Source: a virus
Strand: one strand, 5' to 3'
IMG/VR virus record: IMGVR_UViG_3300017742_000049
Span: 1-33,360 of that record
DNA: 33,360 nt
The translations under genes and the position numbers were made by a program. This document shows, in pieces, positions 1-33,360 of this stretch. The first letter of the stretch is position 1; each line of letters begins with the position of its first letter. The notes below the pieces were generated by a model. It saw only the letters and a list, made by a program, of their open reading frames with translations. It had not been told where the DNA came from and made no database searches.

Positions 1-144
1 CCATTCTGTATTAGATATCCAAGACCTAATTATCAGCATACAATGAAGGCGAATGAAGGTTCACCTAAGACTGATAATGCTACTGATAGTCGTCCTAGAG
101 ACTTCCCAGACCAAGCAACGAATAGACTTGAGAGAACATTATGA
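1..144 (+). CDS. C-terminal end of an unidentified protein (5' truncated by the window edge)
   Basis: Frame 1 is open from the first base to a TGA at 142-144, giving 47 residues that begin PFCIRYPRPNYQ and end NRLERTL. The tail is polar and probably disordered, rich in Asp, Asn, Arg and Thr. Its stop overlaps the start of the glutaredoxin gene in an ATGA arrangement, the same translational coupling used throughout this part of the genome, which supports it being a real gene. In T4-like cyanophages glutaredoxin-type genes often sit near ribonucleotide reductase genes, so a nucleotide-metabolism neighbour is possible, but I do not recognise this tail and assign no function. Confidence 0.6.
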   Translation, partial: PFCIRYPRPNYQHTMKANEGSPKTDNATDSRPRDFPDQATNRLERTL

Positions 145-533
145 AGATGTGGGAGACAAAGTGCTCTGGGTGTGGTAAGATGACACCAGCAAATGAGTGT
201 CCTCAAGTTGGATGTTACGTTCCATCTGAAACTAAATATAAAAATTCACTATGCAAACCCTGTTGGTTGAAAACAATTATGACAAAAACAAATTTACCTG
301 ACGTAGTTCTATATTCAAAGAATGAATGTCAGTGGTGTGATCGTGCTAAAATGTTATTGGATAGTCTTGAAATTAGATATTTGGAATATAAATTAGATAC
401 AGATTTCACACGTAATCAATTCAAACAGGAGTTTGGAGATCAAGCAACTTTTCCACAGGTAAATTTTGGTCAAACGCATGTTGGTGGATTTAAGGATACC
501 CTGAATTACCTGAGAGAAAATAAAGCCATTTGA
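141..533 (+). CDS. Zinc-finger/glutaredoxin fusion (NrdC-like thiol-disulfide oxidoreductase)
   Basis: The C-terminal half (about residues 53-130) is a glutaredoxin. It has a beta strand VVLYSK, a redox-active CQWC motif at Cys63/Cys66, the TFPQV cis-proline loop, and a GGF motif that binds the glutathione backbone in the family. Glutaredoxins of this class reduce ribonucleotide reductase, which suits a phage that makes its own dNTPs. The first 45 residues are unusual: three more Cys pairs (Cys8/11, Cys20/25, Cys38/41) look like a small zinc-binding module. At 130 aa it is longer than a free glutaredoxin of about 85 aa. The start at 141 overlaps the upstream stop, with a purine-rich GAGAG about 6 nt before it. 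The fold call is firm; the partner is inferred. Confidence 0.88.
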   Translation: MKMWETKCSGCGKMTPANECPQVGCYVPSETKYKNSLCKPCWLKTIMTKTNLPDVVLYSKNECQWCDRAKMLLDSLEIRYLEYKLDTDFTRNQFKQEFGDQATFPQVNFGQTHVGGFKDTLNYLRENKAI

Positions 534-558
534 CAAGTGGACGATATCGTAGTATAAT
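530..558 (+). promoter_or_regulatory. Sigma-70-type promoter, consensus -35 and -10
   Basis: TTGACA at 530-535 and TATAAT at 553-558 are both perfect hexamers separated by exactly 17 bp. The -35 element overlaps the stop codon of the glutaredoxin gene. Transcription would start near 565 and read into the small membrane protein and RNase H genes. The host RNA polymerase should recognise it directly, so it is an early or constitutive type of signal. Confidence 0.85.
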
Positions 559-593
559 TGATGTGAAATCAATCGCAGTCTTCTTCACTTGTC
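532..593. repeat. Nested inverted repeats around a promoter start site
   Basis: GACAAGTG at 532-539 is exactly complementary to CACTTGTC at 586-593. Inside it, ATTGAT at 557-562 is complementary to ATCAAT at 568-573 with a 5-nt loop. The outer arm overlaps the -35 box and the inner arm overlaps the last bases of the -10 box and the predicted transcription start. It could be an operator, a cruciform or a leader hairpin; the sequence alone does not decide. The outer repeat may be chance, but an 8-bp perfect match placed over a promoter is notable. Confidence 0.5.
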
Positions 594-597
594 TCTA

Positions 598-605
598 AAT
601 AAATA
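598..605 (+). promoter_or_regulatory. Possible T4-type late promoter (AATAAATA)
   Basis: AATAAATA fits the NATAAATA form of the T4-like late promoter. It lies about 60 nt before the start at 666, downstream of the sigma-70-type promoter. The surrounding DNA is AT-rich, so the match is weaker evidence than the full TATAAATA motifs further along the window. Confidence 0.4.
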
Positions 606-665
606 TAGACCTATAGAGGGACAATTATTTTTCTCAGATTATTTGAACAATAACGGAGTAAACCA

Positions 666-899
666 ATGACGATAGCTGTTTATGTGTTCGTTGTTCTCGG
701 AGCATTTCTCATGGGAACATTAACTTCTTGGATTGCCAAAGACTATATCGATGCCTTCATTGATAATGCTGCATATGCAAAGGCAATAACACATCCAGAA
801 ATGTTAAACCCAGATGGCACTGTCAACCAAGAGGAACTATTAACACTTAATTTCTTGTCAGAAGAAGACGACGAAGATTACGATGACCCTATGAATTAA
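666..899 (+). CDS. Small single-pass membrane protein, unknown function
   Basis: The 77-aa product has one strong hydrophobic segment at about residues 3-24 (VYVFVVLGAFLMG onward) followed by a charged, soluble tail ending in a very acidic stretch (EEDDEDYDDPMN). This predicts an N-terminal membrane anchor with a short tail on one side of the membrane. ACGGAG at 653-658 is a good ribosome binding site about 8 nt before the ATG. It is the first gene after the consensus promoter at 530-558 and stands 4 nt before RNase H, so the two are probably co-transcribed. I recognise no family and assign no function. Confidence 0.7.
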   Translation: MTIAVYVFVVLGAFLMGTLTSWIAKDYIDAFIDNAAYAKAITHPEMLNPDGTVNQEELLTLNFLSEEDDEDYDDPMN

Positions 900-903
900 G
901 ATC

Positions 904-1758
904 ATGATTCTCGTTGATATGAATCAGTGCATGATCAGCAATTTGATGATGCAAATTAAAGTCGGTGACAAACTAGATGAAAAACTAGTCCGACATATGG
1001 TACTCAATTCCCTAAGATCTTACAACAGAAAATTTAGGGAAGAGTACGGAGATATGGTCCTTTGTTATGATAGTAAACACTATTGGCGCAAGGACTATTT
1101 TCCTTTCTATAAACAAAACAGAAAAAAAGACAGAGAAAAATCCAATCATGATTGGAATGCAATCTTTGAAGTTCTAAACAAAATTCGTGATGAAATCCGA
1201 AACAATTTTCCTTACATAGTAATGGAAGTAAGTGGTGCAGAAGCGGATGACATCATTAGTGCTTTATGTAAATACTCTTCTGATATCTCAGATGAGAAAA
1301 TTTTAATTCTTTCTGGCGATAAAGACTTTATACAGTTGAAAAAGTTTCCTGTTGTAAGTCAATACAATCCATTACAAAAGAATTTTGTAAAAGATATCAA
1401 TCCAATCGAATACATTGCAGAACACATCATCAAAGGTGATCGTTCTGATGGTATCCCTAACTTCCTTTCTTCTGATGATACTTTCGTTACCAATAAAAGG
1501 CAACGACCAATAAGTAAGAAGAACCTAGAGAAGTGGATTTATTCTAGTCCAACTGTTTTTTGTAACACTCAAGAAAAACTAGATAACTACTATAGAAATA
1601 AAATTCTTATTGATCTTGATTGTATACCAGAAGAATTGCGCCGAGAAATAGTAGATAAATTTAAAGTGTTAAATAGTAATGATAAAACAAAGTTATCGAT
1701 TGACTACTTTGTCACAAACGATTTGACTTCACTCATGAATAACTTGGAGGATTTTTAA
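904..1758 (+). CDS. rnh: T4-type RNase H (5'-3' exonuclease of the FEN/RAD2 family)
   Basis: The 284-aa protein matches the T4 RNase H plan (305 aa in T4), which removes RNA primers from Okazaki fragments. Visible FEN-family marks include an N-terminal LVDMNQ with Asp5, a mid-N-domain CYDSKHYWRKDYFP with further conserved Asp and Arg/Lys residues, the EVSGAEADDIISAL acidic cluster near residue 112, and LILSGDKDFIQL near residue 138. These acidic residues bind the two catalytic metals. The C-terminal half is the helical region that, in T4, contacts the 3' flap DNA and gp32. It is followed 2 nt later by the next gene. It belongs functionally with gp59 and gp32 further downstream. Confidence 0.92.
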   Translation: MILVDMNQCMISNLMMQIKVGDKLDEKLVRHMVLNSLRSYNRKFREEYGDMVLCYDSKHYWRKDYFPFYKQNRKKDREKSNHDWNAIFEVLNKIRDEIRNNFPYIVMEVSGAEADDIISALCKYSSDISDEKILILSGDKDFIQLKKFPVVSQYNPLQKNFVKDINPIEYIAEHIIKGDRSDGIPNFLSSDDTFVTNKRQRPISKKNLEKWIYSSPTVFCNTQEKLDNYYRNKILIDLDCIPEELRREIVDKFKVLNSNDKTKLSIDYFVTNDLTSLMNNLEDF

Positions 1759-1760
1759 AC

Positions 1761-2213
1761 ATGGCTGATTTAGATAAAAACCAAATGCTTTTATCTGAAG
1801 TTCTACAGAAAGTATCTAATGCTAAAACCAAAGCACAAAAGATTAAAATTCTGAAAGACTTTCGTACTGACGCACTCGTTTCAATTTTAATTTGGAATTA
1901 TGATACTAGTGTAAAGTCTATGATTCCCGAAGGAGAAGTTCCTTATAAGGTTAATGACGCTCCTATTGGTACAGAACATACAAGACTTATACAAGATTAT
2001 CGTAAACTATTTCATTTTGTAAAAGGTGGAAATGATTCTTTGAATCGATCTACTCGTGAAAGAATGTTTATCCAAATGTTGGAAGGACTGAGTAGTGAAG
2101 AAGCACATCTTATCTGTTTAGTAAAGGATAAGAATTTACAGAAAAAATACAAGGTAACTAAAGCTTGTATTGATGAAGCTTATCCAGACATTGAATGGGG
2201 GAATCGCAGTTGA
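1761..2213 (+). CDS. Conserved cyanophage-type protein, unknown function
   Basis: The 150-aa product begins MADLDKNQMLLSEVLQKVSNAKTK and is predicted largely helical, with charged heptad-like segments (KTKAQKIKILKDFR) and a compact middle (SILIWNYDTSV). The order RNase H followed by a protein of this kind is common in T4-like cyanophages, and I think it belongs to a DUF family reported from them (DUF6433 is my recollection, not checked). A GGAGG ribosome binding site at 1746-1750 inside the end of RNase H precedes the ATG. Its position suggests a replication accessory role, but no catalytic motif is visible and I assign no function. Confidence 0.75.
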   Translation: MADLDKNQMLLSEVLQKVSNAKTKAQKIKILKDFRTDALVSILIWNYDTSVKSMIPEGEVPYKVNDAPIGTEHTRLIQDYRKLFHFVKGGNDSLNRSTRERMFIQMLEGLSSEEAHLICLVKDKNLQKKYKVTKACIDEAYPDIEWGNRS

Positions 2214-2461
2214 ATAAAGGAGTTAGAGTTCTCCATAAAAAATGTAGTTCTGATCTTGCACATGATAGATCTCTGCCATATACGGCATATCTTGTAACAT
2301 ATGTAGAAGATGGAGAAACATTTTATGACATTAGTACTTGCAATAAACAAGTAGAGTTGTTTGATTTTTATTGGGACACTTATAAAAGTGATTTCAAATA
2401 TTTTAATCAAACAGAAGGTAGAGTCAATCCTAGACTTTGGTCACCAAAGAAAGAGGGTTAA
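2195..2461 (+). CDS. Small hypothetical protein, beta-rich
   Basis: The 88-aa reading frame overlaps the upstream gene by 19 nt if it begins at ATG 2195. A TTG at 2210 is a credible alternative: it overlaps the upstream TGA (TTGA) and has GGGGG at 2197-2201 in ribosome-binding position, giving an 83-aa product starting with NKGVRVL. The protein is basic at its N-terminus, then aromatic and beta-like (YTAYLVTYVEDGETFYDI, ELFDFYWDTYKSDF). I see no known family signature. It lies in the same tightly packed transcript as RNase H and ends 2 nt before the next gene. Confidence 0.65.
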   Translation: MGESQLNKGVRVLHKKCSSDLAHDRSLPYTAYLVTYVEDGETFYDISTCNKQVELFDFYWDTYKSDFKYFNQTEGRVNPRLWSPKKEG

Positions 2462-2463
2462 AA

Positions 2464-2628
2464 ATGATGACACTTGATAGAGCTTTAGTAATGTTTTTTC
2501 GTAGAGTTGAGATCATAACATCCATGGAAATGGGTGGTAAGTTAGATTCAGAAACTGCTTACCAAATGATTAAAAACGAAATGAAGAAACTTAAAAAGTC
2601 TAGAAAGAAGATTAACAAAGCCTCCTAA
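2464..2628 (+). CDS. Small basic helical hypothetical protein
   Basis: The 54-aa product starts MMTLDRALVMFF and ends in a strongly basic helix of Lys and Arg residues. I choose ATG 2464 over the upstream in-frame ATG at 2437. It lies 2 nt after the previous stop and has AGAGGG at 2453-2458 correctly spaced as a ribosome binding site, while 2437 sits inside the preceding gene with no such site. The stop codon lies in the loop of the terminator hairpin that closes this transcript. The lysine-rich tail could bind nucleic acid, but that is a guess from composition. Confidence 0.6.
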   Translation: MMTLDRALVMFFRRVEIITSMEMGGKLDSETAYQMIKNEMKKLKKSRKKINKAS

Positions 2629-2641
2629 CGGGGGTTTTTTT
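2617..2641 (+). terminator. Rho-independent terminator
   Basis: CCTCC (2621-2625) pairs with GGGGG (2630-2634) around the 4-nt loop TAAC. The stem extends through AAAG/TTTT and is followed by a run of seven T (2635-2641). It closes the operon that starts at the promoter 530-558. The last gene's TAA forms most of the loop. Confidence 0.85.
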
Positions 2642-2642
2642 C

Positions 2643-2671
2643 TTGACATAGAAAGCTCTTGGTGTTACAAT
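2643..2671 (+). promoter_or_regulatory. Sigma-70-type promoter for thyX operon
   Basis: TTGACA at 2643-2648 and TACAAT at 2666-2671 are separated by 17 bp. The element begins one base after the terminator's T-run, so the old transcript ends and a new one starts within about 30 bp. Transcription would start near 2678, leaving a leader of about 16 nt with GGAG at 2683-2686 as ribosome binding site for thyX. Confidence 0.85.
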
Positions 2672-2693
2672 TAAAACATGTTCGGAGAAATTT

Positions 2694-3326
2694 ATGACGG
2701 TTAAACTTGTCTCCATCACACCTGATGCTGAGAAACACATGGGGTATGTTGCTAGGGTATCAAACCCAAACAACCAACCCAACCCAAATTATGCTGGTCT
2801 TCTAAAGTACTGCATCAAACATCAACACTGGTCAGTGTTTGAACAAGCATTCATAACACTTGAGATTGAGACGACTCGCGGTATCGCAGCTCAAATTTTA
2901 CGACACCGTAGTTTTACATATCAGGAATTTTCACAACGGTATGCAGATGTAAGTCTGATTACTGATGAGATTCCTATCCCTGAACTTCGCCGTCAAGATA
3001 CTAAAAATCGTCAGAACTCAACTGATGATCTTCCTCCTGGTATTATTGAAGATTACCGAGAGAAGATTAAGAAACATTTTGAAGATGCATCTGCTCTCTA
3101 TCAAAGTCTCTTGGAAGTTGGCGTCGCCAAAGAGTGTGCTCGCTTCGTGCTGCCTCTCGCTTGTCCGACCCGTATCTACATGACAGGCAGTGTTAGGTCA
3201 TGGATCCATTATATCGATCTGAGGTCCGCCCACGGTACTCAGAAGGAACACATGGACATTGCTCATGCATGTCGCGATATTTTTAAAGAAGTTTTACCCA
3301 CAGTTTCTGAAGCACTTGAATGGTGA
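2694..3326 (+). CDS. thyX: Flavin-dependent thymidylate synthase ThyX
   Basis: The 210-aa protein makes dTMP from dUMP using FAD and methylenetetrahydrofolate. The family signature is present at residues 70-83 as RHRSFTYQEFSQRY, which fits RHRxxSxNExSxRY with Thr for Ser and Gln for Asn. The C-terminal active-site region (MTGSVRSWIHYIDLR, SAHGTQKEH) with its conserved Arg and His is also intact, and length is normal for the family. It opens the operon driven by the promoter at 2643-2671. The 3' third (about 3118-3250) looks clearly richer in G+C and in codons such as CGC, CTC and GCC than its surroundings, a possible sign of recombination with bacterial DNA. Confidence 0.95.
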   Translation: MTVKLVSITPDAEKHMGYVARVSNPNNQPNPNYAGLLKYCIKHQHWSVFEQAFITLEIETTRGIAAQILRHRSFTYQEFSQRYADVSLITDEIPIPELRRQDTKNRQNSTDDLPPGIIEDYREKIKKHFEDASALYQSLLEVGVAKECARFVLPLACPTRIYMTGSVRSWIHYIDLRSAHGTQKEHMDIAHACRDIFKEVLPTVSEALEW

Positions 3327-3329
3327 ACC

Positions 3330-3857
3330 ATGAACATTTTTGTTACTAGTCAAAGTCCATCTAAATCTGCACAAATTTTACCAGACAAACATGTTGTCAA
3401 AATGCCTCTTGAGTGTTGTCAGATGCTTTCGATTATATACTCATCATGGTATTACGATTGGGGTGAGATTCACAAGATCAATGGTGAACCTTATGCTACA
3501 AAGAAAGGTGCATTCCGTAACCACCCCTGCACTAAGTGGGCTGCAGAAAGTATATACAATACTGCATGGTTGATTGCACATGGTACTGCATTGTGCATGG
3601 AGTACAATCATAGATATAATAAAATTCATTCATGTAGTAAAGCATTGTTTGAATCAAAGAAAATTTTTCATAATCAAACAAACAAAGCAATTGTTTGTCA
3701 TCAAAAAGTAGAAAATTTTACAAGAGCAATGCCTGATGAATTTAAACTTGACACAAGCATTGACACTTTTACTGCTTACAAAATGTACATTAGCAGCAAA
3801 CCTTGGGTTACATCTAATTATCTTCGTGACCCATCCAGAAAACCAGATTGGGTATAA
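3330..3857 (+). CDS. Conserved phage protein, possibly related to pyrimidine-dimer glycosylases
   Basis: The 175-aa protein begins MNIFVTSQSPSKSAQILPDKHVVKMPLECCQMLS, a pattern seen in many phage proteins where a short strand is followed by an Asp-Lys-His/Arg-Val-Val-Lys-Met helix start and a Glu. My recollection is that such proteins are sometimes annotated as pyrimidine-dimer DNA glycosylases (T4 endonuclease V type). I cannot confirm this, and overall similarity to T4 DenV is not obvious. Other conserved-looking parts are FRNHPCTKWA near residue 65 and the C-terminal KPWVTSNYLRDPSRKPDWV. It starts 3 nt after thyX and ends 3 nt before speD. A UV-repair role would suit a sunlit host, but this remains a hypothesis. 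Confidence 0.45.
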   Translation: MNIFVTSQSPSKSAQILPDKHVVKMPLECCQMLSIIYSSWYYDWGEIHKINGEPYATKKGAFRNHPCTKWAAESIYNTAWLIAHGTALCMEYNHRYNKIHSCSKALFESKKIFHNQTNKAIVCHQKVENFTRAMPDEFKLDTSIDTFTAYKMYISSKPWVTSNYLRDPSRKPDWV

Positions 3858-3860
3858 TTT

Positions 3861-4196
3861 ATGAGACATATTTTGTTTACCCTGAAAGGTTGTAATATAG
3901 ATCTAATGGAAGATCAAGATTACATGAGAATACTTTTGTTTCGAGCAGCAAAAGAATGCAACTCAACTCTCCTCGATTTAAAAGTTCATAAGTTTGAACC
4001 TCAAGGTCTTACTGGCATTGCGATGCTTGCCGAAAGTCACTTAAGCATTCATACTTGGCCGGAGAAAGGTATGGCAGTGTGTGATGCTTTTACATGTGGT
4101 GATCACACTAACCCACAAGCCGCAGTAGAATATATGAGAGATAAACTTGAATCTACTGATATGGTTTCTAAAATGTTTATCAGACCTTTAGACTAA
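3861..4196 (+). CDS. speD: S-adenosylmethionine decarboxylase SpeD (prokaryotic class)
   Basis: The 111-aa proenzyme would cleave itself between Glu58 and Ser59 in LAESHLSIHTWPE, turning Ser59 into the pyruvoyl cofactor. His64 and Cys79 (in DAFTCGDH) take the places of the catalytic His and Cys, with the same spacing as in the Thermotoga maritima enzyme (Ser63, His68, Cys83). It decarboxylates AdoMet to supply aminopropyl groups for spermidine synthesis. speD is a known auxiliary metabolic gene of T4-like cyanophages; the polyamine may help pack DNA or support host metabolism. It sits in the thyX operon, 3 nt from its upstream neighbour. Confidence 0.95.
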   Translation: MRHILFTLKGCNIDLMEDQDYMRILLFRAAKECNSTLLDLKVHKFEPQGLTGIAMLAESHLSIHTWPEKGMAVCDAFTCGDHTNPQAAVEYMRDKLESTDMVSKMFIRPLD

Positions 4197-4219
4197 ATAA
4201 AACTACACTACTTGAAATT

Positions 4220-4453
4220 ATGCCTACTTATCCTGTTATCAACAAAGTGACTGGGGAGACTCAAGAACTTCACATGACCATGAAAGATTATTGTGATTGG
4301 AAAGATAAAAATACTGACTGGGACAAAGATTGGTCTGCAGGGTGTGCAGGAGTTGCCGAAGTTGGCGAATGGAAGAACAAAGTTGATGGTGGATTCAAAG
4401 ATGTTCTAACGAACATTAAGAATCATCATCCACATGCCACATTTGAAGTCTAG
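4220..4453 (+). CDS. Small hypothetical protein, MPTYPV-type
   Basis: The 77-aa product starts MPTYPVINKVTGETQELHMTMKDYCDWKDKN, which resembles the start of a family of small phage proteins distantly like FmdB zinc-ribbon regulators (a short strand, a turn, then a helix). The two Cys present (residues 25 and 42) do not form CxxC pairs, so there is no visible zinc ribbon. The middle is rich in Trp, Asp and Gly. An ACTAAATA sequence at 4192-4199, overlapping the speD stop, weakly resembles a late promoter and lies 20 nt upstream, so the gene may have its own late expression. The function is unknown. Confidence 0.65.
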   Translation: MPTYPVINKVTGETQELHMTMKDYCDWKDKNTDWDKDWSAGCAGVAEVGEWKNKVDGGFKDVLTNIKNHHPHATFEV

Positions 4454-4461
4454 TTAAAATT

Positions 4462-5202
4462 ATGACAAGAAAGAAAAAGTCTCTTGCTGGTACTAGTGCA
4501 AAGGTAATGCGTCGGAAGAAACCAATCAATTCTGATCAGCTTCTTGATATCCAACCGTTGACTCCAGCTCAAGATAAAGTTTTTGAAGATTGGAAAAGTG
4601 GTAAAAATCTTTGTCTCTTTGGTTGTGCTGGTACAGGTAAAACATTTGTTGCCTTATACTTAGCACTCAGGGATGTATTATCAGACAATACTCCATACGA
4701 GAAAATTTACATCGTTAGATCTCTTGTAGCAACTAGAGAAATTGGTTTCCTTCCTGGTGATCATGATGACAAAGCTGCTTTATATCAGATTCCTTATAAG
4801 AACATGGTTCAATACATGTTTGAAATGCCATCTGATCCAGACTTTGACATTCTGTATGATAAACTAAAAGAACAGGAAACTGTATCGTTCTGGTCTACAA
4901 GTTTTATACGTGGTACTACTCTAGATAATGCTATTGTTATCGTTGATGAAATGCAGAACTTGAATTTTCATGAACTTGATAGTATAATTACAAGGTGCGG
5001 TCAAGATACAAAAATTATTTTCTCTGGTGACGCCGTACAATCCGACCTTGTAAAAACTAATGAACGTAATGGTATTCTAAACTTTATGAGTATCGTTCAG
5101 AACATGGAAGAATTTGGTTGTACAGAATTCAACATTCAAGATATTGTTCGTTCAGGTTTAGTCCGAAGTTACTTGGTTGCAAAAATTAATGCAGGATTTT
5201 AA
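4462..5202 (+). CDS. phoH: PhoH-like P-loop ATPase
   Basis: The 246-aa protein carries a Walker A motif GCAGTGKT at residues 54-61, a YIVRSLVATREIGFLPG block typical of PhoH proteins, a Walker B IVIVDEMQN near residue 160, and a sensor-like IIFSGDAVQSDL. PhoH is a predicted nucleotide hydrolase related to the helicase superfamily 1 core, and in bacteria it can belong to the phosphate-starvation regulon. It is so common in cyanophages that it serves as a marker gene, yet its role there is unknown. The basic N-terminus (TRKKKS, MRRKK) could bind nucleic acid. Its stop TAA overlaps the ATG of the exonuclease gene by one base. Confidence 0.93.
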   Translation: MTRKKKSLAGTSAKVMRRKKPINSDQLLDIQPLTPAQDKVFEDWKSGKNLCLFGCAGTGKTFVALYLALRDVLSDNTPYEKIYIVRSLVATREIGFLPGDHDDKAALYQIPYKNMVQYMFEMPSDPDFDILYDKLKEQETVSFWSTSFIRGTTLDNAIVIVDEMQNLNFHELDSIITRCGQDTKIIFSGDAVQSDLVKTNERNGILNFMSIVQNMEEFGCTEFNIQDIVRSGLVRSYLVAKINAGF

Positions 5203-5864
5203 TGTTTGAACATGTAACTATTGATTTACCTAATAGACTTAAACGTGAGCAGATTGATGGTAAAAGATATTATCGATTACCAAATGATGATGTTACTAAA
5301 CTAGTATCTATCACAACAGTTACTAGTTTTCAGTCTAAAGAATCAATTGCGAAGTGGCGTCGTAGAGTAGGTGCTGAAGAAGCAAATAAAATCTCTAGTC
5401 GTGCAGCAAGTCGTGGGACTGACATGCACACATTAGTAGAATACTATTTAAAAAACGAAGACCTACCAGAGAAACAACCACTATCAGAGTTTATGTTCAA
5501 GTTTGCAAAACCTGAACTAGATAAACTTAATAAAATTCATGCTCTAGAAAAATCCCTATATAGTAAACAACTTGGTGTAGCAGGAACTGTTGATTGCATC
5601 GCAGAATACAACGGTGAACTAGCCATAGTTGACTTCAAGACTTCTAAAGAACCAAAACCTAGAGAATGGATTGATAGTTATTTCGTACAAGCAGCTGGTT
5701 ATGCTTGTATGTTATACGAACTGACAGGCATTGCCGTCAAAAAACTTGTTATTATTATGTCATGTGAAAATGGAGAATGTAAAGTCTATGAAGAGTACGA
5801 CAAGCAAAAGTATATTCGATTACTTATGCAGTACATCCGTAACTGGAAAGAGTCTAATGAGTAG
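5202..5864 (+). CDS. PD-(D/E)XK exonuclease (MGME1/RecB-like)
   Basis: The 220-aa protein has the order of motifs of single-strand exonucleases related to human MGME1: SSRAASRGTDMH (helix with His, about 66-77), LEKSLYS (motif I Glu, about 112), GVAGTVDCIAEY (Asp, about 130), LAIVDFKTSKEP (Asp and Lys of the D..ExK core, about 143-154), and QAAGYACMLYE (about 165-175). These should bind the metal and cut DNA. It lies between phoH and gp33 with overlaps on both sides (one base upstream, 8 nt downstream), so it is made from the same transcript. A role in recombination or processing of replicating DNA is likely. T4 itself has no exact counterpart. Confidence 0.85.
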   Translation: MFEHVTIDLPNRLKREQIDGKRYYRLPNDDVTKLVSITTVTSFQSKESIAKWRRRVGAEEANKISSRAASRGTDMHTLVEYYLKNEDLPEKQPLSEFMFKFAKPELDKLNKIHALEKSLYSKQLGVAGTVDCIAEYNGELAIVDFKTSKEPKPREWIDSYFVQAAGYACMLYELTGIAVKKLVIIMSCENGECKVYEEYDKQKYIRLLMQYIRNWKESNE

Positions 5865-6126
5865 ACAAAAAAACGAATTGGAGAATTTACTTGAAGGTAG
5901 ATTCTTAACTGCCCCAAAATTTTCTATGGAAATTGAGGAGATCGTTCGCGACTGTAAAGGTGAGTTAAATTACATTGAAGCAATCATTTGTTATTGTGAT
6001 GAACATTCAATTGAATTGGAATCAGTAAACAAACTTATTTCCAAACCACTCAAAGAAAAAATCCGTGCCGATGCACAAAGATTAAATTGTATCAAGAGAA
6101 CCACACGCGCTAAACTGCCGTTGTGA
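5857..6126 (+). CDS. 33: gp33-like late transcription coactivator
   Basis: In T4, gp33 links RNA polymerase to the sliding clamp gp45 and is needed with gp55 for late transcription. I set the start at ATG 5857, which overlaps the exonuclease stop; the frame stays open further upstream but only as a shadow of that gene. The 89-aa product (112 in T4) has the cyanophage gp33 pattern: FLTAPKFSMEIEEIV, LNYIEAIICYCDEHSIELESVNKLISKPLKEKI, then a basic end AQRLNCIKRTTRAKLPL. The short hydrophobic tail LPL fits the clamp-binding C-terminus of gp33. It agrees with the late-type TATAAATA promoters found downstream. Its stop overlaps the GTG start of gp59. Confidence 0.82.
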   Translation: MSRQKNELENLLEGRFLTAPKFSMEIEEIVRDCKGELNYIEAIICYCDEHSIELESVNKLISKPLKEKIRADAQRLNCIKRTTRAKLPL

Positions 6127-6716
6127 CAGGGTTTGAAGTATACAAAACCTATCTAGCAATCAAACTACATTTTACAAAGGACAACTATAACTACTTTACT
6201 TTCCATGGAAAGTCTAGAGCATCTGAGTCGTCCTTTGAAAAAAGAAAAGACAGATACTTTTTCAAAAAACTTGCTACTAAGTTTGATCAAGAAACTATCT
6301 TACAGTTCTTTGTGTCTCATTTCGTAGAGAATAGCAACACTTGGATTGGAGATCTATCTGTCTATAACTCTTCCACATTTAATGCATGGAAGAAAAAAAT
6401 TCAATCAATGACGTTTATGTTTGAAAATGACATAGACTATTTGATTGACATTACTAGTTTTGAAAAAATCTTTGATTGTAAATCTGGTAATCATCCTATC
6501 TTATTACAAGCATATCTTGGAGACAGGATAACATTAGAATCGATGGTGATACTAAACAATTTAGTTAAGTATATACCAGACTTCGATAAACATATTAAAG
6601 AACCAGTTATATGGCCTGATATTAGAAGAAAGGTAGTGAAATACGAACCGTTTCTTTTAGTAGATAAGACTAAATATAAGTGTATCCTCATAGAAAAATT
6701 AAATGGCATTCTTTGA
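6123..6716 (+). CDS. 59: gp59-like loader of the gp41 helicase
   Basis: gp59 loads the replicative helicase onto forked DNA coated with gp32 and starts recombination-dependent replication. The 197-aa protein (217 in T4) opens with TGFEVYKTYLAIKLHFTKDNYNYFTFHGKSR, close to the T4 plan, and is otherwise helical and basic. It starts with GTG at 6123, giving a GTGA overlap with the gp33 stop; no ATG suits this frame. Its last 14 nt overlap the next gene. The set RNase H, gp59 and gp32 in one region matches their physical interaction in T4. Confidence 0.85.
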   Translation: MTGFEVYKTYLAIKLHFTKDNYNYFTFHGKSRASESSFEKRKDRYFFKKLATKFDQETILQFFVSHFVENSNTWIGDLSVYNSSTFNAWKKKIQSMTFMFENDIDYLIDITSFEKIFDCKSGNHPILLQAYLGDRITLESMVILNNLVKYIPDFDKHIKEPVIWPDIRRKVVKYEPFLLVDKTKYKCILIEKLNGIL

Positions 6717-7029
6717 TGAAGTTCCCATTCGTGCTGAAGCAGCAGAACTCTTTGATTTATATCAAAGAATGATGCAAATCAGTATGGGTGGGTTATATAG
6801 TATGAAATTAAAACAAGAATACCTTGATAAATTAACTAGGATTATAGAACTACAAAAGATTATGTACTTCAGAGCAAAATATTCTGAGGAAGATGATGCA
6901 TTTGAATTTATTCAACATTTAAAAAAATGTTCTACAATGTTAGGATATGATGGAGACATCGATGAAGTCTTCCTTTCTATGGAAGCGGACCTATTAAAAG
7001 CTCAACAAGCTTTGAACCAAAGCTCTTGA
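6703..7029 (+). CDS. DUF1825-like protein, a family otherwise known from cyanobacteria
   Basis: The 108-aa protein begins MAFFDEVPIRAEAAELFDLYQRMMQI and is all-helical, with KLKQEYLDKLTRIIELQKIMYFRAKYSEEDDA in the middle and a LSMEADL end. The MAFFD start, a helix with LF..YQ..MQ, and the length all match the cyanobacterial DUF1825 family as I remember it. This suggests a gene taken from the host. The function of the family is not known to me. It starts inside gp59, and its stop TGA at 7027-7029 lies within the -35 element of the gp32 promoter, so its expression depends on the upstream transcript. Placement between gp59 and gp32 hints at a replication or host-takeover role. Confidence 0.7.
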   Translation: MAFFDEVPIRAEAAELFDLYQRMMQISMGGLYSMKLKQEYLDKLTRIIELQKIMYFRAKYSEEDDAFEFIQHLKKCSTMLGYDGDIDEVFLSMEADLLKAQQALNQSS

Positions 7030-7054
7030 CTCCTGGTCTATAATCTGTTATAAT
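7026..7054 (+). promoter_or_regulatory. Sigma-70-type promoter of gene 32
   Basis: TTGACT at 7026-7031 and TATAAT at 7049-7054 have a 17-bp spacer. A second TATAAT at 7039-7044 lies within that spacer and would leave only 7 bp, so it is unlikely to pair with this -35. The predicted start is near 7061, giving a leader of about 70 nt before gp32. Confidence 0.85.
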
Positions 7055-7060
7055 AATTTC

Positions 7061-7130
7061 GTTGGGCTGCACAGTATTGAGCGTAAGACCCAACACGTAA
7101 ACCAAATACAAACAAATACGGAGAACCCAA
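7061..7130 (+). promoter_or_regulatory. gp32 mRNA leader with 5' hairpin and unstructured A-rich stretch
   Basis: GTTGGG at 7061-7066 can pair with CCCAAC at 7089-7094, placing a hairpin exactly at the predicted 5' end of the mRNA. From 7098 to 7119 the leader contains no G and is rich in A and C, so it should be single-stranded, and CGGAG at 7120-7124 is the ribosome binding site. In T4, gp32 represses its own translation by binding a 5' structure (a pseudoknot) and then spreading along an unstructured leader to the start codon. The layout here is the same. I did not find a convincing second stem for a pseudoknot. Confidence 0.5.
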
Positions 7131-8060
7131 ATGTCCTTTTCTTCACTCAAGCGTGATTCAGGATCTGCTTTTGACAAACTAACCAAAGAACTTGAGAAAG
7201 TTGCATCGGGAGATAATGCATCTAAGAGAGATGATAATCTTTGGAAACCAGAAATGGACAAATCGAGTAACGGTTACGCAGTTATTCGTTTCCTACCTGC
7301 ACCTGATGGAGAAGATATTCCATGGGCTAAATTGTTTAGTCATGCATTCCAAGGTCCAGGTGGATGGTATATTGAAAATTCATTGACTACTATTGGTAAG
7401 TCAGATCCAGTTGGTGATATGAATCGAGAACTGTGGAACAGTGGTCTGGATTCTGACAAAGCGATTGCACGTAAACAGAAACGTAAACTGTCTTACTACT
7501 CAAACATTTATGTTGTACAGGATCCTTTGCATCCAGAGAACGAAGGTAAAGTATTCCTTTACAAGTATGGTAAAAAAATCCACGATAAAATTGTCGAAGC
7601 AATGCAACCTGCATTTGCAGATGAAACCCCTATCAATCCTTTTGACTTCTGGAAAGGTGCTAACTTCAAACTGAAGATTCGTAAGGTTGATGGTTATTGG
7701 AACTATGATAAGTCTGAGTTTGATTCAGTCTCTACTCTTGGTGGGTATGATGACACTCAACTTGAGTCTATTTACAAGTCTCAATATTCTCTTTCTGAGT
7801 TAACTGCCGCTGATAAGTTTAAATCATATGAAGAACTTTCAAAACGTATGACTACTGTTTTGAAAACTAAGAAAGCTCCACGTATCGATCCTGAAACTGC
7901 CGAAGACGAAATGTTTGAAACTCCTAAGTTCAATACATCTTCTTCTGGTGGATTCAATGATCCAGATATTACTGGTAGTAATCAGGTTGTTCCCCAGATG
8001 AGTGCTGTAGAAAGTGAAGATGATGCAATGTCTTACTTTGCACGTCTCGCCGAAGAATGA
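7131..8060 (+). CDS. 32: gp32 single-stranded DNA-binding protein
   Basis: gp32 coats single-stranded DNA in replication, recombination and repair. The 309-aa protein (301 in T4) starts MSFSSLKRDSGSAFDKL and has a basic N-terminal domain for cooperative binding. The OB-fold core includes FSHAFQGPGGWYIENSL, the KRKLSYYSNIYVVQDPLHPENEGKVFLYKYGKKI block that matches T4 almost position for position, and DFWKGANFKLKI. The acidic C-terminal tail (EDDAMSYFARLAEE) recruits partner proteins. The zinc ligands of T4 gp32 are gone: the ENC of T4 is ENS here and the CPVC pair is missing; the protein has no Cys at all. It has its own promoter and a terminator downstream. Confidence 0.95.
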   Translation: MSFSSLKRDSGSAFDKLTKELEKVASGDNASKRDDNLWKPEMDKSSNGYAVIRFLPAPDGEDIPWAKLFSHAFQGPGGWYIENSLTTIGKSDPVGDMNRELWNSGLDSDKAIARKQKRKLSYYSNIYVVQDPLHPENEGKVFLYKYGKKIHDKIVEAMQPAFADETPINPFDFWKGANFKLKIRKVDGYWNYDKSEFDSVSTLGGYDDTQLESIYKSQYSLSELTAADKFKSYEELSKRMTTVLKTKKAPRIDPETAEDEMFETPKFNTSSSGGFNDPDITGSNQVVPQMSAVESEDDAMSYFARLAEE

Positions 8061-8066
8061 TAAATA
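8059..8066 (+). promoter_or_regulatory. T4-type late promoter motif (GATAAATA) after gp32
   Basis: GATAAATA overlaps the gp32 stop codon. By T4 spacing the transcript would start near 8072. No + strand gene follows until 9895; only a terminator lies downstream at 8116-8146. It therefore either makes a short RNA or has no function. Confidence 0.45.
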
Positions 8067-8071
8067 GTTCT

Positions 8072-8146
8072 GTCGCTCTTTCGTGCGCGACACGCTACGA
8101 ATAGGAATATCGCTTAAGAGAGGGGTTTAACCACCCCTCTTTTTTT
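8072..8146 (+). ncRNA. Candidate small RNA or structured gp32 3' UTR
   Basis: Between the late motif at 8059-8066 and the terminator lie about 75 nt with no reading frame. TGTCGC (8071-8076) can pair with GCGACA (8087-8092), so a hairpin would form at the very 5' end of a transcript starting near 8072. A shorter alternative stem is CGTG (8082-8085) with CACG (8091-8094). A spacer and then the strong terminator hairpin follow. This is the layout of a bacterial or phage small RNA, but it may simply be the 3' UTR of gp32 mRNA. No known RNA family is recognised. Confidence 0.3.
8116..8146 (+). terminator. Strong terminator between convergent gp32 and gp53
   Basis: AGAGGGGT (8119-8126) pairs with ACCCCTCT (8133-8140) around TTAACC, extended by AAG against TTT, and followed by a T-run to 8146. 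It ends transcription from gp32. The gp53 stop codon on the - strand lies in the same T-run, so the hairpin may also slow - strand transcripts, though the opposite side lacks a good U tract. Confidence 0.88.
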
Positions 8147-8846
8147 ATGTCCTAACAAAAGGTTCTGAAATTCTTAACCCATCATTATTAATTTGATACT
8201 CGGTATCATAAGCTAATAATGTTTCAAGTTCTTCTTCTAAAATTCCCAAGTATTTTTTATTTGGAATAACAATTTCTCTCTTATTTTCATTCTGGATGTA
8301 TTCATACTCTCTATTAGTGACCGCTGTAAGACCCTGTGACGCCGTTACTGTATTGACTACTTGAGTGGTTACATTATTAGTTGTTGATGTTGTGTAGTAC
8401 TCGAAAGACCAGTCTGGTAGATAGTTACTAACCTGTTGCGAAGCTGTTTCTGCATACTCAACAATGACTCCTTGTTCTAATACTTGTCCAAGATTGTTAT
8501 CTCTAACGTTATCAGTTTCCCAGTGACGAATGTTATCAACGGATGAACCATACTTAGTATCAATATAATTATCTAGTTCATTAGAACTTAATGGCCATTG
8601 ACTATGAATGTCTATGATATTATTAAGTAAAAGAATTGCCCAATAGTATTCGGAATCATTATACAAGTTAAAAGATAACTGTTCTACAGTTTGACCTGAT
8701 TGAATAGTATAATTTGTGGAAGCAGAAAATATTGCATTAAAACTATTACGAGCTCTTACTCTACGAAATAAATTTTTTGATAGTTTATAATTATTTTTAT
8801 CCTTAAAGTCAGGATATAAAAAATTTGGTTGAGAATTAAAAAACAT
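8145..8846 (-). CDS. 53: gp53-like baseplate wedge protein
   Basis: gp53 clamps neighbouring wedges together in the T4 baseplate. The 233-aa protein (196 in T4) has the typical opening MFFNSQPNFLYPDF and ARNSFNAIFSASTNYTIQSGQTVEQLSFNLYNDSEYYWAILLLNNIIDIHSQWPLS. In that block, GQTVEQLSFNLYNDSEYYW resembles a LysM-like fold noted for gp53. The C-terminal part (NKKYLGILEEELETLL) is charged and helical. It follows gp48 by 2 nt on the - strand with AAGGG as ribosome binding site. Only gp53 and gp48 are on this strand, an inverted island among + strand genes. Confidence 0.88.
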   Translation of the reverse strand: MFFNSQPNFLYPDFKDKNNYKLSKNLFRRVRARNSFNAIFSASTNYTIQSGQTVEQLSFNLYNDSEYYWAILLLNNIIDIHSQWPLSSNELDNYIDTKYGSSVDNIRHWETDNVRDNNLGQVLEQGVIVEYAETASQQVSNYLPDWSFEYYTTSTTNNVTTQVVNTVTASQGLTAVTNREYEYIQNENKREIVIPNKKYLGILEEELETLLAYDTEYQINNDGLRISEPFVRT

Positions 8847-8848
8847 TT

Positions 8849-9859
8849 CTAGAACCCTTGATTAATAACTTCGGTTTGTGTAATAATTTCAGTCTCTGTG
8901 AAACTTAACTGCATAGTATATGCAACTGGATCTGCACCTCTGTATGTTGCCCATACAGCATCTGGAGTATAATTAACAGTTACACCCGTAAGAATACAAG
9001 GTTTTAATTTTGGTAATGAATCAATCTCAGAACCATTTTCACCTTGATGCCAAGAGATTCTAAATATTTTTGGAATAGTTAACCAACGATCTGAAAGAGA
9101 TCCCGATTCTTTATCATTATTACCAAGAGTTCCAGCATAATCTGGTAGAGCCATTGCTCTAAGTTTTTTAATGATTGCTTTAATTCTGATTGTCTCGGTA
9201 GAATTTCTTGGTACTAATTTCCAATCAAATGAAAATGTTCTCATGTTTACACCATTAAACACTTGTTCTGTGTATGGGTTTTGAATTCTACCGAAAGCAT
9301 TTTGAGTTACTTGGTTAGCACTACCACCACCAACTCCAGCAACACTATCCAACATTGACATTGCCGCACCAGTGGCACCAGCTCCAGCTGCAGCTTGAAC
9401 AGTCTTTGCAATTTCCCCAGAACCATCTCCAGACATAATCTGACTCGCTACCTTGGGCAACATCTTTCCGATGATACCATTGTTCGTAGTATAGTTTGGC
9501 GTGTCACTGTAGTTAACATTATTTGGGATTGGTAAAATTACAGTTCCATGTGGTGCTGCATTAATTTTAAATTGCGACTGTATATTACTAATAAAACTAG
9601 TGTCTTGACTAATATCAGTAGCAACACCCGACTCACCTTCAACTGGAGTTGCTGAACCTTTAATAATATTTTCAGCAGTATTGATAGTGAGTTGAGTAAC
9701 TTTTACAAAATCAACAATATCAATTTGTATATAATCATAATTACCACCCTCAGGCCATTGAAGATTGCCGGCAACACCACTCTGTGCAGTTGGAGATGCT
9801 TTGAAATTATTATTAAGAAGTGCTAACGCATCAGGTATTGGATAGTCCTTGGATGCCAT
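8849..9859 (-). CDS. 48: gp48-like baseplate tail-tube cap protein
   Basis: gp48 sits on the hub and, with gp54, starts tail-tube polymerisation. The 336-aa product (364 in T4) begins MASKDYPIPDALALLNNNF. It includes a Gly/Ala-rich loop (AAAGAGATGAAMSML, about residue 170), FNGVNMRTFSFDWKLVPRNSTETIRIKAIIKKLRAMALPDY (about 225-265), and ends with a beta-rich LTGVTVNYTPDAVWATY and AYTMQLSFTETEIIT, both typical of gp48 and tube-like folds. I choose the ATG at 9857-9859 rather than an in-frame ATG 66 nt further upstream, because that one lies inside gp4 and adds 22 unrelated residues. gp4 is divergent, only 35 bp away. Confidence 0.85.
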   Translation of the reverse strand: MASKDYPIPDALALLNNNFKASPTAQSGVAGNLQWPEGGNYDYIQIDIVDFVKVTQLTINTAENIIKGSATPVEGESGVATDISQDTSFISNIQSQFKINAAPHGTVILPIPNNVNYSDTPNYTTNNGIIGKMLPKVASQIMSGDGSGEIAKTVQAAAGAGATGAAMSMLDSVAGVGGGSANQVTQNAFGRIQNPYTEQVFNGVNMRTFSFDWKLVPRNSTETIRIKAIIKKLRAMALPDYAGTLGNNDKESGSLSDRWLTIPKIFRISWHQGENGSEIDSLPKLKPCILTGVTVNYTPDAVWATYRGADPVAYTMQLSFTETEIITQTEVINQGF

Positions 9860-9864
9860 AAATA
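9857..9864 (+). promoter_or_regulatory. T4-type late promoter for gp4 (CATAAATA)
   Basis: CATAAATA reads toward gp4 and ends 30 nt before its ATG at 9895, the usual distance for late promoters in this window. Its first three bases are the reverse complement of the gp48 start codon, so the promoter overlaps the beginning of the divergent gene. Confidence 0.6.
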
Positions 9865-9894
9865 TTTCTAACCGATCTATTCCTATAGCTATAT

Positions 9895-10332
9895 ATGAAC
9901 ACTTTGAAGGGTAGGTATACTCCAAGAAACATTAAAAAGTATAGAGGAGATCATAGGAATATAATTTATAGGTCTTCATGGGAACTCAAGTTCATGAAAT
10001 ACTGTGATTTAAACCATAGTATACTTGAATGGGGTAGTGAAGAAATAGTAATTCCATATAGATCTCCACTTGACAATAGAATTCATAGATATTTTGTTGA
10101 CTTTTATGTCAAAGTGGAAGATATAAATAAACAAATAAAAAAATATTTGATAGAAGTTAAACCAAAGAAACAAACTAAACCCCCATCAAAACCTAAACGG
10201 CAAACTAAAAGATACATCAGTGAAGTAAGTGAGTATGTAAAAAACCAGGCTAAATGGGAAGCAGCAACAGAGTTTTGCGAGGATAGACAATGGAACTTTA
10301 TGATAATCACCGAAGACGAACTTAAGGTATGA
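9895..10332 (+). CDS. 4: gp4-like head completion protein (nuclease-like fold)
   Basis: gp4 of T4 (also called gp50/65) completes the filled head so that the tail can join. The 145-aa protein (150 in T4) starts MNTLKGRYTPRNIKKYRGDHRNIIYRSSWELKFMKYCD. It shows the pattern of a PD-(D/E)XK/TnsA-like nuclease: Glu in SWELKFM (about 30), Asp in HRYFVDFYV (about 69), and IEVKPK (about 87-92). Whether it cuts DNA is not known from sequence. It has its own late promoter motif at 9857-9864 and its stop overlaps the next ATG (ATGA). Confidence 0.85.
   Translation: MNTLKGRYTPRNIKKYRGDHRNIIYRSSWELKFMKYCDLNHSILEWGSEEIVIPYRSPLDNRIHRYFVDFYVKVEDINKQIKKYLIEVKPKKQTKPPSKPKRQTKRYISEVSEYVKNQAKWEAATEFCEDRQWNFMIITEDELKV
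9963..9970 (-). promoter_or_regulatory. Weak candidate late promoter for gp48-gp53 on the - strand
   Basis: Read on the - strand the bases are TATAAATT, seven of eight matches to the late motif, about 100 nt before gp48 and inside gp4. No better promoter for the - strand pair was found in the 35-bp gap between gp48 and gp4. It is proposed only because the pair must be transcribed from somewhere near here. Confidence 0.25.
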
Positions 10333-10817
10333 GTATATTTTCAATAGTTAAAGAAGCTGCAGGAGACGAGCCAAAATCTTTTGGTTGGTATCGTGACAAT
10401 GTAAAAGTTCTTTTCAAGATGAGTGATCTATATGCTGATCTGGTGGAACAGGAGGAAACTTTAACTCCCACACCAGGACAGTTATACATGTTTGAATATA
10501 AAGCAATTTATGCCGCAAGGTTAAATTTTTATGATAGATTTCCTCTTGTGTATATTACAGGTGTCGGAGATCCATTCAGAGGTGTTAACTTACATTATCT
10601 TGGACTGAGAAAAAGACTTAACTTAGTTTTAAATTTGGAAAATGGTGTGCTCGCAGGAGCTCCAAAAAGATCCTATCACAATTATCTACTAAAAGGTCTT
10701 GAAACTCCGTTGTACCTGATAAATAGTGATGATTATAAAACTGCTGCCTTCTTACCTGTAGAAGATTTTGGTGGTGTAAGTAAAACTGCCGTCTGGAATG
10801 GAGCAAAACAACAATGA
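10329..10817 (+). CDS. Conserved T4-like structural or assembly protein, unassigned
   Basis: The 162-aa protein has a block TPTPGQLYMFEYKAIYAARLNFYDRFPLVYI and GVNLHYLGLRKRLNLVL (about residues 47-110). I know similar blocks, with Pro-Gly-x-Leu, Tyr-Asp-x-Phe-Pro-Leu and Leu-His-Tyr-Leu, from many marine T4-like phages as virion-associated proteins. It lies between gp4 and a tail-tube initiator in a chain of ATGA overlaps, so a role in head-tail joining or baseplate assembly is likely. In T4 the neighbour of gene 4 is gene 2 (DNA end protector), but I see no sequence reason to call it that. Confidence 0.7.
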   Translation: MSIFSIVKEAAGDEPKSFGWYRDNVKVLFKMSDLYADLVEQEETLTPTPGQLYMFEYKAIYAARLNFYDRFPLVYITGVGDPFRGVNLHYLGLRKRLNLVLNLENGVLAGAPKRSYHNYLLKGLETPLYLINSDDYKTAAFLPVEDFGGVSKTAVWNGAKQQ

Positions 10818-11566
10818 CACTTGAAGTAACATCAAATTTAAACGTACTGACAAACTATAACGAATTTAAATCATATGTATCTAAATTTGGCTATAGTATG
10901 GCCAATCTATATGACATCCAATTTGATTTACCTGGATCTAGTTCATTATATCTTCAACTTGCTGATGACTTTGGTTTGTCTACAGAAGAAGGTTCTCCAA
11001 CTCTTTCGGATGTCCAACAGTTGATGAGATTATATACTACATCATGTACTATGCCTGGTGTTACCATGTCCGACAGTGAATATAGGATTACTAATACTCC
11101 CCAATTAAAATATGCCTATGGTGCAGTATTTAATGAATTTAGTGTTACTTTTTTGATGGATGCTAATTCAAACATCAGAAAATTATTTGATAAATGGACG
11201 AACATCATTTATCCATATTCATCTTTTCGTGGTTCTGGAGATGGAGTTCTAAGAACAAGATATAAAGATGAATATATTGGTGATATTACTGTTGTTAAAT
11301 ATGAAAGAGGATCTTCATCTCAAAAAATTAGAAAGATGGCAAATAAAGTGGCTACCAGAAGAATTATTCCTGATGGTGAAGGAGATCAAGATAGTTTATT
11401 CGTTGATAATGTTGCAGTTCATGCTGTAAAGATGAAGAATGCATTTCCAAAATCAATTGATTCCATGACTTTGACTGCTGATGGTGGTTCATTAACCCAG
11501 TTTTCTGTGTCCTTTGAATATGAGTCTTTACAAACTAGTACACCAACAAGAACATCATTGGCATAA
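10814..11566 (+). CDS. Tail-tube-fold protein, gp54-like baseplate tube initiator
   Basis: The 250-aa protein has features of the gp19/gp54 tail-tube family: an N-terminal ANLYDIQFDLPG, TTSCTMPGVTMSDSEYR (about 76-92), the block EFSVTFLMDANSNIRKLFDKWTNIIYPYSS (about 110-138), then DEYIGDITVVKYE and a final beta strand LTQFSVSFEYESL. The MDANSN-RKLFDKW-N-IYP pattern is typical of tail tube and tube-initiator proteins. The real tail tube gene (19) in such phages lies beside the sheath gene, which is not here, while gp48, gp26 and gp27 are. That makes gp54 the better guess (320 aa in T4). Confidence 0.6.
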   Translation: MTLEVTSNLNVLTNYNEFKSYVSKFGYSMANLYDIQFDLPGSSSLYLQLADDFGLSTEEGSPTLSDVQQLMRLYTTSCTMPGVTMSDSEYRITNTPQLKYAYGAVFNEFSVTFLMDANSNIRKLFDKWTNIIYPYSSFRGSGDGVLRTRYKDEYIGDITVVKYERGSSSQKIRKMANKVATRRIIPDGEGDQDSLFVDNVAVHAVKMKNAFPKSIDSMTLTADGGSLTQFSVSFEYESLQTSTPTRTSLA

Positions 11567-11570
11567 CCCT

Positions 11571-11578
11571 TATAAATA
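11571..11578 (+). promoter_or_regulatory. T4-type late promoter for the gp26 operon (TATAAATA)
   Basis: A full-consensus TATAAATA lies in the 35-bp gap after the gp54-like gene, 23 nt before the gp26 ATG. Transcription would start near 11584. It probably drives the long run gp26 to gp5, since no other promoter is visible until 21073. Confidence 0.75.
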
Positions 11579-11601
11579 TTTTTAGATAATATTATTTTGT
11601 A

Positions 11602-12315
11602 ATGCCTTTACCAAAGCTAAATGCTCCAACATATGAGTTGGTACTTCCATCAACAGGAAAAAAAATTAGATATAGACCATTCCTAGTTAAAGAAGAAAAA
11701 ATTCTTCTGGTTGCTATGGAATCTGAAGATGAAAAACAGATGCAAGATTCTGTTAAACAGATTCTGAAAAATTGTATCCTCACTAGAGGTGTCAAGGTTG
11801 ATGATCTATCAGTTTTTGATATTGAATTTTTATTCCTAAATATTCGTGGTAAGTCTGTAGGTGAAGAAGTCACATTAAATCTCATCTGCCCAGATGACAA
11901 TGAGACTCAAGTTGAAGTTGTTATTGATATTGAAGATATCAAAATCCATAAACCAAAAGAACATAATTCTTTGATTAAGTTGACGGAAGAAGTATATCTA
12001 CAAATGAAGTATCCAAGCATGGAAACTTTTGTGAAAAATAATATTACAGGTGATAATACAGTAGATTCAATTTTTGATCTAACTATAAGTTGTATTGATC
12101 AAGTTATTGAAGGTGAAGAAGTTTTTGAATCTAAGAGTTTTTCTAAGAAAGAACTTTTAGAATTTATGGATAGTATGGACAGTACACAGTTTCAATTAAT
12201 TCAAAAGTTTTTTGAAACAATGCCAAAACTTTCTCATGTAGTTGAACTTGACAATCCTAAAACAGGTGTCAAGAGTGAAGTTGTTATTGAAGGTCTACAG
12301 AGTTTTTTCGATTAG
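11602..12315 (+). CDS. 26: gp26-like baseplate hub/tail assembly protein
   Basis: The 237-aa protein (208 in T4) has the T4 gp26 pattern: MPLPKLNAPTYELVLPSTGKKIRYRPFLVKEEKILLVAMES, an ILKNCI..GVKVDDLSVFDIEFLFLNIRGKSVGE block (about 55-92), and a helical C-terminus with FSKKELLEFMDSMDSTQFQLIQKFFETMPKL (about 180-212). gp26 helps build the hub. Its position just before a gp51-like frame and two tape-measure-like genes equals that of tail assembly chaperones in other phages. It ends with the codons AGT TTT TTC GAT TAG, which contain a perfect slippery heptamer, so part of the ribosomes probably shift into the gp51-like frame (see 12303-12393). Confidence 0.85.
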   Translation: MPLPKLNAPTYELVLPSTGKKIRYRPFLVKEEKILLVAMESEDEKQMQDSVKQILKNCILTRGVKVDDLSVFDIEFLFLNIRGKSVGEEVTLNLICPDDNETQVEVVIDIEDIKIHKPKEHNSLIKLTEEVYLQMKYPSMETFVKNNITGDNTVDSIFDLTISCIDQVIEGEEVFESKSFSKKELLEFMDSMDSTQFQLIQKFFETMPKLSHVVELDNPKTGVKSEVVIEGLQSFFD

Positions 12316-12393
12316 TTCTAGCTCACGAATCCCTTGAAAACTATTACAAAACTAATTTCGTGATGGTACAACATCATAAGTGGGATCTAGAAC
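12303..12393 (+). promoter_or_regulatory. Programmed -1 ribosomal frameshift signal joining gp26 to gp51
   Basis: T TTT TTC at 12303-12309 is a canonical X XXY YYZ slippery site in the gp26 frame, two codons before its stop. A slip of one base back places ribosomes in the gp51-like frame, which is open across the site. Five bases downstream starts GTTCTAG (12315-12321), exactly complementary to CTAGAAC (12387-12393). Nested inside, TCACGAA (12323-12329) is exactly complementary to TTCGTGA (12357-12363). Such a structure 5-9 nt after the slip site is what promotes -1 shifting. The predicted fusion is 236 gp26 residues plus 61 more, 297 in all. Confidence 0.75.
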
Positions 12394-12494
12394 AATTAGA
12401 AAAAATGATACCTTGGGAAAGGGAAGTATATGTTCAGATGCTTATCGAATTTGTCGAAGAAGAAAATGAACGAATCAAAAGTCAACAGAAATAA
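12309..12494 (+). CDS. 51: gp51-like hub assembly reading frame, probably translated by -1 frameshift from gp26
   Basis: The frame is open from 12291 to the TAA at 12492-12494. From the slip site it encodes RLVLAHESLENYYKTNFV and continues VQHHKWDLEQLEKMIPWER, then a helical acidic end EEENERIKSQQK. The HHK..LxxLE.MIPWERE.Y pattern recalls the second part of tail assembly chaperones and the short gp51 of cyanophages. The frame has no ATG, GTG or TTG before GTG 12360 / ATG 12363, and neither has a ribosome binding site; starting there would give only 43-44 aa and drop the HESLENYYKTNF helix. It ends 3 nt before the next gene. gp51 of T4 is 249 aa, so the identity is positional and tentative, while the frame itself is well supported. 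Confidence 0.65.
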   Translation, partial: RLVLAHESLENYYKTNFVMVQHHKWDLEQLEKMIPWEREVYVQMLIEFVEEENERIKSQQK

Positions 12495-12497
12495 CTA

Positions 12498-14852
12498 ATG
12501 CCAGCACCCGCCGCCGCTGCAGCTGCAGCACCACTTATAAAAGGATTACTCGGAGCAGGAGCTCGCGGGGCGGCTACTGGTGGAGTTAGAGCTGCAGCTG
12601 GTAACGCTGCTAAAGGAATGGCCGCTGACGCTGTAAAAGGTGGCGCCAAAAAAGGGATGAAGAACTTTGCCCGTAACATGACGGGTAAAACATCAGAAGA
12701 TTATAAGTCAAGAGTAGATGGTGTAAATCCAGAGACTGGTGAATATCTAACACCTGAAGAAAGAAAAGCAAGATTTAAGGGATTTGCAACCGCTCCAACA
12801 AAACCAAAATCTCAAAAATTATTATCAGCAGCTCCAACTCAAGCAGTAGCTGCTTTGCCTCCAGCTGGTGGAGTAGGTAATAATGATCAGCAAACAAAAA
12901 CTGTAAATCATCTGGAAAAAATTCAGATGTATTTAGAAAAACTTTTAGTACTTGAAGAGAATGCCTTAAGTAGATTACAAGATAGAATTCTAAACGAAGC
13001 TAGAAGTGAGGACAGATCTTCCGCTGAGGAAGAAGAAGAGTCGATGGAGAAGGGTAAAGGGGAGAAGAAATCAAAAGGAAATCCCCTCATGCAGGGGGTA
13101 AAGAAGAAAGCAGGTGGCATCTTCAAATTCCTGATGGACTTTGCTATGAAGTTTGTTGGATATAAAATTTTAGAATGGATTGGCAAACCAGAAAATCAAG
13201 AGAAAGTAACTAAGATGATTGGGTTCTTTCAAGGACTCGTATCTTTCGTTACAACAGTTGCGGGAATAATTGGTGCTGGTTTTGAATTTGCTACTGATAC
13301 AATTGAGAAATCAATTGAAGGCATTAAATTTTTAGCAGAAAAAGTATCAGACTTCTTTGGTTTCAAATGGTTAGATGTAGATGCTTTACTAGAACCAATT
13401 AAACCTATTATTACTTTCTTTACAGAAACAATTCCAGGTGCTCTTGATAATTTTATAGACGGTTTAGCATCCACAGTTGATGCAATGGATAAACTTCCAG
13501 AACAATTTATAGGTATTGTTGATAAAATTGCAAATGGTTTCTTAGGATTTATTGGATTGGGTCCAAAAGATACTGAAGATTTTCCCGATAATCCTGATGC
13601 ACCAGCTCCTGTAGAAACAGGTTTCCTAGAAAATACTGCTGGAAATGGATCGCAACCAAAAGAAACTGCACTAGATAAAAAACCTGTCCAAGATCAGGCT
13701 TCTAAGAATGTAGATGATTTACCACAAATGAGACGTGGTGGTATGCTTCGTGGTGCTACACATGCACAAGGTGGTGTTCCTATCGAAGCAGAAGGTGGTG
13801 AATATGTATTAAACAGAAGAGCAGTTGCTGCAATTGGTGGTGGTGTATTAGACAGTCTTAACTTTGGTAAATATCCTGCTGTTGGTAGAGGAGAAAGAGA
13901 AAATCCAAGCAGCATGGCATCAACTGGTGGTATTGTTCAAACTTTTGCTGAAGGTGGTTCAGTTCATCCTCTTTTAACAAAGATGAATGACAAGAACATT
14001 AGAAAGGCACATGCTCGTTCTGGACTTTGTGTAACAGGATCACTCAATACTATGTTAAAGAGTGGTGTTCCAGAACCTGCTGCTACTGGAAATGATGTAG
14101 GTAATAACCCAAGAGGTGCAATCTCTCAGATGATGCAACCTCCATATAATTGGAAGAGTATGGGTGGTACTAAAACTACTCTTGATAGTCCTTATGGAAA
14201 AGTTTCACCAGGTATTTTTTCAAGAGAAAAATACCTTGAACTGGTTGAAGCTGGTAAAGTTCCATCAGGTGCATTAGTATTCCAGACAAGACACAACAGT
14301 TGGAATGACACTAGTTATAACTCAAGGGGTTATGACATGGCTATTGCACAAAAGAACGGACAGGCGTTATGGAATGGAGTGCCGATTAATGATTCACTTG
14401 TATATTCTGGCACTAAAAAGGTAGTTGTATTGACACCTGATGGAAAAATGGGTAATGGTGAAGTTGGAGATATGACAAGTAATACTGATGGTAATGCATC
14501 AAGTAACGGTGCATCTGGTGGGTCTACTACAACCACCACTACAACTACAAGACCTAAAACAGCAAAAGAAAAAGCTCATGCATTGCAAGGTTCTATTTTA
14601 GGTGCAGCAAACGCACTTGTAGAACTTATGGGTGGTAAACCTGTCAATGCTGAAGATGTTCTCAGCCAAAAACAAGAAGAGAATAACAAGATCAAAGGAG
14701 AATATAGTTTTGCTGAGGGTATTGATACTAAAATCATTGATTATCAGATGCCTTCAGATTCGAGTACCAGTTTTGATGTTGATTTTGAAGTTCCAACTTT
14801 AGGAGATAATCTCCCACCATTTTCCCAAGCATTATATCCTATTAATCTATAA
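12498..14852 (+). CDS. Tape-measure-like hub protein with a CHAP/NlpC-like C-terminal domain
   Basis: The 784-aa protein is built like a tail length determinant. It has an Ala-rich helical N-terminus (1-60), a coiled coil (LEKIQMYLEKLLVLEENALSRLQDRI, about 138-165) with an acidic run, and hydrophobic helices (about 205-350) with the motif EWIGKPENQEKV. Next comes the typical tape-measure tail RRGGMLRGATHAQGGVPIEAEGGEYVLNRRAVAAIGGG (about 411-450). After that, SGLCVTGSLNTML (about 507-519), VPSGALVFQTRHNSWN (about 587-602) and YDMAIAQKNGQALWNG (about 611-626) follow the order of CHAP/NlpC peptidases, but the usual catalytic His position reads Asp, so activity is doubtful. A Thr-rich linker (about 674-682) follows. 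gp29 of T4 is the positional counterpart. Start is 3 nt after the gp51-like frame. Confidence 0.65.
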   Translation: MPAPAAAAAAAPLIKGLLGAGARGAATGGVRAAAGNAAKGMAADAVKGGAKKGMKNFARNMTGKTSEDYKSRVDGVNPETGEYLTPEERKARFKGFATAPTKPKSQKLLSAAPTQAVAALPPAGGVGNNDQQTKTVNHLEKIQMYLEKLLVLEENALSRLQDRILNEARSEDRSSAEEEEESMEKGKGEKKSKGNPLMQGVKKKAGGIFKFLMDFAMKFVGYKILEWIGKPENQEKVTKMIGFFQGLVSFVTTVAGIIGAGFEFATDTIEKSIEGIKFLAEKVSDFFGFKWLDVDALLEPIKPIITFFTETIPGALDNFIDGLASTVDAMDKLPEQFIGIVDKIANGFLGFIGLGPKDTEDFPDNPDAPAPVETGFLENTAGNGSQPKETALDKKPVQDQASKNVDDLPQMRRGGMLRGATHAQGGVPIEAEGGEYVLNRRAVAAIGGGVLDSLNFGKYPAVGRGERENPSSMASTGGIVQTFAEGGSVHPLLTKMNDKNIRKAHARSGLCVTGSLNTMLKSGVPEPAATGNDVGNNPRGAISQMMQPPYNWKSMGGTKTTLDSPYGKVSPGIFSREKYLELVEAGKVPSGALVFQTRHNSWNDTSYNSRGYDMAIAQKNGQALWNGVPINDSLVYSGTKKVVVLTPDGKMGNGEVGDMTSNTDGNASSNGASGGSTTTTTTTTRPKTAKEKAHALQGSILGAANALVELMGGKPVNAEDVLSQKQEENNKIKGEYSFAEGIDTKIIDYQMPSDSSTSFDVDFEVPTLGDNLPPFSQALYPINL

Positions 14853-17017
14853 TGGCAATTTCTAGTGCTATCACTCCATATACAGGATCTACATCTACAG
14901 CGATTGTAAAACCACAACAATCGCTTAGTGGTATTGTTCCTGTAGAAAAAAATACAGAAACTGTAGTTGTAACTGTCAAAGATATAAGAACTTCTGTTCT
15001 TAAATTACTCAGGAAAAGACAACAAAGAGATAGACTTGAACAAAAATTTTACAATTTACAGGACACATTAGACAAAAGAAAAAAAGCAGAAAAGGAAGAA
15101 AAAAAATCTGAGAAAGGTAAGTTCCTAGGTAAACTTGGTAGTGGAATTGCTGGTAAAGCAAAAGCAGTTGGAGGTGATCTTTTCGATGCTGTCGGAAAGT
15201 TGTTAGGTTTTGTTGCTTTAGATTGGATTTCAAAACCAGAAAATCAACAAATAGTACAAGCTATTGTAGAAGGAATTGGACAAATATTCAAATTTATTGA
15301 TTGGTTTGTTACTGGTTCTGTTGACAATCTTCTATCTGGATTTACCAAGCTTGTAGCCGGTGATACTTTACTGGAAAGATTTGTTGGGTTCTTCCAGATG
15401 GCTGCTGGATTTATGGGATTAAGATATTTCTTAGATCCTACGTTGATAGTCACGGATTTAACAAAAGCTATAAAATTTATTAAAGGAAATGCTTTAAGAA
15501 AGCTATCAATCTTTAATAAAAAATTACAAAAATTTGGGTTAAAGAAAGCTCTCAAATTTGCATTCCCAAGATTATCAAAAATACTATCTAGGTTTACAGG
15601 TCTTGGTAGTAAAATTTTAAATGGTATTTCAAAAAAATTAGGTGTAGGTAAAGTAGGTAATTTGTTTGGAAAAATTACCACTGCATTACTAAGAAAAATA
15701 CCCGCTCTCGGTGCAGCTAAAAAGGCAATCTTCCATATCCTAAAACCTGTAACTAAATTCCTTACTGGTATTCCTTTTGTTGGTGGATTGATATCTTTTG
15801 GTGTCAACATGTTACTTGGTGATCCACCAGGGAAAGCAGGTGTCAAAGCAATTGGTTCTGGACTTGGATCTTGGCTTGGTGCTGGTCTTGGTACTTTACT
15901 TCTACCAGGTATTGGCACATTTATTGGTGGTTTCCTGGGTGGTCTAGTTGGTGATTGGTTAGGTTCAAGATTTTACGATCTCCTAAAAGGTAAAGCGGCA
16001 AAAAAACCATCTAAAATAGAGGAGACTAGACAGGAGGCAGCGATGGCCGCTGCTAAAATGAAACAAAAAAGTGGAGGTGGAGAGTTATCTGACGCCAATT
16101 TATTAGAAATTTCAGGGCAACTGGGTAACAACCCAGAGACAAAAAAACCATATACAATAGAAGAAGTTAAAAAACTATTAAGTGATAAACCTGAAGAGAC
16201 TGTAACCACTACTACCACAACAACTACGACTGGTGATAATGATGCTAATATCTCTCTAACCAATACTGATTATATGAATCTTATGATAGAGACTATGGAT
16301 AAGGGTGGTATTACAGACAAAAATGAACGTATCATGTTTATGGCACAAGTTGGTCATGAATCTGGTGATGGACTTTATATGGAAGAGATTGCTAGTGGAG
16401 CAGATTATGAGGGTAGAAGTGATCTTGGCAATACTCAACCAGGCGATGGAAAAAGATTTAAAGGTAGGGGATACATCCAGATTACAGGGCGCGCAAACTA
16501 TAAAAGATACGGTCCTATGATTGGCGTACCAGATGCAGTAGAGAATCCAGAAAAACTTGCTCAACCTCAAAACGCAGCAAAAGTTGCTCTTGCTTACTGG
16601 AAAGATAGAGTAGATAGAGACGCTGCTAAAAAGGGTATGGATGGTATGAATACTGTCACTCGTAATATAAATGGTGGACTTAATGGCTTAGACGATCGTA
16701 TTGCAAAGTTTAATAAGTATTCTAATATGCCACTCCGTGGTCAAGGTGGTGGTAATCCCAGTAACTCCCCAATACCAAATAGAGTATCCAGTATTGCATC
16801 AATTCCAAAACAACCAGGATCTTCTAGATCAAGTATCATGAAAGATTTAAGTACAAATGTTATTCAATCAAAAATGATCAGGTCTATGGGTCGTCGTGGT
16901 GGTACAACTATTGTTATTAATAAAGCTGGTTCACAAGTTATTAACAAACAAACTACAAGTACACCAGTAGGGTTAAATAATAGTAATAAACCTCAATCAG
17001 TTAAGAGAGGAATTTGA
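14852..17017 (+). CDS. Tape-measure-like protein with GH19 chitinase/lysozyme domain
   Basis: The 721-aa protein has a charged coiled-coil start (KLLRKRQQRDRLEQKFYNLQDTLDKRKKAEKEEKK, about 50-88) and long hydrophobic, Gly-rich helices (about 90-375) including LDWISKPENQQIV. A poly-Thr linker (about 452-460) is followed by a glycoside hydrolase family 19 domain (about 470-630): MAQVGHESGDGLYMEEIASGADYEGRSDLGNTQPGDGKRFKGRGYIQITGRANY. The Glu in HESG is the catalytic acid of the family. It should cut peptidoglycan or chitin-like glycans during injection. The KPENQ helix is shared with the upstream protein, so the two are probably paralogues. Its start overlaps the previous stop by one base (TAATG) and its stop overlaps the gp27 ATG (TGATG). 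Confidence 0.8.
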   Translation: MAISSAITPYTGSTSTAIVKPQQSLSGIVPVEKNTETVVVTVKDIRTSVLKLLRKRQQRDRLEQKFYNLQDTLDKRKKAEKEEKKSEKGKFLGKLGSGIAGKAKAVGGDLFDAVGKLLGFVALDWISKPENQQIVQAIVEGIGQIFKFIDWFVTGSVDNLLSGFTKLVAGDTLLERFVGFFQMAAGFMGLRYFLDPTLIVTDLTKAIKFIKGNALRKLSIFNKKLQKFGLKKALKFAFPRLSKILSRFTGLGSKILNGISKKLGVGKVGNLFGKITTALLRKIPALGAAKKAIFHILKPVTKFLTGIPFVGGLISFGVNMLLGDPPGKAGVKAIGSGLGSWLGAGLGTLLLPGIGTFIGGFLGGLVGDWLGSRFYDLLKGKAAKKPSKIEETRQEAAMAAAKMKQKSGGGELSDANLLEISGQLGNNPETKKPYTIEEVKKLLSDKPEETVTTTTTTTTTGDNDANISLTNTDYMNLMIETMDKGGITDKNERIMFMAQVGHESGDGLYMEEIASGADYEGRSDLGNTQPGDGKRFKGRGYIQITGRANYKRYGPMIGVPDAVENPEKLAQPQNAAKVALAYWKDRVDRDAAKKGMDGMNTVTRNINGGLNGLDDRIAKFNKYSNMPLRGQGGGNPSNSPIPNRVSSIASIPKQPGSSRSSIMKDLSTNVIQSKMIRSMGRRGGTTIVINKAGSQVINKQTTSTPVGLNNSNKPQSVKRGI

Positions 17018-18339
17018 TGGCTTCGCAATCATTTGAAGGAGATTTTAGTTTAAAATCAATTAAACTTTATCCTGTAGTTAATAACACTATAGGTAAAGCA
17101 ATTGATATTAAAGATCTTGTAGGTGAAATTACACTGAAGGAAAGTGTTCTTTCTGCTAGTTTGTATTGTAATATTGTAGTAAAAGATATCGAAGAAAATC
17201 TCATCAGTAAATTGCCACTGATGGGACAAGAAAGAATTGAACTTGTATTAAGTGCAGGTCAACAAAAACTTAGAAAAAACTTTTACATCTATAATATAGA
17301 TGGAAGAGTGATGAAAGAAAAAAATCAGGCATATATTCTCCATTGTTGTAGTCACGAAGCATTAAAAAATGAAGTGACTAGAATTGTTAAACGTTTAGAT
17401 GGTGTGAAAGCTCACGAATTTATTAAAGATAATTTAGCTACAATTACCAAGAAAAAATTTAAATATGATGAGAGTCTTCATACATTTGATATGTACGTTC
17501 CAAATTGGAGATTATTTGATACATGTATTTGGTTCAGACCAAGAACAGTGCCAGTTGCACACAAAGACTCTGTAGGATATCTGTTCTGGGAAGGATTTGA
17601 CGGATATAATTTTAAATCAATTGATACATTATTTGATCAAGATACATACCCAAATAAAGATGTAATATATTCATTTGCACAGGGTAATACAGCTAACACA
17701 GATACAAAATACAGAGTTATAAACTACGCATCACCAAAAGTATTCAATGTATTTGATGATGCTAGATCTGGTTCTTATTCCCATGATGCTGTTTATATTG
17801 ATGCAAACCACAGAACAGCAAGAATCTATAGGACAACTGCAGATGATTTTTGGAAAGAAAGTAAACATCTAGGTAACTTAAAACCATTTAGATCTGGTGG
17901 TGGTGATGATTTGGTTGATTTTAGTAAAGGTTCTGGCAGAATGATCTACAGACCATCCACAGTAAATACATTTGGTAAGTGGAAACCAGATCAATCAACT
18001 AACGGTAAAGATATGGTTGATGAAGCAAATAAAATTTATGAAAAATCTGTTTATAGATTTTACTTTATGCAATATAACACTTTAGATATTTCTATTCCTG
18101 GTGATTTAGATATTAGGGCTGGAAATATTATAAACATTAGTATTCCAGAACCTAAAGTTAATAAAGATTCTGTCAAAAAAGATAAAAGGTTGAGTGGAAA
18201 GTACCTGGTTAATTCTGTTACTCATATACTAAATAGAGATAAGTTGAGTACTAGAATTACTTTAACTAGAGATTCTTTCGGTGGATCGAATATCTCGGAC
18301 AAAACTTCTTCAGAAAAACAAGTAAACGTAGGTAGGTAA
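17017..18339 (+). CDS. 27: gp27-like baseplate hub protein
   Basis: gp27 forms the trimeric torus at the centre of the T4 baseplate and carries gp5. The 440-aa product (391 in T4) begins MASQSFEGDFSLKSIKLYPV. It contains the hub-like beta domains ITLKESVLSASLYCNIVVKDIEENLISKLPLMGQERIELVL (about 40-85), YILHCCSHEALKNEVTRIVKRLDG, and a C-terminal DLDIRAGNIINISIPEP...GKYLVNSVTHILNRDKLSTRITLTRDSF that matches the second tube domain. I start it at ATG 17017, in a TGATG overlap with AGAGAGG at 17004-17010 as ribosome binding site, not at the TTG one codon earlier. Confidence 0.85.
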   Translation: MASQSFEGDFSLKSIKLYPVVNNTIGKAIDIKDLVGEITLKESVLSASLYCNIVVKDIEENLISKLPLMGQERIELVLSAGQQKLRKNFYIYNIDGRVMKEKNQAYILHCCSHEALKNEVTRIVKRLDGVKAHEFIKDNLATITKKKFKYDESLHTFDMYVPNWRLFDTCIWFRPRTVPVAHKDSVGYLFWEGFDGYNFKSIDTLFDQDTYPNKDVIYSFAQGNTANTDTKYRVINYASPKVFNVFDDARSGSYSHDAVYIDANHRTARIYRTTADDFWKESKHLGNLKPFRSGGGDDLVDFSKGSGRMIYRPSTVNTFGKWKPDQSTNGKDMVDEANKIYEKSVYRFYFMQYNTLDISIPGDLDIRAGNIINISIPEPKVNKDSVKKDKRLSGKYLVNSVTHILNRDKLSTRITLTRDSFGGSNISDKTSSEKQVNVGR

Positions 18340-18341
18340 TT

Positions 18342-18569
18342 ATGGAAAGTATCGAAGCTCACATTAAAAAAGACAAAGAAATTTTAGATAACTCATCTAC
18401 ATCTCCTCAACAAAGAAGACATATTGAAGGAGAACTCCATGAGTTAGAAGAATATGTAGAACACCACAAGAAAGATATTGAAGCTGGAGATCATCATGAT
18501 CCCTCTTATCTAGAACTTTTTTGCGATCAAAATCCATCAGAACCTGAGTGTTTAGTTTACGAAGATTAA
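18342..18569 (+). CDS. cp12: CP12-like small protein
   Basis: The 75-aa protein ends YLELFCDQNPSEPECLVYED, which matches the C-terminus of cyanobacterial CP12 (Cys, Asn-Pro, Glu-Cys, Tyr-Glu-Asp). There a Cys pair closes a loop that inhibits GAPDH and, with it, phosphoribulokinase. The earlier STSPQQRRHIEGELHELEEYVEHHKK aligns in style with the CP12 helix region, but the N-terminal Cys pair and the AWD core motif are missing, so only GAPDH-type binding looks possible. Phage CP12 is thought to shut the Calvin cycle so that reducing power goes to dNTPs. It is odd to find it between gp27 and gp5, 2 nt after the former and 6 nt before the latter, which implies late expression. Confidence 0.75.
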   Translation: MESIEAHIKKDKEILDNSSTSPQQRRHIEGELHELEEYVEHHKKDIEAGDHHDPSYLELFCDQNPSEPECLVYED

Positions 18570-18575
18570 TATTAC

Positions 18576-21011
18576 ATGGCATTAAATCCAACCCTTGATA
18601 ACCCTTCCTTTTTAGGTCACCAAGATTTCTCTTGGTGGCTGGGAACTGTTGTTAATGCAGATGACAGAGAAGCAAAACTAGGAAGAGTAAAGGTAGAAAT
18701 TTTAGGATTTCATGAACCAAAAACTCCTGCAGCAAATTTACCATGGTGTATGGTATTACAACCCACAACTAATGCAGCTGTAAGTGGAGTTGGTAATTCT
18801 GCAAACAATTTAAAATCTGGTAGTTTTGTCATGGGATTTTTCCTTGACTATCCAGATTGTCAACAACCAGTTGTAATGGGAACTCTGTTCAGTGAGATTC
18901 AAAAAATCTACGAACCTGGGACTCAACAAAACATTGATACTATGAATTCTGGGTTGACAACAGAACCAGGAGGAGGTAATGATGCAACTAAATCACAACA
19001 ACCTGCTGCAGCAGCAGAAGCAAACGATGAACTTGGTGCGACATCACCAGTAAGTACATCAACAGCTGCAGCATCTTTACCTTCGAGTAGAACAAATCCA
19101 TCAGGTCAAGTTTTACCAAAGACAGTAGCAAATGGTAAGGATAGTGTAGCGAATACTGTCGCCAAAGAAATCCAATCTTGTATCGAAGATTTAGGAAACA
19201 TATTTAAGACTGCAAAAATTTATGATCCAAATAACACTGCACTTACACAAGATCTAGATAAAGAATCTCAATTTATTCCAGTATCTAAGTCAACATCATT
19301 TCCACCAAGAGGAAAAGTTAAAATTGGAAGTGAAGTTGTTGGTTACAATGGAAGAAACTCATTTGGTTTAACTCTCTCTAAGAGAGGGATGGAAAAATCC
19401 AAATCGCAAGAACATAAAAAAGGAACTAAAGTTGAATTTTTAAAGAAAACAACTTCCGCTAAAGAAGTTGTTGGTACTTTTAGTGATACTGCAGTTGATG
19501 TACAAGCTGCAATGCAGCATTGTTTTAAAATTATTAAAAATTTAATTTGGTATATTGTAAATCAATTAAAAGCTTTCTTGATGGAACAAGTCACGAAAGT
19601 TTTGAATGCAATTGGTTTAGCATCAGTCAGTCCTATTCCACTCTTTGTTAAAGGAGTTACAGAGATCATCCTACAAGTTCTCCGTATGATTGGTTGTAGT
19701 TTAGATGGAGCACTTGTAGATGCAATCATGGGTGGTATTGAAGGATTTATTGAGTCCTTTATTGATCAAATTTTAAATAATCTTGCAAGTCTTGCTGAAG
19801 ATTTTATTGCTTTTGCAGAAAATTGTATCAATCAGATCTTTGGATCTATTTTCCAACTTGTAGAAGTTGCAAATCAAATTTTAAGTGTAATTGATAGTAT
19901 TTCAGATATTATTGATACTATAGGTAGTATTGAATCTTTAACAAACTTAACTGACTTAGCAAGCATTGGTAATGTTGTTGGATTTATTCTTCAACTTCTT
20001 GGCATCGGTTGTAATAGAGACACTGATGGTCCAATTAATATTAATTGGGAAACATGTGCCATCAGTGCCAACAATTGTAGTCCATTTAATTTCTCAATTA
20101 CAAGTTCTATTCCTGGACGATGGTCGCCAGAATATTCAAAGATGTTTGTGCAATCATCTGAGTCTGGTCATTTATTTGTACAAGATGATACACCAGGTTC
20201 AAGTAGAATGATCCTGGAACATGGTCCTAGTAAATCTGGTACACACATTTATGATAATGGTGATGTCAGAGTTACAAACAACGGAGATCAAACAGAAATT
20301 ACTGTCAAAAATAAAAATGTTGTTATTAAAGGTAACGCCAATTTAGAAGTAGAAGGAGACTATCACTTAAAGGTAGGTGGAAACTATCATCTAGAAGTTC
20401 GTGGACAAATGAATATGTTTGCTATTAGGGAAAGTAAATTTACATTCTCTGGTGAACATAAGACGATATATAAAAATGATTCTGAACTATCTGCACATAA
20501 TGGTTTAGCAATTGCTGGTTCTAAAGTTGGTATCTCTGCTTCTGGTCAATTTGATGCTATTGCACCAACAATTACTAATTTATGTACAGAACACAATACT
20601 GTTGCAACAGGATCTGTAAACATCTTCTCAACATTTTACAATAAATTCTGTTTACTTAACTCTCTTGGATTAAATGGTCTTAGTGATGTTAAATTTAACT
20701 TAGGTACAACTTCAAGAGCAGCACTAGGAACAGATACAGATTTTGTTGCTGGTGTTCAATCAAAAATTAAAGTTGCTGCTGAACAAAATGTTACTGTTGG
20801 ATCAGATACAAGAGTTAAAGTTGGTGCAGCTTCTGAAACAGAAGTAGGTACAAAAGCAGAAAACAATATATCAGCAAAACTAAGAAATGGATTAGGACTA
20901 AGTATGAAAAATGTTTTAGGTGCAGATTTCCAAAACTCTATTGGTCTATTCTCTAAAATTACACCAGTTATTAACTTAGACGTTGCAGGAGCCATTAAGC
21001 TTACCTGCTAA
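18576..21011 (+). CDS. 5: gp5-like baseplate spike protein lacking the T4 lysozyme domain
   Basis: gp5 is the cell-puncturing needle. The 811-aa protein (575 in T4) has an N-terminal OB-fold (FSWWLGTVVNADDREAKLGRVKVEILGFHEP, about 14-45, to MGTLF, about 108) and a low-complexity linker (about 125-190). A small beta domain follows (FPPRGKVKIGSEVVGYNGRNSFGLTLSKRG, about 241-272), then a long hydrophobic helical region (about 308-478) and a beta-helix needle with VEGDYHLKVGGNYHLEVRGQ repeats (from about 555). I see no T4-lysozyme motif anywhere. The helical insert is unusual for a spike and could interact with membrane or with tape-measure helices. It follows the CP12-like gene in the same operon. 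Confidence 0.85.
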   Translation: MALNPTLDNPSFLGHQDFSWWLGTVVNADDREAKLGRVKVEILGFHEPKTPAANLPWCMVLQPTTNAAVSGVGNSANNLKSGSFVMGFFLDYPDCQQPVVMGTLFSEIQKIYEPGTQQNIDTMNSGLTTEPGGGNDATKSQQPAAAAEANDELGATSPVSTSTAAASLPSSRTNPSGQVLPKTVANGKDSVANTVAKEIQSCIEDLGNIFKTAKIYDPNNTALTQDLDKESQFIPVSKSTSFPPRGKVKIGSEVVGYNGRNSFGLTLSKRGMEKSKSQEHKKGTKVEFLKKTTSAKEVVGTFSDTAVDVQAAMQHCFKIIKNLIWYIVNQLKAFLMEQVTKVLNAIGLASVSPIPLFVKGVTEIILQVLRMIGCSLDGALVDAIMGGIEGFIESFIDQILNNLASLAEDFIAFAENCINQIFGSIFQLVEVANQILSVIDSISDIIDTIGSIESLTNLTDLASIGNVVGFILQLLGIGCNRDTDGPININWETCAISANNCSPFNFSITSSIPGRWSPEYSKMFVQSSESGHLFVQDDTPGSSRMILEHGPSKSGTHIYDNGDVRVTNNGDQTEITVKNKNVVIKGNANLEVEGDYHLKVGGNYHLEVRGQMNMFAIRESKFTFSGEHKTIYKNDSELSAHNGLAIAGSKVGISASGQFDAIAPTITNLCTEHNTVATGSVNIFSTFYNKFCLLNSLGLNGLSDVKFNLGTTSRAALGTDTDFVAGVQSKIKVAAEQNVTVGSDTRVKVGAASETEVGTKAENNISAKLRNGLGLSMKNVLGADFQNSIGLFSKITPVINLDVAGAIKLTC

Positions 21012-21020
21012 GCACTTTTT
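20999..21020 (+). terminator. Weak terminator after gp5
   Basis: GCTTA (20999-21003) pairs with TAAGC (21009-21013) around CCTGC, and five T follow after AC (21016-21020). The stem overlaps the gp5 stop codon. A 5-bp stem is short, so termination may be partial. Confidence 0.4.
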
Positions 21021-21072
21021 CTGAACCCTGACAGAGTTATTATAGTCATATTTTAATGTTTTGTCCAGCCCC

Positions 21073-21101
21073 TTGACAGACAGTTGCTACAGTGGTATAG
21101 T
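21073..21101 (+). promoter_or_regulatory. Sigma-70-type promoter before the 67-aa gene and tRNA-Leu
   Basis: TTGACA at 21073-21078 and TATAGT at 21096-21101 are spaced by 17 bp. It lies in the 104-nt gap after gp5. Transcription would begin near 21108, only a few bases before the ATG at 21116, giving a nearly leaderless message. Confidence 0.8.
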
Positions 21102-21115
21102 ATAAAGGTATTCAA

Positions 21116-21319
21116 ATGAAACGAATGAACATCACAGACATCCCTTCGGATACTCAGCTCAGTAATGTTAAAATTAATATTATGAATCGTACTATTAGTT
21201 TGTTTGGAGACAAAGGTGAAGAACTTCAATTGATTGAAGCAAACTCGGATGACTTCACGGCCATGTGCAACTTTGTTAACATAACATTGTCTGATGACAT
21301 GATTGAATATGTTTACTGA
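21116..21319 (+). CDS. Small hypothetical protein
   Basis: The 67-aa product starts MKRMNITDIPSDTQLSNVKINIMNRTISLFGDKGEELQLIEAN and looks like a small alpha/beta fold without recognisable motifs. Its own consensus promoter ends 15 nt upstream and a terminator follows at 21366. It is thus a free-standing early-type transcript between late structural genes, as is common for small host-takeover proteins, although no function can be read from the sequence. A second in-frame ATG at codon 4 (21125) is an alternative start, because the first leaves almost no leader. Confidence 0.65.
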   Translation: MKRMNITDIPSDTQLSNVKINIMNRTISLFGDKGEELQLIEANSDDFTAMCNFVNITLSDDMIEYVY

Positions 21320-21365
21320 GGCGAAAACCAACTTTTAGTTACCAGAAACGTCGATAAAAAATTCT

Positions 21366-21392
21366 GGGCCAAAATTGACTGTGGCCCTTTTT
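21366..21392 (+). terminator. Terminator directly abutting the tRNA-Leu gene
   Basis: GGGCCA (21366-21371) pairs with TGGCCC (21382-21387) around AAATTGACTG, followed by TTTTT to 21392. The tRNA begins at the next base. It ends the 67-aa gene's transcript, so the tRNA must rely on read-through, or the hairpin is a processing leader. Confidence 0.75.
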
Positions 21393-21477
21393 GGGACGGT
21401 GGCGGAATTGGTAGACGCACCAGACTTAAAATCTGTCGAGTATTATGCTTGTGAGGGTTCAAGTCCCTCTCGTCCTA
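21393..21477 (+). tRNA. tRNA-Leu(UAA)
   Basis: The acceptor strands GGGACGG and TCGTCCT pair with two G-T wobbles, followed by discriminator A. Other landmarks are a leucine-type D-arm (GGCGGAATTGGTAGACGC), an anticodon stem CAGA/TCTG with loop CTTAAAA giving anticodon UAA, a long variable arm as expected for class II tRNAs, and a T-arm GAGGG-TTCAAGT-CCCTC. The 3' CCA is not encoded. A UUA-reading tRNA fits the AT-rich phage codon use, where TTA is common, better than a GC-richer host would. Confidence 0.93.
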
Positions 21478-21480
21478 TAT

Positions 21481-21488
21481 TATAAATA
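21481..21488 (+). promoter_or_regulatory. T4-type late promoter (TATAAATA)
   Basis: Full consensus, 3 nt after the tRNA and 25 nt before the ATG at 21514. Transcription should start near 21494. Confidence 0.75.
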
Positions 21489-21513
21489 ACACAGGATTCT
21501 TTTTGTATATAAA

Positions 21514-21870
21514 ATGAACGAATTAAATGATTTACCTTCGGGTTTGAGCTTTGGATTGACACTGGAACAAGAAGATCAATTGAGTAAGTGGTTAGACGAA
21601 CAAAACCAAGTTATTGTTGAAGAACAATTAAAGTCTGAAGAATTTACTGAAATTCAAAAAGAGATTCAACAAAAATCTTTGGATACTGGTACTCCAATTC
21701 CAATTTATGATATGAACGCTGGATATTTTACTATTAGCTTTACACCTACGGGTTGGGGTAATCGTATTTACGTTCACAATCATTTTACAGGGAAATCTTT
21801 TAAATTATTTGACTATGAAGATTTTCAAAAACAATTGGGTGAAGCCACTAACGAAACGGAAAAGGTATAA
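21514..21870 (+). CDS. Hypothetical late protein, 118 aa
   Basis: The first 60 residues are helical and acidic (LTLEQEDQLSKWLDEQNQVIVEEQLKSEEFTEIQKEIQQKS), possibly a coiled coil. The second half is beta-like and aromatic (GYFTISFTPTGWGNRIYVHNHFTGKSFKLFDYEDF). No family is recognised. It has a perfect late promoter motif 25 nt upstream, and the stop codon at 21868-21870 overlaps the late motif of the next gene. The context suggests a virion protein or a chaperone for the large fibre protein that follows, by analogy with small chaperone genes beside fibre genes, but this is inference. Confidence 0.65.
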   Translation: MNELNDLPSGLSFGLTLEQEDQLSKWLDEQNQVIVEEQLKSEEFTEIQKEIQQKSLDTGTPIPIYDMNAGYFTISFTPTGWGNRIYVHNHFTGKSFKLFDYEDFQKQLGEATNETEKV

Positions 21871-21873
21871 ATA
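21866..21873 (+). promoter_or_regulatory. T4-type late promoter for the 1753-aa fibre gene (TATAAATA)
   Basis: Full consensus overlapping the stop codon of the 118-aa gene; the ATG at 21916 lies 42 nt after it. Confidence 0.75.
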
Positions 21874-21915
21874 GTTTTGATTAGAAAAACGATAAAATAA
21901 AGGGCTCTTTCAAAC

Positions 21916-24900
21916 ATGGCGCTAACTCAAGTAACAACTCGCGGTATTTCCAAGGGCGTTGAAATTGTTCTGTCAAGCGGTCTTACTGGAGATCCATCAC
22001 TTGCTTGGAGCGGTGATGAATCAACTGGTTTGTACTCCAGCGCGACGGGTTACACTGATTTCACGACAACTGGAACAACCATTCTAAGTATTGGACCTAA
22101 TGGAATTAATTTTCCTTCTGGTGCAGCAACTCCTTTCTTATTTAACGGAAGTCCTATTGTAACATTCAACTCTGGTAGTTTGAATGTAGCCAGTGGAAAA
22201 CAATTTATCGTACCACAAGGAAGTGTTTCTGCACCTTCTATTGCTTATGAGGGAGATACTGATACTGGTGTATTCAGTTCTGGTGATGGACAAATTGATT
22301 TCGTTTCCAATGGTGCTATAAAACTTTCAGTTAACGCATCTGGTCTTGTTCTTCCTACTGGATCAACTGGATCTTCGATTAATATTACAAATAGTCTTAG
22401 AAATATTTACGTCAGTGCGAATGATACTCTTGCAACTGACTCTCTTACAAATAATGGTAGAAGTTTAAACCGTCCATTCAAATCTATTGAAAGAGCGTTA
22501 TTAGAAGCTGCTGTACAGTCTTGGCAAAACGGTCCTGGTGATGAAGCCGGTGAATATGGTGCTGACTTGTTTGAATATTTTACTATTATTATCTTTCCTG
22601 GTGAATATAACATTGATAACCGTCCAGGTGATGCAACAAACGCTGGTGTACTAGTAAAAACTAGTTACACTGATGAAACCTTGATGGAAAACATTTACAA
22701 GTTAAATGCTGTAGATGGTGGTGTTATTGTTCCTCGTGGTACTTCACTTGTAGGTCTTGACCTTAGAAAGACCATTATTCGTCCTAAGTACGTTCCTTCT
22801 CCTGTTGACAATTCTGCAGCAAGAACTGCTTTATTCCGTGTAACAGGTGGTTGTTACTTCTGGCAGTTTACGGTAAAAGATACAATTCTTGGAAATAACA
22901 CATATAAGAGTGCATCATCAACTTATACTGGTACTGGTGCAGATGTTATGCCTGCATCTCACCACAAACTAACAGCATTTGAATATGCAAGTTATCCAGA
23001 TTTGGATACTTATTATTCCAAGATTGATAAGTATAGTGTTTTAGATGATATTGTACTTCAAGGTAATAGATTTGGTGATGCAAGAGATCTTATCATTGCT
23101 AACAAGAAATTTATTGCTGAAGTTGCTGTAAGTAGAATGCTTACAAACTTCTCATCATTCAGTGTTCCTGGTGGTAGAGTTAATTGTGAAGATGACATTG
23201 AGGATGTTCTTGAAGCAGTTGGTTTTAACGTTGCATATGGTGCAAACAGTAAAGTCTGGGATGCTGCTAATTTGTATGTAAATGGCGGTGCTCTTCAACA
23301 TTTAGTGGGTGAAGAAACTGAATCTATTTACGCTTTCAACCAGGCAAGAAACATTGCATTGGAAGTTATCAATAATGTGAGTGTCACAGTTCAATCAGGT
23401 GATACGACTTTAACTCAAGTTAAAGATTTAACAATTACTGCTGATCCAACTACTGGTTCTAATACTGATGCTGCTTCCTGTGCAAACGTAAAATCTGCGA
23501 TCACAAACATGTTCGCTCTGGTTACAGATACTATTACAACTCCATCTAGTCTTTCTGGTGTAACTAGAACAACTCCTGCTGTTGCCCCTGCTTCCGAAGA
23601 TTATATTCAGAGAATTGAAGAAAATAGAATTGTTGGTTCTCTTGCACAAGCAAGTACTGCTGATACTGTTGCATCTGCATCTCCTTACATCTTCAATGTA
23701 TCTCTTCGTTCTACTTTCGGTCTAAATGGTTTGCATGCTGATGGTTCTAGGGCGACTGGATTTAAGTCGATGGTTCTTGCCCAGTACACTGGAATTGGAC
23801 TGCAGAAAGATAACCGTGCATTCTTAGGAACTAACACTTCACAGGGAATTGTCCAGACAAACGCTGATGGTAATGAGTATAGAATTGATCCAGATTCTGT
23901 CTATAGAGATAGTTGGAGACACTTCCACATCAAGGCATCTAATGATGGATTCCTTCAAGTAGTTTCTGTTTTTGCTGTTGGTAATGCAGATCACTTCCTT
24001 GCTGAGACTGGTGGTGATATGTCCATCACAAACTCAAACTCCAACTTTGGTAACGTTGCTTTGAAGTCTGTTTCACACAGACCCCAATCATTTACTCAAG
24101 ATTCTGGTGGTTTCATTATTGGTGTTACTCCACCAAGAGGTATTGATCCTGAGAAAGATAATCTAGTTAGTTTGTCAGAAATTGATGTCGGTCAAACTGT
24201 AGACGCTTATAATGCACTTTCCAATTCTAACAAAGGTAATTTTAAGAGAATTTATATTAAAATTGGTGGACTGAGTGAAATTAAGGAAAGTGATATTCCT
24301 GAGTTCTACACTACAAATTCATCTGATGTAGTAACAAAGGCAGAATTACTTGTAAGTGGTCTTGATTATAACCTTGGCAAAAGAAATTATTCGGATAATA
24401 GTCCAGAAGCAGTTTATGCTTTCTTGCCTGCAACTCCAACTGATGCAACCTCTAAGTTATTTGGTGCTAGATTAAGACCCAGAGATGCATCTATTGACCC
24501 TGCAGTATCTCAGAATAGTGTTTCTACAAAAAATGATGTTCGTTCTTTCTACGCTTGGGAATATTCACAGACCGTAAATGGTGAAGATCTTGGTCGTGTA
24601 TGTTTATTGGTTAATGATAATCGTGCTTCTGGTTCTTCAACGATTACTGGTATTCCACAATCGTTTAGTGTAACTCAAGGTGGTAGTAATACATATAGTG
24701 ATATTCTTACTACAACAACGATTATTGTTGACGCTAAAGTATCCGACTCTAGTGGTAATGATGTTGCTAACCCAACGCAATCATCACCAATTAAAGTTAA
24801 TGTTACCGTTGACGGCACAAGCAAACAGATTACTGGAGTAACAATTTATAATCCTAATTCTAATAACCTTGAAGCAGGTTCTTTATTCGCTGTTGGTAAT

Positions 24901-27177
24901 AATTTGAGACTTCTCGATGGTGTTGGTACTGGACTTGGAACTAGAGGTCCTTCTGGCGCACCTATTCCAGTTATTCAAGTTGGTAGTATTACCAGTGAAA
25001 CTGGTGTTTCTTTCTCTGCAGGTAACATCAAACCAATTGGTTACATTCCGTTCTCCTCTATTGGTACAAGATATTACCCTATCGATACAGATGATGCTTT
25101 AACTGCTCAAACTGCATCTGAGTTATCTCTTTTAAGAAGATTAACTCAACGAGTTGATACAAACGGTGATAATCAGACTTCTGATGGTGGTGCTGATCAA
25201 TTTGAATTTGGTACTAATACTTCTGCTAATATTTACATCAAACGTATTGCTGACAATAGAAGTGCATCTGGTAATGGTGAACTTGTCTGGAGAGCAATCT
25301 ATAAGATGCCAAAAGGTGTAACTGGTTCACAGGAACTCAGACCACCCGAAGCAAGATTTACTCTGCAACTTAGAGATAATGCTGCCGTATATCCATTTAC
25401 TTATGATGGATCCAATAACTTCCCCAGATCTTATTACATCTATAAAGTAGAACCTCTTATTGAGTACAAGTATACTCAAAGAGACGGTTATTACATGTTG
25501 ACTTTGTTGGATGGAAATATTTACACTAAATCTGACAATAGTACATTTGGCAACACTGTTGAATATGGTGTACAAACAACAGCTGGTGATGGTTATACAG
25601 TTGCTGATACTACAATCACTGGATTTGGTCTTTCACAAAATATCAACTATCTCTATCCAGAAACTGATTTAGATAATCCGAAATGGAATCCACGTCCATC
25701 TCTCTCCAAGTATAGAGAGGATGTTGGTAATACTCTACCAATTGATGATAGTCTTGCATCACATGGTTATGACAGAATTACTCAATACTCGATTACTTCT
25801 GAAGGTATGAGAGGATTTATCAACAATATTCTTGGTGGTGGATCTATTACAGCAAATCTTACCAATGAACTGAATCTTACCACATACTTCGGTGCATCTA
25901 GTGTTTCTGAAACCAAGATGATCGAACCTTACACGGCTGCTGCTGATAATGTTTACGGTAAAAACAAACCAATTGTTACTGCATTTGCGAATGATATTCC
26001 TACTTTCAGTGATAGAAACGTACTCTTTGGTGCTAACGTAACATCGAGTGCAACTGCTGGTGTTCCAGTTAACCTACACAGACCTTCTATTCTCCGTGCA
26101 TCTGGTCATACATGGGAATATGTTGGTTATGGTCCTGGTAACTATTCAACTGGTCTGCCAAGATTCCAAACTAAAGTTCTTTCGTTGCAACAGCAAGTTA
26201 ACGCACAACAGATTGAATCTTCTGGTGGTTTCGTTGCCTCTTCTGGTACAAACTCTAACGGTGATTTCTTTATTGGTAATCAAGTTATTGATACTAAAGG
26301 TAACCAGTCCAGTACTCTTAACTTCCCTAAAGTTAAGACATCTGCCGAAAACAAATTGATTGACTTTGATGACATTGGTTCATTATCTTCCAACTCTTCT
26401 GCTTCTTCGTTTAATCCATCGTCCTTTAGTGCAACACTAACTGAATCTCTTGCAAGTCTACAACAAGCACAGAAAAACAGCTTTAAGACTTTAAACCTGG
26501 ATGCAGATAGTGCCACAATTGGAACACTTAAGATTACATCAACACTTGATATTGCATCTACTGTATTCCAAACTGCTGGTAATTATCCTGCTGCATCTCA
26601 AACCGATGTTGGTTTTACACAAAGAGCACAACAGGATTGGTTCAATCTTAATAAAACTACAGCAGATTGGACTGCACAAGCAAACAGATTCATTTCACCT
26701 AAAGACCTTGATGATTGGGCAAATAAAAACGCCTTTATCACCACAGTTCCTGCTGATTGGCCACTTGCACTTGCAGATATTCCTGCCCTTGCATCTTTCA
26801 CAGTCAATAATGCAGGTAATGTTACCGATACTGCTTCGTTAATTGTATCTTCTAACTTTAATATGACCCCATTGGGAAGTATTACTGATGCAAGATGGTA
26901 TGATACTTCTAGTACAGTTACAAAACTAGTTTTAGGTTCAATCTCTAACTTATCGGATTATAATGGTAGAAGTGGTGCTGTGTATGTCACATATCCATCC
27001 GAAGTAAAACTTGGTTCTATTCTTCCCGAAAACGTTTGGAGTCCAGTAGATTTAAACTGGAGAAGTATTGATGATTTGACTGGACAACCAGTTACTTATC
27101 TAAAAGGAACTGTGTTCTTAGTTACCTACTATATAAGTGGTGGCAAGATGGTTTATGTTACTAACGTCATCAGCTGA
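21916..27177 (+). CDS. Large tail fibre-like structural protein, 1753 aa
   Basis: This is the largest gene of the window. The first 150 residues hold two copies of a repeat: PSLAWSGDESTGLYSSATGY at about 26 and PSIAYEGDTDTGVFSSGDGQ at about 106, each followed by a hydrophobic strand and GPNGINFP or NASGLVLP. This repeat is common in fibre proteins of marine phages. The rest is Ser, Thr, Gly and Asn rich and beta-like, with a few helical stretches such as NNGRSLNRPFKSIERALLEAA (about 180), which resembles the start of right-handed beta-helix domains, and FPGEYNI. It should be a long structural fibre or baseplate-attached protein. No enzymatic motif was seen. The next gene starts 12 nt on. Confidence 0.8.
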   Translation: MALTQVTTRGISKGVEIVLSSGLTGDPSLAWSGDESTGLYSSATGYTDFTTTGTTILSIGPNGINFPSGAATPFLFNGSPIVTFNSGSLNVASGKQFIVPQGSVSAPSIAYEGDTDTGVFSSGDGQIDFVSNGAIKLSVNASGLVLPTGSTGSSINITNSLRNIYVSANDTLATDSLTNNGRSLNRPFKSIERALLEAAVQSWQNGPGDEAGEYGADLFEYFTIIIFPGEYNIDNRPGDATNAGVLVKTSYTDETLMENIYKLNAVDGGVIVPRGTSLVGLDLRKTIIRPKYVPSPVDNSAARTALFRVTGGCYFWQFTVKDTILGNNTYKSASSTYTGTGADVMPASHHKLTAFEYASYPDLDTYYSKIDKYSVLDDIVLQGNRFGDARDLIIANKKFIAEVAVSRMLTNFSSFSVPGGRVNCEDDIEDVLEAVGFNVAYGANSKVWDAANLYVNGGALQHLVGEETESIYAFNQARNIALEVINNVSVTVQSGDTTLTQVKDLTITADPTTGSNTDAASCANVKSAITNMFALVTDTITTPSSLSGVTRTTPAVAPASEDYIQRIEENRIVGSLAQASTADTVASASPYIFNVSLRSTFGLNGLHADGSRATGFKSMVLAQYTGIGLQKDNRAFLGTNTSQGIVQTNADGNEYRIDPDSVYRDSWRHFHIKASNDGFLQVVSVFAVGNADHFLAETGGDMSITNSNSNFGNVALKSVSHRPQSFTQDSGGFIIGVTPPRGIDPEKDNLVSLSEIDVGQTVDAYNALSNSNKGNFKRIYIKIGGLSEIKESDIPEFYTTNSSDVVTKAELLVSGLDYNLGKRNYSDNSPEAVYAFLPATPTDATSKLFGARLRPRDASIDPAVSQNSVSTKNDVRSFYAWEYSQTVNGEDLGRVCLLVNDNRASGSSTITGIPQSFSVTQGGSNTYSDILTTTTIIVDAKVSDSSGNDVANPTQSSPIKVNVTVDGTSKQITGVTIYNPNSNNLEAGSLFAVGNNLRLLDGVGTGLGTRGPSGAPIPVIQVGSITSETGVSFSAGNIKPIGYIPFSSIGTRYYPIDTDDALTAQTASELSLLRRLTQRVDTNGDNQTSDGGADQFEFGTNTSANIYIKRIADNRSASGNGELVWRAIYKMPKGVTGSQELRPPEARFTLQLRDNAAVYPFTYDGSNNFPRSYYIYKVEPLIEYKYTQRDGYYMLTLLDGNIYTKSDNSTFGNTVEYGVQTTAGDGYTVADTTITGFGLSQNINYLYPETDLDNPKWNPRPSLSKYREDVGNTLPIDDSLASHGYDRITQYSITSEGMRGFINNILGGGSITANLTNELNLTTYFGASSVSETKMIEPYTAAADNVYGKNKPIVTAFANDIPTFSDRNVLFGANVTSSATAGVPVNLHRPSILRASGHTWEYVGYGPGNYSTGLPRFQTKVLSLQQQVNAQQIESSGGFVASSGTNSNGDFFIGNQVIDTKGNQSSTLNFPKVKTSAENKLIDFDDIGSLSSNSSASSFNPSSFSATLTESLASLQQAQKNSFKTLNLDADSATIGTLKITSTLDIASTVFQTAGNYPAASQTDVGFTQRAQQDWFNLNKTTADWTAQANRFISPKDLDDWANKNAFITTVPADWPLALADIPALASFTVNNAGNVTDTASLIVSSNFNMTPLGSITDARWYDTSSTVTKLVLGSISNLSDYNGRSGAVYVTYPSEVKLGSILPENVWSPVDLNWRSIDDLTGQPVTYLKGTVFLVTYYISGGKMVYVTNVIS

Positions 27178-27189
27178 GGGGATTAAAGA

Positions 27190-29865
27190 ATGTCAACGGA
27201 TTTAGGTTTTTGGACCAAAGTTAAGAGAACAGTTGCTGGAGGACAGTCCAGCAACGCTCTTAAAGTAGATGCAATTTTTGCTACAGATGATTCTGGTAGT
27301 ATGAATTCATACCTCTCATGGGAGGATGATCCTGCAGCAGTTGATGCTTTTAATAAAGCATTATCTTCTGCTGGGATCGGCGCACAAAATTTGGAAATTT
27401 TAGATAGTAATAATTCTAATAGAATTTCTAGAACATTTTTTGCGTCTTATAAACAACAAGTTGTTTCTAACCTTCTCTTGGTTAGAACAAGTGCTGATTT
27501 AGCTGGTTCTGGTATTGCTTTAGACGATGCTTTTACAGTTAAAAGGTCTGGTACTGTAGTTGGTACTGCTGGTGATTATATTGTTTACGCTTGGGATAAA
27601 AGAGAAAATTATTATAATAGTTCGGAAATTTTTAATGAACTAGTTTTTCAGGGCCTTAATAATCAAGGTGCTGGTATTCTTGATAATGTTCTTGTAGGTG
27701 ATACACTTGAAAGTGTTGGTGGTACTGCTTATGGTACTGTAACTGAAGTTATTCAGTTGAATAATCCATATCTATATTATGTTGAAGGAGACTTGCGTCT
27801 TAGATATTTTTGGGCGAGAAGAGCAGGTCCAACTGGTACATATGTAAAGAACTCTTCAAATGGTGGTTCTACTGGTGCAAACTCTGAGGATGCATTTGGT
27901 ATTATTCATAAGACGATTGGTGTAAATCTTAATTGTACTGTAAATCAACAAGGTCAACAGGTTTGTGATGACTTTAAACCACAGGCATCATCTAAATTAG
28001 TATTCGTTGCAAATACCAATGAACATGATACTGCAATGCCTTTTAGTTTAGATTCTACCAGAGATCTACTATTAACCTATAATGGTGTATTTGTTGGTAA
28101 TATTGGTGGATATGGCCTAAATTATGGACCTGGTATTTTACCTCAAGTTAGAAATGCTGCTGACTATAATGGTGGATCGAATGGTGTAAGTGCTGCTGAC
28201 CCAAGAGGATTCCAACCAATTGATGATTATGTTTCTGATGTTACTGCAGAAACTCTTAGTCCTATTACTGCATTAGATGGTATTCCTGATGGATGGTATC
28301 GTGGTGTTGAATTTGAAATTAAAGATGTAGAAACTACAAATTCTAGTGCTGCAGTTCAAGCAAGAACTAGACCTAAAGTAAGACTAGATCTTAAAGTTGG
28401 TACTCCATCTGGCGGTGCAAATAAAACTGTTACTGTTTTAAAAGTTGTATTTCCTGGTTATGGGTTTGTTGTTGGTGATACTATTACACCACCATCATCT
28501 TCTACAACAACATTTGGTGCTTTACACGACATTCTTATTCTTAAAGTTGCAAGAGTAAAAGATATTTACTACGGTAGTGCATCAAAGAAAATTTTCTCTG
28601 GGGTATATACCAAAGACTATAATCGTATGGTATTTTTAAATGATGTTGGTCGTCCAGCAGCATTTACTGTTGTTTCTGGTGGTACTGGTTATACTGCAAC
28701 TACAAATACCGCCATTGCATATCCTTTTGATACTGCATCTGGATTTAATAATTCTGGTGATGGACTAAATGCAACTGTTGATTTAACTGTCAATGGTAGT
28801 GGTGTTGTAACCGCAGCTGCATTGAATGCAAATGGTAATGATCTTTATAATGATGGAGATCGTTTAATTGTTGCTAATGCAACTGCTGGTGAAGTTCTTA
28901 CATTAGATGCAGGTAGTTTGGTCGGTGGTAGTGGATATTCAAATGGAACTTCTATTGGAACTACTAATTTAAGTGATCTTGCTGATGGTCTTGGTGCTAC
29001 AGTTGATATTACTGTTAATGGTAGTGGTGCAATCACTGCTGTCACACTGAATGCTGGTGGTATTAATTATGTAGCAGGTGATGTTCTTGAAATTGCTGGT
29101 GGAACTGGTGGAACAATTACTGTTGCTACTGCTAAAGAAGATTGTATTATTCAAGTTAATGGTTTAACTAATGTACCTGTAGATTCAAATTCGTATAACG
29201 TACCTAGAGAAAGAGCATATCTAGTTAAAGATCTCAACCTCATCACTAGAAACAATGATCCACCAACAGGATCTGTTCCTCAAACTGGTGGTGTTGCAGT
29301 TACTGCTGCAAATCAGTTTACTGTATCTGCAACTGCTGGTTCTAATGTATTAACTGTTACAGCAACTGGAACAGGAGCATCTGTTGGTAATCTCTCTGTT
29401 GGTAATGAAATTTGGAACAATGCAAATACTACCAATAATGGTAGTAAAGGTGGTAATAATCCATTTACATTGAATCCAGCAGTTCCATGGGATGTTAAAG
29501 TAACAGCAATTAGTGGTAATAATATCAGTATGAGTGCAGCTGCTAATGCTACTGCTAGTGTCACAGTTTATATTGGTACTAGATTGGTATCTTCTAATGG
29601 TTGGAGATGGGATCATACTACTCTCGCAAGAGAAACTGGTGGTGCTATTTTCTTCCAAGTTGGACCTTTTGCCAATGTCATTGGTAATGCCCCTGCTGGT
29701 ATTGCTTATTGGGATACCAGTGGTGGAATCAATAATTATGGTAGTCATGCTTGGGAAACTGTTGCTATCTTTGGTAATCTTGGTGCTTCAACCCCTGATT
29801 ATCGAATTCAGTTTGGTAGATCTATTGGTAAAACAGTAGGTGAATATTTATTCAAGACTGCCTGA
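27190..29865 (+). CDS. Tail fibre-like protein with N-terminal VWA-like (MIDAS) motif
   Basis: Residues 26-38 read VDAIFATDDSGSM. This is the first strand and DxSxS metal-binding motif (Asp33, Ser35, Ser37) of a von Willebrand factor A domain, followed by a helix DPAAVDAFNKALSSAGIG as in VWA proteins. The remaining VWA motifs are not clear. The middle and C-terminal parts are beta-rich. Two tandem repeats at about 497 and 579 each hold GGTGY/GGSGY, then ATVDLTVNGSGVVTAA or ATVDITVNGSGAITAV, then a GD-x-L strand, a repeat type seen in cyanophage fibres. VWA domains bind proteins or glycans via a divalent metal, so this may be an adhesin. It is 891 aa long, with GGGGA at 27177-27181 as ribosome binding site. 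Confidence 0.75.
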   Translation: MSTDLGFWTKVKRTVAGGQSSNALKVDAIFATDDSGSMNSYLSWEDDPAAVDAFNKALSSAGIGAQNLEILDSNNSNRISRTFFASYKQQVVSNLLLVRTSADLAGSGIALDDAFTVKRSGTVVGTAGDYIVYAWDKRENYYNSSEIFNELVFQGLNNQGAGILDNVLVGDTLESVGGTAYGTVTEVIQLNNPYLYYVEGDLRLRYFWARRAGPTGTYVKNSSNGGSTGANSEDAFGIIHKTIGVNLNCTVNQQGQQVCDDFKPQASSKLVFVANTNEHDTAMPFSLDSTRDLLLTYNGVFVGNIGGYGLNYGPGILPQVRNAADYNGGSNGVSAADPRGFQPIDDYVSDVTAETLSPITALDGIPDGWYRGVEFEIKDVETTNSSAAVQARTRPKVRLDLKVGTPSGGANKTVTVLKVVFPGYGFVVGDTITPPSSSTTTFGALHDILILKVARVKDIYYGSASKKIFSGVYTKDYNRMVFLNDVGRPAAFTVVSGGTGYTATTNTAIAYPFDTASGFNNSGDGLNATVDLTVNGSGVVTAAALNANGNDLYNDGDRLIVANATAGEVLTLDAGSLVGGSGYSNGTSIGTTNLSDLADGLGATVDITVNGSGAITAVTLNAGGINYVAGDVLEIAGGTGGTITVATAKEDCIIQVNGLTNVPVDSNSYNVPRERAYLVKDLNLITRNNDPPTGSVPQTGGVAVTAANQFTVSATAGSNVLTVTATGTGASVGNLSVGNEIWNNANTTNNGSKGGNNPFTLNPAVPWDVKVTAISGNNISMSAAANATASVTVYIGTRLVSSNGWRWDHTTLARETGGAIFFQVGPFANVIGNAPAGIAYWDTSGGINNYGSHAWETVAIFGNLGASTPDYRIQFGRSIGKTVGEYLFKTA

Positions 29866-29871
29866 TAAATA
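29864..29871 (+). promoter_or_regulatory. T4-type late promoter (GATAAATA)
   Basis: GATAAATA overlaps the stop codon of the 891-aa fibre gene and lies 22 nt before the ATG at 29894. It would start a transcript for four small structural genes. Confidence 0.6.
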
Positions 29872-29893
29872 GTTAAAATAGTATATTCTGAAC

Positions 29894-30121
29894 ATGGCCA
29901 CTACAATCAAGCCAAAAAGAAAATTTACATCGGGAGCTCCTGCCCTATCTGACTTAGAGAGGGGGGAACTCGCTGTAAATACTGCAGATCAAAAGATTTA
30001 TATGAGAAATGAAGCTGGTGGTGCCACACCTGCAAATGATCAGGTAGTAACTGTTGCTGGTTTTAGTGCAGTTGGTGCTAGTATTGATGATGCAATCGTT
30101 ATGGCAATTGCCCTCGGATAA
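29894..30121 (+). CDS. Short fibre-associated structural protein
   Basis: The 75-aa product has TSGAPALSDLERGELAVNTADQKIYMRNE, the L-x-x-GELAVNT-D-x-K-Y pattern found at the N-termini of many phage fibre and hyaluronidase-like proteins, where it forms part of the attachment or trimerisation region. Here it stands alone as a tiny protein, so it may be an adaptor that links a fibre to the tail, or the remnant of a longer fibre. It ends 4 nt before the next gene, and both are probably made from the late promoter at 29864. Confidence 0.7.
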   Translation: MATTIKPKRKFTSGAPALSDLERGELAVNTADQKIYMRNEAGGATPANDQVVTVAGFSAVGASIDDAIVMAIALG

Positions 30122-30125
30122 GTAA

Positions 30126-30458
30126 ATGGCTAATACATTTAAAAGTTATACAAAAGCAAACATCGGAACAACAATTACCGATGCTTATACTGTACCTAGT
30201 GCAACTACGACAGTTTGTATTGGTATTAACGTGTCTAATACATCTGGTGATCAGATTTTTGTTGATATTAAAATTGACAAATCATCTGGTTCTGCAGATG
30301 ACATTTATTTGATTCGTAATATGCCACTACCTAATGGTGCATCTTATGAATTTATTGCTGGTAGTAAACTAGTTTTAGAAACTGGTGATAAAATTCAAAT
30401 ATTATCAACATCAGTAACAAGTGTTGATTGTTTAGTCTCAGTATTGGAGCAGACCTAA
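30126..30458 (+). CDS. Small beta-sandwich-like structural protein
   Basis: The 110-aa protein is entirely beta-like: TTVCIGINVSNTSGDQIFVDIKIDKSSGSADDIYLIRNMPLPNGASYEFIAGSKLVLETGDKIQILSTS. The pattern of VxVxNTSG, a LPNG turn, LVLETGD and a closing VSVLEQT is seen in small virion proteins of marine phages that decorate fibres or baseplates. The assignment to the virion rests on this pattern and on the neighbours. It follows the 75-aa gene by 4 nt, and the next ATG is 1 nt after its stop. Confidence 0.65.
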   Translation: MANTFKSYTKANIGTTITDAYTVPSATTTVCIGINVSNTSGDQIFVDIKIDKSSGSADDIYLIRNMPLPNGASYEFIAGSKLVLETGDKIQILSTSVTSVDCLVSVLEQT

Positions 30459-30459
30459 T

Positions 30460-31092
30460 ATGGGATATCAAGGACGCTACTTACAATCTAATCAAGCATA
30501 CAATAACTCGGATGTTAGAGTTCTTGATACATTTGACAGCACATTTGATGGTAATCTGACAACATTTAATCTTACAGAGAATGGTGCGGTTTACAGAACA
30601 TTAAATGCGGAATCACTTTTTGTAAAACTTGGTGGTCTTATTCAAACACCAAGAGTTGATTACACTATCAGTAGTGCTGCTGGTCAATCTCAAATTACTT
30701 TTACAACTGCACCACAAACTGGTCTAGATTGTGAAATTAGAGTTATTTTAGGTGCTAAAGGTAGACCACAGATCAGAACTGATGATATTGACCTTGCGTT
30801 AACAGCAAATCCTTCTAGTCCCTCAGAAGGTCAATTATATTATAATACAACAGAAGACGAACTTAGAGTCTACAACGGTACTGAGTGGGATACAGCTGGT
30901 GGAGGCGGTGCATCTAAAGTCTATTCCAAGACTGTATTCGGATATCAGAATGTAGTATCGACAAATATTACTATTGCATCTCCATACAACACTGGTGTAA
31001 TCTATACTAGTCCTGATGTTACTGTTGATATCGAGAATGGTATTCAGGTTGATGTTGATGCTGATTGCATCTTGATCGTTGCGGATGTCTAA
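30460..31092 (+). CDS. Fibre-like structural protein with a duplicated C-terminal module
   Basis: The 210-aa protein starts MGYQGRYLQSNQAYNNSDVRVLDTFDSTFDGNLTTFNL and is beta-rich. Around residue 125 it has PSEGQLYYNTTEDELRVYNGTEWD, the E-G-x-L-Y-x-N-T-x-x-x-x-L-x-V-Y-x-G-x-W motif common in phage tail and fibre proteins. The last 45 residues (from codon 166, nt 30955) form a module, TNITIASPYNTGVIYTSPDV then VDIENGIQVDVDADCILI, that is repeated almost fully in the next gene. Its stop overlaps the next ATG (TAATG). Confidence 0.75.
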   Translation: MGYQGRYLQSNQAYNNSDVRVLDTFDSTFDGNLTTFNLTENGAVYRTLNAESLFVKLGGLIQTPRVDYTISSAAGQSQITFTTAPQTGLDCEIRVILGAKGRPQIRTDDIDLALTANPSSPSEGQLYYNTTEDELRVYNGTEWDTAGGGGASKVYSKTVFGYQNVVSTNITIASPYNTGVIYTSPDVTVDIENGIQVDVDADCILIVADV

Positions 31093-31283
31093 TGACTTTA
31101 CCAATCGACTTTATTGATAATGTTTTTAAGAACGTTCAGAAGCAAACTATTTCTTCTAATGTAACTATTACATCACCGATCAAAGTTGGTGTAGTTAGAA
31201 GTGTATCTGATCTAACTGTTGACATCGAGAATGGTGTACAGGTTGATGTAGATGACGGTTGTGTCTTCATTATCAAAGATCTA
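30955..31283 (+). repeat. Tandem duplication of a 45-codon module across two genes
   Basis: Bases 30955-31089 and 31149-31283 encode equivalent segments: VDIENGIQVDVDADC and VDIENGVQVDVDDGC are the clearest part, preceded by TNITIASP and SNVTITSP. The DNA is also alike, for example ATCGAGAATGGTAT / ATCGAGAATGGTGT and CAGGTTGATGT in both. The second copy has become a separate small gene. Confidence 0.75.
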
Positions 31284-31286
31284 TAA
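31092..31286 (+). CDS. Small protein made of the duplicated fibre module
   Basis: I start this at ATG 31092, which overlaps the upstream stop (TAATG); the frame is open for nine more codons upstream, but these lie inside the previous gene. The 64-aa product has a short unique N-terminus (MTLPIDFIDNVFKNVQKQT) and then the module SSNVTITSPIKVGVVRSVSDLTVDIENGVQVDVDDGC, paralogous to the C-terminus of the preceding 210-aa protein. Such a free copy could cap or co-assemble with it. TATAAATA at 31282-31289 overlaps its stop. Confidence 0.7.
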   Translation: MTLPIDFIDNVFKNVQKQTISSNVTITSPIKVGVVRSVSDLTVDIENGVQVDVDDGCVFIIKDL

Positions 31287-31289
31287 ATA
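31282..31289 (+). promoter_or_regulatory. T4-type late promoter (TATAAATA)
   Basis: Full consensus, overlapping the stop of the 64-aa gene and 25 nt before the ATG at 31315. Transcription should start near 31295. Confidence 0.75.
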
Positions 31290-31314
31290 AAAGAAAAACT
31301 AATTGGCGTAAATT

Positions 31315-32103
31315 ATGTCCACACTTAGGGTAGATAATATTAAATCGAGGACTGGTACAACAGTTACGATTCCATCTAGTCACACACTTGCGGTCACTGG
31401 TAACCAAACTGTTACTGGTTCTTTGACTGTAAGTGGTGGTGGTACATTTAGTACTAGTGGAAACATCACAACGACTGGTGATATTGGCGGTGCTAATTTA
31501 GTCCTATCTGGCGATTTAACCGTCAACGGCACAACCACGACCGTTAATAGCACGACAGTTACTGTCGATGATAAGAATCTTGAATTGGGTTCTGTTGCAT
31601 CTCCATCAAATACCACAGCAAATGGTGGTGGTATTACACTGAAGTCTGCTGCTGACCGTACTATTCTTTGGGATAGTACTTCTTTGAACTGGGAGATGAC
31701 TCCTGGTATCACAGTAAAGCATACTGCAGAACATATGCTTACAACTGCAGGTAACCCTAATAATGTGGGTTATGATTATAATTCTGGCTCTGCTCAAGTT
31801 TTCTTCTTACAAGGAACAACTGGTAACTTTGGATTTAATATAACTAATATTCCAACCACAGAAGATAGAGTATATAACTTTGTATTCATTGTTAATCCTT
31901 CTAGTGGTAGTGCTTATCCAAACGCCTGTTCAATTAATGGTAGTAGCTTCACCATCAGATGGCCTGGTGCAGTTGCTCCAACAGCAACATCTGGTGGTAA
32001 TGAAGATATTTACACTGTTATGGTTGCGAGACGTGGAACAGATAGTGGTAATACTTCTGCTGGTTGGTTTGTATTTGGTTTCGCTTCATTGAATCATCAA
32101 TAA
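31315..32103 (+). CDS. Tail fibre-like protein, 262 aa
   Basis: The protein starts MSTLRVDNIKSRTGTTVTIPSSHTLAVTG, a form very common in marine phage fibres, followed by short beta repeats (GSLTVSGGGTFSTSGNITTTGDIGG). The signature LVLSGDLTVNGTTTTVNSTTVTVDDKNLELGS (about 62-93) follows, which in many phage fibres marks the shaft. The C-terminal 130 residues (VFFLQGTTGNFGFNITNIP, YNFVFIVNPSSGSAYP, SFTIRWPG, YTVMVARRG, WFVFGFASLN) look like a beta-sandwich tip. It probably belongs with the next gene, which starts 12 nt later. Confidence 0.8.
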   Translation: MSTLRVDNIKSRTGTTVTIPSSHTLAVTGNQTVTGSLTVSGGGTFSTSGNITTTGDIGGANLVLSGDLTVNGTTTTVNSTTVTVDDKNLELGSVASPSNTTANGGGITLKSAADRTILWDSTSLNWEMTPGITVKHTAEHMLTTAGNPNNVGYDYNSGSAQVFFLQGTTGNFGFNITNIPTTEDRVYNFVFIVNPSSGSAYPNACSINGSSFTIRWPGAVAPTATSGGNEDIYTVMVARRGTDSGNTSAGWFVFGFASLNHQ

Positions 32104-32115
32104 TAGGAGGTTATT

Positions 32116-33033
32116 ATGAGTCCATTTCTAACTGTAGCAAGTACATTTACTGGTCAGATCGCCGCTGGCGGTGTTGATTATGGAACACAAGAGAACCCTG
32201 GGTTAACTCCTCTCGACTTGATTTCTAACGGAGTTACTGATAATGGTTATTACTATTTAAAAGGAACTGCTGGTGCTGCTGCCAATACTGCTAAACTGTT
32301 TTATTGTATCTTGGATAGTAGTTTTTCTTTAGGAGGTGGTTGGGCAATTATTGCCAATCACGATGCTGACAAGCAACCTAATGCTGCTCACCAGGCAAGA
32401 CCAACAGGTAACTCAAGTTATGTTGGGTATGATAATGCTAGTGGTAATGGAGACGTTTCTTCAGAACCAACAGCAGCAGTCATGCTACCAAATAGAAGTT
32501 TTAGTCAGAATGCAGCTGCTATCCCATTTACTAAAATGGTTCATGCAGCTTATGGAAATACTAATATGGGTAGTATTAGTACTGATAACTGGTTAAGTGT
32601 TAAAACATATTATGCTGGTAGTTTTAACAGTGCCCAAACAATTGGAACTTCTGCAACATGGGCTAAAACCTGTGATAGTCAGAATATAACAATAAACTCT
32701 TTTGCTCGGAGACTACAGTACACTGGTTATACTACTCTCGCCTTTGGAGTTATGAACGACAGCACTGGTTCCTATCCAAAAGTAAATGGTAATGGTGCTG
32801 CTACTCAGAATTATCCACTTTTCATTGGATCACACACTGGCGATTTTAACTCTGGTAATGGTGCAACAGCAACATTCTCTTGGTGTGATTCATCCGCCTC
32901 CACGTCCTCGACCAACGATCCTCATGGTTGGGATGACTTCCAAGATGGTTCGGGAATGGGTGATGGTTGGTCCGTTGAGAACGTAAGTGCTAATGCATAT
33001 AGAGGATATCCATCGTATATTCTGATCCAATAG
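32116..33033 (+). CDS. Fibrinogen/intelectin-like putative receptor-binding protein
   Basis: The 305-aa protein has, at about residues 40-80, DNGYYYLKG, KLFYCILDSSFSLGGGWAIIANHD. This matches the core of fibrinogen-related and intelectin domains (an aromatic Gly-x-Tyr-x-Leu strand, a Tyr-Cys strand and Gly-Gly-Gly-Trp). Downstream there are many Gly, Ser, Asn and Trp residues, two or three Cys, and Asp-rich DPHGWDDFQDGSGMGDGW (about 271-288), which could bind calcium. It ends YRGYPSYILIQ, like the last strand of that fold. Such domains bind sugars. Placed last in the fibre cluster, it may recognise host lipopolysaccharide. The ribosome binding site AGGAGG at 32105-32110 is perfect, suggesting strong expression. 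Confidence 0.65.
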   Translation: MSPFLTVASTFTGQIAAGGVDYGTQENPGLTPLDLISNGVTDNGYYYLKGTAGAAANTAKLFYCILDSSFSLGGGWAIIANHDADKQPNAAHQARPTGNSSYVGYDNASGNGDVSSEPTAAVMLPNRSFSQNAAAIPFTKMVHAAYGNTNMGSISTDNWLSVKTYYAGSFNSAQTIGTSATWAKTCDSQNITINSFARRLQYTGYTTLAFGVMNDSTGSYPKVNGNGAATQNYPLFIGSHTGDFNSGNGATATFSWCDSSASTSSTNDPHGWDDFQDGSGMGDGWSVENVSANAYRGYPSYILIQ

Positions 33034-33035
33034 GG

Positions 33036-33069
33036 TTGACAAGGCGGGAAAGCTGTAGTATTATAAATA
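33036..33069 (+). promoter_or_regulatory. Overlapping sigma-70-type and T4 late promoters of psbA
   Basis: TTGACA at 33036-33041 and TATTAT at 33059-33064 have a 17-bp spacer. The late motif TATAAATA at 33062-33069 overlaps the -10 box by 3 nt. psbA could thus be made both early by host-type sigma and late by the phage-modified polymerase, from start points only a few bases apart (about 33071 and 33075). Confidence 0.75.
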
Positions 33070-33081
33070 AGTCGAGAGGTT

Positions 33082-33211
33082 AAGGAACCAACACATTCCT
33101 TTACTGTTCGTAACACCCCGCAAACCAAGACCTATAGGGTGTCTAAATCACGTCTTTAATACCTGTATCTAAGGGTGATACAGGAATAGTAAAACCATCA
33201 TTTCCCTGATG
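33082..33211 (+). promoter_or_regulatory. Structured psbA leader with four successive potential hairpins
   Basis: The 200 nt between the fibre gene and psbA have no reading frame. After the promoter come four inverted repeats: AAGGAA/TTCCTT (33082-33087 and 33096-33101), ACACCC/GGGTGT (33113-33118 and 33137-33142), CCTGTATC/GATACAGG (33162-33169 and 33177-33184, a perfect 8-bp stem with 7-nt loop), and CATCA/TGATG (33196-33200 and 33207-33211). A run of seven T (33219-33225) stands just before the ATG, and no Shine-Dalgarno sequence is seen. This could control stability or translation of psbA mRNA, or end transcripts early. Confidence 0.5.
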
Positions 33212-33233
33212 ATCTTACTTTTTTTCCAATACA

Positions 33234-33360
33234 ATGGCAACACTTTCAAGGCAACAATCAACCTCTTCGTGGGAATCTTTCTGCGAGTGGGTAACTTCTA
33301 CCAATAACCGCCTCTATGTCGGTTGGTTCGGCGTACTGATGATTCCAACTCTGTTGGCAG
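33234..33360 (+). CDS. psbA: Photosystem II D1 protein PsbA (N-terminal part, cut by the window edge)
   Basis: The 42 codons present start [25 protein letters not shown] and continue with [15 protein letters not shown], which is the D1 N-terminus up to its first membrane helix. D1 binds the pigments and the manganese cluster of photosystem II and is destroyed quickly by light. Cyanophages carry psbA to keep photosynthesis, and thus energy supply, running during infection. The fragment appears richer in G+C and in CGC, CTC and TTC codons than the fibre genes before it, in line with a gene derived from a cyanobacterial host. It has a double promoter and a long leader. Confidence 0.96.

Follow-up and report, generated by a model that had tools for sequence, protein, structure and literature searches.

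The gene at position 11,602 of an uncultured marine T4-like virus very probably (we put the probability at about 0.92) yields two proteins through programmed -1 ribosomal frameshifting. The stretch analysed, hereafter the window, is the entire 33.4-kb record of this virus (33,360 nt), and all of its features described below are on the + strand. According to the mechanism that we propose, most ribosomes would stop at 12,313 and release gp26, the putative short tail assembly chaperone. A fraction would re-pair from TTT_TTC to TTT_TTT at 12,303-12,309 and read on to 12,492, producing a predicted gp26-gp51 fusion of 297 aa (gp26 residues 1-234 followed by 63 residues read from 12,303) that would be the long chaperone. 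A Shine-Dalgarno (SD)-like sequence upstream and an RNA structure downstream probably increase the slip rate, and the long product would be made in a fixed, minor ratio to the short one. By analogy with gpG/gpGT of lambda, the two chaperones would cover the tape measure protein, and tail tube subunits would be brought in by the extension. That ribosomes slip here, how often they would do so, what part the stimulators play and how the chaperones would act are matters of inference.

Gene order and overlapping frames in the window

The gp26 gene (11,602-12,315, 237 aa, stop TAG at 12,313-12,315), which we assign to the short chaperone TAC-N, matches PF12322 (T4_baseplate, E 7e-71; domain score 239 bits against a cut-off of 24.5) and phrog_150 (E 2e-78). 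It lies between a tail tube protein gene directly upstream (10,814-11,566; PF23849, E 5e-14; phrog_45 tail tube, E 3e-32), which is the position of lambda V, and two tape-measure-like genes. As the preliminary description had it, the latter follow directly after gp26/gp51, at 12,498-14,852 (784 aa) and 14,852-17,017 (721 aa), the tape measure assignment being weak. The first, a tape-measure-like or virion protein, has PHROG matches only to phage structural and unknown families and owes its putative role to its position, and the second matches phrog_167 (tape measure, E 4e-9), phrog_181 (endolysin, E 1e-44) and PF00182 (E 7e-6). The internal GH19-like lytic domain of the second protein, together with a glycine zipper, suggests a tail protein that cuts the cell wall. 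Searches of NCBIfam and of PDB sequences gave nothing useful.

The arrangement of frames that had been described was confirmed directly on the sequence. The slippery heptamer T_TTT_TTC (12,303-12,309) is in the X_XXY_YYZ phase of the gp26 frame, a single codon (GAT) separating it from the stop, and an overlapping -1 frame is open from 12,291 to 12,491 and ends with the stop TAA at 12,492-12,494. Close to the end of the short frame the window thus has a slippery site, and the open frame overlapping gp26 would provide a C-terminal extension. This extension (12,309-12,494, 61 codons plus the stop), the 'gp51' of cyanophages, is of the gp51 type, for it matches phrog_634 (baseplate hub assembly catalyst, E 3e-28), a family that also matches residues 147-246 of T4 gp51. 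It further matches positions 232-276 of phrog_150, meaning that this family already includes fused members. As also described, no ATG, GTG or TTG occurs in the -1 frame before position 12,360 and no SD sequence is found there; the first possible starts are GTG at 12,360 and ATG at 12,363 (12,360-12,365), 57-60 nt past the heptamer.

Conservation of the slippery heptamer

Relatives of this locus were taken from IMG/VR and from phage records. Contigs cut at the junction aside, every locus but two carries T_TTT_TTN in phase, followed by a -1 extension of ~50-70 codons. Removal of identical junctions left 194 distinct ones, from uncultured relatives and from phages of Aeromonas, Vibrio, Rhizobium, Sinorhizobium, Delftia and Stenotrophomonas, and the heptamer and the extension are present in 194 out of 194 (TTTTTTC in 174 junctions, TTTTTTT in 15, TTTTTTA in 4 and TTTTTTG in 1). 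Comparison of these junctions bore out the conservation that the preliminary description had anticipated for the slippery site, the heptamer being kept across phages whose gp26 proteins are only 25-30% identical. It is kept regardless of the position of the gp26 stop, whose distance from the first T is 7, 10, 13, 16 or 31 nt. The most distant stop (+31 nt) is found in L143 (1,902-1,935), L162 and related loci, where about eight codons are read in both frames and the heptamer is kept. The four TTTTTTA junctions carry a change from TTC to TTA, replacing Phe by Leu, and the slippery run is still kept.

To place this conservation against codon usage we relied on 99 representatives, that is, gp26 genes differing by more than 10% in protein. 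T_TTT is found in all 99, and the third base of the codon before TTT is always T despite the variation of the amino acid that this codon specifies (Ser, Asp, Asn, Ala, Thr or His). No other synonymous choice in the gene is as strict as the TTT of the heptamer (99/99); at conserved Phe columns not belonging to the heptamer the range is 51-88%. Under codon usage alone, the conservation of T_TTT has a log10 P of -41, a value that treats the rows as independent and that overstates the evidence, as do our other p-values, because the representatives are related. The rows had been chosen for having the site, and only two untruncated loci were left out for lacking the heptamer. Our results show that an X_XXY_YYZ heptamer is in phase at this junction and is conserved beyond codon usage.

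The -1 frame and its possible start codons

From the heptamer onward the -1 frame is evolving as coding sequence, as judged from its pattern of conservation. In the 28 representatives that have no start before +45, its identity is 0.67 at the first codon position, 0.71 at the second and 0.37 at the third. A short gp51 starting at 12,360 or 12,363, an outcome that the preliminary description had named as contrary to frameshifting, would lose ~17 residues that are conserved in relatives (FFRLxLxHxSLExYYxxNF), and we judge that these two codons are not used. The same description had asked whether relatives possess a proper start and ribosome binding site for the second frame. They do not: SD-like 4-mers precede 6% of the first -1-frame starts. 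The figure for random positions is 8%, and that for the starts of gp26 genes is 56%.

These data bear on a different reading of the locus, in which gp51 would be a separate small protein made by translational coupling, through reinitiation at or just after the gp26 stop. Many relatives do have an ATG at +15 or a TGATG or TAATG at the stop, and annotators use such starts (S-SSM5 gp51; P10VF). The ATG 15 nt past the heptamer is found in ~44 of the 99 representatives, so some separate gp51 is possible there. However, an SD-like 4-mer accompanies this ATG in 0 of 44 cases, the conserved GAGGG described below is more than 20 nt away from it and hence too far to serve as an ordinary binding site, and in the hairpin clade described below the ATG is inside the stem. 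Moreover, coupling would not need T_TTT_TT, and no start is available within 45 nt in the window and in 27 other representatives, yet the peptide encoded there is conserved. Since the -1 frame is conserved as coding sequence where it has no starts, and SD sequences are lacking, independent initiation is a poor explanation, above all in the window, and we regard coupling as very unlikely.

One of the two loci devoid of the heptamer, that of Vibrio phage D531 (L088, 3,150-3,180), nevertheless speaks in favour of coupling: the slippery site is lost, with CTT TTC AAG in its place, and a TAATG stop-start is present. Similar Vibrio phages of ~157 kb may have switched from frameshifting to a coupled restart. 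The extension is unannotated in the records of ACG-2014d (L089, 1,510-1,698) and S-BM3 (L090, 1,510-1,696), apparently for want of a usably placed start codon, and gp51 is missing under the match in ~14 of 60 sampled records.

Candidate upstream and downstream signals

Programmed frameshifting is the reading that we retain, and three candidate stimulators accompany the heptamer: an SD-like GAGGG marked by codon bias, a covarying hairpin in another clade, and a stable fold in the subclade of the window. GAGGG ends 10 nt before the first base of the heptamer in 67 of the 99 representatives. At this site Glu is encoded by GAG in 67 out of 77 cases (87%), whereas at other places in these loci where Glu precedes GGN it is GAG in 73 out of 262 (28%; Fisher p 5e-21, which again overstates the evidence given the relatedness of the representatives). 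The window has GAAGG (12,289-12,293, 9 nt upstream of the heptamer), a weaker version of GAGGG, and its near relatives have either GAAGG or GAGGG. An E/R-Gly motif in the protein partly explains why GAGG is kept, and this position is purine-rich in T4-type genes as well. SD stimulators are known for -1 shifting in dnaX and in many IS elements (PMC5009743).

Downstream of the heptamer, the two nested 7-bp inverted repeats that had been reported both exist in the sequence: the outer one (GTTCTAG 12,315-12,321 / CTAGAAC 12,387-12,393), which starts 5 nt after the heptamer, and the inner one (TCACGAA 12,323-12,329 / TTCGTGA 12,357-12,363). Their conservation among relatives, which the preliminary description had put forward as a check, was found for the outer stem and not for the inner one. 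The outer stem is kept 7/7 in the six nearest distinct relatives (L191-L196), with the same fold in all of them. Its 5′ side (GATT.GTTCTAG.CTCAC, 12,310-12,326) and its 3′ side (GTGGG.CTAGAAC.AATT, 12,380-12,397) belong to a predicted minimum-energy fold of -20.7 kcal/mol in the window (z -3.0, compared with -3.2 to -5.4 in L191-L196). Covariation of this stem cannot be judged because its arms are almost invariant. The inner stem retains 5-6 of 7 pairs in L192-L207 and is absent from the minimum-energy fold, in which a different inner hairpin, ACTATTAC...GTGATGGT (12,340-12,367), replaces it and has an equivalent in the minimum-energy folds of L191-L196. A third 7-bp pair (ATTAGTT 12,311-12,317 / AACTAAT 12,350-12,356) crosses the inner repeat; as a pseudoknot it was rejected, 5-6 of its 7 pairs being kept in L192-L196 without compensation. 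A stable fold is also predicted at 11,675-11,766 of the window, inside gp26 (-24.0 kcal/mol, z -4.0 versus shuffles), a structure unrelated to the frameshift site.

Other lineages have other structures. L202-L207 show a different outer stem in a shifted register, and a large marine clade (63 distinct junctions, the window not among them) has an 11-bp hairpin 5 nt after the heptamer. In this hairpin 87% of cells are paired, versus 23-47% for slid versions. One of its pairs is U-A 24 times, G-C 20 times and A-U 9 times, and on the tree its two sides have undergone 11 and 10 changes but only 13 as a pair. RNAalifold retained only three pairs in this clade, so support for the hairpin comes from the pair counts and the slid controls. 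In the window the same hairpin (columns 13-23/33-43) would have ~5 of 11 pairs and does not form. The 58 representatives without it have little structure as a group (mean z -0.6). As the downstream folds differ by lineage, it appears that structures turn over and the heptamer does not.

These signals also bear on whether the long form could come from transcriptional rather than ribosomal slippage, a mechanism used by some bacterial genes. There are indeed six to seven consecutive T at the site, and an inserted base would give the same frame; but documented bacterial runs are of ~9 (Atkins 2016, PMC5009743), most sites here have six T followed by a C, and both an SD-like sequence and stems downstream characterize ribosomal shifting. 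We hold this origin to be just as improbable as coupling. Finally, the idea that an indel, through a sequencing error or gene decay, has split a single gp26-gp51 gene can be dismissed, for although L078 reads through in one frame, the identical break recurs in 194 distinct junctions from isolates and metagenomes, and this recurrence refutes it. L078 (1,501-2,394 of a 236-kb contig) is the second locus without the heptamer: a 2-nt deletion relative to its neighbours leaves TTTTTGG in place of TTTTTTCGG and fuses gp26 and gp51 in one frame, which is either a real variant or an assembly error.

T4-type phages as a natural control

Among T4-type phages, which carry a separate long gp51, 11 gp26 genes could be read to the end; 0 of them have the T run, Phe-Phe being encoded by TTC TTT or replaced. 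Their gp26 and gp51 genes are on opposite strands. PF12322 matches both T4 gp26 (E 9e-64) and T4 gp51 (E 4e-52), and T4 gp51 corresponds from end to end to gp26 plus the extension (phrog_150 at 3-248, phrog_634 at 147-246). Its match reaches position 280 of phrog_150, which together with the phrog_634 match indicates that T4 gp51 is a gp26-like domain plus the extension. A profile of the fusions, from which extension-only rows misaligned in the protein alignment had been left out, matched T4 gp51 with an E of 6e-17 and aligned through the junction to the end.

It has been reported that gp51 of cyanophages and marine vibriophages lacks ~200 N-terminal residues and that Aeh1 lacks gp51 altogether (Sullivan 2010, PMC3037559). 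We found the heptamer and an unannotated extension in Aeh1. A frameshift would thus account for both the short gp51 of cyanophages and vibriophages and the missing one of Aeh1.

Predicted fold and putative chaperone identity

The natural in-frame fusion of L078 (297 aa) was modelled at a pLDDT of 91. Over 84-86 residues (within residues 1-96), its top three VIA matches among 998 chains were 3fgx (Z 7.4), the HK97 chaperone 2ob9 (7.3) and YqbN 3klu (6.9), the next being at Z 4.7; no Z score reaches 8, so that the fold match by itself does not settle the identity. A plain Foldseek search of the model against the PDB gave no significant match. The 2ob9 entry names the HK97 tail assembly chaperone (gp13), and 3klu and 3fgx are likewise of this kind. 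As modelled, the fusion appears similar to HK97 gp13 and YqbN. On the basis of homology and gene position, we take gp26 and gp26-gp51 to be putative short and long tail assembly chaperones. The preliminary description had proposed them as the T4-like version of lambda G/GT; gene position, the architecture of the extension and the predicted fold agree with this, but the idea is not new, as explained below.

Discussion

The identification of these chaperones is already published and is not new. The tail assembly chaperone genes of T4-like phages are the subject of Vladimirov, Gautam and Davidson (2022, Virology 566:9-15), whose title stresses a non-frameshift mechanism. As cited by others, that study has separate short and long chaperone genes in some T4-like phages (PMC10885494, citing Vladimirov 2022) and, in others, poly-T signals within the short one (PMC12846349, citing Vladimirov 2022). 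What may be new is the SD-like signal, the clade-specific structures and the control provided by T4-type genes. To a broader proposal we give even odds: T4-like phages outside the T4 group would set their chaperone ratio by a three-part, dnaX-like signal (an internal Shine-Dalgarno sequence, T_TTT_TTN and a swappable downstream RNA structure), and in T4 and its nearest relatives the duplicated 26/51 genes would have replaced the frameshift, the slippery run being lost. If this is true, the internal Shine-Dalgarno sequence would be a stimulator for which we found no description among tail chaperone frameshifts in the literature compared.

In hundreds of genomes of cyanophages and vibriophages, 'gp51' figures as a stub or is left unannotated; the frameshift would restore the ~200 N-terminal residues that it lacks. 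It would also make gp26 and gp51 of T4, long labelled as a hub subunit and a hub assembly catalyst, fit the tail assembly chaperone scheme. One protein pair would then be produced by two genetic means, frameshifting and duplication, within one phage group, offering a case for the study of how fixed ratios evolve. Reporters would allow the heptamer, the SD-like sequence and the stems to be tested directly.

Frameshifting of the G-T type has been described as conserved in long-tailed phages 'except T4' (Atkins et al. 2016, PMC5009743). Like lambda gpG/gpGT, the genes studied here are located between the tail tube and tape measure genes and have a short -1-frame extension, but we found no sequence similarity between the two systems. 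For certain tailed phages, frameshifting in the absence of stimulatory signals is reported (Atkins 2016, PMC5009743), in contrast to the conserved SD-like sequence and lineage-specific stems observed here. With E. coli dnaX our system would share an upstream SD-like sequence, a slippery heptamer and a downstream stem-loop; however, the heptamer of dnaX is A_AAA_AAG and not T_TTT_TTN, and the downstream structure is here not common to all lineages. Finally, T4 gp26/gp51 are of the same family (PF12322, phrog_150), and the C terminus of T4 gp51 is homologous to the -1 extension, but in T4 a separate short gene and a separate long gene lie on opposite strands, and the slippery run is gone.
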